A stretch of DNA of 64,000 nt from Bacillota bacterium. GTDB taxonomy: Bacteria; Bacillota; SHA-98; UBA4971. Position 1 is the first letter of the stretch. The number at the start of each line of letters is the position of its first letter. Shown one piece after another: positions 1 to 64,000 of this stretch. The stretch covers positions 62,001 through 126,000 of the forward strand of contig JASEJE010000001.1 in the NCBI GenBank assembly GCA_030024085.1, in the 5' to 3' direction. The notes below the pieces were generated by a model. The model was not told the origin of the DNA. It ran no database searches and saw only the letters and a list, made by a program, of their open reading frames with translations. The translations under genes and the position numbers were made by a program.

Positions 1-1
1 A

Positions 2-1156
2 ACCTATCTGGCGCCCAAAGCCAACGAAGGTACGCGCGTGATACTGACGAAGGGTGCAGGGGTCATCCTGCCGAAAGATGGGCACTGGAAGACGTACGAC
101 TCCATGTCGGTGGCGGGACTCGAGACCCTCACCTACATGCTGAGGTTCGTGAGGGACAGCATCGCCGACGCGTATGACGTGCAGGTCTCTGAGAGGGCGG
201 ACATACAGGACAGGGTGGCATATGTCCTCAGGGTGCAGGACCGGAAGGCCCCGGTGGCTGACCCGGACATCGTCTGGATCGACAATGTGAAGTCCCTCGT
301 CATCCAGGCCCAGACAAGCGCTCTCCTGGGTGAGCCGGCGCTGCTGCGTCTGGGGACGATCCAGGAGGGCGAGAAGGGCGACTGGAAGTCGTATACCCTC
401 ACTGTCACCGACCTGCGCGGCGACAGGAGAGGGGAGATCACCATGACTCAGGTGGAAAGAGGCGTCTTCCTGCCAACCAGGGTCGAGCTGTGGTCGACTC
501 GCGGCCGCGTCGAGCAGGTGCTCCGCGACATCAAGGTCAACACGGGGGTAAGGGACGACCTGTTCGTCGTGAAGGAAGCCGAGGAGATGCGGACGAAGCT
601 GAAACAGGCCCAGTCGGCGTACAGCCGCAGAAAGTATGATCAGGCCATCCAGGCGTACGAGAGGGTGCTCGAACTCGACCCCGAGAACATCGAGGCCAGG
701 TGCGACCTGGGGCTTTGCTACTGGCTGGCGGGCAAGACCGACAGTGCCGTCGAAGAGCTGGAGAGGGTCCTCAAGGCGAAGCCGGACTATCTCCCTGCCT
801 GCAACAACCTGGGTTTCATCCTGGCCGAGACGAAGAGGGATCTCGAGCGCGCAGTCACGCTCCTCGAGAAGGCAGTGGACGGCGAGCCCGCGAACCCGGT
901 ATACATGGACAGCCTGGGCTGGGCCTACTTCAAGCAGGGGCGGCTGGATGAGGCGGAGAGGACCACCAAGCGAGCGCTTCTGTTCCCGTCGGACTTCCCG
1001 GAGAAGACCCTTGCCACGGCGCACTACCATCTTGCCATGGTCTACGAGGCCAAAGGCATGAAGGAAGAAGCGATGCGGGAGATGCAAAAGGCTCTGGACG
1101 TCGATCCATTCAACTCGATGCTGCGCGGGGAGATGGCGAGGCTGCGCCGGGGCTAA
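2..1156 (+). CDS. LolA-fold/lipoprotein-sorting-like protein with C-terminal TPRs (5' partial)
   Basis: The reading frame is open from the left edge, so the N-terminus and any signal peptide lie outside the window. The first 190 or so residues (GTRVILTKG, then ILPKDGHW) look like the beta-rich fold of RseB/LolA outer-membrane-lipoprotein-sorting proteins, which Firmicutes also carry as secreted or membrane-anchored proteins. Residues of about 195-370 form TPR helices (YDQAIQAYERVLELDPENIEARCDLG, then three or four more units), which usually bind proteins. An internal GTG at 38 is unlikely to be the real start because the upstream codons fit the same domain. The function is inferred from the fold only; it probably acts at the cell envelope. 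Confidence 0.65.
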   Translation, partial: TYLAPKANEGTRVILTKGAGVILPKDGHWKTYDSMSVAGLETLTYMLRFVRDSIADAYDVQVSERADIQDRVAYVLRVQDRKAPVADPDIVWIDNVKSLVIQAQTSALLGEPALLRLGTIQEGEKGDWKSYTLTVTDLRGDRRGEITMTQVERGVFLPTRVELWSTRGRVEQVLRDIKVNTGVRDDLFVVKEAEEMRTKLKQAQSAYSRRKYDQAIQAYERVLELDPENIEARCDLGLCYWLAGKTDSAVEELERVLKAKPDYLPACNNLGFILAETKRDLERAVTLLEKAVDGEPANPVYMDSLGWAYFKQGRLDEAERTTKRALLFPSDFPEKTLATAHYHLAMVYEAKGMKEEAMREMQKALDVDPFNSMLRGEMARLRRG

Positions 1157-1364
1157 GCGTGGGTCAGACTTGCCGAGTCTCCAGCACCTGTGGTGCAAGC
1201 GCTGGTTTCCGAAGAGGTGATCATGAGCCCCGAAAAGCTCTGGAGGCCCGGTTCAAAAGGCGCCTTGAGCCACCCACGGCGTCTTGTACGCCATGGTAGA
1301 CAACGCGTGGGAAGCCGCGTCCGCTGTGGAGGTGGATCCCGCTCTGGTGTTGCTGAGGAAGGCT

Positions 1365-1393
1365 TTGACGATTGAGAAGAGCGGTTGTATAAT
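1365..1393 (+). promoter_or_regulatory. Sigma-A-type promoter for fmdB-queG
   Basis: TTGACG at 1365-1370 and TATAAT at 1388-1393 are separated by exactly 17 bp, about 85 bases ahead of the GTG of the fmdB-like gene. The rest of the 320-base gap from 1157 to 1476 shows no convincing gene on either strand. Confidence 0.8.
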
Positions 1394-1476
1394 ACCCCTG
1401 GGAGTATCCTCTCGATGGGGAAGGGCAGGGGAGAGGGAAGGCCCTCGAGTCCTGGCGAAATGGAGGAATCTGTAAC

Positions 1477-1704
1477 GTGGCTATCTATGAGTTCATATGT
1501 ACGAAGTGCGGCACCAAGTTCGAGGAGCTCATCATGGGCAGCACACATTCTGACGTAAAGTGCCCGAACTGCGGCGGCAGCGAGGTCAAGCGGCTTGTGT
1601 CGACGTTCGGGTACAACGGGGGCTCCGGCTTCAAGAGCACGACCTCGTCGTCCGGCGGGGGGTGCTCGTCATGCGGCGGTGGAACGTGCAGCACATGCCA
1701 CTAA
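1477..1704 (+). CDS. FmdB-family zinc-ribbon protein
   Basis: A 75-residue protein that opens with [18 protein letters not shown] and has a second CPNCGG pair, the classic FmdB/CxxC_CxxC_SSSS zinc ribbon. The tail is rich in Ser, Gly and Cys ([13 protein letters not shown]), also typical of the family. FmdB proteins are small putative regulators of unproven function. Start is GTG with GGAGG at 1462-1466. The stop codon directly abuts the next gene, so the two are probably co-transcribed from the promoter at 1365. Confidence 0.88.
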
Positions 1705-2841
1705 GTGTGGAGCCGTGAGTTGGCGGGGGAGTGCACGACGGTCTTCGAGCGCGGCCTCAAAGACGACATAGCTGAGAAGGCCATTGACCTTGGGTTCAGA
1801 GTGGTGCGGGTGACGGGCGCCGACCCGCTCGGCACATGGGAGGTCGAGGTCGCGCGGCGTCACCGTGAGGGCATGATTGGCGAAAACGAGCAACACCTGC
1901 GCAATTTGGGGGCCGACCCGAGGCATGTCATGCCCGGGGCGGCCTCAGTCGTAATCCTTGCAAGGCCATATGCGCCTTTCGCATGGCCTCTCCCGGAAGG
2001 GATGGCGGGTTACTCGGCTTACTACCGGGCGTACCCGCAGGGGCGTGCCGCCGCGCGGCAGCTTGCCTCGGAGTGCGAGCGCCTGGGGGTTCGGGCCATC
2101 GCAGGGCCGAGGCTCCCGAACAAGGCTCTTGCGGCGCGGGCAGGCCTCGGCTCTTTCGGCAGGAATTCGCTGGTCCACTGCCAGCAATTCGGCTCCTTCA
2201 TAAGCATCCATTCGGTTCTCATCGACGCCGCCCTCGAACCAGACGAACCCGCGGCGGAGATATGCGATTGCGGCGGGTGCGCCGCCTGCGTTAGTGCGTG
2301 TCCTACAGGAGCGATCATGCCGGGCGGCGCCATCGACCTCCGCAGGTGCGTGCGGGCGTACATGAGCTCCGGCGAGGTTGTCCCGCTAGAATTGCGAGAG
2401 GCTTACGGGACCAGCATCCTCGGCTGTGAGGCCTGCCAACGGGCATGCCCGCGGAATGCGAAGGCCCTACAAGAGGCGGTGCCGCCCGCGGCCGGGGACC
2501 CGGAGGTGTTCAGCCTCGCCGGCCTGTTCTGCGATGATGAGGGTCAGCGTCGGGAGCGCCTCGAAAGGATGGCTGTGGCCATCGGCACGAACTATGCACG
2601 AGAAAGGCGCGTTCTCACAGATGCGGCGATTGCCGTGGGCAACAGCGGCGACCCTGGCCTTGCGGCTGCCGTCGCGCATGGTCTCGGGCACCTGCAGGCG
2701 CCGGTGAGGGCCCACTCGGCCTGGGCGATCGGGCGGCTCGGGGCTCGAGCGGCGAAGTCGGCCCTTGAGAAGGCTCTCGGGGTGGAGCAGGACCCAGAAG
2801 TTGCGCGCGAGATCAAATGGGCCCTCGAGCAGATGGGGTGA
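1705..2841 (+). CDS. queG: Epoxyqueuosine reductase QueG
   Basis: About 378 residues. QueG reduces epoxyqueuosine to queuosine in the wobble base of GUN-decoding tRNAs, using cobalamin and two [4Fe-4S] clusters. The DUF1730/QueG core covers residues of about 20-180. Two cluster motifs follow, CDCGGCAACVSACPTGA at about 187-203 and GCEACQRACPRN, and then HEAT-like helices at the C-terminus (AVAHGLGHLQAPVRAHSAWAIG), as in other QueG proteins. The GTG at 1705 follows the fmdB stop immediately; a TTG six codons later is an alternative start. A terminator hairpin follows at 2874. Confidence 0.9.
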   Translation: MWSRELAGECTTVFERGLKDDIAEKAIDLGFRVVRVTGADPLGTWEVEVARRHREGMIGENEQHLRNLGADPRHVMPGAASVVILARPYAPFAWPLPEGMAGYSAYYRAYPQGRAAARQLASECERLGVRAIAGPRLPNKALAARAGLGSFGRNSLVHCQQFGSFISIHSVLIDAALEPDEPAAEICDCGGCAACVSACPTGAIMPGGAIDLRRCVRAYMSSGEVVPLELREAYGTSILGCEACQRACPRNAKALQEAVPPAAGDPEVFSLAGLFCDDEGQRRERLERMAVAIGTNYARERRVLTDAAIAVGNSGDPGLAAAVAHGLGHLQAPVRAHSAWAIGRLGARAAKSALEKALGVEQDPEVAREIKWALEQMG

Positions 2842-2873
2842 CGTACTCCGTTGACTGAAGTGAGCGGCATCTC

Positions 2874-2893
2874 AGGCGGCAAAAGCCGCCTTT
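2874..2893 (+). terminator. Rho-independent terminator after queG
   Basis: AGGCGGC, loop AAAA, GCCGCCT, then a short T-rich run, starting 32 bases after the queG stop. The stem is 7 bp and the T-tract is modest. Confidence 0.6.
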
Positions 2894-3026
2894 GACTTGG
2901 TTTCCAGGCAAACCCTCGGCGCCCTGGCCTTGCCGTGCTAGTTGACATAAGATATATTATGCGATCCAATTGAGGGGAAGCGCCGGGCGCCAGGAAGCGC
3001 GCCCAACGGGGGGCAACTGGCAGCAC

Positions 3027-3401
3027 TCACTTCGCTGTGGCCAGCCTGTCGGCACTCGGCGAACCGTCATCGTTGATCCCGACCTGCACCAGGAGCACCT
3101 GCCCCGGGCGAAGGGTCGTGCTGGAAAGGCCGTTCAGCGCGATGATATCATCCACAGCGGCGCGGAGGTCGACCTCCTTGCCGACGTGCCTCCGGGCTAT
3201 GGACCACAGGGTATCGCCAGGCGTGACGACCACCTCGACAGCTGCAACCCCGGGGTCGGGGGCGCGATGCTCGGCGCGCGTGGCGCCAAGCGTGATGCCG
3301 ACCACCGACGCGAGGGCCACCGCGCACAGGAGGAACACACCGACCTCGCAGTATCGGCGTCCGCGGAACTCTACCCGCACCACTTTGCTTGCGCTTCTCA
3401 C
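3027..3401 (-). CDS. YneA-like LysM membrane protein, probable SOS cell-division suppressor
   Basis: A 124-residue protein with a basic N-terminus, one membrane segment (VGVFLLCAVALASVVGITLG, about 20-39) and a C-terminal LysM domain (VVVTPGDTLWSIARRHVG, then LRPGQVLLV). This is the layout of Bacillus YneA, the LexA-controlled inhibitor of division encoded divergently from lexA. Gene position, size and two SOS boxes upstream support the same role here. GTG start at 3401 with GGGGAGGGG seven bases upstream. Sequence identity to YneA was not measured, so the symbol is withheld. Confidence 0.75.
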   Translation of the reverse strand: MRSASKVVRVEFRGRRYCEVGVFLLCAVALASVVGITLGATRAEHRAPDPGVAAVEVVVTPGDTLWSIARRHVGKEVDLRAAVDDIIALNGLSSTTLRPGQVLLVQVGINDDGSPSADRLATAK

Positions 3402-3437
3402 TGGCTAACCCCTCCCCGTTCCCTGTTGGCTTATTGG

Positions 3438-3451
3438 AAAACATATGTTCG
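3438..3451. promoter_or_regulatory. LexA (SOS) box 1
   Basis: AAAACATATGTTCG matches the Gram-positive consensus CGAAC-N4-GTTCG with two mismatches in the left half. It lies between the yneA-like promoter and its GTG start, where bound LexA would impede transcription. Confidence 0.65.
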
Positions 3452-3463
3452 GCTGCCAATCCC

Positions 3464-3492
3464 ATGATAGCACGAACCTATGTTTGGATCAA
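3464..3492 (-). promoter_or_regulatory. Promoter of the yneA-like gene with a LexA box in its spacer
   Basis: On the minus strand, TTGATC (3492-3487), a 17-bp spacer and TATCAT (3469-3464). The spacer contains the LexA box at 3473-3486, so LexA would block RNA polymerase directly. Confidence 0.7.
3473..3486. promoter_or_regulatory. LexA (SOS) box 2
   Basis: CGAACCTATGTTTG has one mismatch to CGAAC-N4-GTTCG. It overlaps the spacer of the minus-strand promoter. Confidence 0.8.
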
Positions 3493-3543
3493 GGGGTTTT
3501 CAAAGATAATCTAGCAAGGATCCCCGGGGTGTGGAAAGGGTGT

Positions 3544-3557
3544 CGAACAACCGTTTG
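3544..3557. promoter_or_regulatory. LexA (SOS) box 3, autoregulatory
   Basis: CGAACAACCGTTTG has one mismatch to the consensus and overlaps the -35 hexamer of the lexA promoter, fitting autorepression by LexA. Confidence 0.8.
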
Positions 3558-3583
3558 CGCTCTGCTATGCCCTGTGGTATAAT
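3555..3583 (+). promoter_or_regulatory. lexA promoter
   Basis: TTGCGC (3555-3560), 17 bp, TATAAT (3578-3583). The expected transcript start near 3590 rules out in-frame ATGs upstream of it as translation starts for lexA. Confidence 0.8.
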
Positions 3584-3626
3584 GCGATTTGAAGAGATGA
3601 GAGCCCGGAGCGAGGTGTTTTACGAG

Positions 3627-4253
3627 ATGCCGCGTAAGAGGTCTCTTGCTATCTCCCGTCGCCAGCAGCAGATCCTCGATTTTATCACGAAGCAGGCTGA
3701 ACTGCGCGGGTATCCTCCGTCGGTCCGCGAGATCGGACAAGCGGTGGGGCTCAGGTCCACCTCCACAGTTCACGGCCACCTCTCCCAACTCGAGAAGAAG
3801 GGCTACATACGACGCGATCCCACCAAGCCACGGGCCATCGAAGTGCTGCCGGCATCAGGCAGTGTGCGTCCCGGCGGGGCGTACTCGGTCCCCGTGGTGG
3901 GCCGCGTGACAGCCGGTCAGCCGATACTGGCCGTCGAGAATATCGAGGACTACTTCCCGCTTCCGAGGGACTTCGGACAACAGGGCAGTCTATTCATGTT
4001 GAAGGTACGCGGTGACAGTATGATTGAGGCGGGGATACTAGACGATGACCTCGTCATCATAAGGCAGCAGGACACGGCTGACAACGGCGACATCGTCGTC
4101 GCCCTCATCGATGACGGGGCCACCGTCAAGCGTTTCTTCAAGGAAGCGGATTGCATCCGCCTGCAGCCTGAGAACAGGTTCATGGACCCCATCATAGTGA
4201 AAGATGTGGCGATACTGGGCAAGGTCGTCGGCCTGGTGAGACGCATCCACTGA
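3627..4253 (+). CDS. lexA: LexA repressor
   Basis: A 208-residue repressor of the SOS regulon that cleaves itself when RecA is activated. The N-terminal winged helix-turn-helix contains [31 protein letters not shown]. The autocleavage Ala-Gly is in GRVTAGQP, the nucleophile Ser is in GDSMI, and the Lys general base is in ATVKRFF. I chose the ATG at 3627 because it has GAGGTG nine bases upstream and lies downstream of the promoter, and [17 protein letters not shown] is the normal family N-terminus. Confidence 0.95.
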
Positions 4254-4265
4254 CTTCGGGGTATG

Positions 4266-4289
4266 GGAGGGGTCCTACTGGACCCCTCC
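4266..4289. terminator. Hairpin between lexA and the convergent small gene
   Basis: A perfect 10-bp stem (GGAGGGGTCC / GGACCCCTCC) around a TACT loop, starting 13 bases after the lexA stop. It has no strong T-run on either side. The stop codon of the opposing gene lies at the loop (4275-4277). It could end both transcripts. Confidence 0.55.
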
Positions 4290-4649
4290 GACTCCCTTAC
4301 GGCGCGCCCTGGCGTCCTTCAGTGCCCTCCCGTCCACTCCGATGGTCTTGAAGAAGACTTCGAGAGCCTGTTCCTCGCCCTTGGCATGGGGATCGGTGTC
4401 AGTTTGCGCAGAGTCTCCATTGGCAACGGGCAGGGTCGCATACTGCTCGAGCGCGATTTCGCATGCTCCCGGGACGCCGTGCTTTTCCACCAGAGACATC
4501 AACGTTTCGTACTTTTGCTTTCGTGCGGTGGCCATTTTCATCCAGAGGTCCGGATTGGGGGCAAGGCTGCTGATGAGGATGTCCTGCTTGGCGAGACTCT
4601 TGAGTCTTTTCAGGCCTCTGATAACGTCCTCCGCATTCAGTTGAATCAC
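4275..4649 (-). CDS. Small hypothetical protein
   Basis: A 124-residue soluble, mostly helical protein (MIQLNAEDVIRGLKRLKSLAKQDILISSL at the start) that I do not recognise. The amino-acid balance and low repetitiveness look like a real gene. The start is a GTG at 4649 with AGGAGGGG about seven bases upstream; extending to 4712 would place that ribosome binding site inside the gene. It is convergent with lexA and lies just behind the terminator of the next small gene. No function can be given. Confidence 0.55.
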   Translation of the reverse strand: MIQLNAEDVIRGLKRLKSLAKQDILISSLAPNPDLWMKMATARKQKYETLMSLVEKHGVPGACEIALEQYATLPVANGDSAQTDTDPHAKGEEQALEVFFKTIGVDGRALKDARARRKGVGGVQ

Positions 4650-4723
4650 CCACGTCCCCTCCTGTTTGGTTTGTTGGTGACCTTCGATGGCCGGACTCTC
4701 GACCCAGGCCACAGAAACAGTAA

Positions 4724-4755
4724 GGCCGGGGCATCAACAATCCATTGCCCCGGCC
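4724..4755 (-). terminator. Terminator of the 79-residue small gene
   Basis: A perfect 10-bp stem GGCCGGGGCA / TGCCCCGGCC, followed on the minus strand by TTACTGTTTCT. The stop codon of the upstream gene sits in the loop. Confidence 0.65.
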
Positions 4756-4973
4756 GGGTCTTTCGCACTCACGACCATGGTGACCACTTCGTCGCCAGAG
4801 AACCCGTAGCCACACGCACGCGCGCCCCTACTCACATACCCGAGGAATTCGTCTCCACGCTTGAAGGGCCTTCCGTTGCACCGCTCGGCAACGCAGCGGG
4901 GACCTGCGTCGGTCCCGGGCCCGGGCATTGCAGCGAAGACGCCTCCCCGGGGCTGTGCGCCGAACTGGCTCAA
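4734..4973 (-). CDS. Small hypothetical protein (79 residues)
   Basis: Not a recognised family. The case for a real gene rests on context: an extended -10 promoter at 5016-5024, a strong AAGGGGGAG ribosome binding site about eight bases before a TTG start, and a strong hairpin at its end. The protein has three cysteines (CVAERC, then CGYGF) and a mixed alpha/beta composition (GDEFLGYVSRGARACGYGFSGDEVV). Function unknown; it could be a short metal-binding or regulatory protein. Confidence 0.5.
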   Translation of the reverse strand: MSQFGAQPRGGVFAAMPGPGTDAGPRCVAERCNGRPFKRGDEFLGYVSRGARACGYGFSGDEVVTMVVSAKDPAGAMDC

Positions 4974-5015
4974 GATGGACTCCCCCTTCTTCGCGACAGT
5001 TCATCCTCTGGTTGT

Positions 5016-5024
5016 ATTATAACA
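5016..5024 (-). promoter_or_regulatory. Extended -10 promoter for the small genes
   Basis: Minus-strand TGTTATAAT is a perfect extended -10 (TGnTATAAT), about 45 bases upstream of the TTG at 4973. The -35 region is weak, as is usual for extended -10 promoters. Confidence 0.55.
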
Positions 5025-5232
5025 CATCTTCCAGTCCCATATCACTACCTTTGTGTTGGAATCGATCGCAGCCGGAAATCGTGCTGCTAAAGAGGCGTTC
5101 TCCGGGCCCGCGGCCGGGAGCGGTTGATAGCAGGCCTATCCAGAGCCGCCACGGCGCACGTTGAAGTGGTTCAGAGCGCGCTCACGCGGCGGGCGGCGGG
5201 GGGCGTCGCGCGCGGGACAGGTGCGCAAGTCC

Positions 5233-5308
5233 CACCAAGGCGCCCGAATCTCACCGGGGCGCTCGGATCTCACCCAGGCGCTCCGATCCCACCCAGGTAC
5301 CCGGGTCT
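5233..5308. repeat. Four imperfect 19-bp tandem repeats
   Basis: Units start at 5233, 5252, 5271 and 5290 with consensus near CACCCAGGCGCTCGGATCT. The 19-bp period is not a multiple of three, so the array is not coding. It begins 9 bases beyond the stop codon of the minus-strand membrane-protein gene. The remaining gap back to 5025 holds nothing else recognisable. Confidence 0.85.
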
Positions 5309-5317
5309 TGCGAGGTC

Positions 5318-5758
5318 TTACGAGGACGCCACGCCGAACATTCCCCCGACGCCTCCAGCGATTGTGGAGAGAAGGAGCCTTCTCAGTGTCGTACCGGTGA
5401 GAGGCACGGTCGCAGGGCTTCCTGCACCTGCGACGAGGACCGCCGATGCGAAAACAAGGCCTACCAGCCCTCCACAAATAAGGCCGCGTCTTCCGGACTT
5501 CCTCCCAGCCACGAAACCCCCTATACCTGTGGCAAGGTAGCTTCCCGCTGATGCGAGCGTGCCGAGAAGACCCGCCTCTGGGGAAGCGAAGTAGTCATAG
5601 ACGGCAACAACCAGGAACACTGCGATCAGCGCAGCCACGGAAGCCACAACGCCCATCATGACCGCGAGAAACCACCCGCACTCGGCCGTCTCGGACCCGG
5701 TGTCCCTCTCGGGCTTTCCCGTGTCGGGCCTTCGCTTGCTCGTCCTGTCCGCAGCCAT
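5318..5758 (-). CDS. TIGR04086-family (YrzE-like) small membrane protein
   Basis: 146 residues. After a charged N-terminus (about 1-28) come four hydrophobic segments: FLAVMMGVVASVAALIAVFLVVAV, LLGTLASAGSYLATGIGGFVAG, GLICGGLVGLVFASAVLVAG and LLLSTIAGGVGGMFG. The glycine-rich pairs around GGFVAGRKSGRRG are characteristic of the TIGR04086/YrzE group of Firmicute integral membrane proteins, whose role is unknown. Confidence 0.65.
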   Translation of the reverse strand: MAADRTSKRRPDTGKPERDTGSETAECGWFLAVMMGVVASVAALIAVFLVVAVYDYFASPEAGLLGTLASAGSYLATGIGGFVAGRKSGRRGLICGGLVGLVFASAVLVAGAGSPATVPLTGTTLRRLLLSTIAGGVGGMFGVASS

Positions 5759-5867
5759 ACGTTGACCACCCCCGCGGAACGCAAAACGTGAAGGGATGGA
5801 TTACGTTCCATGACTAGCTTATTCGCGGAGGTGGCCGATAATCACCAGGAGGCGCTCGTTACGCTCG

Positions 5868-6812
5868 TTACGGTGTGTCCAGGTGGTCGAGCGCCTCCTT
5901 GACTTTCTTCATGTCTTCCCAGACAGGGCGCTTCTTCGTCTCGTCGCGGAGGAGGGCGGCCGGGTGGAACGTCGGCATGTACATGATGCCGTCCTTCTTG
6001 AACCAGGTGCCCCTCACTCGCGTTATGCGCGCTTTCTTGTCGATGAGCGTCTGGGTTGCAAGAGCGCCCAGGCACACGATTATCTTCGGCCTTATGGCCT
6101 GGATCTGGGCGATGAGGTGAGGCAGGCATGCCTCAGCCTCTTCCCACGTGGGAAGGCGGTTTCCGGGCGGTCGGCACTTGACCACGTTTGCGATGTAGAC
6201 CTCGTCACGCTTGATGTCTACCGCAGCGAGGATCCTGTCCAGGAGTTGCCCTGCCGCGCCCACAAATGGCCTGCCCTGGATGTCTTCCTGCTGTCCGGGT
6301 CCCTCACCCACGAACATGAGTCTGGCGTGCGGGTTCCCCTCGCCGAAAACGACCTGGGTGCACCCGGCCCGGAGGTCACACCTCTGGCACGTCCGGCATC
6401 CTCTTTCGAGCTGCGTCAGACTCGCTGCGGTCTGCTCCGCCGCCACCTTTTCGCTTCCCTTCTCATTTCCGTCCTCTCTTCCCTCTCCCATTCCCTCTCC
6501 CCCGGCTTCCACCGTCCCGGGCACTGCGCCAGGTCCTCCGTTCGATATGCAGACCGGCGCGTCCTCCGGGGTGGACGCAAGCTCAGGCCAGAGGATGGCC
6601 TGCCCAGGGTGCGCCTGGTCCGTGGACTCCCCTGTGAGCGCGGCTACCTGCGACTGTTCGTCTATTGCTATTCCGGCTACGTCGTCGAAGATGGGGAGCG
6701 GCGGCTGCCACTCACTGTCCGGCACCTTTCCTCGCCTCCTGAAGCGCTGTCTCGGTAGAAAGGTTCTCCATTCGCGGTCGCAAACCTGCACGTACGCTTC
6801 ACCTGCAGGCAT
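5868..6812 (-). CDS. Type-4 uracil-DNA glycosylase
   Basis: Removes uracil from DNA in base-excision repair; family 4 enzymes carry a [4Fe-4S] cluster. Visible motifs: GCRTCQRCDLR (first cluster cysteines), GEGPGQQED (motif 1, uracil pocket), KCRPPGNRLPTWEEAEAC (remaining cysteines) and MPTFHPAALLRD (motif 2 with the catalytic-loop His). The family core is about 200 residues. This frame has roughly 115 extra N-terminal residues, acidic and low in complexity. An internal ATG at 6491 (MGEGREDG) with GGGGGAG just upstream may be the true start. The upstream gap to the tRNA holds no gene. Confidence 0.9.
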   Translation of the reverse strand: MPAGEAYVQVCDREWRTFLPRQRFRRRGKVPDSEWQPPLPIFDDVAGIAIDEQSQVAALTGESTDQAHPGQAILWPELASTPEDAPVCISNGGPGAVPGTVEAGGEGMGEGREDGNEKGSEKVAAEQTAASLTQLERGCRTCQRCDLRAGCTQVVFGEGNPHARLMFVGEGPGQQEDIQGRPFVGAAGQLLDRILAAVDIKRDEVYIANVVKCRPPGNRLPTWEEAEACLPHLIAQIQAIRPKIIVCLGALATQTLIDKKARITRVRGTWFKKDGIMYMPTFHPAALLRDETKKRPVWEDMKKVKEALDHLDTP

Positions 6813-7002
6813 GGCATGGCATGGACAGTCTCTTCAGTTCCGTCCCGTCGCGTCCCTTGCTGTCCCGTGCCGTCCGTCCGGCCGGAGACTGACCAGAATC
6901 CAGCCGCTGCAAGCCCCGCCCTTCAGGGCCGGGGACAAGGCGCTTTCTCCGTGCGAGCGTCCACGAGCGGGCGACCGTGTGTGGGCGAGGTCCACGTCCT
7001 GT

Positions 7003-7031
7003 TTGACATGTTGCCAGCCTTCGAGTATACT
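7003..7031 (+). promoter_or_regulatory. tRNA-Pro promoter
   Basis: A consensus TTGACA (7003-7008), 17 bp and TATACT (7026-7031), 31 bases before the mature tRNA start. Confidence 0.85.
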
Positions 7032-7062
7032 ATGCATGTAGCAACAGGATACCAGGTTTGGT

Positions 7063-7139
7063 CGGGGCATGGCGCAGGTTGGTAGCGCGCTTGGTTCGGG
7101 ACTAAGAGGTCGGCGGTTCGAGTCCGCCTGCCCCGACCA
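7063..7139 (+). tRNA. tRNA-Pro (anticodon CGG)
   Basis: A 77-nt cloverleaf with acceptor CGGGGCA / TGCCCCG, D-stem GCGC / GCGC, anticodon stem CTTGG / CTAAG with loop TTCGGGA (anticodon CGG), T-arm GGCGG-TTCGAGT-CCGCC and an encoded ACCA end. It reads proline CCG codons, common in this GC-rich genome. Confidence 0.95.
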
Positions 7140-7168
7140 TTTCTTTTCTGCTGATGGCTTCTTCCCCC

Positions 7169-7879
7169 CTACGCTCCCAGGTAAGCCTTTCGTACGTCCG
7201 CGTTGGCTGCGAGCTCATCGGCGGTGCCAGAGAGCACGATTCGGCCGGTTTCGAGTACATAGCCCCGTGCCGCCGTGGCAAGGGCCTTTCGTGCGTTCTG
7301 CTCAACGAGAAGGACGCTCACGCCTCGCTCGATGAGGTCTCTTAGCACCTGAAAGGCCTTATCCACAAAGATCGGCATGAGCCCGGTGGACACCTCGTCT
7401 ACCAGGAGAAGCCTGGGCCGCGCCATCAGTGCCCTGCCTATCGCTAGCATCTGCTGCTCCCCTCCGCTCAAGGTCTTGCCCACCTGGTGCCTGCGTTCGC
7501 GCAGAATCGGGAAGAGGCCGTATACCTCCTCTATGGAGGCACGTACAGTGGATCTATCCCGCTGCGAGTACGCTCCGATGAGGAGGTTTTGCTCGACCGA
7601 GAGGTCTGGGAAAACGCGCCTTCCCTCAGGTACCATCGCCATGCCGAGCGTCGCCCTTTCCCATGGGGACATGTGTCCGATATCCTTCCCCAGAAATGTG
7701 ATGCGGCCGTCGAAGTTCCGGTGGAGCCCCATCAGGGTGCGGAGGAGCGTGGTCTTGCCCGCCCCGTTGGCCCCGATTATCGCGACGCTGTCCCCCTGTC
7801 CCACGTCGAAGGATGCGCCGTGTATGACCTCCATGTCGCCGTAACGCACGGCAAGGCTCTCAACGGTGAGCACCTTCAC
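7169..7879 (-). CDS. livF: LivF, branched-chain amino acid ABC transporter ATPase (system 1)
   Basis: A 236-residue ATPase that, with LivG, powers uptake through the LivHM pore. Walker A is GANGAGKTT at about 36-44, the signature is LSGGEQQMLAIGRALMARP, Walker B is LLLVDEVS and the H-loop position is read through VLLVEQNA, the LivF hallmark. The ending NADVRKAYLG is the family terminus. Its ATG overlaps the LivG stop by four bases (ATGA), implying translational coupling. It is the last gene of the livKHMGF operon. Confidence 0.93.
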   Translation of the reverse strand: MKVLTVESLAVRYGDMEVIHGASFDVGQGDSVAIIGANGAGKTTLLRTLMGLHRNFDGRITFLGKDIGHMSPWERATLGMAMVPEGRRVFPDLSVEQNLLIGAYSQRDRSTVRASIEEVYGLFPILRERRHQVGKTLSGGEQQMLAIGRALMARPRLLLVDEVSTGLMPIFVDKAFQVLRDLIERGVSVLLVEQNARKALATAARGYVLETGRIVLSGTADELAANADVRKAYLGA

Positions 7880-8664
7880 GCCTCCTTTCCCAGGTAAGCC
7901 TCGATGACGCGGGGATTGGACGAGATCTGGAGAGGTGGTCCTTGAGCTATCTTGACGCCGAAGTCCAGGACGGCGATTTCGTCACACAGGCTCATTACCA
8001 CGCCCATGTTGTGCTCGACTATCATCACTGTCACCCCGCCATCCCTCACACGCTGCACGAGCCCCACGAGATCCTCGGACTCGCCGAACGTGAGCCCCGC
8101 ACAGGGCTCGTCGAGGAGCAGTAGACGTGGGTCAAGGGCAAGAGCCCTCGCCACTTCCATACGCCGCTGCAGTCCGATGGGGAGCTTGCCAGCGAGGGTG
8201 CCGGCGGCGTGGTCGAGCCCTACCAGCTTCAGGAGGTCCATGGCCTTATCCCTGACGCTCTGCCGATTGTACGTACCCACGAGGCCGGAGAGCGTCCCGT
8301 ACACGCGATGACCGCACCCCACGAGCACGTTATCCAGCACCGTCATGCGCGGGAAGGAGCGAACGATCTGAAACGTACGAGCGATGCCCATCCTTGCGGT
8401 ACGCGCAGAGCCGAGACGGGTGATGTCCCTGCTCTGAAAGAAAACCGAACCGCCCGTCGGAGGATAGACCCCACAGACGATGTTGAAGAGCGTAGTCTTG
8501 CCCGCGCCGTTGGGGCCCACTATCCCGAACACCTGGCCTTGCCTCACGGACAGGGTGACATCCTGCAGCGCGCGCACCCCGTGGAATTGTTTGCTGACGC
8601 GGCGCATCTCGAGAAGAACCGCGCGGTGGCCTCTATCGAGATCGATCTCTACGTCGTGACCCAT
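7876..8664 (-). CDS. livG: LivG, branched-chain amino acid ABC transporter ATPase (system 1)
   Basis: 262 residues from the ATG at 8664. That start lies one base past the LivM stop and has a GAGGGGTGG site; the longer frame to 8754 runs through livM and is rejected. Walker A GPNGAGKTT, the LivG-specific ARTFQIVRSFPRMTVLDNVLVG block, Walker B LLLLDEPCAGL and VMIVEHNM with the H-loop His identify LivG. The signature motif reads LPIGLQRRMEVARAL, a degenerate LSGGQ of the kind seen in LivG proteins. Confidence 0.92.
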   Translation of the reverse strand: MGHDVEIDLDRGHRAVLLEMRRVSKQFHGVRALQDVTLSVRQGQVFGIVGPNGAGKTTLFNIVCGVYPPTGGSVFFQSRDITRLGSARTARMGIARTFQIVRSFPRMTVLDNVLVGCGHRVYGTLSGLVGTYNRQSVRDKAMDLLKLVGLDHAAGTLAGKLPIGLQRRMEVARALALDPRLLLLDEPCAGLTFGESEDLVGLVQRVRDGGVTVMIVEHNMGVVMSLCDEIAVLDFGVKIAQGPPLQISSNPRVIEAYLGKEA

Positions 8665-8665
8665 G

Positions 8666-9580
8666 CTAAACACCACCCCTCTCGTCGGCCCTGCCAGGTA
8701 GCCTTCTAGCCGCGAAGAGCGAGCGTATCCGCTCCCAGATGACGCTTCCGTCACCGATGAGCCCCTGCGGCATGAAGCGCATCATGAGAAGCAGCATGGC
8801 GCCGTACATGAGGTTGCGGTAGTCCACCAGCGGGCGGAACACCTCCGGCGCGAGCCCGAGGACGCATGATCCCAGGATAGCCCCGCGCAGGGTGCCGAGA
8901 CCGCCGAACACCGCCATCGATATGATGCTGATCGACATCGGGAACCCGAAGTCCTGGGGACTTATGAACGACATGAAGTGGGCGTAGAGTGAACCTGCCG
9001 CCCCGGCGTACGCCGTGCCTATCATGAAGGCGACTATCTTGAACCGGGGGCTGTCCACCCCGAGAGATTCGGCCGCCGCCTCGTCCTGGCCCACCGCCCT
9101 GAGAGCAAGCCCCAGCCACGACCTGACCAGGCGCCTGTCGAACCAGATGCCCAGCGCCACGCATGCGGCGACGACTGGAAGGTACTCCGGCTTGGTCAGC
9201 ATGTGGCCGAAGAACGAAGGATATCTGATGCCGCCGATGCCGAGAGCGCCGCCAAAGAACGACGAGTACTTGAACACCGAGACAACCACGAAGTTGATGC
9301 CGATAGTGGTAATGGCAAGCGAGTCTTCCCGCAGCCTGGTACTCACTGCGCCCAGTACGGCTCCCACGAGGGCGGTTGCGATGATCGCCACCGGAAGGGC
9401 CGCCCAGAACGGAAACCCATGTCTCACAGATAGAATGGCCGAGGCATAGGCGCCTACTCCGAAGAATGCGGCATGCCCGAGGGAGACCTGTCCCGTGTAC
9501 CCGGTGATTATGTTGAGGCCCATCGTGAGGATGATATATATGCCTATGGTGATTGCGATCGTAACCTGATAGAGTCCCAT
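8666..9580 (-). CDS. livM: LivM, branched-chain amino acid permease (system 1)
   Basis: A 304-residue multi-spanning permease. It opens with the LivM pattern NIITGYTGQVSLGHAAFFGVGAYASAIL, contains the cytoplasmic EAA-like coupling loop around GLALRAVGQDEAAAESLGVD, and then SMAVFGGLGTLRGAILGS. It pairs with LivH to form the membrane pore. Six bases separate it from livH upstream, and it abuts livG. Confidence 0.93.
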   Translation of the reverse strand: MGLYQVTIAITIGIYIILTMGLNIITGYTGQVSLGHAAFFGVGAYASAILSVRHGFPFWAALPVAIIATALVGAVLGAVSTRLREDSLAITTIGINFVVVSVFKYSSFFGGALGIGGIRYPSFFGHMLTKPEYLPVVAACVALGIWFDRRLVRSWLGLALRAVGQDEAAAESLGVDSPRFKIVAFMIGTAYAGAAGSLYAHFMSFISPQDFGFPMSISIISMAVFGGLGTLRGAILGSCVLGLAPEVFRPLVDYRNLMYGAMLLLMMRFMPQGLIGDGSVIWERIRSLFAARRLPGRADERGGV

Positions 9581-9586
9581 CGCGTC

Positions 9587-10447
9587 TCACCTCCGCCCGA
9601 ACAGCCCGTATGGTCTGAGAAGCAGGACCAGGATCAGGGCCACGAATGCTATGGAGTCGCGGGGCAGGAAGAGTCCCACGGGAGATATGACAAGAAACGC
9701 CTCGATGATGCCGATGAGCAGCGCTGCGATGACCGTTCCCCAGACGTTGCCGAGGCCGCCGAGGACGGCGATTGCCATGGCCTTGTACGCCGGGACGCTA
9801 CCCATGGTGGGGTATACGGAATTGTAATAGAATCCCACGAGAACCCCTGCAGCGCCCGCTATCGCGGAGCCGAGAAGGAAGTTCATTGCAACGGCGCGGT
9901 CCACGTTCACCCCGAACGCAGCCGCCGTTTCGAAATCCTGCTCGGTGGCCTTCCACGCAAGGCCCAATCTCGTATGGTTGATGACGAACCATGCAAGAAC
10001 CAGCAAGATGACCGCACTTGACAGCACGACCAGCTGGTTCCCGGTGACAACGGACGTGGTAACCTCGTCCAGCCCGAACGGCACCCGGACCGGCAGGGGC
10101 AGTACGTAAGGCCCGGCCGCCAGCCTGAACAGGTCTTCCATGAGGGTGAACATGCCAATAGACGCTATGAGGGGCACGATCCGCGACGAGCCCAGAAGCG
10201 GCCGGTAGAGCCACCTTTGCATCAGCACTCCAACGAGGCCGCAAACAAGCATGGCGAGCAGCGTGACGACCACCAGATTGGGCGAAAGCCGCAGTGCTAC
10301 AACTCCAATGTACGCTCCCAGGGCGAAGACCCCGGCATGCGAGATGTGGAGGATTCGCAGGACGCCGTACACCATCGTCAAGCCGAGAGTTACGAGGGCG
10401 TAGATGCCGCCCATGGTTACGCCGTTGACCAGCTGTTGCCAGAACAA
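9587..10447 (-). CDS. livH: LivH, branched-chain amino acid permease (system 1)
   Basis: A 286-residue permease starting MFWQQLVNGVTMGGIYALVTLGLTMVYGVLRILHISHAGVFALGAYIG, a textbook LivH N-terminus. The coupling loop is GLAWKATEQDFETAAAFGVNVD, followed by MAIAVLGGLGNVWGTVIAALLIG. It forms the heterodimeric pore with LivM. Confidence 0.93.
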   Translation of the reverse strand: MFWQQLVNGVTMGGIYALVTLGLTMVYGVLRILHISHAGVFALGAYIGVVALRLSPNLVVVTLLAMLVCGLVGVLMQRWLYRPLLGSSRIVPLIASIGMFTLMEDLFRLAAGPYVLPLPVRVPFGLDEVTTSVVTGNQLVVLSSAVILLVLAWFVINHTRLGLAWKATEQDFETAAAFGVNVDRAVAMNFLLGSAIAGAAGVLVGFYYNSVYPTMGSVPAYKAMAIAVLGGLGNVWGTVIAALLIGIIEAFLVISPVGLFLPRDSIAFVALILVLLLRPYGLFGRR

Positions 10448-10568
10448 TCCCCATCACTCCTGCTCTGCGGAGGCGATGCCCGCCGGACCCGCAGGTGGGG
10501 TCAGCACAGGCCAGGCGGGCTTCGCCCATTTCTCCACGATCACGAAGTCCTGGACAACTGCATCGCAC

Positions 10569-11732
10569 TCACTTTTCTGGCGGCGTTATGATTGCGGGAT
10601 CGCCGACCTCCGCGAAGTAGCGGAAGCGCCCATCCTTTACGATCTGCACCTGAATCGGCTTGGTGGATTCGCCCAGCTTGTTGAATCTTCGGATCACGCC
10701 CGTCGCTCCCTGGAGGTCCTTCGTTGCTGCGATTGCGTCACGGATTGCCCTGGGATCGGTCGAGCCGGCCCTGCGCAGCGCGTCGGCGATGACGAGCAAA
10801 GCGTCGAAGTTGGACGCTCCGACCATGTCAGGTTCCATTTTGTACAGTCTTCTGTAGTCCTCGATGAATGCCTTCGCAACGGGCCTTGTGTCGTCCCGGT
10901 TCAGGTTTGTTACGATTATCACGCCTTCGGAGGCCTTTCCAGCTATCTCGATGAACTTCGGAGAGTCAAACCCCTCTTCTCCCAGAATCTGTGCTTTCAG
11001 CCCCAGATCCTTCGCCTGTTTGCAGAACTGGGCAGCTTCATTGTAGTATCCGCTGGTGAAGACCACGTCCGGGTTGAGTTGCTTCAGTTTCGTGATGTAC
11101 GGTGTGAAGTCCTGCTCACCCAGGGGATAAAGGCTTTCCCACAGGATCTTGAAACCGAGCTCGCCGGCTCGCTTCCGGAAGCCCTCAGCCAGAGCTCGGC
11201 CGAAGTCGTTGTCCATGGTCATCTGGCACGCGGTCTTCGCCTTTAGCACGTTGCCGGCCACTTCCCCTGCCGCAGCGCCCTCGATGGGCCCCAGCATCCC
11301 ACATCGGAACACGAAGTCGCCCGCGCGGGTGATGTCAGGGTGAACAGCGAACCCTGCCACCATCGGGATCCCGGCCTGCTGGTAAATGGGCGCGACCGCC
11401 CTCATGGGAGCACTGTACGACCCACCGACCACGGCCACGACCTTGTCCTGCTCAATGAGCTTGTAAGCAACTGCAACAGCCTCTTTGGCGTCGGCCCTGT
11501 CGTCGTACACGACGAGCTGGATCGGGCGACCGTTGATGCCGCCCGCATCGTTTACCTGCTTTACAGCAAGCTCAACCGACTGCCTGACGCTGAGGCCATC
11601 GGCGGCGGCAAACCCTGTGAGCGGCGCATGCAGCCCGACCTTGATCGGCTCTGCGCCCAGCGCGGTAGTCCCGAGAAGGCCTACCAGCAAGATTACAGCA
11701 ACCAGTGGAACCCACCGACCTGAACTTCTCAT
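10569..11732 (-). CDS. livK: LivK/LivJ-type substrate-binding protein (system 1)
   Basis: 387 residues. A signal peptide (basic start, then VPLVAVILLVGLLGTTALGA) precedes a periplasmic-binding fold: IKVGLHAPLTGFAAADGLSVRQSVELAVKQVNDAGGINGRPIQLVVYDD. It is the extracellular receptor for a branched-chain or related amino acid (or amide), encoded first in the operon. The usual lipobox Cys is not obvious, so the mode of anchoring is unclear. The actual ligand cannot be read from sequence. Confidence 0.88.
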   Translation of the reverse strand: MRSSGRWVPLVAVILLVGLLGTTALGAEPIKVGLHAPLTGFAAADGLSVRQSVELAVKQVNDAGGINGRPIQLVVYDDRADAKEAVAVAYKLIEQDKVVAVVGGSYSAPMRAVAPIYQQAGIPMVAGFAVHPDITRAGDFVFRCGMLGPIEGAAAGEVAGNVLKAKTACQMTMDNDFGRALAEGFRKRAGELGFKILWESLYPLGEQDFTPYITKLKQLNPDVVFTSGYYNEAAQFCKQAKDLGLKAQILGEEGFDSPKFIEIAGKASEGVIIVTNLNRDDTRPVAKAFIEDYRRLYKMEPDMVGASNFDALLVIADALRRAGSTDPRAIRDAIAATKDLQGATGVIRRFNKLGESTKPIQVQIVKDGRFRYFAEVGDPAIITPPEK

Positions 11733-11898
11733 CCTTCTGCACCTCCGTGTTCATGTCCAGCGGTATGGTAGACCTATGGCGTCCTCAACCCACGACGGCC
11801 CATCGCTATGATCCCGCTGTGGGAATTTCATGGTACCCACGCGCTTGGCCGCGTTGCGGGACCTTGAGCCGGCCCGGCCCGGCCCGCTCCACCTCAGT

Positions 11899-12924
11899 TC
11901 ATGACACGTCACCTCCCCTCCGAACTCCACCCCCTTCGTGTGGTACCCGCCGGGGCCCCCGCCTTCCGCGGATTCGGGACTCCGCAGGCGGGGTCTGCAG
12001 GATGAACACGCCGGCCAGCACGAGGGTCGCCCCCACGAGCTGCCAGGGCGCGAGCCTTTCGCCCAGTATGGCGTAGGCCAGGATAGCGGTGGCGGCGGGC
12101 TCCGCCATGCAGACTATCCCGGCGTGGCTTGCCTCGATGTAATTCAGGGACCGCACGTACAGAGCATAGGCCGCGAGCGTGGGACCCCATGCGAGGCCGA
12201 GGATGAGTAGCCACGCCTGCAGGGGCAGCGCGGTCACAGACCCAAGCCGTCCTCCGGCGAAAATGAGGAGAAAGAGGCTACCGAATCCAAAGGCATACAG
12301 CACCGAGGTCCATGACGAATACTTCTTCAGCGCCTGTTTGCTGAGAAGCGTATAGGAGGCGTAGGTGACCGCCGCTCCCAGGCCAAAGAGGGTGCCGGCC
12401 GGGTTCAGAGCGAGGAGCCTGGAGTCGTAGCCGCCAGCCACCAGGAAGCACCCGGCGAATGTCACGACAAGCGCTATCACTTTCGCCCTCGTAAGGCGTT
12501 CCGCGAAAAACGCTGCCGCACCAAGCGTCACGTATACAGGAGACGTGTACAGGAGGATGACTGCCGTGGTGGCCGTCGTGCGCCTCAGCGATTCGAAATA
12601 CGCCGTGTAGTTGAGGGCCACGCCCACAAGGCCGAACACGGCGAAGAACCAAAGGTCCTCCCGGCCTACGTGCAGCTTGCTCCGGTCACGCACCGCGAGG
12701 AGCGCGATGAGCGTAACAAAGGCGATGGACCCGCGCAAGCTCACCAGCACCACAGGGTCCACGTCGTACCTGTAGATGAACTTCGCGAATATCCCGAGGG
12801 TGCCCCAGATGACTGCAGCTGCGAAGGCCATGGCATACCCAAGGGCCGCGCAGGAAAGCCTGAGGCTGCGCGCTGCTATGAGTGTGCCGTCTTGCGTCGT
12901 CCTGGTCTCCATATCATCCTGCAT
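11899..12924 (-). CDS. EamA/DMT-family transporter
   Basis: 341 residues with ten predicted membrane segments in two EamA repeats: the first starts AAVIWGTLGIFAKFIYR, the second NPAGTLFGLGAAVTYASYTLLSKQAL. EamA proteins export or import small metabolites such as amino acids; the substrate is unknown. The C-terminal 30 residues are hydrophilic and Arg/Gly-rich beyond the last helix. It lies upstream of livK on the same strand with a 166-base gap, so it is perhaps a separate unit. Confidence 0.85.
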   Translation of the reverse strand: MQDDMETRTTQDGTLIAARSLRLSCAALGYAMAFAAAVIWGTLGIFAKFIYRYDVDPVVLVSLRGSIAFVTLIALLAVRDRSKLHVGREDLWFFAVFGLVGVALNYTAYFESLRRTTATTAVILLYTSPVYVTLGAAAFFAERLTRAKVIALVVTFAGCFLVAGGYDSRLLALNPAGTLFGLGAAVTYASYTLLSKQALKKYSSWTSVLYAFGFGSLFLLIFAGGRLGSVTALPLQAWLLILGLAWGPTLAAYALYVRSLNYIEASHAGIVCMAEPAATAILAYAILGERLAPWQLVGATLVLAGVFILQTPPAESRIRGRRGPRRVPHEGGGVRRGGDVS

Positions 12925-13027
12925 GCCAGAGGGGCCATCCTTCTGCGCTCAGTGGTTCGTAGGGCACTGTCGCTATTGTTCAGGGATATAGATGTTCGTC
13001 AGCCGACCGCGAAACCCTGCAGAGCAG

Positions 13028-16000
13028 TCACGTCCTTTGCATCTCTGCCGGAGTGCCCCATGACGACAGATCCTCGATATGGGAAAGAACCAGGATCTGG
13101 CGGCTGCCGGCCATCCGCTTCAGGCTCGCGCCGAGGTTGACGAGCCTTGCGCTGTCACAGCTTGCAAAGGGGTCGTCGAAGATGAACGGAAGACGCCAGT
13201 CATCTGCGAGAAGGTCGGCGATGGCGAGCCTCAGCGCAATGTACAGCTGATCCTGGGCGCCCTTGCTGAGCTGGGAAGGGTCGCACGGAATGCCGCCGTC
13301 GTCGATGCGGATCGCGAAGTCATCCTCGATCACCACCGCGCGCCCCTGCACGCCGGTTATCCGCGCAAAGTGCTCGGTAGCCGCACCCTGAAGTCGGCCC
13401 CGGTGCGACTTCTGGAAGTCAGTGATGGCCCCTTCAAGCTCCACGCAGGCAAGCGTGAGAGCGTCAGCCAGAAGCTCCACCTCTTCACGCTGGCGCTTGA
13501 GCGCCGCGAGTTCGACCTCGGCCTGGGCGATGTTCACCGGGGTCTGCCCTTCCAGGCGCCCTTGCTGCGTTGCCAGGTCTCCCCTCTCGTTCTCGAGTGC
13601 AGCGACCCGGTTGCCGAGCCGCTCGACCTCGTCGTTCAGCGACCTCCACTTCGTTTCGAGACTCTCCACGTTGTCGGCCTCGCCAACCTCGGGCAGCCCC
13701 GGGTTCTGGGTCACCAGCTGTTTCCAGGCCGACAACGCCTCAGCCGCACTGTTGTCCTGGTTCGTTTTCTTCTCGCGAAGATCATCGATGGACGAGACGC
13801 CGTGCTGGCTGAGGAGGGTAGCGAGGGATGCTCGCATGCGCTCCAGCTTCTCGATGCGCCCGCGCCTCTCGGACCATCTTCGGCGTGCCTCGAGGGGATC
13901 GCCGTTCGATGCCTTCAGGACGGTCTCAAGCAGGCGCGTGGCGGCCGTGTCCTTGGCCTCAAACTCCCTCTGACGCGTCTTCAGGGTGTCGATTTGGCCT
14001 GTCCCGACTTCTATGGTAGCATGCGCGGCCTGAATGGCCCGCGCGATCTTCTCGTAGCCTGCGGCTTCGGTGGTTGCCCTCTCCCACCACGACGCATCGC
14101 ACTTCTCGAGAGAAGCGACGAGGTCCCCGATGGTCGTCGCATCTTCAGGCGATGAAGCCACGGAAACGAAGCCGGCGCTCTCTCTCCACACGTCGTCTAC
14201 GCCGGGCGCATCCGGCGAGACACCGGCAGCCGCCTCAGGCTCGCACCCGAAAGACTCGTGTGCGAAATCCTCCACGAAGGTCTTGAGGCGGTTGCGTTTT
14301 TCCTGGACGCCCTTCCACTCGGAGACCGCAGCCTCGACATCGCCGAAGCGCCCCGTGAACCTCTCCGTGACCTTGATGAACGTTTCGCGCTCCTCGCGCG
14401 CGCGTTGGAAAGCCTCCCGCGCCTGTTTCCTCGCTTCCTCTGTCGGGAGGAGCGCCATCTTTTCGGCAAGCGCCCGTGCCTCTTCGTCGCGCTGCTCGGC
14501 CCTTGCGAACATGGCTCCGAGCGCGGCCTCGTCGTCAGACGCGACGCCTGCGGAGCCGAGAGCCTCGCGCAGGGACGCGAGCTCCTGCAGGCAGGTGCCA
14601 AGCTCGCTTTCGAGCCTCCGTACCTCGACCTTCGTGGAGCCGACCCTGCGGGCATGAAGCGCGCCCGAAGCCACGTACCCCGCCAGCCCGAGGAGGACGG
14701 ATGCGGCAAGGGACACCCACACGCCCTGCGCCCCGGCCGCCGCCTGCCCCCGCCCCCATGCCAGCCATGCGATGATGCCTGCCACGAGTGCGGACGCGAC
14801 GGCGGCCATGGCACGCGCGCCCTGGGGCGTAACCAGCAGTCGCCTGCGCTCGGCAAGGGCAGCCTCGATGTCTCGCTTCCTGCGGAGCGCATCCAGCTTT
14901 CGTCGTATCGTATCGGCCGATCCCGGGCCAAGGGCGGCGATATCGGCATAGCGCCTTTCGAAGTCCTGCCGGTCCCGGTCAAATGCCTCGATTCGGCCGT
15001 CCATGGCTTCGAGCTCGTGACGGGCCCTGTCGAGGTCGCGCTCGAGCTCGGCGAGCCTGGCCGAATATGATTCGACAAGCCGCAGTTCGCCAGGGGTGGC
15101 CTCCGCGAAAACGCGGAACCTCTCCAAAATCTCCGTCTCACACGCGGCGAGCTCGCTTCGCCTGGCTACGAAATCGCGCCAGCGCTGCACCAGCTCGGCC
15201 GCGCTGCGCCGCATTCTACGCACGGCAGCCTCAGGCCCAGGCTCCAGATCGCCCCAGCTACGAAGGGTGCGCAGCTCCTTCGTGAGCCGCTCCACTTCAG
15301 CCTCTTTGCTCTTGACGGCATTCTCGGCGTCCAGGATCCCCCGGGCCACCTCGGCCAGCTTCTCCCTGATGGATACGAGCTCATCCAGCCTGGACTCGAT
15401 GTCGCCAGGTGCGCCTTCGAACTCGGGATAGGTCTCCTGAATCTTCTCTGCCTCCAGGTCAATCTGGGCGGCGAGGCGGCGGGATTCGTCCAGGGCGGAT
15501 GCGAGGCTGGACTGCTCCTGCAGTGCCTGACGGTACTCTGCACGGAGCCGCCTCCACTCGGACCAGGCGTTCAGGATGGACTCTTTCGATTTGAGGACCT
15601 TCCTGGCCTCGCCGAGCTCGCGCTCGACATCGGCAAGTCTCTTGAGGATCGCCTGGAGCGAGTCTACGGTATGGCGGGCGGAATCGACCTGCGACTGCAG
15701 GGCCTCTATGCGTGAGCTGACCTCCTCGAGCCTCCGGTCGTTCGTCTGGTTGCGGGTGGTCACGCCCCTGTCCCTGGTCCCCTTGGTCTGGGCCGAAAGC
15801 TCCCCTATGAGAGAACCAAGCGCCTGGGCGAAACCTGCTCCCGCGCCTGACAGGAGTTCCTGGACGTTCCTATCCAGCTGTTTTGCTTCGGGAACGGGCT
15901 GCTTTACGCAGAAGGTGGATTCGAAGAGGTCGCGCGAGGTCATGCCGAAGATCTCCGCAAGCTTCTTCTCATAGGTTACGTTGGGCTTCCTCGTCGCGCC

Positions 16001-16363
16001 TGGGTTGTGCTCGCCGGCAACGAGGCTCACGTACCTGCCGTTTTCCAGCTTCGCGAGGGAGACCCTGTGCGTGTTGAAATCGCGGCGGATCCTGTATACG
16101 GCCCCGTCCGCCTCGAACTCGACTTCGCCCTCGAAGCGCGCCGGGTTGTCCCAGTTCCTGAACCGGGCCTGTCCGAACGTCGCCGGATCGGTCCTGGCAG
16201 GTAACCCGAATATGGTGGCGAGAAGCCCTGCGACCAGCGAAGACTTACCGTGCTCGTTAGGGGCGACAAGGGTGTTGATGCCGTCCTTGAATCTCACTTC
16301 GACCTTATCCCGGTACGGCCCGAAGCCTGTGAGGGCCAGCCTCCTGAACCGGATGTCCTTCAC
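13028..16363 (-). CDS. YhaN/SbcC-like AAA ATPase with coiled coils and central membrane segment
   Basis: 1111 residues from the GTG at 16363, which overlaps the nuclease stop (GTGA). Walker A is APNEHGKSS at about 34-42. Long coiled coils follow. Two hydrophobic helices in the middle (ASALVAGIIAWLAWGRG and VWVSLAASVLLGLAGYVASG, about 515-560) are flanked by more coiled coil, and the C-terminal lobe has the signature LSKGAQDQ and Walker B PFIFDDPF. This matches YhaN rather than SbcC, which has a zinc hook instead of membrane helices. With the partner nuclease it likely processes DNA ends, possibly at the membrane. About 106 upstream codons of the open frame overlap the nuclease gene and are not coding. 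Confidence 0.85.
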   Translation of the reverse strand: MKDIRFRRLALTGFGPYRDKVEVRFKDGINTLVAPNEHGKSSLVAGLLATIFGLPARTDPATFGQARFRNWDNPARFEGEVEFEADGAVYRIRRDFNTHRVSLAKLENGRYVSLVAGEHNPGATRKPNVTYEKKLAEIFGMTSRDLFESTFCVKQPVPEAKQLDRNVQELLSGAGAGFAQALGSLIGELSAQTKGTRDRGVTTRNQTNDRRLEEVSSRIEALQSQVDSARHTVDSLQAILKRLADVERELGEARKVLKSKESILNAWSEWRRLRAEYRQALQEQSSLASALDESRRLAAQIDLEAEKIQETYPEFEGAPGDIESRLDELVSIREKLAEVARGILDAENAVKSKEAEVERLTKELRTLRSWGDLEPGPEAAVRRMRRSAAELVQRWRDFVARRSELAACETEILERFRVFAEATPGELRLVESYSARLAELERDLDRARHELEAMDGRIEAFDRDRQDFERRYADIAALGPGSADTIRRKLDALRRKRDIEAALAERRRLLVTPQGARAMAAVASALVAGIIAWLAWGRGQAAAGAQGVWVSLAASVLLGLAGYVASGALHARRVGSTKVEVRRLESELGTCLQELASLREALGSAGVASDDEAALGAMFARAEQRDEEARALAEKMALLPTEEARKQAREAFQRAREERETFIKVTERFTGRFGDVEAAVSEWKGVQEKRNRLKTFVEDFAHESFGCEPEAAAGVSPDAPGVDDVWRESAGFVSVASSPEDATTIGDLVASLEKCDASWWERATTEAAGYEKIARAIQAAHATIEVGTGQIDTLKTRQREFEAKDTAATRLLETVLKASNGDPLEARRRWSERRGRIEKLERMRASLATLLSQHGVSSIDDLREKKTNQDNSAAEALSAWKQLVTQNPGLPEVGEADNVESLETKWRSLNDEVERLGNRVAALENERGDLATQQGRLEGQTPVNIAQAEVELAALKRQREEVELLADALTLACVELEGAITDFQKSHRGRLQGAATEHFARITGVQGRAVVIEDDFAIRIDDGGIPCDPSQLSKGAQDQLYIALRLAIADLLADDWRLPFIFDDPFASCDSARLVNLGASLKRMAGSRQILVLSHIEDLSSWGTPAEMQRT

Positions 16364-17496
16364 CGCTTGCCACCCCCTCCCTGGAACGCCGCGAGGCCCT
16401 TGCGCATGGCGAGTTCCAGCACCTTCTTCTCGCGCTCGTCTGTCGCCTGCCCGATCCTCTCCATGAGTCGCTTCACGAAACACCCCCTCACTGTGGGTTC
16501 CGAAGCGAGCTGCCTCGTGAACTCCTCGCTGAGGAAGGTGGTTCCGTCGACGACTTCGGCGTGGAAGAACTCGCCTTGCAGCGAGGCGGCGAGGGCGCCC
16601 ACATCCATGGCGAACGGCGGCGCGCCCTTCAGCGTGATCCTGATGAGAGCGCCGGCGTCGGCGCCGGCAGTGCGGCGACACGCGTCCACCAGCGCGTCGT
16701 GGGACGGCGCCGCGGACACATCGATCTCCGCCGAGACATGCCTTCGCACCGGGACAGGCGCGGCCTTTACGGCCACGCCTGTCCCGTCGAACTCGACCAC
16801 GGTGAACTCGCCTGTGCCAGGGTCATCGAATCCCTTCGCCTCCACCATGCCGGGATAAACCGCAATACTCCTGCCGACCCTGGACTCGGTGTGCCTGTGG
16901 ATGTGCCCGAGGGCGACATAGTGGTACCCGGCTGCGGCAAGCGCCTGCGACGCTATGGGGAGGCTTCTGTCGCCGGCGTCCCAGTCGAGGGAGCCGTGGA
17001 AGACCCCAATGTGTATGCCGGCATCGCCCGCACGCGGGAGGCTTCCCAGCTCCTCGGTGCGCGTAAGCCCTCCTGTGTAGGCCAGGGAATACACGAAGAC
17101 GCGCGTGCCGTCGAGGTCGCGCGAGACGACCAGCTCCGGCATGGGATTTCGCACGAGTACGCCCGGCCACGAGTCACCCCGCTGCCTGTATACGGAGTCA
17201 TGATACGTGATCTCGTCGTGGTTGCCGGGGACGGTCACCAGGAACACGCCTGCCCGCACCAGTCGCGCCAGCTGCCGCACGGCTTCCTCGGTCACGGCAG
17301 GGTCCGGCCTGTGGGACTCGAAGAGGTCGCCTGCTATGATGACCATGTTGATGCATCCATCCGGGGAAAGCGCGAAATCAACCGCTTTCCTGAGGAGCAG
17401 GTTCCGTTCCTGTCGGCGGACCTCGGCCCTGTCCCCGGGAAGGTCACACGGGGACCAGCCGAGGTGAAGGTCTGCAAGGTGCAGACACCGGAGCAC
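16360..17496 (-). CDS. YhaO/SbcD-like metallophosphoesterase nuclease
   Basis: 378 residues. Calcineurin-like metal-binding motifs appear in order: LHLADLHLGW (Asp, His), IIAGDLFES (Asp), TVPGNHDE (Asn, His) and YVALGHIHRH (two His). This is the Mre11/SbcD/YhaO exonuclease layout. The last bases overlap the ATPase gene by four, so the two form a coupled pair equivalent to B. subtilis yhaO-yhaN. Role inferred: DNA double-strand-end processing. Confidence 0.88.
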   Translation of the reverse strand: MLRCLHLADLHLGWSPCDLPGDRAEVRRQERNLLLRKAVDFALSPDGCINMVIIAGDLFESHRPDPAVTEEAVRQLARLVRAGVFLVTVPGNHDEITYHDSVYRQRGDSWPGVLVRNPMPELVVSRDLDGTRVFVYSLAYTGGLTRTEELGSLPRAGDAGIHIGVFHGSLDWDAGDRSLPIASQALAAAGYHYVALGHIHRHTESRVGRSIAVYPGMVEAKGFDDPGTGEFTVVEFDGTGVAVKAAPVPVRRHVSAEIDVSAAPSHDALVDACRRTAGADAGALIRITLKGAPPFAMDVGALAASLQGEFFHAEVVDGTTFLSEEFTRQLASEPTVRGCFVKRLMERIGQATDEREKKVLELAMRKGLAAFQGGGGKR

Positions 17497-17584
17497 GGCC
17501 CATCACCTCGCCGGAACAATGTCCATCCAAACAATACCACAGTTCTTCAGGGATTGGAAGGGTTCACAGGATGATGCAGGACGC

Positions 17585-17676
17585 TGCGAGCGCGCCGTCC
17601 CCGGAGTGCAACACCGGCAACCCTGGAGATCCCCTGCACGCTGAAAAGCAGCGCGGATTTCTGGCGATCTACTCAG
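17585..17676 (-). repeat. Foldback element, right half only (copy D)
   Basis: Matches the right half of the element at 22350-22562: GCGCGCCGTCCCCGGAG, then the CAACACCGGCAACCCTGGA block, GCTGAAAAGCAGCGCG and the end CTGGCGATCTACTCAG. The left half is absent. The terminal repeat contains the stop codon of the AlkP-like gene (17669-17671). Confidence 0.85.
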
Positions 17677-20113
17677 CTTCGCGTCCGGCCAGGTACAGGA
17701 GAACGAGCGAGGGGTACAGCACGAGCAACGCAGCCGCGACGATGCCGGAATCGTTGGCGAGGATAGCCACGGCCGCAGCGACGAGGCAGGCGGCCAGGGA
17801 CGATGTAAACCCAGGGTGAGCCCTCATGAGCTTCTTTGCGAGTCCCACCGGCCGCACCCACAGGACGGCCACGGCGCCGAGAAATGCGAGGAGCGCGCGG
17901 GTCCATACAGTGTACCGGATGAGCTTGAGGCTCATGGATACCTTGCGCCGCACGATGTCGACGAGCGCCCCGGGGCCCCCGACCCACACGGCGCGGGCCG
18001 CGCGGCCCCAGTGGGAGACAGGCCCGCCCGGTCGCAGAGCGTCGGCGACGGAGACCCCCGCAACGAGGACCAGCGCGAGGGCAGCGACCACCGCGACTTC
18101 GCGGCGGGTGACCCGTCGTCCCAGGAACAGCGTGTACGCCACAGCGAACCCGGCCGCAGCGGTCAGAGTGCCCCCCATATTGGCGCCCAGCGTCGGAGAG
18201 GCAAGCACCAGGAGCGCCGCGACGAAGACGGCGCCGATGCCTGCAAGGACCGTGCCGCGCCCCGCGGGCCGCGCCCCGCGGGCGCGCAGCGCGTCGAGCG
18301 AAAGACCGCTTCCGGCGATGAGGGAGCCGACCAGCACGCCCATGTACTCGTTGCCTATCCCGTAGAACCTGGCCCCTCCTATGGGGTCGTAGCCCAGCAC
18401 GGACTTTTGCATGAGCCTGGCTCCCAGGAGCGCGTCGCAGACGATTGCAAGCCCTGTGGCGAGGTACACGCCAGCGAAGGCCCGCGGCGCCGAACCGCAC
18501 GCGGCCCGAGCGGCAATGCATACGGCAAGCGACAGAACCACGAGCCAGGAGGCTGCGGCGAGGAGGCCTGCCGGACGAACGAGCGGCAGGATGAGCATGG
18601 CGAAAGGCACGCCGCCGATGGCGAAAAGGAGCGCCCATACGGCCTGGGTGACCCGGGGTCCCCATCCGCCCCGCCTGAACCCGCCCGAAGCGCCCGCGGG
18701 GCGCGGGGCACCCGGGGCACCCGGGACGCCTTGAAATGCCAGCGATGGGACGGTGGCGGGCCGAGATCCGGCGCGCCTCACGGCGGTAACGGCGATGACG
18801 GCGAGCGCGGCCAGGGCGACGATGATCTGAAAGCCCACGAATGTCTTGAGAAGGGGTGCTCTCACGAGGTAGGTCGATGCGATTTCATCATGCATGGACA
18901 ACAGCCGGTCAAGTGCCAGGGCATCTCCCTCAACGCGCATGGGAGTTCCGAGGATCCACGGCGGCTGCTTCACTTCGAGCCACGACAGGACTGATGCGGC
19001 TATATCAGTGCTGGCTACAAGGCCACTGCGCCTCGTGGTGGGCGACGTCAGAAGCCCGGGACCACGAGGCCCTTCCGGGCCGCCTGGCACGCCCGGCACG
19101 CCCGGGCCGGCCACTACGATCGGCGCCAGGCTGTGTCCTGAGGCGACCTCCCTCGCGGCGGGCGTGGGAGCAAGCACGACGAGCGCGGTGTTTGCAAGGT
19201 CCAGGGACTCGACCAGCAGGCCGACCAGCGCGTCAGCCTGCGACACTGCGAACCGCCTGGCGGTCTCGTACGCCGCCTCGGTGAGAAGCCCGGCTGCGAG
19301 GTACCGCTCGACGCGGGCCGTATCACCCGACTCGACCACGATGAGATCTGCTTCCCCGCCTATCAGGGCGTCTTTCACGCGCGCGGCGAGCCGGCTTGTG
19401 TCAGTTGCGATGCCGCCGGGGAAAACCGGCCTTCTGACGGCCATCGCGCGCCCCACGTCGCCAACGCTGACGACACCGTGGGAGTCCATGGCTATCGCCG
19501 CTGCGTACCGGCCGGGGTGACCCGGGGTATCGGAGTTCCCGAAGACTGCCGTCCTCTTCCCCGCCTGCCTCAAGGCTTCACCGAGGGCGCCGGGCATGAT
19601 GTGGTAGCTCGCGTCGGAGTTGCACCGGGCGATAAGGGCGATATAGGGATGCACGACGGTTCCCGACGGCGGCGGGACGGTCCCCGTGTTTCGGGCGAGT
19701 GTGACGGCGGCCGCAGCGCCTTCCACTGCCTCGTCCCAGTTGAAGGCATGCCCTGCCTCGGGCGGGCCCTGCGCCCTCGTGCCCGCGCCGAGCGTCACGT
19801 ATGTGTGCTCCGGCTGGAGGGTTTTCGCCGTGCGCGCGTTCATGAGCCCGACCGCGCCCGTCGAGGCGAGCGTCCACAGGTTGGGTGCGAGCGCCGGGTC
19901 GATGTCCCTGAGCGATAGCGCATCCACCAGCACGATGACTACGCGGATCGCGGCAGGAACCCGGGGCGCGCCCGGCGCGCCCGAGGCCGACGTTGACGGG
20001 GACAGGGCCAGCAGGGCGCATGCCGCCCCCAGGAAGAGTAAGGCAGGCCGTCGTAATGAGCACGGCCATCGCTGGTGGCGCGACCCGCGCCGTACGCCCG
20101 GCGTCCACAGCAT
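17669..20113 (-). CDS. AlkP-superfamily-fold multi-spanning membrane protein
   Basis: About 814 residues from the ATG at 20113 (the open frame continues to 20278, start uncertain). After a signal or anchor (PALLFLGAACALLALSPSTSA) comes an alkaline-phosphatase-like extracellular domain: VVIVLVDALSLRDIDPALAPNLWTLAS with a metal Asp, then HTYVTLGAGTRA. The C-terminal half has about ten membrane helices. Similar two-part proteins occur next to glycosyltransferases in thermophilic Firmicutes; substrate unknown. Two short collagen-like Gly-X-Pro linkers are unusual (GVPGVPGGPEGPRGPG and GVPGAPGAPRPAG). The stop lies in repeat copy D. Confidence 0.7.
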   Translation of the reverse strand: MLWTPGVRRGSRHQRWPCSLRRPALLFLGAACALLALSPSTSASGAPGAPRVPAAIRVVIVLVDALSLRDIDPALAPNLWTLASTGAVGLMNARTAKTLQPEHTYVTLGAGTRAQGPPEAGHAFNWDEAVEGAAAAVTLARNTGTVPPPSGTVVHPYIALIARCNSDASYHIMPGALGEALRQAGKRTAVFGNSDTPGHPGRYAAAIAMDSHGVVSVGDVGRAMAVRRPVFPGGIATDTSRLAARVKDALIGGEADLIVVESGDTARVERYLAAGLLTEAAYETARRFAVSQADALVGLLVESLDLANTALVVLAPTPAAREVASGHSLAPIVVAGPGVPGVPGGPEGPRGPGLLTSPTTRRSGLVASTDIAASVLSWLEVKQPPWILGTPMRVEGDALALDRLLSMHDEIASTYLVRAPLLKTFVGFQIIVALAALAVIAVTAVRRAGSRPATVPSLAFQGVPGAPGAPRPAGASGGFRRGGWGPRVTQAVWALLFAIGGVPFAMLILPLVRPAGLLAAASWLVVLSLAVCIAARAACGSAPRAFAGVYLATGLAIVCDALLGARLMQKSVLGYDPIGGARFYGIGNEYMGVLVGSLIAGSGLSLDALRARGARPAGRGTVLAGIGAVFVAALLVLASPTLGANMGGTLTAAAGFAVAYTLFLGRRVTRREVAVVAALALVLVAGVSVADALRPGGPVSHWGRAARAVWVGGPGALVDIVRRKVSMSLKLIRYTVWTRALLAFLGAVAVLWVRPVGLAKKLMRAHPGFTSSLAACLVAAAVAILANDSGIVAAALLVLYPSLVLLYLAGREAE

Positions 20114-20295
20114 ACGAGGCGCGCGCAGTGCGGTCGGGGCTTGCAGTACAGGCTGCGGCCATGGCGCGCGTCGCGCGAGGTGGGCCGGCGCCTTGAGCCA
20201 TCTAGCCGGACTGGACCCACGGCGCTTTCCAGGTGCGTTTGGACGCGGCGCGCAAGAGGACTGGCGCGGGTCTTGCACGACGCTCCCCTCCCTCC

Positions 20296-21549
20296 CTACC
20301 CTCTCACGCGTATGGAGAGCCTCTTGCGCTCAGCGAGGGCCTCGTAGTATACTTCCTGCGTTGCCCGCACCATTCCTTCCACCGCGAACTTCCGCTGGAC
20401 CTCGGCCTGCGCCTGTTCCGCCATGCGGGCCGCCTCGTGCCTGCGGAGCAATGCATCCCGAAGACAACAGGTAAGCGCGAGCGGGTCGCCTGGTGCCGCC
20501 AGCCATCCCGTCCCGGGTGTGACGGTCTCTTCCGCTCCCGGAATCCTCGACGCAACAACCGGAACCCCCGCAGCCATCGCTTCAACGAGTGATAACGACA
20601 TACCCTCGGAGAGGCTTGGAAGCACAAAGACATCGATGGCCCTGTAGAAGCACGTAATGTCCTCGATGAACCCCAGGAACCGCACCTGGTCCGATATCGC
20701 CAGTGAGGCGGCGAGCATCTGGAGATCACCACGAGCCGGGCCATCCCCGGCCACAAGGACCTCCGGTCGCAGGCCCCACCCGCGGAGGCGTGCGACCGCG
20801 TGGAGCAGCACGCCCACGCCCTTGTCCGGGATCAGCCGGGTGACGGTGCCCACCACCGCCTTCCCGGGAGCGCACGCGAATACGCGCCGCGCTTCCGCCG
20901 CTCTCTCGGGTGTAGGCGGCCATGCTCCTCTTATGAAGCAGTCGAGGGCCACGCCGTTCGGAACGTGCCTCACCTTGTCAGGCCCAAGGCCTGGGATGCG
21001 CGCATACTCGTCCCGGAGCGCGCGCGACACGGCGATCACGCGGTCGGTGACGTGCGCGAGGGCCCGCTCGAGGTAGCCGCACAGGCGTCCCTCCCGGGTG
21101 CTCTGCGTTCTCGAAAGGACTGAATTGTGGACAGTGTAGACGATGGCCGGCCTGCCCCCGGGACCGCAGTCCGGCGCCCCTGTCCCCCATCGCGCCCAGC
21201 GGGAGAGGCCGGAGGTGCGCTCAAGGAAGCGCGCGGCCGCCCTGCCCACCACCGACGCCTTGAACCCATGGAGGTGGCATATGTCCGGCCGGACGCGGCG
21301 GATGAGGCGCGCCAGCATGAGTGCCGCGGCGACGTCCCTGTGCGGGGCGGGGTCACCGTGTATGGCGACACGTTCGTATCTCCCGCAGCACCGTTCGAGG
21401 CACGCGGCGATGTGGGCATCCTCAGGAGCGGCGACGACCACCTCGAACCTGTCGCGGTCCATGCGCTCCACCAGGCTCATAACGTGCGTCCTCATACCGC
21501 CGCCCGATGGCCTCAACACATGAAGAACCCGGACCCTATCCCGCAACAT
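20296..21549 (-). CDS. Glycosyltransferase family 4 (GT-B)
   Basis: 417 residues from the ATG at 21549 (MLRDRVRVLHVLRPSGGGMRTHV), which has GAGGTG five bases upstream. The start overlaps the hydF remnant by 14 bases. The N-terminal GT4 domain has the glycine loop SGGGMRTHV; the C-terminal GT1 domain has VGTVTRLIPDKGVGVLLHA, then PSLSEGMSLSLVEAMAAGVPVVAS, the nucleotide-sugar binding E-x7-E region. It transfers a sugar to a lipid or polysaccharide, probably for envelope glycans with the neighbouring AlkP-like protein. Confidence 0.88.
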   Translation of the reverse strand: MLRDRVRVLHVLRPSGGGMRTHVMSLVERMDRDRFEVVVAAPEDAHIAACLERCCGRYERVAIHGDPAPHRDVAAALMLARLIRRVRPDICHLHGFKASVVGRAAARFLERTSGLSRWARWGTGAPDCGPGGRPAIVYTVHNSVLSRTQSTREGRLCGYLERALAHVTDRVIAVSRALRDEYARIPGLGPDKVRHVPNGVALDCFIRGAWPPTPERAAEARRVFACAPGKAVVGTVTRLIPDKGVGVLLHAVARLRGWGLRPEVLVAGDGPARGDLQMLAASLAISDQVRFLGFIEDITCFYRAIDVFVLPSLSEGMSLSLVEAMAAGVPVVASRIPGAEETVTPGTGWLAAPGDPLALTCCLRDALLRRHEAARMAEQAQAEVQRKFAVEGMVRATQEVYYEALAERKRLSIRVRG

Positions 21550-22330
21550 TCCTGCACCTCGGCACCAGCGCTCTCCGCGCCGGTCCTTCCCGATTTGCCC
21601 CGGGCGCGTCCAAGAGAGCGCCGCAGCCCGCACTATAGGTTGCGCCCTTGGCTATGCGGATATGCCCGCCCGTCCCGAGAGAGAGCTGTCCGGTACGCCC
21701 GCAGTGCACCACGAGGTCGAAGCTCCCAAGGTCGTCGGGGAACCCCGTGCCTGCGGACCACGAGAAGTCTTGCCTGCCGTCGACTTTGCGCTCGAGCCAC
21801 GCCGGGATCTTGACCCTGCCGATGTCGTCCTTCAGCGCACCTATCCCCTGCCCCGTTTTCGAGCTTACTGGCACGAGGCCAAGCGCAAGTTCCCCGCCCC
21901 AGACGTCGAGTGTCGCGGCATCCCAACCGGAGTTCTGACTTGCGAGGTCCATCTTGTTCGCCACCCCGATCACCGGGATACCGCGCTCGCGTATCTCGGC
22001 CGCGATCGAGCGCTCGTAATCCCCGACACCACGCGTCGCGTCCACCACCACGATGGCAAGATCCGACTTCGCCAGCACCTGCCTGGTCTGCTGCACCCGC
22101 AGCTCGCCGAGTTCTCCAGTGTCGTCTAGCCCGGCGGTATCGATGATGACCACAGGCCCGACCGGGAGGATCTCCATGGCCTTGTACACAGGGTCGGTGG
22201 TGGTGCCCGGCACGTTAGATACGAGGGCGATGTCCTGGTTCGTGAGGGCGTTTATGAGGCTCGATTTCCCCGCGTTCCGGCGGCCGAATATGGCTATGTG
22301 CAGCCTGTTGCTGCGAGGAGTGGACTGCAC
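21536..22330 (-). pseudogene. hydF: HydF remnant: GTPase intact, dimerisation domain and cluster ligands lost
   Basis: HydF is the GTPase scaffold on which HydE and HydG build the [FeFe]-hydrogenase 2Fe cluster; normal length is about 400 residues. This frame has 264. The GTPase domain is complete (GRRNAGKSS, GTTTDPVY, DTAGLDD, NKMD, VSSKTGQG). It then jumps from GIGALKD straight into DIGRVKIPAWL, omitting about 120 residues of dimerisation domain and the first cluster ligands (CTHH in relatives). After DLVVHCG the normal second ligand and NRRE segment are missing and unrelated residues follow. The GTG at 22330 has AAGGGGGAG upstream; an ATG at 22378 lies inside the neighbouring repeat and is not favoured. 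Confidence 0.8.
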
Positions 22331-22349
22331 GTGTACTCCCCCTTCAGGA

Positions 22350-22562
22350 CTAAGTATGGCGCCATAAGTTTGCGCCATCTTCCCTGACGGTGTTGGGGTT
22401 GCCGGTGCTTGCTAGGGCGGGGCGTCGAGAATTTGGCTAGCCTCAAGCGCCAAATTCGAACGAGGCGCGCCGCGAGCGCGCCGTCCCCGGAGGGCAACAC
22501 CGGCAACCCTGGACAGGACTCACCCGCTGAGAAGTAGCGCGAACTTGTGGCGATGTACCTAG
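22350..22562 (-). repeat. Foldback element, full copy A (213 bp)
   Basis: Imperfect terminal inverted repeats: left CTAAGTATGGCGCCATAAG, right (read inward) CTAGGTACATCGCCACAAG. Inside is a second inverted pair, GGTTGCCGGTG / CACCGGCAACC, and a central hairpin GAATTTGGC / GCCAAATTC. It is about 90% identical by eye to the copy at 61803 and lies between hydG, whose stop codon 22559-22561 is in the terminus, and hydF, whose Shine-Dalgarno lies just outside the left end. No transposase gene is present. Confidence 0.92.
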
Positions 22563-24205
22563 AAGTAAAGATCTCGCTCTCCCTGCTCCAGCCTGGCGAG
22601 GCGTGCCACGGTCTCCTGCCGCACCTTCGGCGACGGGATCATCTCGAGATGCTGCCTTATGGCCTCCTCCCCCACTTGCCTGGTCTCGTCCGATGCGTAG
22701 TCGAGCAGGTACTCCTTGAACGTCAGGATGGCGTTGGGCTGGCAGAGGTTCTGGATCTCGCCGGTCTTGGCGAACTGCATGAACCTGTCGCCGGTGCGGC
22801 CCTTTCTATAGCAGGCCGTGCAGTAGCTCGGGATGTAGCCCGAGCGGGCGAGGCTTGCGATGATCTGGTCGGGGCTGCGGTGGTCGTCCACGGCGAACTG
22901 GGCGCTGTCGCAAGTCACGTCTTGCGTTGCGGCTCCGGCCACGTCCGCCGCCACGGCGGCTGTACCGGTAGTGGCCTCGGCAGTGCGAGCGCCGGTACCA
23001 GAGCCAGAGCCAGAGCCAGAGCCAGTGCCAGTGCCGACGGCAATGCCGATGCCGGTTTCAGTCGCCATGGTGGCGCCAGGGGCGGGGGCGGCAGTGGCAG
23101 TGCCGAAGCCCGTGGCAGCATGTGCGGCGTCCCTCGCGTCGCAGGGCTTTTGGTCGGCGCCATCGTGGTCATCCTTCCTGTAAGCCCCGACGCCGGTGCG
23201 CGACCCTGCACTGATCTGGGAGATGCCCACCGCGAAGACCTCGTCGCGGAACCCCGGTCGCTCCCGCGTCGAGAGGATCATTCCGGTATACGGGACGGCC
23301 AGGCGCAGGATGCCGACGAGCTTCTTGAAGTCCCTGTCGCTCACGAGGTGCGGGAACCTTTCGAGTGTGACGCCGCGCGCAGGTCTTAGCCTCGGGACGG
23401 AAATCGTGTGCGGGCCCACGCCGAACGTCGTGTCGAGGTGGATCGCGTGGTAGAGTAGGCCCAGGACCTCGAACTTGTAGTCATGCAGGCCGAACAGGGC
23501 GCCGATGCCCACGTCGTCGATGCCCGCTTCCATGGCGCGGTCCATGGCACCAAGGTGCCAGTCGTAGTCGGCCTTCGGGCCGGATGGATGCATCGCCGCA
23601 TAGGTAGGCCGGTGATAGGTCTCCTGGAACAGCACATAGGTGCCGATCTTCGCGGCCTTGAGGCGCCTGTAATTCTCTACGGTGGTAGCGGCGATGTTCA
23701 CGTTGACACGGCGGATGCTCCCGTTGTCAAGCCTCGTCGCGTAGATGGTTTCGATGACCTCTTCGATATAGTCCATCGGGCAGTTCACAGGGTCTTCGCC
23801 GCACTCGAGAGCAAGACGCTTGTGCCCCATGGATTCGAGCACCCTGACTTCCTCGACGACTTCGTCTTTCGTAAGACGGCGCCGGGCGAAGTCGTTGTCG
23901 CGGCGGTAGCCGCAGTAAACGCAGTTGTTCACGCAGAAGTTCGAGAAGTACAGCGGCGCAAAGAGGACCAGGCGCTTGCCGTATATTCGTTCCTTCACCT
24001 CGTGTGCGGCCCTGTAGAGAATCTCGAGAGCCTCATCGCGCGTGGCATTGAGAAGCCTCGCTACTTCGCGCGGGGAGAGGCCCTTGGCCTCGCGTGCCTT
24101 GTCAGCAATGTCCTGGACTTCACGGACATCGGGTTCGGTTGCGTCCTCGAGAAGGCCCATAATCTCGCCGTGCGGGATGAAATCATACGTCAGTCTCTCC
24201 TTCAC
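22559..24205 (-). CDS. hydG: HydG, [FeFe]-hydrogenase maturase (tyrosine lyase)
   Basis: A 548-residue radical SAM enzyme that cleaves tyrosine and delivers Fe(CO)(CN) units for the hydrogenase cofactor. The SAM cluster motif is CVNNCVYCGYRRDN at about 90-103 (C-x3-C-x2-C); the auxiliary cluster site is YCTACYRKGRTGDRF with a later Cys in NLCQPNAIL. The ending GERDLYF is the family's normal terminus. Relatives are about 460-475 residues. Here a low-complexity insertion of roughly 90 residues (about 342-432, Thr/Gly/Ala-rich with Thr-Gly/Ser-Gly dipeptides) separates ISAGSRTGVGAY from VDDHRSPDQIIASL. The stop codon lies in the terminus of repeat copy A. Confidence 0.92.
   Translation of the reverse strand: MKERLTYDFIPHGEIMGLLEDATEPDVREVQDIADKAREAKGLSPREVARLLNATRDEALEILYRAAHEVKERIYGKRLVLFAPLYFSNFCVNNCVYCGYRRDNDFARRRLTKDEVVEEVRVLESMGHKRLALECGEDPVNCPMDYIEEVIETIYATRLDNGSIRRVNVNIAATTVENYRRLKAAKIGTYVLFQETYHRPTYAAMHPSGPKADYDWHLGAMDRAMEAGIDDVGIGALFGLHDYKFEVLGLLYHAIHLDTTFGVGPHTISVPRLRPARGVTLERFPHLVSDRDFKKLVGILRLAVPYTGMILSTRERPGFRDEVFAVGISQISAGSRTGVGAYRKDDHDGADQKPCDARDAAHAATGFGTATAAPAPGATMATETGIGIAVGTGTGSGSGSGSGTGARTAEATTGTAAVAADVAGAATQDVTCDSAQFAVDDHRSPDQIIASLARSGYIPSYCTACYRKGRTGDRFMQFAKTGEIQNLCQPNAILTFKEYLLDYASDETRQVGEEAIRQHLEMIPSPKVRQETVARLARLEQGERDLYF
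22998..23033. repeat. Six 6-bp tandem repeats inside hydG
   Basis: Four CCAGAG units followed by two CCAGTG units, in frame, encoding the Gly-Ser/Gly-Thr dipeptide run in the hydG insertion. Slippage at this tract could explain growth of the insert. Confidence 0.85.
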
Positions 24206-24445
24206 GGTATGTCACCTCCGGCTCTGTTGTCTCTCTCCAGCGTGCTACATGATCGCAGCAACTGCTACGAACGCTACGCATGTGCAACCGCAGGAATCAC
24301 GACCGCTCCTCTGCGCGGCCCTCTTCCGGAATATCGACCGCAAGCGCTGTCCCCGGCCTCATACGGAGACTCCACCTCCCTGCCCAGGGCCTACCCCCAG
24401 GCGTATGCGCCCCGGAGGGTGATACCCCGCCCCCTACCCTGTCTG

Positions 24446-25654
24446 CTATTTGCAGCCGCTGTCGCCGCCACCCCTGCCGCCGCCCAGGGCTGTCTCCGCC
24501 GACTGGCCGCGACGGCCGACGGAAGCCGCCGAATGTCCGGCAGCCCACGCAGGCTTCGGGCTGTGGCCGCAGGTGTGCGACACCTGTCGGCCAAGGCCTG
24601 AAAGCAGGGCGCGGATCTGGGCGAGTCCACCGTCGTCCGGTGCGGCGAGCGCAATGCTCCCAGGGTATATCTCGTACAGGCGCCGGAATTCCAGCGGCGT
24701 GACGTTGGGCATGACAACGTTAGCACCGCACTCAAGGCCCATCCGCCTTCCGTCAGGGTGCAGCGTGGCAAGGGCGGTGGTCGCGGGAAGGTGCGCAAGC
24801 GGCAGCACGAGCCTTGCTACAGCGAGTGTCCTGAGGGACATGCTGAGGTCCCCTGGCGGGCGGGAGGCAAGCGGCGTGTCCGGGTGGGGTATGAATGGCC
24901 CTATCCCCGCCATCTCCACGTCGAGACTGCGCAGGAGCATGATATCCTTCGCGAGCGTACGCGCGGTCTGACCCGGAAGGCCGACGATATTGCCCGATCC
25001 AACCTGGAACCCGAGGCCGCGAAGGTGCGCGAGACATTCGAGCCGGCCCTCCAGGGTCATGCCCGGATGAAGGCGGCTGTATAGGCCGGGATCAGCGGTC
25101 TCGTGCTTGAGGAGGAACCTATCGGCCCCAGCTCGCCTCATGATCGCGTATTCCTGCCGCGAGCGCTCGCCCACGGAGAGCGTCACCGCCACGTCGACTG
25201 CCTGCTTGATGCCCTCGACCATACGCGCGATGTCTTCGGCGCGGTAGTGGAGATCGTCGCCTGACTGGAGCACGATCGTCCTGTATCCTGCCGCCGCCGC
25301 CCTTGCCGAGACTTGCACGATCTCGTCGACGCTCATCCGGTAGCGCACGAGCCTTCTGTTGTCGCGCCGGAGGCCGCAATACACGCAGTTCCGCACGCAG
25401 TAGTTGGAGAACTCGATGATGCCGCGAAGATGCACGGCGTCGCCCATGAACCCCCGTCGCACTTCATCTGCAAGGGCAAAGAGGGTCCGCTGTTCCCCGG
25501 GACCTGCCTCGAGCAGGGCAACGATGTCGCCCTCGGTGAAACCCGCCCCCAGGAGTGGACCTGGGGCGGTGTCGGCGCCCAATGCATTGGGCTTCTCGGA
25601 TCCCAGAGCCTCCTGCACTTTCCTGATTGCGCTTGCGAAGCCGTATCCGCTCAT
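24446..25654 (-). CDS. hydE: HydE, [FeFe]-hydrogenase maturase radical SAM protein
   Basis: 402 residues. HydE makes the dithiolmethylamine-bearing diiron precursor with HydG and HydF. The SAM cluster motif is CVRNCVYCGLRRDN at about 86-99, preceded by HLRGIIEFSNY, a HydE signature. Later HETADPGLYSRLHPG, GSGNIVGLPGQT and ECGANVVMPNVTP match the HydE/BioB-type barrel. After YEIYPGS and the final core helix there is an extra tail of about 45 Gly/Ser/Arg-rich residues, probably a drifted 3' end. The 240-base gap to hydG contains no gene. Confidence 0.92.
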   Translation of the reverse strand: MSGYGFASAIRKVQEALGSEKPNALGADTAPGPLLGAGFTEGDIVALLEAGPGEQRTLFALADEVRRGFMGDAVHLRGIIEFSNYCVRNCVYCGLRRDNRRLVRYRMSVDEIVQVSARAAAAGYRTIVLQSGDDLHYRAEDIARMVEGIKQAVDVAVTLSVGERSRQEYAIMRRAGADRFLLKHETADPGLYSRLHPGMTLEGRLECLAHLRGLGFQVGSGNIVGLPGQTARTLAKDIMLLRSLDVEMAGIGPFIPHPDTPLASRPPGDLSMSLRTLAVARLVLPLAHLPATTALATLHPDGRRMGLECGANVVMPNVTPLEFRRLYEIYPGSIALAAPDDGGLAQIRALLSGLGRQVSHTCGHSPKPAWAAGHSAASVGRRGQSAETALGGGRGGGDSGCK

Positions 25655-26231
25655 TCGTGGCCTTCTCCTCTCGCGGTCTCGGCGAGGGCGCAGGCAGCAC
25701 CGTATGCTGGCCTGGACGCACGGGCGCGTGCGTCCTTGCTTCTTCCGCGTCCTGCCTGTCCGGCCGTCCCGCCGTGCTCCTCACCGTCTATCCACCCTTC
25801 TCAACCTGCTGGCGCAGCCCTGCGCCGCGTCGGTCCGGTAGGCATCGCCGTCTCTTCGCGACGTTGCGCGCGATGACGATGGGTGGGAGCGGATTGCATG
25901 CATAGGGCCCGCCTCCCTGCGGGAGGCGGGCCCTCGAGATCGAGCCAGCTGACTAGTGGCGACGCTATCTCGACCCTCCCCTTGCGCTCAGGCAACCCCT
26001 CCACTCAGGGATGGCGAAAACCTCTTCAGTTGACCCCGGCACACGCCGCACGCCCTCCGGCCCGGGCCATGCCGCGTTCCGGCAGGCACCCCGACCGTCA
26101 GGATCCTATCGATTGTGCGCCCTTTCACATGCATTCTACTCGAGATGTTCGGCGAAATCAACCACCAGGCGGCAAGTCGGCAAGTCGTAGACCGTAAACC
26201 CGGCGGGCTCTGAACGGGGCGATTGCGTCGG
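25655..26231. other. Gene-free stretch upstream of hydE
   Basis: No reading frame here looks coding. It contains one strong palindrome (annotated at 25905). A promoter for hydE would be expected near 25660-25760, but I cannot point to good hexamers. Confidence 0.5.
25905..25933. terminator. Perfect 13-bp GC hairpin
   Basis: GGGCCCGCCTCCC, loop TGC, GGGAGGCGGGCCC. The stem is very stable but no T-run follows on either strand. It lies between the coiled-coil gene and hydE, both on the minus strand, and could insulate the hyd operon. Confidence 0.5.
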
Positions 26232-26894
26232 CTATCCGAACAACCACGATGCCAGGCCCACGGCTACCCCGGTCGCCGCCACTATAGTGCCGACTATCCA
26301 TCGGACGGTGCTGTGCATCTCCCTGTGCAGCTCATCGATCTTGGCAAGGAGCGCGTCGAACCTCCTGTCAACTGCAACGAAGCGATCATCCGTTTTCCTG
26401 TCGGCTGCAATGAAGCGATCGTCCATCTTCTTGTCGGCTGCAACGAAGCGATCATCCGTTTTCCTGTCAGCTGCAACGAAGCGATCATCCATCTTCTTGT
26501 CAACTGCGATGAAGCGATCATCCATCTTCTTGTCGGCTGCAACGAAGCGATCGTTCATCTTCTTCTCCATTACAAGAAACTGATCGCCCATCTCCTGGTG
26601 CAGGCGGTCAAACCTGCCGTCGACTGCGGCAAAACGGCTGTCCATCTTCATGTCAGCTGCAACGAAGCGATCATCCATCTTCTTGTCGGCTGCAATGAAG
26701 CGATCATCCATCTTCTGGTGCAGCTCATCGGTCCCGGTATCGATCTTCTCGTGGAGCCTCTCGACCTTGTCGTCGAGCTTGCCCAACTGCTGCATGATCA
26801 TGTTGAACGGATCAAAGGACGCCCGAAAGAACATCCCCTGCTCCTCGCTGCCTGCAGCCAATTGCTTTCTGGTTTCGCTCTCGGCCACGATCAA
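26232..26894 (-). CDS. Hendecad-repeat coiled-coil protein with C-terminal membrane anchor
   Basis: 220 residues from a TTG at 26894 (LIVAESETRKQ), preceded by a GAGGAGGGGGG ribosome binding site; a longer frame to 27245 is probably spurious. About nine near-identical 11-residue units of the type MDDRFVAADKK run through the middle, interrupted once by FDRLHQEMGDQFLVMEKK. The last 25 residues are one membrane helix (WIVGTIVAATGVAVGLASWLFG). The repeats are also visible at DNA level as 33-bp units over about 26370-26710. Hendecads form right-handed or straight coiled coils; the general shape resembles Bdr- or DUF1640-like membrane coiled-coil proteins. Function unknown. Confidence 0.7.
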   Translation of the reverse strand: MIVAESETRKQLAAGSEEQGMFFRASFDPFNMIMQQLGKLDDKVERLHEKIDTGTDELHQKMDDRFIAADKKMDDRFVAADMKMDSRFAAVDGRFDRLHQEMGDQFLVMEKKMNDRFVAADKKMDDRFIAVDKKMDDRFVAADRKTDDRFVAADKKMDDRFIAADRKTDDRFVAVDRRFDALLAKIDELHREMHSTVRWIVGTIVAATGVAVGLASWLFG

Positions 26895-27069
26895 GTCGCC
26901 CCCCTCCTCTACCCAGATGTTACCACGAGCACATGCTGAACGCAATCCCCGGGGCCAAGAATCACCCTTTTGGGGGAACTCCTTTGACACGCCCCTGAGG
27001 AGGTGGGTTCTCCAGGTTCCCAGGGCGCACGCTTGCGCATATGCTGGTACAGCATGGAGGTGGACATAG

Positions 27070-27522
27070 GTGCTGGACCGCCTTGCAAGACTCGTAAAGC
27101 GGCCTGTCGAGTGGGCCGACGGGGCCATCTTCGGACGACACCAGCGCCGGGACCGTCCTCCCGACACGGTGGAGGTCTCTGGACCTGTCCAGGTGACGAG
27201 GAGACAGGGACCGGTGGCTGGGCGTCCCCTGGGGTCGGACGGCACGCCGGAAGCGGCTTACTTGAAGCCGGGAAAAGAGGTGCTGTGCGGCCCCGTCACG
27301 CTGGACGAGATCGGCGTGGCCCTGGGCGAGCTGAACATGTCGATGCGCCGGTGGTTCACGTCCAACCTCCCGCACGAGGTCTCCGTGTTCATTCCCCGCG
27401 CCGAGCTGCGCATCCGCAAGAGCCGGGGCGTCCAGGAGACTGAGATGGTGCTCGAGAGTATCACCATCGTGCACTCGCCACGTCCTCCAGCTAGACCCAG
27501 GCAGACACCTGAGCAGTCCTAA
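27070..27522 (+). CDS. Hypothetical protein
   Basis: 150 residues, divergent from the coiled-coil gene. GTG start with GGAGGTGG about eight bases upstream. The N-terminal half is basic and poorly ordered. Residues 65-135 look like a compact domain (GPVTLDEIGVALGELNMSMRRWFTSNLPHEVSVFIPRAELRIRKS). The tail is Pro/Arg-rich. I do not recognise the family. Confidence 0.5.
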   Translation: MLDRLARLVKRPVEWADGAIFGRHQRRDRPPDTVEVSGPVQVTRRQGPVAGRPLGSDGTPEAAYLKPGKEVLCGPVTLDEIGVALGELNMSMRRWFTSNLPHEVSVFIPRAELRIRKSRGVQETEMVLESITIVHSPRPPARPRQTPEQS

Positions 27523-28107
27523 CGGGGCAGTAAGATCCTCTGGCCTTCTCGACGGCCTCCTCGCCTTAGTGGGGGCCCGTTTCTCTGCAGGATGCGCTCT
27601 CTGGCGAGGAGATAAGCGGCTAGACCTACCACTTCGAGGCAAAGCGTCTTGCGCGGAATCCTCGCCCCGATGCCGCTGCCCATGAATCACAGACTCGTTC
27701 GATCAACGCGTCCGATTGGAGAGAAAACAGTCAGGCGGAGGGCGGATGGTGGGTGTTTTCCGTCCATCTCCGCGCGGCCCCTGACCGAAATACGATCAAG
27801 TTCGCCACTCATGAGCGGCAGGTGGCGTGAAAGTGGTCAGGGTGAGGAGGGGTGTTGACTGATTATCCTCCACCCCCGCGCCGGACCCGGCCGAAAAGCA
27901 CTCACCTCAGCCCGTGCGGGGCGAAAGGTGACCGGGAAGTAGTCAGGGGAGCGGCCAGGGGTGATTGTCTGGCATCCACGTCAGATACGAACTGCCGCCC
28001 CCGCCCGGTCTGACGGGCCGGGTGATCCCATTTGAGGGGCCAGCTGCGGCTCTGGTGGCCCCCAGCCACATAGCTTTTCCAAGGGCTACACACCTGACAA
28101 AGCAGTG
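27523..28107. other. 585-base gene-free tract with paired segments
   Basis: No convincing reading frame. A nested palindrome occurs around 27779-27841: CCCTGACC pairs with GGTCAGGG, and inside it CGCCAC pairs with GTGGCG. GTCAGGG-type words recur near 27836 and 27942. It lies just past the 3' end of the LivMGF fusion gene and may contain its terminator or a structured RNA. Confidence 0.45.
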
Positions 28108-31100
28108 CTACGACAGGTACGCCTCCCGGATGGTCTCGTCCTTCAGGAACCCGCCCGCAGGCCCTGATGCGACAATCCGGCCTGCTCGCAGCACGTAGGC
28201 CCGGTCAGCGATGGCGAGCGCCGCCCGGGCGTTCTGCTCTACCAGCAGCACGGTCGTCCCCGCCCTCCTGATGTCCTGGATCGTCTGCATGACCTTGTCA
28301 ACGAGCACGGGTGCAAGGCCCATGGACGGCTCATCCATGCAGATGAGCTTCGGGTTTGCGATGAGCGCACGGGAGATCGCGAGCATCTGTTGCTCGCCGC
28401 CGGAGAGCGTCCCCGCCTTCTGGTGGCGCCTTTCGGCAAGCACCGGGAAGAGCTCGAGGACCTCCTTGATGCGCTCGGCGACCTCGCGCCGGTCGCCGAG
28501 GACGTACCCGCCGAGCTCAAGGTTTTCCAGGACGGAAAGCCCAGGGAAGATCCTGCGACCCTCGGGGACCAACGCGATCCCGGCCCTTGCGATCTCGGAG
28601 GTGGGCATGCCGTCTATCCTCCGGCCCATGAATCGGATCTCGCCCGTCGGCGGACGCACGCGGCCGAGAATGGTCCTCAGCAGCGTAGACTTCCCCGCGG
28701 CGTTGCTGCCGAGGACCGTCACGATCTCGCCGCGCTGCACATGGAGGTCGACTCCCTGGAGAACCTTGACTGCGCCATACGACGAGTGGACGCCCCTTGC
28801 CTCCAGCAGGACTTGCCCACCCTCACCTGAGTGAGGATTCGTCAATCCCTGCTTGCTTTCCAGCGGCTGCCTGGTCACCAGCGTGGCACTTGGGGATGGT
28901 GCCCCAAGTAGGATGCCTTGGCAGTGCGAAGTCGGAGGGGTTTCCGCTCCTTCGCTCGGCGGTCTTGCGGTCTGTTGGCTCTGCGGGAGGCCGACGGCCG
29001 CCCCCTGCTCGGTGCCGAGGTAAGCCCGCATCACGTCGCGGTTCGACGCGACCTCGCCGGGCGTGCCTTCTGCGATCTTCTCGCCGTGGTCCAGGACGAT
29101 CACTCTGTCGCAGGTCTCGGCGACCACGTCCATGTGGTGCTCGATCACGATCACGGTGTAGCCGTGCTCCTTGAGCTGCTTGATCGTGCTCACCACGTCT
29201 CCGATCTCGTCAGGCGTCATCCCCGCTGTGGGTTCGTCCAGCAGCAGGATACGGGGCTTTGCCGCGATCGCCCGGGCGAGCTCCACTCGACGGCGGTGAG
29301 GATATGAAAGGTCACGAGCGGGCTCTCCTTCGCGTTCGGCCAGGCCGCGCCCGAGGAAGCGCAAGGCGTCCCGGGCGCACGCGACGGCGGATGCTTCGCG
29401 CGATTTGAACGCCCTGGTCCGCAGGACCACCGCGGCAAGGTCGCGCCTTGAGCCGAGGTGACAGCCGGCGAGGACGTTCTCGAGGACGCTCTGGCCCTCG
29501 AAGAGCCTGATGTTCTGGAAGGTGCGCGCGACGCCGAGCGCCGCTACCTTATGGGGCGGAAGGCCCACCACGCTCCGTCCGAAGACCATGACATCCCCGG
29601 ACGAAGGCCTCGTGACGCCGGTGATGAGGTTGAAGAGGGTGGTCTTCCCTGCCCCGTTCGGCCCGATGATGCCTACGACCTCGCCACGGCGCGCCACGAG
29701 GCTCACGCCGGAGAGAGCCGCGAGGCCCCCGAACACGCAATGGACATCACGAACCTCAAGTGCTGGTTGGACGGTTGCCGCCCCAATGGCCGCCTCCCGA
29801 GCGGGGTGCGGCTGCGCGACTCGCATAAGCGCGGGAGACGGGCGACGGATGTGGCCGGCCTGTGCGGCCAGCTCAGGCTCAGGCTCCTTGTCTGCCGCGT
29901 CTGCCACCGGTATTATCCGTGGCGACGCCTGTGCCTGACCTTGCGCCGGCCCCTGCGCCGTTCCGACCGCTGCCTCACGACCGCGCTGCCGCCGGCCGCG
30001 GCCGCCACTTGGCACCCGCACTCGGGCCGTCCCCACGGTAGCAACGGACGCTGCAGGGATGAGGCCACCGGGGCGGTAGACCACGAGAAGCACGAGGGCG
30101 ATGCCATAGATGAGCATCCGATAGACGCTATAGGCACGGAGCAGCTCCGGGAGGACCACCAGGGAAGCCGCCCCCATCACGAGACCGGGCAGGCTGCATA
30201 GACCCCCCAGGATTATCATGCAGTACACCGTGATGGTCTCGGCCATCGTGAAGTTCTGCGGAAAGACCGCCCCCTGCCACGAGGCGAAGAGCGCGCCCGC
30301 GAGGCCTGCGAGCCCCGCCCCCCACAGGAAAGCCATCACCCTGTAGCGCGGCACGTCCACGCCCATGCAGCCGGCAGCCACCTCGTCCTCGCGCAGCGCG
30401 GCCCATGCCCGTCCGATGCCAGAGCGGAGGATGCGGCCGGTTACCACGGCGGCCCCGACAGCGAACGCCCATATGAGGCAGTATGACGCCTCGAGCGAGG
30501 CTAACCTCATCCCGAACATGGCTGGTGGGTCGATTCCAACGATGCCGTTGGGGCCGTTGGTGATGTTCACAGGCCGGTCCAGGTTGTTGAGGAGGATGCG
30601 CACGATCTGCCCGAAGCCCAGCGTCACCATGGCAAGGTAGTCGCCGCGAAGGTGAAGCGTGGGAAGGCTCACGGCAAGGGCCGCCACGACAGCTGCCGCG
30701 ATCGAGCACGCGGCGCTGAGGATGAACGGCACGTGCAGGCCGAAGTGGGGAGACGAGAGGAAGGCATATACGTAGGCGCCGATGCCATAGAAGGCGACGT
30801 ATCCGAGGTCGAGGAGGCCGGCCTCGCCGGCCACGATGTTGAGGCCGATGGCGAGGATGAGGTACAGACCGACGGTGCCGCCCACGCGAAGGTAATAGAA
30901 GTTGTGCGTGAGGAGGGGGACCAGGCCCAGCACGGCCGCGGCGGCGTAGACTATCCCGCCGACACTCGAGGCGGAAAGAGGCCGGGCGGCGAGACGCGCG
31001 CGCAGCGTCGTCCCGGCAAACGCCTCGGCAAGCGTCCGGGTGAGCGTTCTCGCAGGCAGCCCTGTGCCTCGCCCCCGCCCTCGTCTTCCGCTTCGCGCCT

Positions 31101-31185
31101 GGCCAGGCGTTTGTACCGCCTCTGGTGCGCGTTCTGCGCACGAGCCCCCAGCCGCCGCTGCATCAGAGGCCCGTGCCAGTGCCAC
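28108..31185 (-). CDS. Single-chain LivM-LivG-LivF fusion (system 2)
   Basis: About 1025 residues from a GTG at 31185 directly after GGAGGTGAC (an upstream ATG at 31233 is possible). Domains in order: LivM permease (GLYLILAIGLNIVAGEAGLLDLGYVAFYGIGAY, about 100-390), a linker of about 100 residues rich in Arg, Gln and Ala, LivG ATPase (GPNGAGKTTL, ARTFQNIRLFEGQSVLENVLAG, VIVIEHHMD, about 480-730), a second linker of about 70 residues, and LivF ATPase (GSNAAGKSTL, LSGGEQQMLAISRALIANP, VLLVEQNA, about 800 to the end). All ATPase motifs look functional. With LivH and LivK upstream this is a complete amino-acid importer. The open frame is continuous with no stop between domains. Confidence 0.9.
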   Translation of the reverse strand: MALARASDAAAAGGSCAERAPEAVQTPGQARSGRRGRGRGTGLPARTLTRTLAEAFAGTTLRARLAARPLSASSVGGIVYAAAAVLGLVPLLTHNFYYLRVGGTVGLYLILAIGLNIVAGEAGLLDLGYVAFYGIGAYVYAFLSSPHFGLHVPFILSAACSIAAAVVAALAVSLPTLHLRGDYLAMVTLGFGQIVRILLNNLDRPVNITNGPNGIVGIDPPAMFGMRLASLEASYCLIWAFAVGAAVVTGRILRSGIGRAWAALREDEVAAGCMGVDVPRYRVMAFLWGAGLAGLAGALFASWQGAVFPQNFTMAETITVYCMIILGGLCSLPGLVMGAASLVVLPELLRAYSVYRMLIYGIALVLLVVYRPGGLIPAASVATVGTARVRVPSGGRGRRQRGREAAVGTAQGPAQGQAQASPRIIPVADAADKEPEPELAAQAGHIRRPSPALMRVAQPHPAREAAIGAATVQPALEVRDVHCVFGGLAALSGVSLVARRGEVVGIIGPNGAGKTTLFNLITGVTRPSSGDVMVFGRSVVGLPPHKVAALGVARTFQNIRLFEGQSVLENVLAGCHLGSRRDLAAVVLRTRAFKSREASAVACARDALRFLGRGLAEREGEPARDLSYPHRRRVELARAIAAKPRILLLDEPTAGMTPDEIGDVVSTIKQLKEHGYTVIVIEHHMDVVAETCDRVIVLDHGEKIAEGTPGEVASNRDVMRAYLGTEQGAAVGLPQSQQTARPPSEGAETPPTSHCQGILLGAPSPSATLVTRQPLESKQGLTNPHSGEGGQVLLEARGVHSSYGAVKVLQGVDLHVQRGEIVTVLGSNAAGKSTLLRTILGRVRPPTGEIRFMGRRIDGMPTSEIARAGIALVPEGRRIFPGLSVLENLELGGYVLGDRREVAERIKEVLELFPVLAERRHQKAGTLSGGEQQMLAISRALIANPKLICMDEPSMGLAPVLVDKVMQTIQDIRRAGTTVLLVEQNARAALAIADRAYVLRAGRIVASGPAGGFLKDETIREAYLS

Positions 31186-31346
31186 GTCACCTCCTCTGGC
31201 GGCCATCTCCGGGCTTTCCTCGTTAAACCTCATGGCTGTTGCATCTCCTCGCGATGTGTGTCCGCTGTCCGCGCGCGATCCCGGTGATCCTGGGTACGGA
31301 GGCTACCCCTCCACGGGTTCGCGGTGTGCTTTCGCCCCGCGCTGCC

Positions 31347-32276
31347 CTAGACCTTCTCGCGCGCCTGCACCCCCAGAATCCCCGCTGGCTTCAGTATGAG
31401 CGCCACGATGAGCACCGAGAAGACGATGGCGTCCTTATACACCGGCGCGACGAAGAGCATCCCGAGGCTCTCGGCAAGGCCCAGGACGATCCCCCCGGCC
31501 ATCGCCCCCCTCATGCTCCCGATGCCTCCGAGCACGGCCGCAGTGAAAGCCTTCAAGCCCGCCGAGAAACCCATGATGAAGTCCACCTGCATGTAGTAAA
31601 GCCCGATCATCACCCCCGCGACCCCCGCAAGCCCCGACCCGATTATGAACGTCGTCGCGATAACGCCGGTCGTGCGGACCCCCATGTACTCGGCGGCCTC
31701 AAGGTCTTCGCTCGTGGCGCGCATGGCCTTGCCGAGCATGGTGCGGGAGACAGCGAAGTCGAGCGCGAGCATGATGGCTACCGACGTCGCGATGATGGCA
31801 AGGCGCGTCGCGGAGATGGTAGCCCCTGCTGCGTATACGGTCCAGCCGGGCGGGATCAGGATTTCCGTCTGGTACGCCTTGGCGCGCCCTGCGGTCAGCA
31901 GCATCGCGGCGTTCTCCAGGATGATGGACACCCCGAGTGCCGAGATGAGCGGGGCGAGGCGTGAGCTTCCGCGCAACGGGCGGTATGCGAGACGCTCGAT
32001 CGCCCCGCCGAGGAGGCTAGTGGCGGCCACTGCAGCCAGGGTCATGGCCAGGAGCACGAGCAGCGGGTTCGCCGCGAGCGCACCGCCCCTGGTGAGGAGG
32101 TAGAGCACTCCCCACCCGGCGAAGGCGCCCACCATGAACACGTCCCCATGGGCGAAGTTGAGCATCTTGAGGATGCCGTAGACCATGGAGTAGCCCAGCG
32201 CGAGCAGGGCATATACACTGCCCAGCGTGAGGCCGTTCACGATCTGTTGGGGCAACTGTGCGAGTGTCTGTTCCAT
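31347..32276 (-). CDS. livH: LivH permease (system 2)
   Basis: 309 residues from the ATG at 32276 (MEQTLAQLPQQIVNGLTLGSVYALLALGYSMVYGILKMLNFAHGDVFMVGAF). The coupling loop is GKAMRATSEDLEAAEYMGV, followed by AVLGGIGSMRGAMAGGIVLG. It pairs with the LivM domain of the downstream fusion protein. Confidence 0.92.
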   Translation of the reverse strand: MEQTLAQLPQQIVNGLTLGSVYALLALGYSMVYGILKMLNFAHGDVFMVGAFAGWGVLYLLTRGGALAANPLLVLLAMTLAAVAATSLLGGAIERLAYRPLRGSSRLAPLISALGVSIILENAAMLLTAGRAKAYQTEILIPPGWTVYAAGATISATRLAIIATSVAIMLALDFAVSRTMLGKAMRATSEDLEAAEYMGVRTTGVIATTFIIGSGLAGVAGVMIGLYYMQVDFIMGFSAGLKAFTAAVLGGIGSMRGAMAGGIVLGLAESLGMLFVAPVYKDAIVFSVLIVALILKPAGILGVQAREKV

Positions 32277-32635
32277 GGGACTCGTATCCCGCCTCTCCAT
32301 CTCCTTGTTGCCGTCGCTGTCACTGCCACTGTTGTTGCCGCTGTTCCAGCATACATTGTCCTGCGCGTTCCCTGGTCCTGTCCGGGATCCTGTCCTGCAG
32401 GCATCTCGTCTGCTTCCTGGCTATCCACCACATATCCGGGCGGATGCCAGGACCGTGGCGCGGGCGCGCCCAGGGGGGTCGGCGTCCCATCCCCCATCGA
32501 ATGGCGACGGCGGATAACGGCGGATGGTCATGCCGCCGGCGCGCCCGCGCCTTACGGCAGCCTGTGCGCGGACTCGGACGACCTCGGAAGCGCGCGCAGG
32601 CAGTCCGTTGGTGACCCGCGCTGGCCTTACCACGG
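32277..32635. other. Gap between livK and livH of system 2
   Basis: About 360 bases with no credible gene; skewed, repetitive triplets near 32300-32345 (GTTGCCG and CACTG words). It is probably a transcribed spacer of the operon. Confidence 0.4.
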
Positions 32636-33892
32636 TCACCGGGCCTCGGCAGGGTACTCCTTGACCTGGACGAAGTCGCCGCCCTTCACCTGGAACACGT
32701 AGATGCTCGCGCCGACTACGTCGCCCTTGGCGTTGAAGCTCACCGGGAATCCGAGTATGCCCCGGTAACCTCGGGTATTGTGGACCGCCTCCAGCACCGC
32801 GGCGCGCGTGAGCCCGGCGGGATTATTCCCGGCGGCCTTCCTCATGGCCTCTATCAGGATCTTCGTCGCCTCGTAGCTCTGCCCGGAGAAGATGCTCATA
32901 GCGTCGTACTTGCTCTCGAACTTCTTGATGAAGCCCTGCGCCTCGGGCACGTCCTTGATGTCGCGGCCTATGGCTGTCACATACATGCCCTCGGCCGCTC
33001 CACCTGCGCCCGCGATGAGCTGGTCCTTCTCCTTGAGGCCGTCCCCTCCCATTAGCTTGGGGTGAAGCCCGAGCCCTACGGCCTGCTTTATGAGCGCCGC
33101 GGCCTGGGCAGGGTTGGGGAGTCCGAGGTAGAGGAGGTCCGGCGCAGCAGACTTGACCCGTGTGAGGATGGGCGAGAAATCTCTGTCCTCCGGGGTTATC
33201 TGACCGCGCGTGACCTTGACGCCTGCCTTCTCGAGCGCCGCGGCGACCTGGTCGGCGAGCCCCTGCCCGTATGCGCCCTTATCGTCGATTACGTAGACGT
33301 TCTTCGCGCCGAGCTGCTCCACGATGAACCGCGCTGCCGCCGGCCCCTGGGCGTCGTCCCTCGGGCATATCCTGTGCATGACCTTGTATCCGAGTTCGGT
33401 CAGAGACGGGTTCGTGGCCGACTGGCTGATGAGCACGAGACCGGCCCTCTGGTAGGTGGGCAGGGCGGCGTTTACGGCGCCGCTGTTCATCGGCCCCACC
33501 ACGCCCAGCACGCTCCCATCCATGGAGAACTTGTCGGCCACAATGACCGCGCGCGACGGATCGCCTGCGTCGTCCCCGATGACGACCTCGATCTTCCGGC
33601 CACCCACGCCGCCTTCGGCGTTCGCCTCATCCACGGCCATTCGGATGGCGTTGAGGGAATCGAGGCCGATCTTGGAGAGATCCCCCGTGAACGGCCCTGC
33701 GGCGCCGATCTTGACCGGGGGCAGGTCTTTGCCGAAGGCAAGGCCCGTGCCCACGCCCAGGGCGAGCACCATCAGGACCGCAAGGTACAGCGCAGTGCGG
33801 GCGCCCGCGGCTACCCTCCTTACCTGGGCCACATCCGTCCTCATCATGCTCCTCACTTCCTTCTGATCTCGACGTGAAACCACCAGCTTCAT
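32636..33892 (-). CDS. livK: LivK-type substrate-binding protein (system 2)
   Basis: 418 residues. The N-terminal signal or anchor is TALYLAVLMVLALGVGTGLAFG. The binding fold follows: VKIGAAGPFTGDLSKIGLDSLNAIRMAVDEANAEGGVGGRKIEVVIGDDAGDP. Either the ATG at 33892 (GAGGAGAG upstream) or the ATG pair at 33847/33844 (GAGGAGC upstream) may start it. It lies 34 bases after the AOR gene in the same direction. The T-box at the head of the unit suggests a tryptophan-linked ligand (inference). Confidence 0.87.
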   Translation of the reverse strand: MKLVVSRRDQKEVRSMMRTDVAQVRRVAAGARTALYLAVLMVLALGVGTGLAFGKDLPPVKIGAAGPFTGDLSKIGLDSLNAIRMAVDEANAEGGVGGRKIEVVIGDDAGDPSRAVIVADKFSMDGSVLGVVGPMNSGAVNAALPTYQRAGLVLISQSATNPSLTELGYKVMHRICPRDDAQGPAAARFIVEQLGAKNVYVIDDKGAYGQGLADQVAAALEKAGVKVTRGQITPEDRDFSPILTRVKSAAPDLLYLGLPNPAQAAALIKQAVGLGLHPKLMGGDGLKEKDQLIAGAGGAAEGMYVTAIGRDIKDVPEAQGFIKKFESKYDAMSIFSGQSYEATKILIEAMRKAAGNNPAGLTRAAVLEAVHNTRGYRGILGFPVSFNAKGDVVGASIYVFQVKGGDFVQVKEYPAEAR

Positions 33893-33926
33893 CTCTCCTC
33901 TACCTCCTTGCTTCTTATCGGGATTC

Positions 33927-35849
33927 TTACCGGTCGACTATCGGCACGCCTCGCTCTGCGAGGCGACTTGCCCACTCGTCCAGGCCGAGTCTTCTCAATG
34001 TGGACGCGGTTGGAACGCCGGTCCCGACATCCCACCCCCGGGCCTCGTAATACTCGTCGAGCATCTCGTCGAGCGCAACCGTGCTGCCGCTCGTGGACCC
34101 GCACCCGGCGGGCATCGGCTCCACCCGAAAGCGCCTCGGGAGGGTGTCGTCCGCCCTTCTGACCCCGAGCGCCGTGATGAAGCATCGCTCCAGGTTCACG
34201 ATGCGCTCGCAGGCCGCCTGCACCTCGGCGCCGTCGAAGTCGAAGCCGGTGGCGGCCCCCAGCATGGCGGCCGCGTCGTCGAACGGCAAGACCTCCATGT
34301 TCACGATGGTGTTCTTGCACGCGTCGAGCGAGTCAGCGAGGGCGCACAGCTCCTCGAAATGCTTGACGACACGGCCTTTGCCCTTCTGCTCGAGCCTGAA
34401 GGCCGCTTCCCTTGCCCCGAACCTTCTCACGGCCGCCTCGGCGTCCTGGGTGAACTCGAAGGACGGCTCTGACCGGAGGTGGTCGCCGCCGCGGCTTGCG
34501 ACCGCGTTGCCCAGCGCGTAACCCTTGATGCCCCTGGGGTCAGCCATGAATATCTCGAGGCCTTTCACGTGCATGGCGAGGTCGTCGCTGCCCCGGCCGA
34601 TCTTGCGCGCCGCTTCACGGACCCCATCTGCGAGCATGTCCCCGAAGCCCTCGCGCGCTGCGATCTTGCGGACCAGGGTCTGCACGGCGCCGATGTTTCC
34701 CCAGGTAAGGTCGAGCCCGTCGGCCTCTTCGCGCGAGATGATCCCGCGCTCGAAGCACTCCATGGCAAAGGACACGCACTCCGCCGTGGAGATAGCGTCC
34801 ATCCCGGCGCGATTGCAGATGTCGAGGGTGGCGAGGCCTGCCTCAAGGTCGCTTGCGCCGACGCGTGAGGTGAAGGCCGCAAGCCCCTCGAACTCCGGTC
34901 CCTCACTCTTGAGGCCAGCGTATGGCCCGGACTTCACCTCGAAGAACCTGCTGCACGGGATGGTGCACGAAAAGCACGCCTTGCCCTTTACCCTGAGGCG
35001 CGCGGCAAGCCTCTCGCCGCTCACCTCGTCTGCATGCTCGAACCTTCCCGTCTGGAAGTGGCGAGTGGCGAGGCACCCGGCGGCGTTGAGAGCCGAGACG
35101 AGCCTCGTGGTACCCAGGGCGACTCTAATCCGGTACTCGGGGTGGTTCAGGATCCTGCCATCCAGCGCCCTGATGAGGTCGAGGAACTCGTCGGGGTGGG
35201 CGACCTCGAGGGGCTTCGTGCCGCGAACGACGATCGCTTTGAGTCCCTTGGACGCCATCACAGCACCCATTCCGGTCCGCGCCGCGGCGCGCACGAGGTT
35301 GCAGAAGATGCCCGAGAATCTGACTGCACGCTCGGCGGACGGGCCCACGCAGGCAACCTGCGCCCGGCGGCCGTGCCGCGCGAGCATCGCCTCTTGCGTC
35401 TCCCACACGTCGAGGCCCGCGAGGTCCCCGGCAGGAAGGACCTCGGCCCCGTCGTCGGAGATGAAGAGATAAGAGAGCCTGTCGGCCCGTCCGCGTATTA
35501 TGACCTGGTCATACCCGGCGAATTTCAGCTCCGGCCCAAAGAATCCGCCTGCGTTGGAGTCGCCAAGTATGCCGGTCTGCGGGGACTTCGAGGTGAAGTT
35601 CACACGGGCAGCGCCGGGGAAGAGCGTGCCGTCGAGGGGGCCTGTGCCGATGATGAGGACGTTCTCGGGGGAGAGTGGATCGACGTCGAGGTCGATCTCT
35701 CGGACGAGCCGCGCGACGTTGAGCCCACGTCCACCGACATACTGCATCGCGTCCCCCGCGTCGAGCGCCTCTATCAAGGCCCTGCCTGCGCCTCCGCCTG
35801 CGCCGAGGTCAACATCCAGTATCCTTCCTGCATAGCCGAAGAACCCCAT
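33927..35849 (-). CDS. Tungsten-type aldehyde:ferredoxin oxidoreductase
   Basis: 640 residues from the ATG at 35849 (MGFFGYAGRILDVDLG), with AGGAGG nine bases upstream. AOR-family enzymes oxidise aldehydes to acids with a tungsto-bispterin and one [4Fe-4S] cluster, reducing ferredoxin. Seen here: N-terminal pterin-binding segment GGRGLNVARLV, FTSKSPQTGILGDSNAGGFFGPELKFAGYD, the cluster motif CFSCTIPCSRFF (C-x2-C-x3-C) with a distal Cys in DSLDACKNT, and GIKGYALGNAVASRGGDHLR. It lies between a ferredoxin-like gene and a liv system, which suggests oxidation of aldehydes derived from amino acids. Confidence 0.93.
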   Translation of the reverse strand: MGFFGYAGRILDVDLGAGGGAGRALIEALDAGDAMQYVGGRGLNVARLVREIDLDVDPLSPENVLIIGTGPLDGTLFPGAARVNFTSKSPQTGILGDSNAGGFFGPELKFAGYDQVIIRGRADRLSYLFISDDGAEVLPAGDLAGLDVWETQEAMLARHGRRAQVACVGPSAERAVRFSGIFCNLVRAAARTGMGAVMASKGLKAIVVRGTKPLEVAHPDEFLDLIRALDGRILNHPEYRIRVALGTTRLVSALNAAGCLATRHFQTGRFEHADEVSGERLAARLRVKGKACFSCTIPCSRFFEVKSGPYAGLKSEGPEFEGLAAFTSRVGASDLEAGLATLDICNRAGMDAISTAECVSFAMECFERGIISREEADGLDLTWGNIGAVQTLVRKIAAREGFGDMLADGVREAARKIGRGSDDLAMHVKGLEIFMADPRGIKGYALGNAVASRGGDHLRSEPSFEFTQDAEAAVRRFGAREAAFRLEQKGKGRVVKHFEELCALADSLDACKNTIVNMEVLPFDDAAAMLGAATGFDFDGAEVQAACERIVNLERCFITALGVRRADDTLPRRFRVEPMPAGCGSTSGSTVALDEMLDEYYEARGWDVGTGVPTASTLRRLGLDEWASRLAERGVPIVDR

Positions 35850-35863
35850 GGACCCTTGCCTCC

Positions 35864-35971
35864 TGTTCGAACGCATCTCACCGCACGCGCCGTCCCCGGA
35901 TGGTAACACCGGCAACCCTGGCGAGGACCTGTGCGCCGAAAGCCGACGTGAATTCATGGCGACCTACTTGG
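35864..35971 (-). repeat. Foldback element, right half only (copy E)
   Basis: Starts at GTTCGAACGCATCTCACCG, nearly identical to the middle of the copy at 61803, and runs through the ACACCGGCAACCCTGG block to GGCGACCTACTTGG. It lies between the TIGR04076-ferredoxin gene, whose stop 35964-35966 is in its terminus, and the AOR ribosome binding site just outside the other end. Confidence 0.87.
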
Positions 35972-36794
35972 CGGTCCCGGACGGCACCGGTTCGGCGGAC
36001 TTCCCCGATGCGCAGCCTGCACCGTGCCCTCTTGCCTCGCCTATCGCGCCCGCGAGACCGTACGAAATCGCGCCAGTTGGGCATCTCTTGATGCACTCGG
36101 GGTCCCCGCCGCAGAGATCGCAGATGAGCGGGACCCCGGTCTCGGGATGGAAAGCCACGGCGCCAAAGGGGCATGCGTCGGCGCACGCGCCGCACCCGCT
36201 GCACAGGGTCTCGTCCACAACGACGCACCTGGTTTCAGGGTCCCGCGAGAGGACCCCGTTGGGGCATGCCTCTACGCACCTTGCGTTTCCGCACTGCCTG
36301 CACACCAGCGGACGGTCGATCCCGTCCTCGTCGACTTTGTCCACGTGTATCCTTGATAGCAAGTCGGAGAACTTCCGCTCGTGCGTAAAGCTGCAGATGA
36401 GCTCACATGCCCGGCACCCTGCGCAGAGCTTTTCGTTCACGAGCATCCTGGGGCGCGGGCCCCGGCCGCTGCAGGCGTCGCGGCCGGTGCGCCCGTCATG
36501 CTCTTTCCTTCCCTCGCCCGCGGGTTCGCCCACCCGCTCGATCCGGAATATGACCATGCCGTTTGGGTCGGGGCACGCGACCCGGACGGTGTCCGAGAGC
36601 CAGTCGTTGTCCTCGACGATGTTGCGCTCCTTTGCCGGGAGCATCGGGAGGATGCTCTGGAGCGCCCACAGGCACATGTGCCTTCCGTCAGGGATCGTGA
36701 TGCGCCCGCCGCTCACCTCGAAGTAGTCCCCGACATGCATCGGGAGATCACAGAATCCCCGAATCTCGTCAACTACTACCCTGAGATCATACAT
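35964..36794 (-). CDS. TIGR04076-domain / multi-cluster ferredoxin fusion, AOR electron-transfer partner
   Basis: 276 residues from the ATG at 36794 (MYDLRVVVDEIRGFCDLPMHVGDYFEV), GGAGG 11 bases upstream. Residues 1 to about 92 match the TIGR04076 domain (CDLPMHVGD, then VACPDPNG). Residues of about 112 onward form an HycB/DMSO-reductase-type iron-sulfur subunit with four cysteine clusters: CAGCRACELIC, CRQCGNARCVEACPNG, CSGCGACADACPFGA and CDLCGGDPECIKRCPTG. It probably carries electrons from the adjacent AOR. It is the first structural gene after the T-box leader. The stop is supplied within repeat copy E. Confidence 0.83.
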   Translation of the reverse strand: MYDLRVVVDEIRGFCDLPMHVGDYFEVSGGRITIPDGRHMCLWALQSILPMLPAKERNIVEDNDWLSDTVRVACPDPNGMVIFRIERVGEPAGEGRKEHDGRTGRDACSGRGPRPRMLVNEKLCAGCRACELICSFTHERKFSDLLSRIHVDKVDEDGIDRPLVCRQCGNARCVEACPNGVLSRDPETRCVVVDETLCSGCGACADACPFGAVAFHPETGVPLICDLCGGDPECIKRCPTGAISYGLAGAIGEARGHGAGCASGKSAEPVPSGTAK

Positions 36795-37011
36795 CGCCTT
36801 CAGTGCCTCCAGATTCCCCGCGCGACGTGCCTGTGTCGCGCGGCTTCGCTGCACCCCGCATGGGGTTCGGGTCAGGCCTTGTCTCTTCCGTTGGTGCCCT
36901 TTCGCCGCAAGCGACGTCCGGCACGGCCGAGACGCCGGGAACCGGCCTCCGCTTCTACCGAGTGCCGCTCCGCCATCAGGCGGCATGGTCGCCACGGCGG
37001 CTTTGGCATAC

Positions 37012-37452
37012 AAAAAAGCCCGTCCCGTGAGGGACGAGCTTGAAATGTGCCCGTGGTGCCACCCTGGTGAGGCAGGAAGACCCTGCCCCACTCGTTACCA
37101 GGATACGGCCTTCGGAACGACGACTCCTCCGGCGATATCCCTGCCCTGTAACGGTGGCTTCCGGCTAAGGCCTACTCGGCCGTTCTCGGATGGGATGCGC
37201 TGCCGCCTCCACCCTGTACCCCGCGCCTACCCTCCGCCGCACCCTCGCGGCGCTGCGAGGATAGCTCGCACACCGACCTTTCAGCCTGCGACTCCGGGGC
37301 CCACTCGCCACACCCAATCTCCGCGGGGCTTGCACCATCCCCCGCTCGCTCAGGATGAGGGCCTTCTGTGGCGACCTTCCCCTTCAACGTCTTTGGTATG
37401 TTCTTTACTTCCGGTTCCGCCCTTGCGTCTACTCGCGGTTCCAGATCCAGTT
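37012..37452 (-). promoter_or_regulatory. T-box leader (apparent tRNA-Trp specificity)
   Basis: On the minus strand: AGTA of the specifier-loop S-turn at 37409-37406; GATGGTGCAAGCC of the distal Stem I; GAG-TGG-G at 37306-37300, the expected GAR-codon-purine specifier position, giving TGG (Trp); the T-box AGGGTGGCACCACGGG at 37065-37050; then a terminator, AGCTCGTCCC / GGGACGGGCT plus six T (37040-37012). The bulge reads TGGC, which pairs with a G discriminator base, as bacterial tRNA-Trp has; branched-chain tRNAs have A. Uncharged tRNA would favour antitermination into the ferredoxin-AOR-liv unit. The 217 bases between terminator and first gene hold no gene. Confidence 0.85.
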
Positions 37453-37458
37453 GCCCCT

Positions 37459-37488
37459 ATTCTAGCAACACCTTTCCTCACTTGTCAA
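37459..37488 (-). promoter_or_regulatory. Promoter of the T-box operon
   Basis: Minus-strand TTGACA (37488-37483), 18 bp, TAGAAT (37464-37459). The -35 lies inside the last codons of the upstream dedA gene. Confidence 0.75.
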
Positions 37489-38155
37489 CAGTGGATTTTC
37501 GCCTGTGGATTCTCGCCCGTCGGCTCTTTGCCTGCGTGGGGCCTGCCCTTGGCAGTCTCGCTTGTGCTCTCCCCATATGTCGCGAGACCGTGACTTGCGC
37601 AGCGGCGAGGATACCTGCTGCGAGCGTGATGGGTCCAAGGTGCTGTTGGAGGAAAACGATGGCCCGTTCACCCATGGCCATTACCACAGCAGCCTCGAAG
37701 AAGAACCGCGCCCCACGCCCGGTGAGCGAGGCAAGGAAAACGACGTCGGGCCGAACGCGGAAAACGCCCGCGGCGATGGTGAAAGCCTTGTATGGTATCG
37801 GGGTCAGGGCTGCGAGGGCCACTGCAAGCCCGCCGTGCCGGCGGAACATCCCTTCCGCTTTGCTTACGTAGTGCATGGGGATGAGGCTTCGCAGCACCGT
37901 CCAGTTCAGCACCGCCCGGCCGACTTTCCGTCCGATCTCCCACCCGAGTAGACCGCCAAGGGAGGAGAAGACCGTGCAGAGAAAGGCGTAGACCAGCGCC
38001 TTTCCGGGATTGAGCACGGCCATGGGCACGAGCAGGACATCGGGAGGTATCGGGAAGAACGATGCTTCCGCGAAGGCTACCACGACGATGCCTGCCACAC
38101 CGTATGCCATGAGCGCCTGTGCGATTGATTCGGACAAGGTCGCAAGCAAGTTCAT
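37478..38155 (-). CDS. DedA-family membrane protein
   Basis: 225 residues. The DedA/SNARE-associated domain shows FAEASFFPIPPDVLLVPMAVLNPGKALVYAFLCTVFSSLGGLLGWEIGRKVG and the conserved FRRHGGLAVALAALTPIPYKAFTIAAGVFR. Members are undecaprenyl-phosphate or phospholipid flippases. The 30-residue tail is basic and Arg-rich. Its end overlaps the -35 of the T-box promoter. Confidence 0.88.
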   Translation of the reverse strand: MNLLATLSESIAQALMAYGVAGIVVVAFAEASFFPIPPDVLLVPMAVLNPGKALVYAFLCTVFSSLGGLLGWEIGRKVGRAVLNWTVLRSLIPMHYVSKAEGMFRRHGGLAVALAALTPIPYKAFTIAAGVFRVRPDVVFLASLTGRGARFFFEAAVVMAMGERAIVFLQQHLGPITLAAGILAAAQVTVSRHMGRAQARLPRAGPTQAKSRRARIHRRKSTVDK

Positions 38156-38197
38156 GAGGATACGCTTCTTTCCGGAGCATTCGCCTATCTCCTATGA

Positions 38198-38929
38198 CTA
38201 CCGCTCCTGACCGGGCGTGACGGACGGTGCATTCCGGCGGTGGCCGTCGTTCTGGCTCTCGAGGGTCTCCGTCAATGAGCCTCTATAGCTCTGCAACTCA
38301 CGACAGGTCGCGAGCCCTGTCGCCTCCGCTTTCAGTGGAGTGCGATGCGCCACCGCGAGTGCCACCGCCGCCCCGGCGAGCCCAAGCGCCATCCCTGCCA
38401 CCACGTCAAGCGGGTAATGCGCCATCAGGTAAACGCGGGAGAAGCCCACAAGCGCTGCGAGGCAGACGAACGGGGCCCGCAACGTGCGCCACCTGTCCCC
38501 CCAGATCCAGGACATGCAGAAAGCCTCAGTCGTATGGCCTGACGGGAAAGAGTCGAATGACCCTCCGAGCGGGCGTTCCCGTCCCACAACGTGCTTGGCG
38601 AGCTGAGATGCCAGACCTACCACGGCGAAGGCCCCTACTGCGAGCCGGGCGTACCTCCGGGTGCGCTCGTCGCCCGCAGCGTACATGGCAATCGCCAACC
38701 CAAGCAGCACGATGCCATTGCCCAGCTCCGTAACCACGGGCATCAAGACATCGAGTATCGTGCCGTTGCCGAGCCCGTGAACTACGGAAGGGAGTCTTGC
38801 GTCGAGCGCCATTATGACGCTGGCCCACGCTTGCCACGTGTGCAACGTTACCATCGGCATCACCCTCAGCCCCACGCGCACCGCACATGTTTGAAGGCTC
38901 AGGTCCCGGACGACTATCCATCCGTCCAT
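38198..38929 (-). CDS. PAP2-family membrane phosphatase
   Basis: About 243 residues (start uncertain; the ATG at 38860, MPMVTLHTWQAW, is an alternative). The three phosphatase motifs are complete: KHVVGRERP, PSGHT and SRVYLMAHYPLDV, spread over about six membrane helices. Likely a lipid or undecaprenyl-pyrophosphate phosphatase. It lies 42 bases upstream of dedA on the same strand, so the two may act together on lipid carriers (inference). The tail is a hydrophilic extension. Confidence 0.88.
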   Translation of the reverse strand: MDGWIVVRDLSLQTCAVRVGLRVMPMVTLHTWQAWASVIMALDARLPSVVHGLGNGTILDVLMPVVTELGNGIVLLGLAIAMYAAGDERTRRYARLAVGAFAVVGLASQLAKHVVGRERPLGGSFDSFPSGHTTEAFCMSWIWGDRWRTLRAPFVCLAALVGFSRVYLMAHYPLDVVAGMALGLAGAAVALAVAHRTPLKAEATGLATCRELQSYRGSLTETLESQNDGHRRNAPSVTPGQER

Positions 38930-39049
38930 CCGTGGTCTGCAGCGCGCCTGGCTACACTGGTGTCTCGGGACGTGACCGGGATCAGGTCAAGTGTCGTAGA
39001 TGCAGATGAAGGGGCGGTTAGAGCTGCATTAGAAAGCTCCAATCCGCCT

Positions 39050-40444
39050 CTACCGTACTGCCGGGAGGCTCACTGTGAAGACGCTGCCTTTACCAGGTGT
39101 GGACGCAACGCGGATATCGCCGCCGTGAAGCTGGGCGATGTGCTTTGCGATGGCAAGCCCCAGGCCCACGCCGCCCTCGCTGCGCGAGCGGGCTTTGTCC
39201 ACGCGGTAGAAGCGTTCGAAGATGTGAGGAAGGTGCTCTGGCGGGATGCCAGGGCCGGTGTCCTTGACGGCCACTTCGACGACCCCGGCTCCTGGAGTCA
39301 CCTCTATGGTCACGTTCCCTCCCTCCGGCGTGTGTTTGATCGCGTTGTCGAGGAGGTTCAGGAAGAGGCGGAGGAGCCGATCCTGGTCGCCGCGCAGCCG
39401 AAGCGTCCTGGGCCCGCTGTAGCGAACGGTGACGCCTCTTGCCACTGCGAGGGGCTGGAGCTGCTCCGCTATGCCGCTTATGAGAACGGCGAGGTCGAGA
39501 GATTCCACGTTGAGGTCCGGCTTTGCGGACTCCGCCCTGGCCAGCACGAGAAGGCTTTCCGCGAGATGAATCAGGCGATCCGCCTGGGTTTCGACTTCGG
39601 CGAGGGCCGCCCTATAGTCCCGAGCCTCCCTCGGCCGTGAAAGCGCAACGTCAACGGTGCCCTTCATTATCGTGAGCGGCGTGCGAAGCTCATGGGCCGC
39701 GTCCTGAGTGAACCGCTTCTCCCTCTCGAACGCCGCCTGGAGGCGCGCCAGCATGCAGTCGAACGTCTTTGCGAGCCGTCCGACCTCGTCATCGGGAAGC
39801 GAAAGGTTCAGCCTACGGGAGAGGTCCTCTGCGCCGATGTCCCGGGCAAGCCGCGTTACCCGATCGATCGGGCCGAGGGCCCGTCCCGAGATGAAGACGC
39901 CACCGAGTGCCGCCACAAGCAGCACGAGGGGGATGCCCAGCGCGAGGACGCCTGCCACTCGCTCGAGGGTTTCGTCTACCGCGCTAAGTGGCCGCGCGAC
40001 CTGGAGGGCGCAGGTTGCGCTCGCCGACGGCAGTTTGATGAGCATTGTGTATACCCGCCATGGCTCGCCTGATATGCGCGCGGTCGAGAACCCCGCCTGG
40101 AGGCGTTTCGGCATCGGGAACCCGGCGTAGTCTCCGATCCCGTCTGTCGTGTGACCCAACTCATCCAGGAGGCGCATGATGACGCCGCCGGCGGCAGAGG
40201 GGGCGGTATCGGCGTTCTGGAAGCTCAGGGCGCCGTCCTCATTGTCGATCCCGCGGGCGGCCTCCTGTGCGAGGGTGCGCAGACCTCCGTCCACCTCGGC
40301 ATAAAGGCTTCGTGCCAGGTTGAGGTAGACGAATCCCCCGAACGCAGCCAGCGTGATGGCCACGAGGACCATGTACCACGCGGTAAGACGTATTCGTATC
40401 GGGACCGTCTTCTCGAACACCCTTTCCCGTCCCTCCTCGTCCAT
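39050..40444 (-). CDS. Sensor histidine kinase
   Basis: 464 residues. Membrane segment 1 at about 20-42 (WYMVLVAITLAAFGGFVYLNL), an extracytoplasmic sensor of about 130 residues, membrane segment 2 (VLALGIPLVLLVAALGGVFISG), a HAMP domain (LGPIDRVTRLARDI), a HisKA domain with the phosphoacceptor in QDAAHELRTPLTIM, and an HATPase with N-box LNLLDNAIKHTPEGG, G1 DTGPGIPPEH and GLGLAIAKHIAQLHGG. It resembles the CusS/BaeS/ArlS class. The partner regulator lies directly upstream. Confidence 0.93.
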   Translation of the reverse strand: MDEEGRERVFEKTVPIRIRLTAWYMVLVAITLAAFGGFVYLNLARSLYAEVDGGLRTLAQEAARGIDNEDGALSFQNADTAPSAAGGVIMRLLDELGHTTDGIGDYAGFPMPKRLQAGFSTARISGEPWRVYTMLIKLPSASATCALQVARPLSAVDETLERVAGVLALGIPLVLLVAALGGVFISGRALGPIDRVTRLARDIGAEDLSRRLNLSLPDDEVGRLAKTFDCMLARLQAAFEREKRFTQDAAHELRTPLTIMKGTVDVALSRPREARDYRAALAEVETQADRLIHLAESLLVLARAESAKPDLNVESLDLAVLISGIAEQLQPLAVARGVTVRYSGPRTLRLRGDQDRLLRLFLNLLDNAIKHTPEGGNVTIEVTPGAGVVEVAVKDTGPGIPPEHLPHIFERFYRVDKARSRSEGGVGLGLAIAKHIAQLHGGDIRVASTPGKGSVFTVSLPAVR

Positions 40445-40488
40445 CCTCGCGCCTTCCCACCCCTTTCCGGCACGGCGGCCTCGGGTGG

Positions 40489-41163
40489 CTACGCCTGATC
40501 CGAGATCTTGTAACCTGCGCCCCGCACCGTCTGTATGAGCTTCGGCTCGAAGTCCGCGTCGACCTTGACGCGAAGATACCTGATGTATACGTCCACTATG
40601 TTGGACTCGCTGAGGAAGTCGTAGTCCCAGACGTGCTCGGCTATCTGCGTGCGGGTCAAGACCTGGTTCTTGTTGCGCATCAGGAACTCGAGCAGCGCGT
40701 ATTCTCGGGCGGTGAGTACGATCTTCCGGCCGCCCCGTTCAGCCGCATGGGTGCGCACGTCGAGGGCGAGATCACCCACCTTAAGCCGCGAAGGAACGAC
40801 CTCTCTGGGGCGCCTCAGCAGCGCACGGACGCGCGCCACAAGCTCCCTGAAGGCGAACGGTTTGACGAGGTAATCGTCGGCACCCGCATCGAGACCCTGC
40901 ACCCGGTCGTCCACGGCGTCCCGCGCAGTCAACATGAGGACGGGCGCGCTCGAGCCGCGGGCTCTGATCTCGCGGCACACGGCAAAACCGTCGTTTCCAG
41001 GAAGCATGATGTCGAGGATGATGACATCGTAGTCCGCGGACAAGGCGTAGTCGATGGCGGTCTCGCCGTCCCCCACCATGTCCACGGCGTACCCTTCCTC
41101 TTCCAGGCCCTTCTTGATGAAAGCCGCGATCTTGTCCTCGTCTTCGACTACGAGAATCCTCAA
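40489..41163 (-). CDS. OmpR-family response regulator
   Basis: 224 residues. Receiver domain with acidic pocket VVEDED, phosphorylated Asp in VIILDIMLPG (about 51), conserved Thr in LMLTARD and Lys in YLVKPF. The C-terminal winged helix is KIVLTAREYALLEFLMRNKNQVLTRTQIAEHVWD, then VDVYIRYLRVKVD. It is followed 45 bases later by the kinase. Target genes unknown. Confidence 0.95.
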   Translation of the reverse strand: MRILVVEDEDKIAAFIKKGLEEEGYAVDMVGDGETAIDYALSADYDVIILDIMLPGNDGFAVCREIRARGSSAPVLMLTARDAVDDRVQGLDAGADDYLVKPFAFRELVARVRALLRRPREVVPSRLKVGDLALDVRTHAAERGGRKIVLTAREYALLEFLMRNKNQVLTRTQIAEHVWDYDFLSESNIVDVYIRYLRVKVDADFEPKLIQTVRGAGYKISDQA

Positions 41164-41416
41164 GCCTCATCCCCTCCCCTGCTCCAGGCCTCTGGCCTCA
41201 GCCATTATCCCACTACTTGGAGGCCGATGCAAGTCTGGCGAGGGTGGCAACCGGGTGTCAGCACTCCAGGCTGTCAGCTCAGACGATGAGGTGCCCCGGG
41301 CGCCCCAAAGGGGCGTCGGAGCACCGCACCATGTCGCCCGAACCTGTCCAGAACAAACCCGCCGCGACCTGGGCTAGGTTGCCCGTTCGTTGTCTTAGCG
41401 CTATGCGCTGTCGGGT

Positions 41417-41758
41417 TTACTTGAACTCGTGCTGTCCATCGAAGTTGCCTTCCTCATAGCCGGGAGTCCCGGGCGCCTCCACCGGGTCATTTGCTGCCTC
41501 AGCAGCCTCCGACTCTTCAGCCTCGGTCTCGGCCTCGGATTCGGACTCGACTGCCTCCTGAGATCCGGTGGCCTCGTCATCGGCTCCAACCTGGGCGCCG
41601 TTGCCAGACGTATCCTGGGCGTTCACCTGCGTTGTTTCCTGCGGAGCGGCGACCGTGTTGCCGGCGCCGCTCGTGGACTGCGCGTAGGCGTAGATGGAGG
41701 TTGCAACCGCGAGGCTTATTGCGAAGACCACGGCGAGGAGCTTTGCATGGCGTGACAT
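41417..41758 (-). CDS. Secreted acidic low-complexity protein
   Basis: 113 residues from the ATG at 41758 (MSRHAKLLAVVFAISLAVATSIYAYAQ), which gives a clean signal peptide with cleavage near AYAQ; GGAGGT lies upstream. The mature part is unstructured: Gln/Thr/Asn-rich, then a Glu/Ala/Ser run (about 65-95), then a Pro/Gly-rich end. No family recognised. It could bind cations or act as a wall-associated polyanion. Confidence 0.6.
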   Translation of the reverse strand: MSRHAKLLAVVFAISLAVATSIYAYAQSTSGAGNTVAAPQETTQVNAQDTSGNGAQVGADDEATGSQEAVESESEAETEAEESEAAEAANDPVEAPGTPGYEEGNFDGQHEFK

Positions 41759-41895
41759 TGAAGTATCACCTCCTTTTGGGTTGGATCTGGCGAGCGGGGT
41801 GGCCTCCCTCATCGGTGCCATCCCCTCCAGCCGGTTTCAAGTCTAGCCCGGGGAGGTGAGATGTCGGTTAGACCGCGATTAGACTTCTCTAACCT

Positions 41896-42441
41896 TTAGA
41901 GATTCCTGAGATCGAAGAGCGACTCGAAGATCATGGAGGTGGAGCTGCGCTCTATTGTAAGGCGTACCTTGATGGATGACGCGCTTCTGGCATCACTGAC
42001 CTCCTGAAGGGGGCCTTCTGGCTCGGGGCCCGGCGCGAGGTAGGTGAACTCGCACGAGGTCACCGATGTATCGGACCCAAAGAGTTCTATGCCGCTCCGG
42101 CTAAAGGTGCCTGGCAGCGACCCGTCCGGCGGCGTAAACTCATAGTCAACATCCGTGGTGTTGTCCTGCAAGCGCCCGTGGAGCCGTGTTTCAGACGAAT
42201 CGCCATGAATCTCCCGCATGCCCCGCAGGTCTTGCCCGAGCGTCTCCATCACCAGCATTCCCGCGGAGGATAGCTCGGATCTGGCCTCAACGAGCCTGTA
42301 CGCGCGAAGGGCGACCGAAACCGCGCTCAAGGTGATCGCAAGTACCAGCGGGACTATCGCTAGAACGACGAGGACTTCGACCAGCGTGAAGCCCCGGCCT
42401 GTGCGCGCTTTTCGGCACTCGGCCAGAAGTGTCTCTCCCAC
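41896..42441 (-). CDS. Prepilin-like protein (minor pseudopilin)
   Basis: 181 residues. The type IV prepilin leader is short and basic, with the cleavage-methylation site RG/FTLVEVLVVLAIVPLVLAIT at about 16-17 (Gly at -1, Phe at +1, Glu at +5). The globular part contains RLHGRLQDNTTDVDYEFTPPDG and CEFTYLAPG. It lies 24 bases after another prepilin gene. Minor pilins of this class prime a type IV pilus or secretion pseudopilus; no assembly ATPase is in the window. Confidence 0.85.
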   Translation of the reverse strand: MGETLLAECRKARTGRGFTLVEVLVVLAIVPLVLAITLSAVSVALRAYRLVEARSELSSAGMLVMETLGQDLRGMREIHGDSSETRLHGRLQDNTTDVDYEFTPPDGSLPGTFSRSGIELFGSDTSVTSCEFTYLAPGPEPEGPLQEVSDARSASSIKVRLTIERSSTSMIFESLFDLRNL

Positions 42442-42465
42442 GATCCTGCCACCCTCCAGTATTGC

Positions 42466-42996
42466 TCACTCCGGGTAGATCAGCGTTGTCAGAGAACAAA
42501 GCGGCGTGGCGCTGTCTGACATAGGGTGCTCGTACACAGACACGGTCACTTCCCACAGCCTGCTCCCAGAGTCTTCATCATAGATCTGCATTACTCGCTC
42601 GATGTCGAATGACCTGTTCCCGTCAGAGCTGGTTACCGTGGTAACCGATGTTCCCTTTGAGAAGGCGTCAGCGCCAAGGGCCTTCAGTGCTTCAATAGTA
42701 CTTCGGGCAAGGTCGAGCGCCTGAGCCTTGACGTCCCGCTTGACCGTGTTTCCAAGCAAGTTCGCCATAGCCGACATCGCAGGGACGAGCACAAGGGCAG
42801 TAAGCAGGAGAGCAATAAGGACCTCAACGAGCGTAAATCCCACAGATGCCCTCAGGTATCTCTTGGCCATTTCAACCAAGGCGCGCCGCTGGCGTTCTCG
42901 TGTTCGACTCGCTGTAGACCGGCCAGGGCACCCCTGATAAAGGTGCCGGCGCTTGGGTTGGGCCTCATTGGTTAGTCCTGCGTTCTTCCGCTTCAT
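42466..42996 (-). CDS. Prepilin-like protein with unusually long leader
   Basis: 176 residues from the ATG at 42996, which has GGTGGAG eight bases upstream. The prepilin site VG/FTLVEVLIALLLTALVLVPAMS comes after about 50 basic residues, far longer than the usual 6-30. An ATG at 42870 (MAKRYLRASVG) would give a standard 11-residue leader but has no clear ribosome binding site. The globular C-terminus is VTTVTSSDGNRSFDIERVMQIYDEDSG. Pseudopilin, PilV/GspI-like. Confidence 0.8.
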   Translation of the reverse strand: MKRKNAGLTNEAQPKRRHLYQGCPGRSTASRTRERQRRALVEMAKRYLRASVGFTLVEVLIALLLTALVLVPAMSAMANLLGNTVKRDVKAQALDLARSTIEALKALGADAFSKGTSVTTVTSSDGNRSFDIERVMQIYDEDSGSRLWEVTVSVYEHPMSDSATPLCSLTTLIYPE

Positions 42997-43135
42997 GTTC
43001 ACAACTCCACCGCATGTTTCCAGCGGACCGCCCGCTCGTGCGGACTGCCTCCTCGAGATGTTCTTCCGACGGGTAGCCTGATGTCACGATGCCACCTGGG
43101 CTCGACCCTTCTCTACCTGTGGAGGTCCACGATTA

Positions 43136-44827
43136 CTATTCCGTCGCTCGTTCCTGGCCGACAAACCAGGTTCCTGCTATTGGCGCTGTCACCCTCTTGC
43201 CGCCCAGGAAGAGCGGGGGAGGACTTAGCAGCAACCGTCTATCGTAGGTGACGAGGACATTTCCCACGAGAAGCGCCGAACCGGGACTCACAATATTGCC
43301 CTTGATAGTGATGCTAGGTAAGCCCTCTCCGCGCAAGTTGTCACCGATCATGAGTATGCCGAGACCCTTCTTGTCCAGCCACCTCTTGATTTCTCCTGGG
43401 ATGTCAACAGGCAGATCCAAGACAGAGAACGCATGCTCTGCCTCCGAATACACAGGTCCGTCCACGCGGATATTGGCTGATGTACCATCAAGGATAGCAA
43501 AGCCACTTGCCAAGATCGCAGGGAGGGACCGGGCTTTCTGGATGTTGACCTTCCCTCCCACATAGATGCATGCTTCGTCGGCGAAGACTCCTCCGCCTAT
43601 GGACGTTCCTTCGACGTCACCGCCCCCATTTGGACCCAGTATGACCAGAACATCCCGCAATATGCCGGGTGGCCGCCCGCGCAGATATACGCTTCCGCCA
43701 ACTGTAGTGGGTGTTTCGGGGCTTCCAATGGTCGTGCGGACTGGCCAATCATCTGACGGGCTCGCCTGTGACGAGTCAATGCAAATCGAGCCGTCCACTC
43801 TTGCTGTAATAAGGGCAACGCCGTTGTTCTTCCCAACGTTTCGTACGACGATATTGCCAGTCACATGCCCCGATATCTTGTCTATCGTACAGTTTTCGAT
43901 ATATAGATCGCCGTTCACCAATGCCCTAATCTCTTTGATCCTGTCTTTGCAGTTGCTGATGTAAAGGGGTCCATCGCCCTTAAGAGTGACGACCTTATCG
44001 GGGGGAAGATAGATCCGCGTTTCGTCAAGCGGCGGGGTCCAGGGCAGCGCAACTTGGAACCAATAACCGTCTGGGCCTTCGTAGCCCCAGTCAGGGACGG
44101 GAACGAAATCCGAGTCTGACGTCGACAGCCAAACCTCCTCATTCGCACCTGATGACGGCTCGTACTGCGACCCCTCGTTGATCGTCAGAAACCATCTCAG
44201 GATGGCGGTATACCAGGGATCATGCGCGTACACCACGTGCTTCCATGCTTCCGGCACCAGCCCAACCGTGACGGCAACCGTTACCCTGCGCGAAGACGCC
44301 TGAGCTACGGAAACCACGCGATACAGGTCTTGCGAGGGCGAACTATCCACCCGCGCAGCATACGGAATTCCGTCGATTTCGCCACTGACCTCAAGGTCTC
44401 CGACACTGTCGGTGCCCTGCGCCCCCCGGTCGCTTCCTGCACCGCTGCCCTTTCCAGAACTGCCTCCATGACGATGACTGTGCCCGTGGCCGTTGCCCCC
44501 TTGGCCATGACGATTGCCATGGCTAGGCCTCGTTTGCTCTATGGACGCTTCAAACAGCCATCGGTTAATACCGGCCTCTGCAGCATAAAGCGCCTTCGTG
44601 CGCTCGACGGACCACGATGTCGCGCGCGCGGTCATGGTGACCAGGGTTATGCACGCGAGGACTATGATGGATACGAATGAGACGGCGATGAGGACCGTGA
44701 TGAGGGCAACGCCTCTTTCAGCCCGTGCGCTCCGTGCGTTGGGCTTGCAGCTACCAAGGCGCGGCTTGTTCGACCGTGCGGAGCGCTTGTGCTCCTGACC
44801 GCCAGGGACCCGTGGATGCTCTCCCAT
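43136..44827 (-). CDS. PilX-like pilus-assembly protein with His/Gly-rich insert
   Basis: 563 residues from the ATG at 44827 (GGGGGGTGG just upstream). The N-terminal PilX-type segment is GVALITVLIAVSFVSIIVLACITLVTMTA with ALYAAEAGINRWLFEASIEQ after it. Residues of about 105-140 are a His/Gly/Ser-rich stretch (HGQGGNGHGHSHRHGG) absent from ordinary PilX proteins. The large C-terminal part has repeated beta-strand turns (GDLYIENCTIDKISGHVTGNIVVRNV, GGSVYLRG) like a right-handed beta-helix or polymer-forming domain. It is first in the pilin-gene cluster; role inferred as a pilus-tip or surface protein. Confidence 0.7.
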   Translation of the reverse strand: MGEHPRVPGGQEHKRSARSNKPRLGSCKPNARSARAERGVALITVLIAVSFVSIIVLACITLVTMTARATSWSVERTKALYAAEAGINRWLFEASIEQTRPSHGNRHGQGGNGHGHSHRHGGSSGKGSGAGSDRGAQGTDSVGDLEVSGEIDGIPYAARVDSSPSQDLYRVVSVAQASSRRVTVAVTVGLVPEAWKHVVYAHDPWYTAILRWFLTINEGSQYEPSSGANEEVWLSTSDSDFVPVPDWGYEGPDGYWFQVALPWTPPLDETRIYLPPDKVVTLKGDGPLYISNCKDRIKEIRALVNGDLYIENCTIDKISGHVTGNIVVRNVGKNNGVALITARVDGSICIDSSQASPSDDWPVRTTIGSPETPTTVGGSVYLRGRPPGILRDVLVILGPNGGGDVEGTSIGGGVFADEACIYVGGKVNIQKARSLPAILASGFAILDGTSANIRVDGPVYSEAEHAFSVLDLPVDIPGEIKRWLDKKGLGILMIGDNLRGEGLPSITIKGNIVSPGSALLVGNVLVTYDRRLLLSPPPLFLGGKRVTAPIAGTWFVGQERATE

Positions 44828-45037
44828 GGTCCACCCCCCGCTTGGCATAGACCATCATCAACGACCGGATTGTGGCACCGCAAGTGCGTTCTACCGGTCT
44901 CCCAAAATGATTCTACATTTTCTATCAAATTCCTCTTCGCGGACCGAGGATTTTCGCCCTGGGATCACGCCCCCACGGGGGAATACTCTCCTTGAGAGCG
45001 ATTGCGGGTTAGGCGGCGGAATGGAGCTGGTGAACGC

Positions 45038-46252
45038 ATGGCAACCGTGGTGGTCGTGGGCGCGGGCATCGGAGGGCTCACTGCTGCGATCAATCTCCGC
45101 AAGGGGCTCGGGTCGGAGCATCAGGTAGTCGTGATAGAGCGCGAGGTGGTCCAGGGGTTCCATCCTTCCATCCTCTGGATACTCGAAGGGAGCCGGACGC
45201 CTAGGGACATCACAACGAGCATCGACGCCATCAGACGGCGAGGTATCACCCTCGTCCACGACACAGTCCGGGACATCGACATGGCGCGTCGCGTCGTGAA
45301 ATGCGAGCTAGAGCAGGTACCCTATGACTTCCTGGTCCTGGCGCCAGGGGCGGACCACGCTCCTGAACGCGTCCCGGGCCTGGTGGACGCGCCTGCGCAC
45401 CCGATGGCATCCGGGTCGGCCCGGACCTCGGGGCCGGTCTTCAACCTTTTCTCTATTGACGGGATCCTCGGTCTACGCGGTGCTCTGGAAACGGCCGAAC
45501 GTGGAGACATCCTCGTAGTTGCGCCGACCGGTCCGCACAAGTGCCCGCCGGTGCCCGTCGAGACCGCCATGATCCTCGACCGCGTCCTGCGCAGGGCGGG
45601 CAAGAGAAAGAGGTTCTCGATAAGCGTGTTCTCACCAGAGACGCTGCCTTTTGAGGCTGCAGGCGCGGCCGTGGGCAGGACAGCTGTGCACGCGATGGCG
45701 CGTCGCGGGGTGTCATACCACGGGAACTGGCACCTCGAGGCTGTGGAGCGGGGCCGCCGGGTCGCTGTGTTCACTGAAGGTCGCGTGGCATACGATATCC
45801 TCGTGTTTATCCCGCCGATCCGGGTCCCCGACTTCGTGAAGCAGGCTGGACTTTCCTCGGGGAAGGACGGGTTCGTGAGGGTGGACCCGCACTATCTCTC
45901 GCTGTCAGCCATGGACAACCCGAGGGGTGGAGAGCATCGGGTCTTCGCCATCGGGGACGTCACCGATATCCCGATGCCGCGCGGCGGGTATGTCCCGAAA
46001 TCAGGCGCCGTCGCTCACCTGCAGTCTCTCGTGGTTGCGGGGAATATCGCCGCGCTTGTGCGCGGCAAGAGTCCCAGCAGACGCTTCTCGGGCCTCGCCC
46101 TGTGCGTGGTCGAGATGGGGGACCTCCCCCCGGTCACGATCATCGGCAATTTCTTCTCACAGTCAGGCGGTTTCAGGGTCTTGCCGCGCCTGCGGGCTTT
46201 TACTACCGTCAAGCAACTCGTTGAGCGGAACTGGCTTCGCGAGCGACAGTAG
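45038..46252 (+). CDS. SQR/FCSD-like FAD-dependent oxidoreductase
   Basis: 404 residues from the ATG at 45038 (MATVVVVGAGIGGLTAAINL). The FAD-binding GxGxxG motif opens the protein, FLVLAPGADH is the second dinucleotide-fold turn and HRVFAIGDVTDIP the FAD-phosphate Asp motif. The overall layout follows sulfide:quinone oxidoreductase. Only one of the SQR-type cysteines is visible (GPHKCPPVP), so sulfide oxidation is doubtful and a general NADH or quinone reductase role is possible. It is convergent with liv system 3. Confidence 0.75.
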   Translation: MATVVVVGAGIGGLTAAINLRKGLGSEHQVVVIEREVVQGFHPSILWILEGSRTPRDITTSIDAIRRRGITLVHDTVRDIDMARRVVKCELEQVPYDFLVLAPGADHAPERVPGLVDAPAHPMASGSARTSGPVFNLFSIDGILGLRGALETAERGDILVVAPTGPHKCPPVPVETAMILDRVLRRAGKRKRFSISVFSPETLPFEAAGAAVGRTAVHAMARRGVSYHGNWHLEAVERGRRVAVFTEGRVAYDILVFIPPIRVPDFVKQAGLSSGKDGFVRVDPHYLSLSAMDNPRGGEHRVFAIGDVTDIPMPRGGYVPKSGAVAHLQSLVVAGNIAALVRGKSPSRRFSGLALCVVEMGDLPPVTIIGNFFSQSGGFRVLPRLRAFTTVKQLVERNWLRERQ

Positions 46253-46261
46253 ACCAGCTCC

Positions 46262-47044
46262 TTACGATGACACCACGGCGGCGCTTCCCTGCCCTGCCTG
46301 CGCGGGCCGGCGACCTGCGGCGGGCTTGCGCCCCATCCCGAGATACGCCTGCTGGATCCTGGGGTCCTGTCGCAGCTCGCGCGAAGGGCCGGCGAGCACG
46401 ATCCTCCCTGTCTCCAGCACATACGCTCTGTGCGCCACGCGCAAGGCTATTCTGGCGTTCTGCTCCACCAGCAGGATGGTCACGCCCTCCCGGTTGATCT
46501 CCCCGATCGTGCGGAAGATTTCCTGCACCAGCTTAGGCGCAAGGCCGAGCGAGGGCTCATCCAGGAGCAGCACTTTCGGGTCGGCCATAAGCCCGCGGGC
46601 GATGGCGAGCATCTGTTGTTCGCCGCCGGACAATGTGCCGGCGAGCTGGCCGCGGCGCTCGGCGAGCCTGGGGAAAAGCCGGTATGCCCGCTCGCGCCCC
46701 TCCCTCACCCGCGTCGCGTCCTGCCGGTACCTGTAGGCCCCGAGGTTGAGATTTTCCTCGACCGTAAGTGTTGCGAAAACCCGGCGCCCTTCTGGCACGT
46801 GCGCGACCCCGAGTTCCACTATCCTGTGCGCTGCCGCCGCCTGAATCTCCTGGCCCGCCAGGCGAATGTGCCCGGCGCGCGGTCGCAGGAGGCCGGAGAC
46901 GGCCCGTAGCGTCGTGGTCTTGCCCGCGCCGTTGGCACCGAGGAGCGTTACGATCTCTCCCTGCTCCACGGCAACGCTAACGCCTTTCACGGCCTGGACA
47001 TTTCCGTATGAGATGTGAACGTCATCAAGCTCAAGCAGGCTCAT
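46262..47044 (-). CDS. livF: LivF ATPase (system 3)
   Basis: 260 residues from the ATG at 47044, which overlaps the LivG end by 14 bases. Walker A GANGAGKTT, signature LSGGEQQMLAIARGLMADP, Walker B VLLLDEPSLGL, VTILLVEQNA and ending PRIQQAYLG. The tail extends about 25 Ala/Gly/Arg-rich residues past the family terminus. Confidence 0.92.
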   Translation of the reverse strand: MSLLELDDVHISYGNVQAVKGVSVAVEQGEIVTLLGANGAGKTTTLRAVSGLLRPRAGHIRLAGQEIQAAAAHRIVELGVAHVPEGRRVFATLTVEENLNLGAYRYRQDATRVREGRERAYRLFPRLAERRGQLAGTLSGGEQQMLAIARGLMADPKVLLLDEPSLGLAPKLVQEIFRTIGEINREGVTILLVEQNARIALRVAHRAYVLETGRIVLAGPSRELRQDPRIQQAYLGMGRKPAAGRRPAQAGQGSAAVVSS

Positions 47045-48005
47045 GCAAATCCGTCCTTGCGCGCCCAGGATCGCCTGTGCCCCCGGCGCAGGCGTCGCCG
47101 CAGGCCTCGCCGGTGTCGTTGGCCTTGACGGCCCCGCCGACCGCGCCGGCTCCGCTTGTCGCAGAGGCATCGCTGATCCCATGGGCTGCGTCGTATTCGT
47201 CCAGCTCGTCGGATTCGTCGTCGGTGCCCAGGTACGCCTCGATAACGCGCGGATCCTGCTGAACCTCATCAGGGGTGCCCTCGCTGATCTTCTGCCCGTT
47301 GTCCATAACGGCAACGAGGTCAGATACTCCCATGACCACCTGCATATCGTGCTCGATGAGGAAGACAGTGATCCCCGACCCTCTGATCTCCTGGATGAGA
47401 TCCATGAGGCCGGCCGTTTCCTCCTCGTTCAGGCCGCCGGCTGGCTCGTCGAGGATCAGAAGACGCGGTCGCGTGGCGAGGGCCCGCGCTATCTCGAGGC
47501 GCCTCCGGTTGCCGTACGGAAGGTTGCGCGCAAGCTCGTCGCGGCACGCCCACAGGCCCATCTGCCGGAGGCAGCGCTCCGCCTCACCCCTCATGCGCTC
47601 CTCCTCCCTGCGCTGGCCCGCTGTCCTGAAGATGGACGCCGCCACCCCGGCCAGGCCCCTGCAGTGCTGGCCTGCCAGCACATTCTCGAAGCACGTGAGG
47701 TTTTCGAAAAGTCGCAGCGTCTGGAAGGTGCGCGCGATGCCCGCCTCCGCAACCTGGTGCGGCAGCTTGCCGACGATCTCTCGCCCCGCGAACCTGATGC
47801 TGCCTGTGTCCGGCCGGTAGATGCCCGTGATGAGGTTGAACACGGTCGTCTTGCCGGCGCCGTTCGGGCCGATGAGGCTCGTGATGCTGCCCTCGCACAC
47901 ATCGAGGTCGAAGGCGTCTACAGCGCGGAGCCCGCCGAATCGCTTGCTTACCCCCCTCAACTCGAGGAGGACCCCGTTGCCCGCGTTGCCCGCGCCCATC
48001 ATCAC
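47031..48005 (-). CDS. livG: LivG ATPase (system 3) with long C-terminal tail
   Basis: 324 residues. Walker A GPNGAGKTT, ARTFQTLRLFENLTCFENVLAG, LPYGNRRRLEIARALATRP, LILDEPAGGL and VFLIEHDM are the LivG set. The fold normally ends at VIEAYLG; here about 65 further residues follow, acidic then Gly/Ala-rich (DDESDELDEY and onward). Such tails resemble the linkers of the system-2 fusion. The ATG overlaps the livM stop by four bases. Confidence 0.9.
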   Translation of the reverse strand: MMMGAGNAGNGVLLELRGVSKRFGGLRAVDAFDLDVCEGSITSLIGPNGAGKTTVFNLITGIYRPDTGSIRFAGREIVGKLPHQVAEAGIARTFQTLRLFENLTCFENVLAGQHCRGLAGVAASIFRTAGQRREEERMRGEAERCLRQMGLWACRDELARNLPYGNRRRLEIARALATRPRLLILDEPAGGLNEEETAGLMDLIQEIRGSGITVFLIEHDMQVVMGVSDLVAVMDNGQKISEGTPDEVQQDPRVIEAYLGTDDESDELDEYDAAHGISDASATSGAGAVGGAVKANDTGEACGDACAGGTGDPGRARTDLHEPA

Positions 48006-49006
48006 TCACCCTCGCCTTCCTGCAGCTTGGTCGTCCAGCGCCTGCTGGGCCACAGCCCCTGCGGGCGGAAGATCATCATGAGCACCATGGCGGCGCCGAA
48101 GAAGAGCATCCGGTACTGTGCGAAGTTCCGCAGGATCTCGGGCAGCACCAGCATCGCCGCGGACCCCAGGACCACGCCGGGGATCGATCCCATGCCTCCC
48201 AGCACCACGATGCAGAACAGGATCACCGACTCCATGAACGTGAAGCTCTCGGGCGATATGACCACCAGCTTGGCGGCGAATACGGTTCCGGTCGCGCCCG
48301 CAAGCCCCGCGCCCAGCGTGAACGCCAGGAGCTTGGCCGCGCGTACGTCTATGCCCATGGCCTCGGCCGCCACTTCGTCCTCGCGGATGTAGTTCCATGC
48401 ACGGCCGATCCGGGAGCGCTGCAGGCGCACGAGGGCGAACATGCTCACCGCGACGAACACCCAGACCAGGTAGTAGAAGTGTATCGGCTTTTGTATCGTA
48501 AGGCCGAGGACGCGAAACTGGTCCAGCATGATGACGCCGTTCGGACCACCCGTGAGGCCCCACGGATTGTTGAGGAGGCTGATACGGATCATCTCGTTGA
48601 GGCCTATCGTCACGATGAGGAGGTAGTCGCCCCGAAGGTGGATGATCGGACGCGCGAGCACGTAGCCCGCGAGCCCAGCTGCAACTCCGCTCAGCGGCAA
48701 GAGCAGCCATAGCGAGATCCCAAGTTGCCCGCTGAGGATAGCGGTCGTGTATGCCCCAATCGCGAAGAATGCCATGTGCCCCATGTCGAATAGGCCCACT
48801 TCGCCCACGATGATGTTCAGGCTGAGGCCGAGGAGCACGTAAATGCCCCAGAAAACGGCGACGTCGATCCAGTAGTCGCTTGTGACCATCGGGAAGACCA
48901 ACGCAGCTACAGCAATGGCTGCGACCGCCCAGGCCGAGTAGCGGTCGACAAGTCCGGATATACGGCGTCCCGGCACAAGCCCGGGTCCGAGACGCGGCGA
49001 TGCCAC
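48002..49006 (-). CDS. livM: LivM permease (system 3)
   Basis: 334 residues. LivM signatures: GLSLNIIVGEVGLFDMGHMAFFAIGAYTTAIL, then IGRAWNYIREDEVAAEAMGIDVRAAKLLAF (coupling loop) and CIVVLGGMGSIPGVVLGSA. Codon 1 is an ATG at 49006; a 148-base gap separates it from livH. Confidence 0.92.
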   Translation of the reverse strand: MASPRLGPGLVPGRRISGLVDRYSAWAVAAIAVAALVFPMVTSDYWIDVAVFWGIYVLLGLSLNIIVGEVGLFDMGHMAFFAIGAYTTAILSGQLGISLWLLLPLSGVAAGLAGYVLARPIIHLRGDYLLIVTIGLNEMIRISLLNNPWGLTGGPNGVIMLDQFRVLGLTIQKPIHFYYLVWVFVAVSMFALVRLQRSRIGRAWNYIREDEVAAEAMGIDVRAAKLLAFTLGAGLAGATGTVFAAKLVVISPESFTFMESVILFCIVVLGGMGSIPGVVLGSAAMLVLPEILRNFAQYRMLFFGAAMVLMMIFRPQGLWPSRRWTTKLQEGEGE

Positions 49007-49154
49007 ATGCTACACTCCTCTCCTACTCGAGCTGCGAAAACCGCCAGGGCCGCTGCCTCCCTCTTACCCTTCTCCTGCCCTTCCTGCCCCTTTCCTGCTC
49101 CGTCCCGATGAACCTACCAGGGCCGCACCCAGCGCTCGCAATCGCGACCTCGCC

Positions 49155-50060
49155 CTAAACCTTTTCGGCGACGCGTTCGCCCAATAGGCCGGTGGGCCGG
49201 AAAATCAGCAGCAGAATCAGGATAAGGAACACGAACACGTCTTTCCACGCCGCAGAGATATACCCGCCTCCGAGCATCTCCAGTATGCCGAGCAGCAGGC
49301 CCCCAACCATGGCCCCTGGAATGTTCCCGATCCCCCCGAGGATTGCGGCAGTGAAGGCCTTCAGGCCATATGACCACCCGACCGTGAAGTGGATCTGCCG
49401 ATAATACAGCCCCAGCAGCACGCCCGCCACAGCACCGAGGCCAGGGCCGATGACGAAAATCAGCCGGATGATCTGATCGACGTTGATTCCCATGAGCCTC
49501 GCGGTGTCGTGGTCGATGGCCGTGGCGCGGATGGCCGCGCCTACCGTCGTGCGCTGGACGAACAGGTACAGGCCGGCCATGAGCAGGATGGACACCATCA
49601 GGATGAGCACCTGCATGAAGCCTATGTGGACGGCCCCGATCTCCCACCTCACGTCAGGGACGGCCCACGGAGGATACGCCCGGTAACGCGGGCCCCAGAC
49701 AAGCATGGCTGCGTTTTGCAGGAATATCGAGACGCCCATGGCGGACACGACCGCGGTCAGGCGGTTCGAGCGACGAAGAGGACGATAAGCCGCGCGCTCC
49801 ACGAGCACCCCGAGGATGGCAACCCCAGTCGCTGACGCGAGCACGGTCACCGGCAGCGCCGCCCACAGAGGCAGGGCGCTGCCCACGAACGTCGCAACCA
49901 GCAAAGTGAAGCCGAAATACGAGCCAAGCATGAAGAGATCGCCGTGGGCGAAGTTGATGAGCCTCATCACGCCGTAGACCATCGTATAACCGAGTGCAAC
50001 CAGCGCGTACACCGCACCCACGGTAAGGCCGTTGACGAGTTGCTCTATGAATAAAGCCAT
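49155..50060 (-). CDS. livH: LivH permease (system 3)
   Basis: 301 residues from the ATG at 50060 (MALFIEQLVNGLTVGAVYALVALGYTMVYGVMRLINFAHGDLFMLGSYFG). The coupling loop is VGAAIRATAIDHDTARLMGINVD and the later FTAAILGGIGNIPGAMVGG block is typical. Repeat copy B lies 73 bases upstream, between it and livK. Confidence 0.92.
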   Translation of the reverse strand: MALFIEQLVNGLTVGAVYALVALGYTMVYGVMRLINFAHGDLFMLGSYFGFTLLVATFVGSALPLWAALPVTVLASATGVAILGVLVERAAYRPLRRSNRLTAVVSAMGVSIFLQNAAMLVWGPRYRAYPPWAVPDVRWEIGAVHIGFMQVLILMVSILLMAGLYLFVQRTTVGAAIRATAIDHDTARLMGINVDQIIRLIFVIGPGLGAVAGVLLGLYYRQIHFTVGWSYGLKAFTAAILGGIGNIPGAMVGGLLLGILEMLGGGYISAAWKDVFVFLILILLLIFRPTGLLGERVAEKV

Positions 50061-50133
50061 ACCTTCGGCGCGGAAGCCCCGCCTCCGCGCGGGACCTCCG
50101 CGCCGGCACCTCCATCCATTCACGTCTCAATCT

Positions 50134-50345
50134 CTGAGTAGATCGCCACAAGTTTGCGCTGCTTTCCAGTGCGCAAGGCCTGTCCAGGGTTGCCGGTGTC
50201 GCACTCCGGGGACGGCGCGCGTGCGGTGAGCCTCGTTCGAATTTGGCGCACAGGCTAGCCGAATTTCAGGCACCCCGCCCTGGCAAGCACCGGCAACCCT
50301 AACACCGCCGGAAAAAGTGTCGCAAACTTATGGCGCCATACTTAG
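50134..50345 (+). repeat. Foldback element, full copy B (212 bp, opposite orientation)
   Basis: Same element as copies A and C but inverted. The end CTGAGTAGATCGCCACAAG is at 50134 and the end containing TATGGCGCCATA at 50328-50345. The blocks GGGTTGCCGGTG, GACGGCGCGC, TTCGAATTTGGC and CACCGGCAACCCT align over the full length. It is more diverged than A is from C. It lies in the livK-livH spacer and is not in contact with a stop codon. Confidence 0.9.
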
Positions 50346-50471
50346 AGCCGGGGGTGGCCCGCTCTCCGCCCTCTGCTCTCCACGCCCCACTCCCCGCTCC
50401 CCGCCGCGAGCGCCCCTGCCGCGCCAGCGGGTCCGGCTTTCGGGCGGACGGGCGTGGCGGGCGCTACGGCA

Positions 50472-51623
50472 CTACGGCTGGTATGGCTTGAACTTCCCGT
50501 CGGCGGTCACCTCGTACGCAAGATATATGGCTCCCTCGCGGTCACCTGCATCGTCGAACGAGATCGGCCCGGTGATGCCCGGAAGGTCCTGCATCTTGTT
50601 ACGGAGGTAGTCCGCCAGCACCTTTGAATCGGTGGACCTGGTGGCATCGATGGCGGCGGCGATGACTTTGAGCGCGTCAGCAGCGTAAACCGGCCAGGGG
50701 CTGCTCGGCGCCTCCTTATGCCGGCGAATGTACTCATCGAGGAAAGGCTTGGACTCGGGGTATCGGAGGTCGGTCGGCAAAGGCTCCTGAGTCATCAGGG
50801 ATCCTTTCGCGATCTCCAGGCCTGCAATGCTGATGAACTCGTCGTTGATGGCGGCGTTGCCCCCGACGAAGAAGGCCTTGCTGCCGAGATCCCTCATCTG
50901 CCGAATTATGAGGCCGGCCTCGGGGTAGTACGCAGTGTAGTACACCACCTCTGGCTTCGTGGTCAACATCCGGGTGATTACCGGTGTGAAGTCGCGCTCG
51001 CCTGGAGTGACTGCGTCGTAGAACACGACCTCGGCCTTCCTTGCCTGCTGCAGCGAGCGCCTGGCGGCCTCCGCGAGGCCCTTTCCGAATGTGGTGTTGT
51101 CGTGCAGGATGGCGACGCGCTTCAGTTTCAGGGTCTCATTGACGAATTCGGCAAAGAACGCTCCCTGGCGGTCATCCCGGAAGCACGTGCGGAAGAAGAA
51201 CTTCCACCCGTGGGATGTGAGTTGCTCCGCAGTGGACCCATATGCGATATTGAGGAGCCCCGCCCTCTCGTAGATGGTCGCCGCCGGCTCGGTCACCGAC
51301 GAACCGTAGGTGCCTATCACAGCGACCACTTTCTCGCTCAACATGCGCTGTGCAACCACTGCGCTTTGCTTGGGGCTGCACTGGTCGTCCCCGAGCACGA
51401 TCTCGATTGGCCGCCCAAGAATGCCGCCCTTCGCGTTGATCTGGTCCGCCACGATCTGGACGCAGTTTCGCGCCATCTCACCTTCGTACGCCCACTGCCC
51501 GGTGATAGGGGCCTGAAGACCTATGCGCACCGGCTCTACGGCGGCAAATGCGCCCGTCCCCAGCCCCAGCCCTAGAAGCAACACCAGAACAACAAGACAC
51601 CAACTCGACCGACAACCTCTCAC
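50472..51623 (-). CDS. livK: LivK-type substrate-binding protein (system 3)
   Basis: 383 residues. Signal peptide WCLVVLVLLLGLGLGTGAFA, then VRIGLQAPITGQWAYEGEMARNCVQIVADQINAKGGILGRPIEIVLGDDQC. Type 1 periplasmic-binding fold of the branched-chain amino acid family. Spacing to livH is 411 bases because repeat copy B lies between them. Confidence 0.9.
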   Translation of the reverse strand: MRGCRSSWCLVVLVLLLGLGLGTGAFAAVEPVRIGLQAPITGQWAYEGEMARNCVQIVADQINAKGGILGRPIEIVLGDDQCSPKQSAVVAQRMLSEKVVAVIGTYGSSVTEPAATIYERAGLLNIAYGSTAEQLTSHGWKFFFRTCFRDDRQGAFFAEFVNETLKLKRVAILHDNTTFGKGLAEAARRSLQQARKAEVVFYDAVTPGERDFTPVITRMLTTKPEVVYYTAYYPEAGLIIRQMRDLGSKAFFVGGNAAINDEFISIAGLEIAKGSLMTQEPLPTDLRYPESKPFLDEYIRRHKEAPSSPWPVYAADALKVIAAAIDATRSTDSKVLADYLRNKMQDLPGITGPISFDDAGDREGAIYLAYEVTADGKFKPYQP

Positions 51624-51909
51624 TTCTCAAGCACCTCCTGTCGATCCTTTCCTCTCGCAAGCGTCCAGCGCGCGATCATCCGCCCCATGTGGTTCCCGCT
51701 TCTCCGATGAGCTTCTGCCTGGGTACCCCTCCGGACACGCGCGCCTCCCCCGCTGAGGCAACATCACGCATGATAATTCGCTGTATCCAGGGCCAGTCCT
51801 CCTTCTCGCTGGGGTTCTGCTGGACGATTTTTCAGCGACCAGGTAGAACGACACCAGTTGCAGCCACCTTGCCAGAAGCTGGGTTTCTCGCGGTTGCCGG
51901 TACCTGTCT

Positions 51910-52368
51910 TCAGCGACGGCGCCCCGGGCGGAGCGCCATGACAAGACCTCGTCCCAGGGTGCCTGCCCTGGCCCGGCGGATGGCGTCCACGACCATGTTG
52001 TATGTATCGAACCCGAGGGCCCCGTTGGCGTTCGGCGTCTTGTCGTACTTGCTCTTGTAGGCTGCGACGAACTTCTTCGCAACATCGTTGGCAGGAGCCT
52101 CAGCGCTGTAGAAGGAGCTGATGGTCAGACCTTCGACTGCCTCACCGCCGATGCTCATCAGCTCAGGCGCGTCGAGGGCGTCACCACCGAGTATCGGGAT
52201 CTTGCTGCCGAGCTGGCGAAGCTGCTTCGCTATGAGGGCTGCGTCACCGAAGTAGCCGGGGACGAACAGAGCCTCCGCCTTGGCGGATATGACCTGGGTG
52301 AGCTGGGCCGTGAAGTCCTGGTCGCCGGTGTGGTATGCGACCTCGGCGAACACTGTAAACCCCTTAAT
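51910..52368 (-). pseudogene. Fragment of a fourth LivK-type binding protein
   Basis: About 150 residues covering only the middle of the family: KGFTVFAEVAYHTGDQDFTAQLTQVISAKAEALFVPGYFGDAALIAKQLRQLG, through NGALGFDTYNMVVDAIRRA. There is no signal peptide, no first lobe and no C-terminal third; the homology stops abruptly at both ends. It reads in the same direction as the livK just downstream and is most likely a duplication remnant. The flanking 51624-51909 and 52369-52621 show no gene. Confidence 0.82.
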
Positions 52369-52621
52369 TCGCCATCATCCTGCAAAGTCCTCCTCACACT
52401 GGGGATCAATCCCGGGCTCGTGCTCTCGAAACCGAGGACAAGCAGGTCCGAGCCGGATGATGGGACCAGAACGTGGCGGGACCTTTTCGTGGACGGAGGA
52501 GGAGGCATCCCTCGGGTGTCGAACAGGGAGGCGAGTTGGGTTCCTGCCATAGAGTCCTGGGTCGGGTCGGGCCGGGTCGGGTCGCAGGTCGCGTTTCCGG
52601 CGAGATCGACGGTCACAGCAG

Positions 52622-53419
52622 ATGGAGGCGATGGTCTTGAGTCTCGCAATACTTCTGGGGCTTACCGCCCTCATCCACATGATAGACACGCTATCCTACT
52701 CGGTGAGGTTGGGCGGGATCAGAACGAGGCAGCTGGCCCTTGCACTATCCCTCTTCAATAGCATAGCGCTGATCTCGAGGACTGCCAATACGCTTCAGGC
52801 CCCTCTCGTCGGGAAGCTGGTTGGCGCGCATCTCGGAAGACCAGGCGTTCTTGCGGGCGCGCTCAGGCTCGTCATCGCCAGCGCAAGCGCAGGCACGCTC
52901 ATCGGGATCATCCTTACCCCCACTTTTCTGTCTCTCTTCGTCAGAGCTATACGGGCTCTTGCCAGACGAGGGTCGATTCCCGCGTTCCTGTTCGAGTGCG
53001 TGGCTCCTGCGAAGTTGCGGAGTATACCGAGGAGTGTCAGGCTGCCCGACAGGAGGTTGATTACCCGGATCAAGCCCGATGGCATCCCGATGCAACTCAT
53101 CCTTCTCAACGTCGTGATCACCGCCATCTACACTACCGGCGTTCTCTCCGCAGCGTACGCCGCGGCGCTCGTGCCGCCCACCAAAGCCATAGCAGCGAGC
53201 CTTTCCTCGGGCCTTGTGAACGGCGTGGCGACCGTGCTCTTCACGGTCCTCGTCGATCCGAGAGCCGCGGTCATCACGGACCAGGCGATGAGGGGAGAGA
53301 TCGAGGTAAGGGTGGCCGACACGCTCGTGGCGTATCTCATCGGAAGCAAGTTCGCCGGGACACTCCTTGCTCAACTCGTATTCATCCCAGCGGCATGGGT
53401 GATAGCGCACCTCGTCTAA
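52622..53419 (+). CDS. amj: Amj-family lipid II flippase
   Basis: 265 residues. Amj (YdaH) is an alternative lipid II flippase that can replace MurJ in peptidoglycan synthesis. The hallmark N-terminus HMIDTLSYSVRLGGIRTRQLALALSLFNSIALISRTANTLQAPLVGKLV is present, followed by about six membrane helices and TGVLSAAYAAALVPPTKAIAASLSSGLVNGVATVLFT. Starts at 52622 (ATG), 52631 (ATG) or 52637 (TTG) are possible; GGAGG at 52626-52630 best suits the TTG. The stop TAA is part of a 15-bp match to the left end of the foldback element. Confidence 0.88.
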   Translation: MEAMVLSLAILLGLTALIHMIDTLSYSVRLGGIRTRQLALALSLFNSIALISRTANTLQAPLVGKLVGAHLGRPGVLAGALRLVIASASAGTLIGIILTPTFLSLFVRAIRALARRGSIPAFLFECVAPAKLRSIPRSVRLPDRRLITRIKPDGIPMQLILLNVVITAIYTTGVLSAAYAAALVPPTKAIAASLSSGLVNGVATVLFTVLVDPRAAVITDQAMRGEIEVRVADTLVAYLIGSKFAGTLLAQLVFIPAAWVIAHLV

Positions 53420-53430
53420 GTATGGCGCCA
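53416..53430 (+). repeat. Solo terminal repeat of the foldback element (copy F)
   Basis: CTAAGTATGGCGCCA is identical to the left terminus of copy A and ends there. It contains the amj stop codon. The match is short but exact. Confidence 0.55.
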
Positions 53431-53613
53431 ATGGTGGAAGTCGTCAAACGATGGTTCTATGCGAGGTTCGGATGGTAACCGGGGCCGCGTTGCTGCACTA
53501 CGGCTTCGCCGGATTCTCACCGGCACGCCTTTCAGGCGCTCCGGTCAGGCGCTCTGGCCCGCCGACCGGGGCGCCGCGAAACCCCTGCCAGCCACGAAAC
53601 CCCTGCTGAATGT

Positions 53614-53698
53614 TGGTGCGAGAGGAGGGATTTGAACCCTCACGGGGGTTGCCCACCAGATCCTAAGTCTGGCGCGTCTGCCGTTCCGCCACTCTCGC
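53614..53698 (-). tRNA. tRNA-Leu (anticodon TAG)
   Basis: An 85-nt class II tRNA with acceptor GCGAGAG / CTCTCGC, anticodon stem CCAGA / TCTGG around CTTAGGA (anticodon TAG), a long variable arm and an encoded ACCA end. It reads leucine CUN codons, mainly CUA. Confidence 0.93.
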
Positions 53699-53914
53699 AC
53701 CTGAAATCTGTACACACGCGGTGCCGAACGTCTCCACGCGTCTCGGTCGCGTGCAGCGGGCAGGTCACGAATTGATTGTACCAGATACGCGGCGCTGGAT
53801 CAATGGCCCCCCAGGGGCCACTGTTGTCAATGCCGTCGCCTGACGAAGCACGAGGCAACGGAGTCCGCTGTTCGCGACCGAAGGCCTGTCAGCGGCAGGG
53901 GGCATTCCCCCGGG

Positions 53915-54739
53915 CTACCACGGGAGCCTGCTTATGGCCTTGCCGATGCTCGGCAGGGCGTCAGTCGCGGCCTGCTCGCCCCGGGCGATGAGTTCGCGCG
54001 CTTCCCAGAACTCGGCGCCGGTGGCGAACGATACGTCGGGCTCGAGCACCACTTTCGCCTCGTCCCGCCTGAACTCAAACAACCGCATCTGCATGATGTC
54101 GAGGGTGTTAAGGATGATGTCAACGGTGCCCGGTTTCTCCACCTGCTTGCGTTCGAGTTTCGGCAGCACGCTCACGGCGATGGGGACCGCCCGCCTGTCA
54201 AGCGAGCGAATGTAATCAACGGGTACCGGGTTTACCACGCCGCCGTCCACGAGCATTCTTCCCCCGAGATGCACCGGCACGAAGACCACCGGGATGGATA
54301 TGCTGGCTCTCACAGCGTCGACCACATCGCCTTCCCGGAGGACGATCTCCTCGCCGGTGAGAACATCCGTGGCTGCTATGGCCAGTGGGATCTTGAGTTC
54401 CGAGAACTGGACGTCGCCAATGAACGATCGCAAGAGCTCCTGGATCTTCTTCCCAACGATGAAGCCTTGCTTCGGAGGAGCGGGGTCAATCCATGCCAGC
54501 ACAGACCGCTTCGTTACCGCAAGCGCGTATTTCTCCATCTCGGCCAGGGGCATTCCCGCTGCGTAGAGCCCGCCGATGAGGGCGCCCATGCTCGCTCCCG
54601 AGATCGCGGCTATCTCGATTCCCTCGCGTTCGAGGACCTTGAGCACGCCGATGTGTGCGAGCCCTCTCGCTGCACCGGAGCCGAGGGCCAGCCCGACCCC
54701 GCGTTTACGCAGGCACCTGATATCCTCACCGACGGCCAT
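53915..54739 (-). CDS. Patatin-like phospholipase (RssA/YlbK type)
   Basis: 274 residues from the ATG at 54739 (MAVGEDIRCLRKRGVGLALGSGAARGLAHIGVL). Oxyanion motif GSGAARG, nucleophile elbow GASMG (Ser) and catalytic DGG in MLVDGGVVNPVP give the Ser-Asp dyad. Bacterial members are acyl hydrolases of membrane lipids. No signal peptide, so it is probably cytoplasmic or peripheral. The open frame continues upstream to 54850 but that part lacks the family start. Confidence 0.9.
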   Translation of the reverse strand: MAVGEDIRCLRKRGVGLALGSGAARGLAHIGVLKVLEREGIEIAAISGASMGALIGGLYAAGMPLAEMEKYALAVTKRSVLAWIDPAPPKQGFIVGKKIQELLRSFIGDVQFSELKIPLAIAATDVLTGEEIVLREGDVVDAVRASISIPVVFVPVHLGGRMLVDGGVVNPVPVDYIRSLDRRAVPIAVSVLPKLERKQVEKPGTVDIILNTLDIMQMRLFEFRRDEAKVVLEPDVSFATGAEFWEARELIARGEQAATDALPSIGKAISRLPW

Positions 54740-54915
54740 CCCGACATCACTCCCTGACCTGGCATGCCTGGCACGCAAGGCACCTGACGCGTGCCTTACG
54801 CAGCCGTGCTTTCGTGGTGGACCTGCCCGGCGCTGGTGCGTGCGTCCCATGCATATCTATGTCGCGCCACATTGGCACGTGCATAGCCTCGGAGGCCTGC
54901 CGCCTTCTCATCCGG

Positions 54916-54992
54916 GGATCATCCCCGGATCATCCCCGGATCATCCCAGGATCGTCTCAGGAGCGTCTCAGGAGCGTCTCAGGACCATCCCC
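54916..54992. repeat. Seven 11-bp tandem repeats
   Basis: Units GGATCATCCCC (three, the third with one change), one GGATCGTCTCA, two GGAGCGTCTCA, then GGACCATCCCC. The array touches the 3' end of the acylphosphatase gene: the stop codon (54979-54981) and the last codons are inside the last two units. The 11-bp period is non-coding. Confidence 0.9.
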
Positions 54993-55308
54993 GGACGCTG
55001 AACGACACGAACTCTCCTTCATACGCGCTCCACCGCACGCTCACCCGGTCCACGCTGGCCCATGGCGGCCCCTCGCGGAGCAGGGCGATGAAACGCTCTA
55101 TTCTGTAGCGCTCACCTTCGACGACGAGCTCGACCACACCGTCGTAGCGGTTCCTGACCCACCCGCCAAGCTCGAGTGCCGCCGCGTGTCTTCGGGCGAA
55201 CCCCCGGAAGCCGACCCCTTGAACCCTGCCCGCCACCGTTATCTCGGCTCTTGCATTGTCTCCGGCATTGCCGCCCGGTCGATTACGTTCCGTCCCGCCC
55301 ATAGCCAC
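54979..55308 (-). CDS. Acylphosphatase
   Basis: 109 residues. The acylphosphatase signature ITVAGRVQGVGFRGFARRHAAAL supplies the catalytic Arg, and GWVRNRYDGVVELVVEG the catalytic Asn. It hydrolyses carboxyl-phosphate bonds such as acetyl phosphate. GTG start at 55308 with GAGGAAG upstream. The N-terminal 20 residues are an extension relative to the family. The 3' end runs into the 11-bp repeat array. Confidence 0.92.
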   Translation of the reverse strand: MAMGGTERNRPGGNAGDNARAEITVAGRVQGVGFRGFARRHAAALELGGWVRNRYDGVVELVVEGERYRIERFIALLREGPPWASVDRVSVRWSAYEGEFVSFSVRGWS

Positions 55309-55686
55309 AAGTCTTCCTCTTTATGGTCGTGTTTCCATCATGTTTAGGGGGCAAATTCGACGGAGATGCGGTTAAAACCTGCCTGCCCGGGACATCACTA
55401 TAACTGCCGACGGTCCCACGGTTGATGCGAGGGGATTATGGCACCAGCCATCTTCTGAAGGAGAGCACCGTTTCTCACTTGTTGTGAACCTGTCTCTCCC
55501 ACCTCAACTCGATCGTCACCGTCGGCTCTGGCTTTCGGGGGCCGACGACCGAGACCTTGATGCGTGACTGCCAATGGGCGCCTAAACCCGACGAGATAGC
55601 AGAGCCGCCTGGCGTTCATGCCACGGCGGCTCTTGACATGCCCATCCCCGATATGCTGACCGCTGACCCTTATTAGGCACAAAAAC
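55309..55686. other. Gap between acylphosphatase and tRNA-Pro
   Basis: About 380 bases with no credible gene. An open frame on the minus strand passes straight through the tRNA and is spurious. The words TATGGCACC and GCCATCTTC near 55437-55455 weakly recall the foldback element's left end, but the match is too short to call. Confidence 0.4.
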
Positions 55687-55764
55687 TGGTCGGAGCGGCG
55701 AGACTTGAACTCGCGACCTCCTGAACCCCATTCAGGCGCGCTAGCCAAACTGCGCCACGCCCCG
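55687..55764 (-). tRNA. tRNA-Pro (anticodon GGG)
   Basis: A 78-nt cloverleaf with acceptor CGGGGCG / CGCTCCG (one G-T pair), anticodon stem CCTGA / TCAGG with loop ATGGGGT (anticodon GGG), T-arm GCGAG-TTCAAGT-CTCGC and an encoded ACCA end. It reads CCC and CCU proline codons. Confidence 0.93.
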
Positions 55765-55873
55765 ACCCAAGACTTGCTGGCCCGCTTCTCCTGCGGCCCA
55801 AGTGCATTATAACAGATCGCCGGCGTGGTCGCAACCCCGAGTTTGGCCAAGAGGACGCCAGAGGGACAGAACA

Positions 55874-56149
55874 TCACCTCCCCACGGCGTCTTTCAAGGT
55901 CTTCCCAGCCTTGAAAACCGGCACGGTCCGTGCGGCGATGCGGATGGTCTTCCCCGTCCTTGGGTCCCTGCCTGCCCGGGCTGCCCTCTTGCGCGTTTCG
56001 AAGCTGCCGAAACCGACGAGCGACACCTTTTCACCTGCGGCAAGGGCTTCCGAGACCGTTTCGAACACCGCGTCAACGACCTTGGCCGAGTCCTTCTTGG
56101 TAAAGCCGGTCTTGGCTGCGACTCTGTCAACCAGCTCCGTCTTGGTCAT
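55874..56149 (-). CDS. hup: HU-family DNA-binding protein
   Basis: 91 residues from the ATG at 56149 ([32 protein letters not shown]), with AAAGGAGG eight bases upstream. Conserved [33 protein letters not shown] is the HU beta-arm with its DNA-intercalating Pro. The basic nucleoid protein is placed after spoIVA as hbs is in Bacillus. Confidence 0.96.
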
Positions 56150-56198
56150 TCCGGAAACCTCCTTTCGCAGGTATGTTGCCCACTTGAAGCAGGATTTA

Positions 56199-56228
56199 TA
56201 AACGGCGGGCCGCACTACGCGGCCCGCC
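56199..56228 (-). terminator. Hairpin between spoIVA and HU
   Basis: GGCGGGCCGC / GCGGCCCGCC (10 bp) with a 5-base loop, followed on the minus strand by GTTTATAAAT. It probably ends the spoIVA transcript; the AT-rich run may also belong to the HU promoter. Confidence 0.65.
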
Positions 56229-56398
56229 GCCTACTCTCTGCTCTCTCGCCCCCACTCTTTCCAGCTCCGCCCTCCGGGTTCCTCTCCAGTGCTTCCGGTT
56301 CCAGACCTCTCCCCTCTTCGACCTTCCAGACTCCGATCCTTCCTCCATCGCTGCCCTGCCGCGGATGCGCTCCGCCGCCGGCTTGCGGCGCGCAATCC

Positions 56399-57877
56399 TC
56401 ACAGGATTATGCAGATGAGACCGCCGCTTCCCTCGTTGACGATCTTCTGGAGGGTTTCCTGAAGCTTCTGTTGCGCGTTCTCGGGCATTCGATATAGCTT
56501 GCTCTCGATCCCCTCTTTCACCAGCTCGTGCAGGGACTTCCCGAGGAAGTCGGTATTCCAGATGCGGTCCGGGTCCTTCTCGAACTCCTCGGACAGCCTC
56601 CTGACGAGCTCCTCGCCCTGCCTCTCAGTCCCTACGTTCGTGGTGACCTCGGTCTCGATGTTCGCCCGGATCATGTGGATGGACGGCGCGGACGCCTTGA
56701 GCCTCACGCCGAACCGGCTACCCTGTCTTATGAGCTCCGGCTCCTCGAACGCGAGTTCGTCCAGGAGCGGCATGACAATCCCGTATCCCAGTTCGCGTGC
56801 ATCCTGCAGACCATCTGCGATCTTGTCGTATTCTTTCTTCGCTACGGAAAGCTCCTTCATGAGCCGCAGCAGGTGATGGTCGCCCTCCACCTCGAGCCCG
56901 CTCACCTCCTGGACCACCTGGAAGAAGAGGCTGCGCGGCGCCTCGAGATCGATCGCCACCGTTCCGGTGCCAAGCTCCATCGTCGTGAGGTCGGCTCCGG
57001 ATACGAACTCCTCTCCGGAGAGCCTGTCGACGACTCCATGGATGTCGCGTATCCTCTTGACCTCCTTGACCGTGCCGACCACGGCCTCCTGGAACCTCTG
57101 CCGCAGCCAGTGATCCTCGCCGAGTTCGCTCAGCCAGACCGGCAGCCTCACGCTCACCTCGCGGACCGGGAACTCGTAGAGCACCTCGCGCAGGACTCCC
57201 TTGACGTCCTCGACCTCCATCCGCATGCAATCGAGAGGGATGACCGGCACCCGGTACTTCGCGGCCAGCTGGGACGCGAGGTCCTGGGCCTCCCTCGACC
57301 ACGGCGCAACCGAGTTGAGGACCGCCACGAACGGCTTGTGAAGCTGTCGAAGCTCCTCGATCACCCGCTCTTCCGCCGGCACGTAGTTCTCCCTCGGGAT
57401 CTCCGTAATCGAGCCATCGGTCAGAACCACCAGGCCGATGGTGGAGTGGTCCGCTATCACCTTCCGCGTGCCGAACTCCGCTGCCTCCTCGAACGGGATC
57501 TCGTAATCGAACCACGGCGTGACGACCATCCTCGGACCCGCGTCGTCCTCGTAGCCCAGTGCTCCCCTGACCGTGTAGCCCACACAGTCGACGAGCCTCA
57601 CCCGGACATTGACGTTGTCCTCGATCTCGACTTCCACGGCCTCGCTGGGTACGAACTTGGGTTCGGTGGTCATGATGGTCCTGCCGCCGCCGCTCTGCGG
57701 GAGTTCATCCACTGAGCGCTGCTTGTCGTATATGTCAGGTATGTTCGGGAGGACCAGGAGGTCCATGAACCGCTTGATGAACGTGGACTTTCCCGTTCTG
57801 ACCGGTCCGACCACTCCGATGTAGATATCGCCGTCCGTCCTCGTGGCGATGTCCTGGAAGATGTCGAACGTCTCCAT
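56399..57877 (-). CDS. spoIVA: Stage IV sporulation protein A (SpoIVA)
   Basis: 492 residues from the ATG at 57877 (METFDIFQDIATRTDGDIYIGVVGPVRTGKSTFIKRFMDLLVLP), the same length as the B. subtilis protein. It is an ATPase that polymerises around the forespore as the base of the spore coat. The Walker A region is GPVRTGKST; the later VLTDGSITEIPRENYVPAEERVIEELR and the C-terminal amphipathic end (GSGGLICIIL) match the family. It is the strongest evidence that the organism forms endospores. Confidence 0.97.
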   Translation of the reverse strand: METFDIFQDIATRTDGDIYIGVVGPVRTGKSTFIKRFMDLLVLPNIPDIYDKQRSVDELPQSGGGRTIMTTEPKFVPSEAVEVEIEDNVNVRVRLVDCVGYTVRGALGYEDDAGPRMVVTPWFDYEIPFEEAAEFGTRKVIADHSTIGLVVLTDGSITEIPRENYVPAEERVIEELRQLHKPFVAVLNSVAPWSREAQDLASQLAAKYRVPVIPLDCMRMEVEDVKGVLREVLYEFPVREVSVRLPVWLSELGEDHWLRQRFQEAVVGTVKEVKRIRDIHGVVDRLSGEEFVSGADLTTMELGTGTVAIDLEAPRSLFFQVVQEVSGLEVEGDHHLLRLMKELSVAKKEYDKIADGLQDARELGYGIVMPLLDELAFEEPELIRQGSRFGVRLKASAPSIHMIRANIETEVTTNVGTERQGEELVRRLSEEFEKDPDRIWNTDFLGKSLHELVKEGIESKLYRMPENAQQKLQETLQKIVNEGSGGLICIIL

Positions 57878-58103
57878 ACCGGCTCCCTCCCCCGGCACCG
57901 GGTCGCACCCGGCTTTCAGAATAATGTATATGAGCGGAGGGAGCGATTATTACCCAGGCTTCGAAAATCGTGGACGGACACACGGGCGCGCGGACGTCGG
58001 GAATACCCGCAGCGCACCCTGTCGCACACCTGCGCCTGGCAAGCCCGCAGCCAGGTCAGCGCCCAGGGCGGGGCCTGCCGAAGGGACCTTGCGCGCGCCG
58101 GAG

Positions 58104-58667
58104 CTACGGCTGACCCTTGATGAGGGAGAACGCCTCGGCCCTGGCGGCAACGTCCTTGCGGAACAGGCCCCTTACGGCCGAGGTCACGGCGATGCTGCCT
58201 GGCTTGGTCACCCCGCGCATCGACATGCACATGTGCTCGGCTTCGACGACCACCACGACTCCGTGTGGCTTCAGCGCCTCATCGATCATGTCGGCGACCT
58301 CGCTCGTGAGCCTCTCTTGGAGCTGTGGGCGCCTGGCGACGGTCTCGACCACCCGCGCGAGCTTGCTCAGACCCACGACGCGGCCGCCTTTGGGCAGGTA
58401 GGCCACGTGGGCCTTGCCGTGGAAGGGCAGCAGATGATGCTCGCACATGGAATAGAATGGTATGTCCTTGATGATGACCATTTCCTCGTGGTGCTCATTG
58501 AAGACCGGAGCGAGGAGGTCGCGGGGGTCCTTGCCGATACCGCAGAATATCTCCTCGCACATCCTCGCGATCCTGCGCGGCGTCTCGCGAAGTCCCTCAC
58601 GGTCCGGGTCCTCTCCGATGGCCTCGATAATCTCTCTGACAGCGTTCATGATTCTTGTCTCGTCCAA
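58104..58667 (-). CDS. folE: GTP cyclohydrolase I
   Basis: 187 residues. First enzyme of tetrahydrofolate synthesis (GTP to dihydroneopterin triphosphate), also feeding queuosine synthesis. Zinc and catalytic motifs: [40 protein letters not shown] and [17 protein letters not shown]. FolE-spoIVA-HU order equals the Bacillus mtrA-hbs-spoIVA neighbourhood. Confidence 0.96.
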
Positions 58668-58727
58668 CAGCTCGTCCCTCCATGCTGTGAATCTGGCAGG
58701 TGCGGCAGCACCCTGATTGATGCCCTG

Positions 58728-59591
58728 TCAGCCTTGCTCGGCCGCCCGGCCGAGTATGTTCTCGAGGATCAGCGCAAGCGCGTGAAGGTCCATCGCATTG
58801 TGCTCGAGGATCGGGCGTATGAGAGCGGGGTTACGGCTGCTCACGAACTCGTGGTATACCTCGGGAATCATTGCGCTGGGGATGTCCCCGTGGCGCTCGT
58901 AGCCAAGGAGATGCTCTGCCACCGTCACCAGTCGGCAATCAGGCAGGACTCCCCGGAAAAGCCGTCGCGCGGTCCTCAGGAGGTCCAGGTGGAACGTGCA
59001 CGAACTGCACTCGATGCCGTAATATGCCATGCGGTCGCGTATGTACGGCAGATCGAACCTGCGGCCGTTGTAGGTCGCCACCACCTCGAACCTGTCGAAT
59101 TCGTCACGCACCGCGGCGAGCACCGCGGCCTCCTCCTCGTAGGATCTGGCCAGGAACTGTCGAAGCACCATGTTTCCATCGTCGCGAAATCCCATGATTC
59201 CCACGAGGAAGAGCGGCCGGGTGCTGCACAGCCCGGTGGTCTCTATATCGATGAATGCCATGCGGGTCGCGGGGTAGAAACAGAGGAGGTCGAGATCCGA
59301 CGCCCCGCACCTTGTAAGAAGTTCTGCGTCGCTTCCCTCTATCGCTGCGAGCACGGTGCACGCCGCCTGGCCCCAGCGGGCGTGCTTGACCAGGCAGGCG
59401 AGATCGTGGTACCCCTGGGCCTTAAGCTTCTCCTCGGTCTTGGGGCCGATGCCGCGCAGAAGCCGCAGGCTACGACGGAGACTCTCGTGCCCGCCAGGTG
59501 GTGACACATAGACGGCCGGGAATGTGCGTTCGATGACGCAGTAGTCGCCTTCTCCGAGAAGATCATCCGCTGGTTTCGGCTTCGGTTCCAT
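58728..59591 (-). CDS. YprB-like RNase H-fold exonuclease
   Basis: 287 residues. A helix-hairpin-helix (LLRGIGPKTEEKLKAQG) precedes a DEDD-type 3'-5' exonuclease domain: AFIDIETTG (Asp, Glu), VVATYNGRRFDLPYIRDRM (Asp) and LEHNAMDLHAL (final Asp). This is the YprB group, which in Bacillus is coupled to a DEAD helicase; no helicase gene is adjacent here. The nucleic-acid substrate is unknown. Confidence 0.85.
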   Translation of the reverse strand: MEPKPKPADDLLGEGDYCVIERTFPAVYVSPPGGHESLRRSLRLLRGIGPKTEEKLKAQGYHDLACLVKHARWGQAACTVLAAIEGSDAELLTRCGASDLDLLCFYPATRMAFIDIETTGLCSTRPLFLVGIMGFRDDGNMVLRQFLARSYEEEAAVLAAVRDEFDRFEVVATYNGRRFDLPYIRDRMAYYGIECSSCTFHLDLLRTARRLFRGVLPDCRLVTVAEHLLGYERHGDIPSAMIPEVYHEFVSSRNPALIRPILEHNAMDLHALALILENILGRAAEQG

Positions 59592-59910
59592 CGTGCCACC
59601 CCCTCCTTCCCTCTCCTGCGTGTGGCCCTACCGAGACTTCTCATGAGTGGATTCGCCATGCGCGGCTGCAACCCTTCTTGCGGGACTGGTGGTCCAGGCC
59701 TGCAATGAACGCATCGCTGGGTGAGTCGAGCCCCTGGACAGCGCGTCGGGGCTGGCCGCCACCCGGCGACCAGCCCCGTCTGAGCCTTGCTTACGCGCTG
59801 CACCGCACGCGCTTTCTGACACGTGAACCTGCCCGCAGCCGGTGGAACCGGTGGAACCTGGGGAGCCGTCGTAACCGTCGTAACCGGCAGAACCGGCGAA
59901 ATCAGCGGAA
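59592..59910. other. Gap before the YprB-like gene
   Basis: About 320 bases without a supported gene. Its upstream end holds the 9-bp repeat array. A minus-strand frame over the array reads as Gly-X-Y triplets but has no start context of its own and overlaps a better gene, so it is not called. Confidence 0.4.
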
Positions 59911-59921
59911 TCAGTGGTAAT
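59841..59921. repeat. Nine degenerate 9-bp tandem repeats
   Basis: Units start GGTGGAACC, GGTGGAACC, TGGGGAGCC, GTCGTAACC (twice), GGCAGAACC, GGCGAAATC, AGCGGAATC, AGTGGTAAT. The last units contain the stop codon (59911-59913) and final codons of the minus-strand small gene. Confidence 0.82.
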
Positions 59922-60153
59922 CGCGGTCAGCGCCGCGCGGTGTTTGCCCAATCTGGTGCTTTTGCTTGAACTCCTCCGAGAACGTGCTGGAGAACTGGAT
60001 GACATATCCGGAGTCGAGGGTGATGAGCACCTCCTCCCAGTATCCCGGGTCCTGCGGTCCTGCCTCGCTAGTGCGGATGTCTACGTCTACTATGACGGTG
60101 CCCACGATACTCTGCCGGAACCCCTCGATGTCGTCAATCAGATAGCAGGCCAT
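59911..60153 (-). CDS. Small hypothetical protein
   Basis: 80 residues from the ATG at 60153 (MACYLIDDIEGFRQSIVGTVIVDVDIRTSEAG), with GGGAGGG six bases upstream. Compact alpha/beta composition ending in WEEVLITLDSGYVIQFSSTFSEEFKQKHQ. No family recognised. Its 3' end merges with the 9-bp array. It is separated from the DUF4139 gene by about 108 bases on the same strand. Confidence 0.6.
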   Translation of the reverse strand: MACYLIDDIEGFRQSIVGTVIVDVDIRTSEAGPQDPGYWEEVLITLDSGYVIQFSSTFSEEFKQKHQIGQTPRGADRDYH

Positions 60154-60261
60154 AGCCATCCCTCCCTGATTGAGCTTACTTCCAGCGTCCGGCATCTGCA
60201 AGCCAGCGCCTTCACTTTCACGCCTTGCACCGTTACGTCCGCTACTATGGTATTTGCCGAG

Positions 60262-61689
60262 TCAGTCGGCGATGACGCGGACCCGGTAGAGGATCTCAGC
60301 TTCCTTGCCCCTGGGCACCTTTATCTTGAACGCGGCGGTGTTCGCATCAAGCTTCTGGTACGACTGCGGGACGCAGCTCAGAATCGTCCATTCCCCGTAG
60401 AATCTCTCGATGACCATGATCTCCACGTCCTCGTCCTTGTGGTTCCGCAGCTTGATGCAGCACGCCTCCTCATACGAGTTCGTCCCGATCTTCTTGTAGT
60501 CGGTGACGGTCCGCTCGCCTACCAGGTCGAAGGCGTTTCCGACGTAAAGGCGCACGGTTTCATCGCGCGGGGTGTGGTCGATGGCATCCTCTCCCACGAA
60601 GTCGAGGCTCTTGTCGGGCGAGGCCTTGTACACCCGCACCTTCCCTGCGGGAAGCGGGATGCCGAGACCCGCACCGGCCTTGTTCTCGAACTCTATGACC
60701 ACCTTGACGTCGCCGGTCTCCTTCTTCCCTGCGTACGTCTGGTAGCCGTACCGGCGCCCCGGGGTCTCGAACACGTACATCTTCTTGACCGGCACGTTGG
60801 GGGCAGAGAGAAGCTCTATTTGTTTGAGCTGGTTGTCGGCCACCGTCGTGCGGCGCTTCAGAGTGTACGAATGATACTCGAAGAGCGGCTTTTCCTCGAA
60901 CGCCGCAGAGGGCGCAGCCCCGGAGACCATCGGCACGGCCTTGAGTTGCATGTCCGCGTCGATCGTCCGCACCTCACCTGCGACGAGCTTGAGCGAGGCG
61001 TTGCGGTACGTGGCGCCACTCCTGTTGTCAAGGGTCACCCAGCCGTTGAGCGCCACCGCTCTATCCTTCTCGTCGAGCACGCAGACGTAGTCGGCGCGCC
61101 AGCTCACGCCCCCGGTGAGGTAGTTCACCTCGGCTACGTGCTCAGCGGCCGACTTCGCCTGCACGTACCAAACGAGAGTCGGGTGCAGGATGAGCCCGGA
61201 CGGGAGCGCGGGAAGCTCAACGTTCCCCGGCGGGTCCAGGAGGATCTTCCCGTCCATCTCCACCGTGAGCTTGCCCTGGGAATCCACCGCGAGAAGCCTC
61301 GCCGGACGGATGACGCCGTCGCGGTTGAGCTCGATCTCTCTGCCGATGTACTTCTCGAGGAGCTTCTGCCTGCTCACAAGGTCGTATTCGAAGTTCTGCT
61401 CGAGCAGCATGACGTCGCCCGGCGCCGTGAGCGACACAAGGCGCACCGACGACGGGTCGATGTTCCCCGCCACGTCGGAGAAGCGCAGCACGTTGAGGCC
61501 CTCGCCAAGCGAGACGAGACGCTCGTCGCGGACCAGCGCAAGGTTGTTGTTATACACAGTGAGGGACACGTTCCTTTGCTGCTCAGGCCCTACCTCGATG
61601 CTCTCATCCTGCGCGAGCGCAGCGCCTGACGCGGCGACCACCAGGACCGCGAGCATCAGGAGAGGTAGAGCACGCCTTCCACCAAGCAT
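60262..61689 (-). CDS. Secreted DUF4139-domain protein
   Basis: 475 residues from the ATG at 61689 (GGAGGG upstream). Signal peptide LPLLMLAVLVVAASGAALAQ. VSLTVYNNNLALVRDERLVSLGEGLNVLRFSDVAGNIDPSSVRL is the N-terminal half typical of DUF4139 proteins; YLTGGVSWRADYVCVLDEKDRAVALNGWVTLDNRSGATYRNASLKLVAG is the DUF4139 core; the C-terminus is beta-rich. Extracytoplasmic, function unknown. A longer open frame to 62559 runs through repeat copy C and the next gene and is rejected. Confidence 0.85.
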   Translation of the reverse strand: MLGGRRALPLLMLAVLVVAASGAALAQDESIEVGPEQQRNVSLTVYNNNLALVRDERLVSLGEGLNVLRFSDVAGNIDPSSVRLVSLTAPGDVMLLEQNFEYDLVSRQKLLEKYIGREIELNRDGVIRPARLLAVDSQGKLTVEMDGKILLDPPGNVELPALPSGLILHPTLVWYVQAKSAAEHVAEVNYLTGGVSWRADYVCVLDEKDRAVALNGWVTLDNRSGATYRNASLKLVAGEVRTIDADMQLKAVPMVSGAAPSAAFEEKPLFEYHSYTLKRRTTVADNQLKQIELLSAPNVPVKKMYVFETPGRRYGYQTYAGKKETGDVKVVIEFENKAGAGLGIPLPAGKVRVYKASPDKSLDFVGEDAIDHTPRDETVRLYVGNAFDLVGERTVTDYKKIGTNSYEEACCIKLRNHKDEDVEIMVIERFYGEWTILSCVPQSYQKLDANTAAFKIKVPRGKEAEILYRVRVIAD

Positions 61690-61802
61690 GTCGGTTCCCT
61701 CCTTCCGGGATGTGTCGAGGCGCCCCGTCCGGGGCGCCGTCTCTTGAGGGCAACGTCGGCCACCCCCGTGAAAGCAAATGGCGGTGGTGTCTGGACCGCC
61801 GT

Positions 61803-62013
61803 CTAGGTATGGCGCCATGAGTTTGCGCCATCTTCCCTGACGGTGTTGGGGTTGCCGGTGCTTGCTAGGGCGGGGCGCCTGGAATTTGGCTAGCCTTAAG
61901 CGCCGAATTCGAACGCATCTCACCGCACGCGCCGTCCCCGGAGGACAACACCGGCAACCCTGGACAGGACTCATCCGCTGAAAAGTAGCGCGAACTTGTG
62001 GCGATCTACTTAG
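61803..62013 (-). repeat. Foldback element, full copy C (211 bp)
   Basis: Left terminus CTAGGTATGGCGCCATGAG, right terminus (inward) CTAAGTAGATCGCCACAAG; inner pair GGTTGCCGGTG / CACCGGCAACC; central hairpin GAATTTGGC / GCCGAATTC with one G-T pair. The stop codon of the M42 peptidase (62010-62012) is in the right terminus. Confidence 0.93.
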
Positions 62014-63095
62014 CTTACGAGGCCGGCCACAGTTACCGCGTCGAGTCGCTTCACAACCTCCGTTATGAGCGCAACCGCATGGTCGTAGTCGTCGCGGTGC
62101 ATGAGCGCGGCATGACTGTGGATGTAACGCGACGGCACCCCGATCACGATGGACGGCACGCCACTTCCGTGGAGGTGGATCCTCCCGGTGTCGGCCGCGC
62201 CGCCCTCCATGAAATCGGTCTGGTACGGTATGCCGTGAGCCTTCGCCGTATCGATGACAAGGTCGCGAAGCTTGATGTTGGGAATGAGAGACCGGTCGTA
62301 GATGAGGATGACCGGGCCCGCGCCCATGCGCTCCTGCACCTTGTCCTTGTCGCTGCCGGGCACGTCGTTGGCGATGCCGACCTCGAGCGCGAACGCCACA
62401 TCGGGATCGACCACATCTGCGCTGGTCTCCGCGCCGCGAAGCCCCACTTCCTCCTGAACCGTGGCTACCCCGTACACCGTGTTGGGATGGCTCGTGTTGC
62501 CGCCGGCAAGGTTTCTGAGAACGTCGATGAACAGCGCACACCCGACCCTGTCGTCCCATGCCTTGCCCATGTATACCTTATCGTTCTTGAGGGCCTCGAA
62601 GCTGCTTGCCGGGACCACGGGGTCGCCCGGCCGGATGCCGAACTCGCTCGTAGCCTGTTCAAAGCTGGTGGCCCCGACGTCGATGAACATCTCCTTCTTC
62701 TCCACGACCTTCTTTCGCTCTTCCTCGGTAAGGAGATGGGGCGGCTTCGAGCCTATGATCCCCGGCACGTCGCCGGACGCGGTCTTGACGATGACTCTTT
62801 GAGCCAGCAACACCTGGTCGAACCAGCCGCCGAGTGGCAGGAATCTCAGGTATCCCTCAGAGGTCACCGACTTCACCATGAACCCGATCTCGTCCATGTG
62901 GGCAGCCAGCATTATCCTCGGCCGGTCGCTCGTGCCGGTGCGGCGAGCTACCAGGCTTCCGAGCCTGTCCTGCTCGATCACGGTATGCGCTTCCACGTAC
63001 CGACGGATGACCGTGCGAACTTCTTTCTCGTAGCCTGACACCCCCGGTGCTTCCGAGAGCTCTTTCAGCATCTTCGCGGTTGCGTCCATTGGCAT
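62010..63095 (-). CDS. M42-family aminopeptidase/endoglucanase-like metallopeptidase
   Basis: 361 residues. Metal ligands and catalytic residues of the M42 (TET) family: LAAHMDEIGF (His, Asp), KAWDDRVGC (bridging Asp), ATVQEEVGLRGA (catalytic Glu pair), FALEVGIANDVPG (Asp/Glu region) and VPSRYIHSHAAL (His). These form large cytosolic tetrahedral aminopeptidases that trim peptides, fitting a peptide-fermenting lifestyle. The stop lies in repeat copy C. Confidence 0.93.
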   Translation of the reverse strand: MPMDATAKMLKELSEAPGVSGYEKEVRTVIRRYVEAHTVIEQDRLGSLVARRTGTSDRPRIMLAAHMDEIGFMVKSVTSEGYLRFLPLGGWFDQVLLAQRVIVKTASGDVPGIIGSKPPHLLTEEERKKVVEKKEMFIDVGATSFEQATSEFGIRPGDPVVPASSFEALKNDKVYMGKAWDDRVGCALFIDVLRNLAGGNTSHPNTVYGVATVQEEVGLRGAETSADVVDPDVAFALEVGIANDVPGSDKDKVQERMGAGPVILIYDRSLIPNIKLRDLVIDTAKAHGIPYQTDFMEGGAADTGRIHLHGSGVPSIVIGVPSRYIHSHAALMHRDDYDHAVALITEVVKRLDAVTVAGLVS

Positions 63096-63215
63096 AAATC
63101 ACCCTCCTCGAGCTGGTCAGGCCGGTACCTCTCGCGCCAGAGGTGATGGGTCGGCCCGCCGCAATCCATTTACTTCGCCACCTCTCATTCCTATCCTGCT
63201 TTGCTGCCGGCTATG

Positions 63216-63254
63216 AAAAACGGACCGGGGAACGTGCTTGTTGTTCCCCGATCC
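63216..63254 (-). terminator. Rho-independent terminator of the AdoMet decarboxylase gene
   Basis: Minus-strand stem GGATCGGGGAAC / GTTCCCCGGTCC (12 bp with one T-G pair), then GTTTTTC. It lies 40 bases after the stop. Confidence 0.82.
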
Positions 63255-63293
63255 GATCTGGTGCATTCACAAGGGCTAAGCCTCCAGAGGAAG

Positions 63294-63677
63294 CTACCCC
63301 GGGGAGATCTTCGTCACGTCGTGCTCGTCGAAGATCCCCCTTTTCACCTCGGAAGCCACGATTCGGCGGGCCTTGAACCGGTCGCGAATGTAGCGACACG
63401 CGACCATGGGGTCCACCTTCTCCCCACATGTAAACACGTCGACTGCAGCATACCTGTACTCCGGCCAGGTGTGGATGGCGAGGTGCGATTCAGATATGAC
63501 CACCACACCGCTGACACCCTGAGGGCTGAATTTATGAAACGCCACCTCGCGGATCTCAGCCCCGGCCCGCAAAGCAGCGTCTACCATGACCTCCCTAACG
63601 GTTTCGATGTTGTCAAGCACCTCAGGGTCACACTCGTACGCCTCGCACAGGATATGACGCCCCAAAGTGTTTGCCAT
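63294..63677 (-). CDS. speH: S-adenosylmethionine decarboxylase proenzyme
   Basis: 127 residues. It makes decarboxylated AdoMet for spermidine synthesis using a pyruvoyl group formed by self-cleavage. The cleavage site is the Glu-Ser bond in VVISESHLAIHTWPEYRYAAVDVFTCG; the Cys and His of this segment are the processing and catalytic residues of the class 1B (Thermotoga/Bacillus SpeH) enzyme. GGAGG-type site just before the ATG; terminator downstream. Confidence 0.96.
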   Translation of the reverse strand: MANTLGRHILCEAYECDPEVLDNIETVREVMVDAALRAGAEIREVAFHKFSPQGVSGVVVISESHLAIHTWPEYRYAAVDVFTCGEKVDPMVACRYIRDRFKARRIVASEVKRGIFDEHDVTKISPG

Positions 63678-63835
63678 CCAAAGTCCCGCCTCCCTTCACG
63701 ACCTCTCCCTTCCGACCGGTGACTTGCCCGATCAACGCAATTTTAGCAGATCGCCCCTCAAAGTCAAGGGAACCGCCGCAATTTGTCCAGCCGCGACAGG
63801 GACCGAATCATGCTCGTAGCGCGCCCGGGCCACCC

Positions 63836-64000
63836 TCACCGCGTGTCCGCCGCCCCTGCCTCCGCCGCCTCCGCAGGCCTCAGCATGCCCTTGCGTGCCA
63901 GCGCGGTGAGTCCTGCGAGGACCGCCAGCCGCACGTGGTGCCTTGAAAGCCCGCCCTGGATATATGCTGTGTACGGCGGGCGCAGGGGCGCATCCACTGT
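63836..64000 (-). CDS. 3' end of an unidentified gene (partial)
   Basis: An open frame of 54 codons plus stop entering from the right edge: VDAPLRPPYTAYIQGGLSRHHVRLAVLAGLTALARKGM, then an Ala/Glu-rich tail. The segment looks coding, but too little is present to name the family. Confidence 0.5.
   Translation of the reverse strand, partial: TVDAPLRPPYTAYIQGGLSRHHVRLAVLAGLTALARKGMLRPAEAAEAGAADTR

Follow-up and report, generated by a model that had tools for sequence, protein, structure and literature searches.

A conserved three-way-junction core shared by several terminal-arm families of a probable IS630-type MITE in one class of Bacillota

A structured three-way-junction core that is common to at least four terminal-arm families, in three genera of one bacterial class, is new here. 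It lies inside a short element that is very probably a MITE without genes of its own, moved in trans by a DDE transposase of the IS630/Tc1-mariner type. IS630-type MITEs resembling RUP are the kind to which both the mode of working and the membership features of this element point: it is short (<300 bp) and gene-free, its arms pair as terminal inverted repeats (294 ends in the genome), it duplicates a TA target, and its ends are homologous to those of IS630-family insertion sequences (IS), modestly so when type A ends are compared with the better preserved IS. An autonomous partner in the same genome, usual for such elements although not strictly required, was not found.

The window (the whole 64,000-nucleotide stretch analysed) contains the three full copies that a first-pass annotation had placed in it. 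Copy A occupies 22350..22562 (+), with the element proper at 22353-22559, TA duplications at 22351-22352 and 22560-22561 within the outer C..G, terminal arms at about 22350-22394 and about 22513-22562, and the core at 22397-22510 (119.9 bits with model R1). Copy C, at 61803..62013 (+), has its core at 61850-61961 (79 bits) and its TA dinucleotides at 61804-61805 and 62011-62012; it had been judged about 90% identical to copy A and measures 91% over 213 bp. Copy B, at 50134..50345 (-), matches at about 85% as the reverse complement, an opposite orientation that the annotation did not mention. Its core lies on the minus strand at 50186-50298 (101.2 bits), its left duplication has decayed to TG (50135-50136) while the right TA is intact at 50343-50344, and a BPD_transp_2 permease ORF (49155-50123, -) starts some 10 bp downstream of it. 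In G001, G003, G004 and G005 this site is without the element.

Two half-copies, expected at 17585 and 35864, were found to start inside the core and to keep the right half. The first (17582..17676, +) retains hairpin 2, the right closing stem and the right arm, its left half and some 30 bp of left flank having been deleted or replaced; the site is without an element in G002, G003 and G004. The second (35864..35971, +) begins on the 3' side of hairpin 1, its right arm ends in CTACTTGG, and the site is without an element in G001, G003, G004 and G005. Five copies or halves in 64 kb are thus present as proposed; the additional solo end is not, since a terminal-repeat scan allowing up to 4 mismatches found nothing beyond the ends of copies A, B and C and that of the half-copy at 17676.

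The neighbour of copy A, a radical SAM + BATS gene of the HydG/ThiH type (22559..24205, -), is not part of the element. It contains, in frame, about 45 residues rich in Ala and Pro (window positions ~22960-23087) that are missing in G002, and short pieces resembling this stretch occur elsewhere in genomes of the genus. Elsewhere in the window, a 33-bp tandem repeat at 26322-26748, inside the ORF 26232-27245 (-), encodes 11-residue repeats of the type KKMDDRFVAAD in a product that is likely a coiled coil with a C-terminal hydrophobic segment. Three 116-bp stretches (10316-10431, 32127-32242 and 49923-50038) that are 64-71% alike are probably paralogous transporter genes, the third falling within the BPD_transp_2 permease gene.

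The suggestion of a large genomic family proved right: a genome-wide search of the source assembly (3.1 Mb in 65 contigs, 96% complete) gives about 240 copies, which at 212 bp each amount by arithmetic to roughly 1.6% of the genome. Terminal repeats number 294 (up to two mismatches) against 0 for a reversed control pattern, matches to the core's right closing stem number 243 (up to one mismatch) against 2 for the control, and the core model yields at least 150 candidates, all listed ones passing. In about 680 kb read directly, in stretches chosen by terminal-repeat hits and so biased toward copies with intact ends, nearly all end pairs lie 209-215 bp apart; the exceptions, among them degenerate or nested copies, range from 145 to 273 bp. 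Longer pairs of terminal repeats, as for an autonomous or gene-carrying copy, were absent from these 680 kb, and no coding content was recognised in the element, in agreement with the earlier statement that it encodes no transposase. A search of plasmids and phages gave no match. Many contigs break off 30-110 bp into an element (e.g., the ends of C16, C23, C29, C34, C41 and C62 in G000), so that recent copies are probably under-represented and the family itself limits assembly; the idea that such contig ends betray a longer IS was rejected because they match the MITE itself.

Most copies start with CTAAG and finish with CTTAG or CCTAG, and their inverted terminal repeats (AGTATGGCGCCATAAGTTTGCGC / AGTAGATCGCCACAAGTTCGCGC) are imperfect. 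Empty sites in related genomes, which the first-pass annotation had proposed to compare, were found twice, and both reveal precise insertion into the target with duplication of TA. For copy A, sister species G002 has the empty site 'CTTCAGGGTTAGAAGTAG', which aligns as ...CTTCAGGG-TTAG-AAGTA with the filled ...CTTCAGGA-C-TA-[element]-TA-G-AAGTA. For copy C, the empty GTTCGAG-CTAG-CTTACGAGG of G004 corresponds to the filled ...C-TA-[element]-TA-G-CTTACGAGG. The filled pattern is C-TA-[AGT or AGG ... ACT or ACC]-TA-G, and the comparison therefore assigns the outermost C and G to the target and lets the element proper begin with AGT. Two nested insertions (L002 and L082) both begin exactly at the CTAG of a host copy, GGTGCTTG-CTAG (GGTGCTTGCTAGGGCG). 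In addition, the CTAG overlaps the stop codon of a neighbouring gene in 22 of 61 copies with context (13 TAA, 7 TAG and 2 TGA), as expected if CTAG here is often the C-TAG end of a gene that insertion converts into C-TAA; next to copy A, the TAG stop of the radical SAM/BATS gene overlaps the terminal CTAG and shows the target. These data, not a large set, comprise two clean empty sites plus two nested left junctions that are half resolved, together with the stop-codon overlap; they show insertion into CTAG with TA duplication, the signature of IS630/Tc1-mariner elements. The CTAG target had not been recognised in the first-pass annotation. Tested statistically in 69 copies, longer target duplications gave no convincing signal at any length or offset, which the 2-bp TA later explained. 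IS630 prefers TA in CTAG (Tenzen and Ohtsubo 1991, cited in PMC2170065), and for ISY100 it has been demonstrated in vitro that a bacterial IS630-family transposase duplicates TA (PMC2170065).

Wherever a site could be aligned with the syntenic stretches of five sister species, no copy or half-copy of the window proved to be shared, and the sisters carry copies of their own; orthologous copies exist elsewhere (L004/L057). At one orthologous intergenic place, L145 (G009) and L176 (G010) hold cores of type I and type II, respectively, a difference we read as independent insertion or replacement.

The annotation had also recommended looking for an IS with matching ends. None was found in this genome, and no intact IS630 transposase was found in it or in its genus (no PF13358 hit, and only weak HTH hits of NF033545 in G000), a negative drawn from an assembly that is 96% complete and breaks at many copies. 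IS630 remnants and IS do occur in sister species and in the class. In G015, an IS of 1143 bp carries HTH_29 and DDE_3 halves split by a frame break, and G014 has a second IS630-type IS; both begin with CTAAGT, in the same register as the MITE ends. Aligned without gaps over the next 34 positions, the ends of these two IS match MITE arms of the class at up to 21/34, and the A-type arms match the better preserved IS ends modestly (14-15/34, p 0.01-0.025). Closer to this genome, G004 preserves a 391-bp internally deleted IS630 fossil (L241:1434-1824) that has kept a C-terminal piece of the transposase; its end matches type D arms at 22/34 and type A (A-left) at 17/34 (p 0.0015 by shuffling). G005 carries a 514-bp remnant (L251:1530-2043) with CTAAGTCGAGCGCCATAAGTAT, compared with CTAAGTATGGCGCCATAAGTTT in this genome. 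Judged by these sequences, the MITE ends most likely derive from the IS630 lineage represented by the G004 and G005 remnants. The three-way-junction core is absent from the IS630 loci examined. G010 has a further derivative of this IS630 lineage, shortened by deletion to 157 bp (L111:1339-1495), which abuts a MITE core.

We infer the partner transposase from these remnants, an active enzyme having been seen neither in the genome nor in the genus. The partner IS, 1-1.2 kb long, would be bounded by CTAAGTATGGCGCC / CTAAGTAGATCGCC. Its transposase, from a copy that is lost, missing from the assembly or external, would bind the element ends, excise the element and paste it into the TA of CTAG. Where CTAG holds the TAG stop of a gene, as it often does, the first A of the element would restore TAA; insertion would then be harmless, which helps explain the placement of copies in intergenic DNA abutting genes. 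The core may join the two ends when single-stranded or extruded, or may bind a host or transposase factor. For an active transposase as for a role of the core, this is what we infer.

The first-pass annotation described the terminal repeats, a nested GGTTGCCGGTG/CACCGGCAACC stem and a GAATTTGGC/GCCAAATTC hairpin, all of which we recovered, and proposed that the whole unit can fold. It indeed folds at -114 kcal/mol, whereas shuffled sequences average -83 (z -7.2, 0 of 200 shuffles), and far better than shuffles on both strands (z about -7). A second hairpin (GGCGCGCCGCAAGCGCGCC) inside the GGGGCG/CGTCCCC stem, and with it the three-way junction, had been missed. The core is roughly 112 nt long. 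In copy A (22397..22510, +), it comprises a closing stem GGTTGCCGGTG(C)TTGC/GCAACACCGGCAACC that leaves one base unpaired, the inner stem GGGGCG/CGTCCCC, hairpin 1 (GAATTTGGC/GCCAAATTC) and hairpin 2 (GGCGCGC/GCGCGCC). Element positions 46-165 can still be recognised in all three genera, with differing arms. A first set of 28 sequences, aligned without fitting to a model, has both sides changed in 13 of 37 pairs. In a second set of 74 distinct sequences from other genomes, whose alignment was fitted to the core model and thus leans toward the structure, 21 of 37 pairs are changed on both sides, 94.7% of cells pair, and the covariation is 0.298, compared with 0.133 for shuffled and 0.02-0.06 for slid controls. 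Between the two possibilities first offered, a MITE or a mobile structured RNA, the MITE thus stands and the structure is, by covariation, stronger than suggested, with action as RNA a conjecture. Of 17 genomes of the class, 14 contain the core, and a sample of 299 genomes of the phylum has it in class members only. Rfam has no match to it above the curated threshold. In the limited open-access literature searched, we did not find a description of a class-wide structured core that is independent of the ends.

What such a core does can be read in more than one way. A rather unlikely account holds that it is a functional structured RNA, selfish or used by the host, for which the terminal repeats are a mere vehicle, its transcripts acting in trans or on neighbouring mRNAs. 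The strong compensatory changes seen between genera despite different arms agree with this account, as does the preference of shared changes for G-U over A-C pairs (25 vs 9, p 0.009). However, rare or private changes have no such preference (21 vs 31 in A3, 28 vs 23 in A2), the excess may stem from a few inherited events, and the model used for collecting favours G-U; a strand-specific G-U excess as proof of RNA was rejected, being significant for shared changes only. Nor is there an orientation bias to genes (23 cores sense, 17 antisense), a Rfam match or a promoter- or terminator-like site, and the core has no fewer private changes than the arms. The even orientation and the private changes are as expected if single copies are not regulators. 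Cis-regulatory use was rejected for want of a strand preference, and selection in situ on young copies because it is not seen in private changes.

Three orthologous pairs, in which the core is less changed than its surroundings, also speak for the RNA account; between G000 and G001, the core differs at about 9% and the surroundings at about 19% (hand count). This conservation would fit a function of some copies, although the number of pairs is small and gene conversion could have acted in the copy-rich genus. For G009 and G011 (L114/L115), a hand count gave 0 changes in about 88 inner bases and about 16% in adjacent intergenic DNA; G011 carries an extra partial copy beside the orthologous core L115.

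Judged by their private changes, which look neutral, the copies in this genome suggest that the fold is of importance for propagation and not for each neighbouring gene, and the simplest reading is that lineages keeping the fold propagate while single copies then drift. That the core is needed for propagation, and is not a regulator of each neighbouring gene, is accordingly a serious candidate explanation, though we stop short of calling it probable. More tentatively, the core might be a new structured RNA or single-strand DNA device of IS630-type mini-transposons, conserved class-wide independently of the ends and required for their success through transposition, copy control or transcript protection.

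Arms and core are modular. Among 114 cores typed in this genome, 74 have the arrangement A-left/core I/A-right, and hybrids include A/II/A, A/II/B and C/I/A, among others. At least one copy (L085:3432-3542), and probably L078:9933-10048 too, has its core inverted relative to the arms. A simple explanation would be exchange of arms and core by recombination in the shared inverted stem. One core with at least four arm types, hybrids such as A-left/core II/B-right and the inverted core could also mean that the core moves independently, as a unit of its own that has entered IS630-type MITEs repeatedly, and many cores of genus g2 are seemingly without CTAAG arms. Yet in several g2 copies (L132, L138, L139 and L146) A-type arms are still present in eroded form at the spacing expected, no empty site came to light for an insertion of the core by itself, and recombination in the GGTTGCCGGTG/CACCGGCAACC stem explains the swaps, which makes an independently mobile core improbable. 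An element of the REPIN/RAYT, IS200/IS605 or integron attC-like single-strand hairpin type, suggested by long imperfect hairpins in many dispersed copies, can be dismissed as very improbable, since long terminal inverted repeats combined with an exact duplication of TA at CTAG are foreign to those systems (REPIN/RAYT elements insert without the duplication), copies are dispersed and form no cassette arrays, and the empty sites contradict it.

The IS630-type MITE described here has several relatives in kind. RUP of pneumococcus, a MITE of IS630-Spn1, likewise comprises about 100-200 bp without genes in more than 100 copies, targets TA, has IS630-like ends and folds as RNA (PMC2229807; PMC3049150). 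RUP is, however, a simple 107-bp element with its IS in the genome, whereas the present one has 212 bp, a covarying three-way-junction core, several arm families and a partner that was not found; the comparison is one of published description, and the organisms are unrelated. Correia/NEMIS elements of Neisseria share TA termini, terminal repeats, a conserved core and long stem-loop transcripts (PMC2229807, PMC2649163), but IHF, RNase III and promoter functions are reported for Correia, and our element has no promoter-like site. BOX of Streptococcus pneumoniae is also modular, structured, high-copy and supposedly moved in trans (PMC3049150); it varies by repetition of boxB, whereas the element here exchanges arm and core types at near-constant length. 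TA duplication is shared with IS630 and ISY100 and the preference for TA in CTAG with IS630 (PMC2170065), and the class members in G014 and G015 start with CTAAGT. The MITE differs in having no transposase, and the examined IS630 loci are without the core.

Bacterial MITEs are usually seen as two ends with filler between them; here the filler is the most conserved part. The core has persisted through at least four sets of ends, is recombined between them and shows compensatory changes across three genera. The question of why many bacterial MITEs fold thereby becomes testable, by separating core from ends. With about 1.6% of the genome and species-specific insertions, these elements also influence how genes end and where assemblies break in this group of bacteria.

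Follow-up and report, generated by a model that had tools for sequence, protein, structure and literature searches.

A T-box leader specific for tryptophan appears to control one transcript that encodes a TIGR04076-ferredoxin fusion, an aldehyde:ferredoxin oxidoreductase (AOR) and a LIV-type importer. We read this transcript as a tryptophan-acquisition operon in which the ferredoxin and the AOR help to supply tryptophan, and give this reading a probability of roughly three in four. The locus lies within the window, by which we mean the whole 64,000-nucleotide stretch of DNA that was analysed. Its elements, all on the minus strand, are the following.

37459..37488, minus strand: promoter TTGACA-18-TAGAAT with TG before the –10 region (extended –10); pattern scan, 11/12 positions
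37027..37396, minus strand: T-box leader with stem I, a linker with stem III and the antiterminator; RF00230
37301..37303, minus strand: specifier UGG (Trp) within GAG-UGG-G-CCCC; sequence, alignment and calibrated register
37030..37065, minus strand: antiterminator with the T-box bulge UGGC, which pairs with G73-CCA of tRNA-Trp; model alignment and covariation
37016..37041, minus strand: intrinsic terminator of 11 pairs with a U-run; terminator scan
35964..36794, minus strand: TIGR04076 domain fused to a ferredoxin, 276 aa, several 4Fe-4S motifs; profiles
33927..35957, minus strand: AOR, aldehyde:ferredoxin oxidoreductase family; PF02730 224.7 bits, PF01314 415.3 bits
32636..33892, minus strand: LivK-type substrate-binding protein; PF13458 225 bits
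31347..32300, minus strand: LivH-type permease; PF02653 143.3 bits, NF008011 243.9 bits (under its cut-off of 379)
28108..31233, minus strand: LivM, LivG and LivF in a single 1041-aa ORF; PF02653 and two ABC_tran stretches

A VTT-domain gene (37478-38155) and the ferredoxin gene flank the leader. A promoter-like pattern of this kind is expected by chance 0.1 times per 1 kb, and transcription would start near 37452; the span assigned to the leader in the earlier note (37012-37452) runs from the terminator to about this position. RF00230 matches over its full length (positions 1-219), including stem I with the specifier loop between two helices, which bears out the T-box that had been recognised from the letters alone. 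The match reaches 48.8 bits (E 1.2e-7 for the whole 64-kb window on both strands, 1.3e-9 when only a 701-base stretch is scanned), under the Rfam gathering cut-off of 93 for this family. Our own covariance model R1, built partly from the window's own sequence, gives the leader 89.7 bits. The 5′ strand of the terminator is the 3′ strand of the antiterminator, so that the two hairpins are mutually exclusive, and when each hairpin is scored alone, the terminator is the more stable one (–19.5 vs –5.9 kcal/mol), which suits a switch that opens only with a tRNA.

Covariation was assessed on an alignment of nine leaders, with a test structure drawn from the window sequence, which favours this structure on the share of cells paired and less so on double changes: 93.4% of the pairs are standard and 12 of the 36 pairs are changed on both sides. 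None of 500 shuffles scored as high, pairing drops to 41-53% when the helix partners are slid, and both antiterminator helices are paired in 100% of the cells of the leader alignment. The RNA is a class I T-box and in itself ordinary.

Since the leader scores under the Rfam cut-off, we calibrated the register of the specifier on the T-boxes of the same genome. A genome scan with RF00230 returned 15 matches at E<=1, 12 of full length and three that are 3′ pieces. All 12 full-length T-boxes (L001-L012) score 27.9-80.4 bits, under the gathering cut-off, and annotation at this score would therefore lose all 12 of them in this high-GC lineage. The specifier was read by hand as the three bases that precede, with one base in between, the proximal stem's 3′ strand; the available part of the TBDB description gives an identical rule, in which the specifier occupies positions 2-4, counted from the specifier bulge's end (PMC7778990). 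This rule is correct in all nine other T-boxes of the genome whose downstream gene fixes the amino acid: AUC (ileS), CUC (leuA), ACC (thrS), UCC (serS), GUC (valS), GGC (glyQ), CUC (leuS), AUG (metG) and CCC (proS). A UUC T-box with tlyA and a probable pheS behind it, the latter unconfirmed by the profile scan, has no amino acid fixed by its gene. The same is true of the T-box L003:1501-1879, with CAC and the bulge UGGG, ahead of a family-3 binding protein; this bulge presumably fits C73 of tRNA-His, and the gene likely encodes a histidine importer. We also observed a lysine riboswitch (L009:2095-2278, 114 bits) on the strand opposite the leuS T-box, at a distance of about 480 bases.

Applied to the window leader, the calibrated rule reads UGG, the triplet that the earlier note had named. 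The bulge base forms a Watson-Crick pair with the discriminator in 8/8 calibration T-boxes for which gene and tRNA were both found, and the host tRNA-Trp, with anticodon CCA, carries G73, which fits the bulge UGGC. Tryptophan specificity of the leader is supported. The further claim that G73 is missing from Leu, Ile and Val tRNAs stands for Leu (five genes) and Val (three genes), which all have A73; its Ile part found no counterpart, as no tRNA-Ile was recovered from the loci scanned in the genome. Other specifiers were considered and rejected: the frame-shifted triplets GUG (Val, A73) and GGG (Gly, U73, the discriminator of the host tRNA-Gly) have discriminators that cannot pair with UGGC, and AGU (Ser, G73) is offset by two bases from the register shared by the calibrated T-boxes.

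Profile scans agree with the gene order that had been proposed downstream of the leader, from the TIGR04076-ferredoxin through the AOR, livK and livH to LivMGF. The ferredoxin fusion matches TIGR04076 with 77.2 bits (cut-off 33) and Fer4 families over their cut-offs, and is kept across seven aligned sequences; a structure prediction with seven sequences had a mean pLDDT of 45 and was set aside. For the AOR, the nearest solved structures are 9mqx and 1aor. Aligned with 1aor, it has both AFOR domains and keeps cysteines 288, 291, 295 and 494, which we take to be the cluster cysteines, together with Glu313 and His448, presumably active-site residues. With these residues kept, the protein looks like a working AOR-type enzyme, with a predicted tungsten cofactor and a predicted activity on aldehydes or acids. 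It thus shares its family and these residues with the Pyrococcus furiosus AOR (1aor), which differs in being archaeal and for which we know of no TIGR04076-ferredoxin partner.

The LIV-type importer is complete, with a binding protein, two permeases and two ATPases. Each of the five congener loci inspected, two of them being one and the same contig, likewise has LivMGF as one long ORF (903-960 aa). At E 1e-5, LivK matches Peripla_BP_6, ANF_receptor and Peripla_BP_5 only, and the profile scan at this threshold gave no match to a TrpX-type binding protein. Its nearest solved structure is 1usg, the leucine-specific binding protein, of which S79 and T102 are kept while E226 is replaced by D, W18 by I, L77 by M, C78 by N and Y202 by P. 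We take S79, T102 and E226 of 1usg to contact the amino-acid part of the ligand and W18, L77, C78 and Y202 to form the side-chain pocket. Judged by these positions, LivK is taken as a putative binder of an amino acid or a related compound, with an altered side-chain pocket in which nothing is Trp-specific; the ligand of the transporter would be tryptophan or an indolic or aromatic precursor. The match of all Liv components to LIV families and the proximity of LivK to the leucine-specific protein would also suit an importer for branched-chain amino acids in front of which a Trp T-box was captured by chance, with no metabolic logic. We regard this as very unlikely: LIV-type binding proteins also take other amino acids and aromatic acids, and the persistence of UGG with other transporters, described below, speaks against it. 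A second liv cluster is present on the minus strand of the window (46262-51623), for which the window scan gave no T-box match.

Between 27500 and 37016, no other minus-strand promoter was found by scan, and the one weak, five-pair terminator-like site, inside the AOR gene, is no more than shuffles give. The gap before livH measures 335 bases and could contain a hidden promoter.

AOR orthologues with 84-92% identity are present in all five congeners, and the order Fd-AOR-LivK-LivH-LivMGF is complete in four of them. At the orthologous locus of the fifth (G002), the order is seen up to LivK and unmatched beyond, and the leader falls past the contig end. The six aligned genus leaders are those of the window, of four congeners and of a contig from the G002 bin whose leader is 99.8% identical to the window. 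Both promoter hexamers, the specifier strand, the T-box and the terminator are kept in all six leaders, and base changes in the terminator stem preserve pairing. The strings GAGTGGGCCCC and GGGTGGCACCACGGG are common to the six, the latter representing the bulge UGGN and antiterminator region. The near-identical contig (DKEX01000012.1, bin UBA6811; L082 and L113) is 8.9 kb long. The other AOR orthologue of this bin is 89-90% identical, the AOR on DKEX01000012.1 is split into three tblastn pieces, and the contig is possibly a stray one from the species of the window, with assembly errors.

Loci outside the genus were taken from a contig scan for the ferredoxin fusion (L113-L141) and from 398 genomes of the phylum with an AOR (L142-L147); a second search of the phylum mostly returned genomes already found. 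Removal of the congener contigs (L113-L116), a spurious hit that tblastn did not recover (L141) and a duplicate (L144, identical to L121), and addition of L081, left 30 loci. In seven of them, a T-box is located directly upstream of the ferredoxin gene.

L125, Clostridiaceae BRH_c20a: T-box, 129.6 bits; UGG, UGGU
L128, Halanaerobiales: T-box, 108.7 bits; UGG, UGGC
L145: T-box, 107.6 bits; UGG, UGGC
L129, Clostridia T3Sed10_282: T-box, 98.4 bits; UGG, UGGC
L143: T-box, 96.7 bits; UGG, UGGC
L142: T-box, 69.5 bits; UGG, UGGC
L135: T-box, 44.8 bits; UGG, UGGC

Five of these seven leaders exceed the Rfam cut-off of 93. Counting the genus and the outside loci together, the specifier is UGG in 13 of 13 leaders and the bulge is UGGC in 12 and UGGU in one, a wobble that TBDB, in the part available, records for 46% of the Trp T-boxes. 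The relaxed-threshold Rfam search covered 19 loci and the remaining ones were screened with R1 alone. Because R1 contains few base pairs and failed to detect the leader at L135, which Rfam did recover, a negative from it carries little weight, and there may be further T-box leaders among the loci screened in this way. At L122 and L132, the contig begins too near the ferredoxin gene for a judgement of the upstream region.

Some loci deviate from this arrangement. At L126:9844-9934, half a T-box (antiterminator and terminator, UGGU) follows right after a peptidase M20 ORF, ahead of the Fd-AOR genes; it has no room for stem I, was left out of the seven and is a decayed or rearranged leader. L131, L133, L134, L136, L137 and L138 carry TIGR04076-ferredoxin fusions with no AOR in the stretch examined. 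At L128, a second T-box (7957-7762, minus strand; 76.8 bits) has the bulge UGGU and contains GAAAUACCCCUC, in which the specifier reads UAC (Tyr). It precedes an NhaC-type antiporter gene (6277-7686) near the AOR operon with the Trp T-box, on the opposite strand.

The transporter that accompanies the ferredoxin and the AOR varies. It is of the LIV type in this genus and in G127 and G092, where the stretch examined contains only LivK and the start of LivH; an APC permease in BRH_c20a, G028, Mesoaciditogaceae and Desulfovibrio cuneatus; and an NhaC-type antiporter at L128, with a similar ORF in the same place at L132. For some T-box/ferredoxin loci, no transporter partner was found. UGG is held across eight lineages with three transporter kinds, which counts against a chance capture by a branched-chain amino acid importer. 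In a tree of AORs, the ferredoxin-fusion enzymes form one group (100/98 support), and the T-box leaders occur at four distinct places within it, namely the LIV group, L129, L125, and L128 with G259. The G002 row of this tree was marked as having a T-box via the second contig of that bin, the one near-identical to the window. Either repeated gain or loss could have produced this scatter.

These observations also bear on the idea that the T-box serves the importer alone, the ferredoxin and the AOR being passengers with a general redox role. AORs are numerous, with four family matches in the genome of the window, and in many genomes, some with trpA, no T-box was detected with the AOR-ferredoxin pair. 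However, it is the transporter that is swapped or not found, while the T-box and the ferredoxin gene persist, with the ferredoxin gene directly after the T-box in 7/7 outside loci. The four separate positions in the AOR tree and the links to trpBA and trpS described next likewise speak against passengers, and we consider this explanation quite unlikely.

Two loci place the ferredoxin fusion beside tryptophan genes. At L135, the T-box and the ferredoxin fusion are followed by trpS (TIGR00233, 266.6 bits over a cut-off of 176.75), and no AOR was found at the locus. The remark of the earlier note that no aminoacyl-tRNA synthetase gene follows the leader therefore holds for the operon of the window, but not for this relative, which has one in second place behind a like leader. 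In D. cuneatus (L139), trpB (568 bits), trpA (196 bits), the ferredoxin fusion, the AOR and an APC permease stand in a row. An AOR of this kind is present in only one of 79 Desulfovibrionaceae genomes, so the trpBA link is a single case that cannot be replicated within the family; the block was perhaps acquired. No T-box was found in D. cuneatus or in Desulforamulus putei, the two culturable relatives. A distant pair in L140 (Aminicenantes) adjoins a SNF-family transporter, with IorA and IorB nearby.

Genome searches for the tryptophan pathway covered trpA, trpB and trpC. TrpA, trpB (over the cut-off) and trpC were absent from all six genomes of the genus, and the three genes were also absent from the three sister-genus genomes searched, whereas all three were present in 4/4 other genomes of the class. 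The controls of these searches gave matches in 14/14 named genomes, over the cut-off for trpB in 13. With these three genes missing, the genus is predicted to be auxotrophic for tryptophan. TrpA is also absent in G127 and G092, and hence in all eight LIV-type genomes. Auxotrophy is not universal among T-box genomes, since BRH_c20a and T3Sed10_282 have trpA. The gene occurs in 2/13 T-box genomes vs 8/15 genomes that have the gene pair with no T-box found (Fisher p 0.055), a difference that is only suggestive, as the congeners do not count as independent cases, genes may be missing from incomplete MAGs, and the L126 half-T-box genome and one duplicate (G163, identical to G403) were left out of the count. 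A complete IorA is encoded in five of the six genus genomes; G001 has none over the cut-off.

Taken together, the switch would work as follows. When tryptophan is plentiful, charged tRNA-Trp would leave the antiterminator unstabilised and transcription would end at 37016. When it is scarce, uncharged tRNA-Trp would pair its anticodon CCA with UGG and its 3′ end GCCA with UGGC; the antiterminator would thereby be held, and the polymerase would read past the terminator. The ferredoxin, the AOR and the importer would then be made, the importer would bring tryptophan or an indolic or aromatic precursor into a cell predicted to be unable to make tryptophan, and the ferredoxin-linked tungsten enzyme would help to supply it. 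In this scheme, tRNA binding, read-through and the transport substrate are deduced from the elements described above. The view of the importer as an acquisition system under the control of uncharged tRNA-Trp had been put forward in the earlier note, and it gains from the calibrated register, the conservation in six of six genus leaders, the seven outside UGG leaders and the predicted auxotrophy, with the ligand inferred.

What the AOR does is less certain. The earlier note had seen it as an aldehyde oxidase for aromatic amino acids, and AORs are held to oxidise such aldehydes in peptide-fermenting archaea and in the anaerobic phenylalanine metabolism of Aromatoleum. Accordingly, the importer could take up tryptophan for fermentation, with the AOR oxidising the indole-3-acetaldehyde derived from it and the T-box keeping protein synthesis first. 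The family and the nearest solved enzymes, which are aldehyde:ferredoxin oxidoreductases, the complete IorA in most of the genus and the IorA/IorB genes near the distant relative in L140 would agree with this. Nevertheless, we hold fermentation to be unlikely, because a degradative enzyme would not be expected in an operon that is switched on when tryptophan is short, the pair adjoins trpBA in D. cuneatus and the ferredoxin accompanies trpS in L135, and the genus is predicted to be unable to make tryptophan. The induction under tryptophan starvation, the missing trp pathway and the neighbouring trpBA and trpS genes rather lead us to argue for a role of the ferredoxin and the AOR in tryptophan supply over breakdown, with substrate and direction as predictions. 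Of the earlier interpretation, the switch, its tryptophan specificity, the control of the operon and the acquisition of tryptophan hold up, and the aldehyde oxidase fits poorly.

A specific form of this supply role can be proposed only tentatively, as possible but doubtful. The ferredoxin and the AOR might form a tungsten enzyme for tryptophan salvage, in which reduced ferredoxin converts an imported indole carboxylic acid (e.g., indole-3-acetate) to the aldehyde level without ATP. The product would pass through indoleacetyl-CoA to indolepyruvate by IOR and by transamination to tryptophan, and uncharged tRNA-Trp would turn on the whole in bacteria whose trp pathway has been lost. The complete IorA in five of six genus genomes would allow a route from indole-3-acetate to tryptophan. 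We know of no TIGR04076 domain and no T-box associated with AOR_Aa of Aromatoleum aromaticum. According to the available part of its description, this enzyme resembles the one in the window in being a tungsten AOR with a polyferredoxin subunit, differs in having an FAD subunit, and can use low-potential donors for the reduction of acids (PMC9295118); a reductive role is accordingly possible for the AOR here. A title cited in the same source links AOR_Aa to phenylalanine metabolism, and Aromatoleum evansii served there as the tungsten-competent host for AOR_Aa.

Tryptophan T-boxes are known from other settings. TrpXYZ of Streptococcus suis is a transporter of a different type, from the ABC_sub_bind family. 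In the available part of its description, a Trp T-box (UGG, UGGC) drives this Trp ABC importer in a tryptophan auxotroph (PMC9382623), and the system is like that of the window in its specifier UGG, bulge UGGC, terminator, ABC amino-acid importer and Trp-auxotroph host, but unlike it in that the operon as described there has no ferredoxin and no tungsten enzyme. Wels 2008 (PMC2494555) further describes Trp T-boxes upstream of genes for NSS transporters, of trpE and of trpB-like and anti-TRAP genes; they share with the window the RNA class, the amino acid of the specifier and transporters among the targets, but in the main text the words oxidoreductase and LivK do not occur. In the open-access literature, we found nothing that links a T-box to an aldehyde ferredoxin oxidoreductase, in line with the earlier note, which knew of no T-box described for an AOR operon. 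A search for T-box and tungsten gave no AOR operon in the titles and abstract starts among the matches listed, and TIGR04076 was met in one paper, as a neighbour of an isethionate cluster. New here are the target of the T-box, the recurrence of this target and the tie of this AOR subfamily to tryptophan.

AORs are abundant in anaerobes, and most of them have no assigned role. A tRNA switch that names an amino acid and is kept in unrelated bacteria offers hard evidence, of a kind seldom available, on the purpose of an AOR subfamily and of the uncharacterised TIGR04076 domain. It yields predictions of a growth condition (tryptophan limitation), of the ligand class of the binding protein and of the substrate class of the enzyme. 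It may also reveal an ATP-sparing route by which anaerobic tryptophan auxotrophs recover the costliest amino acid.
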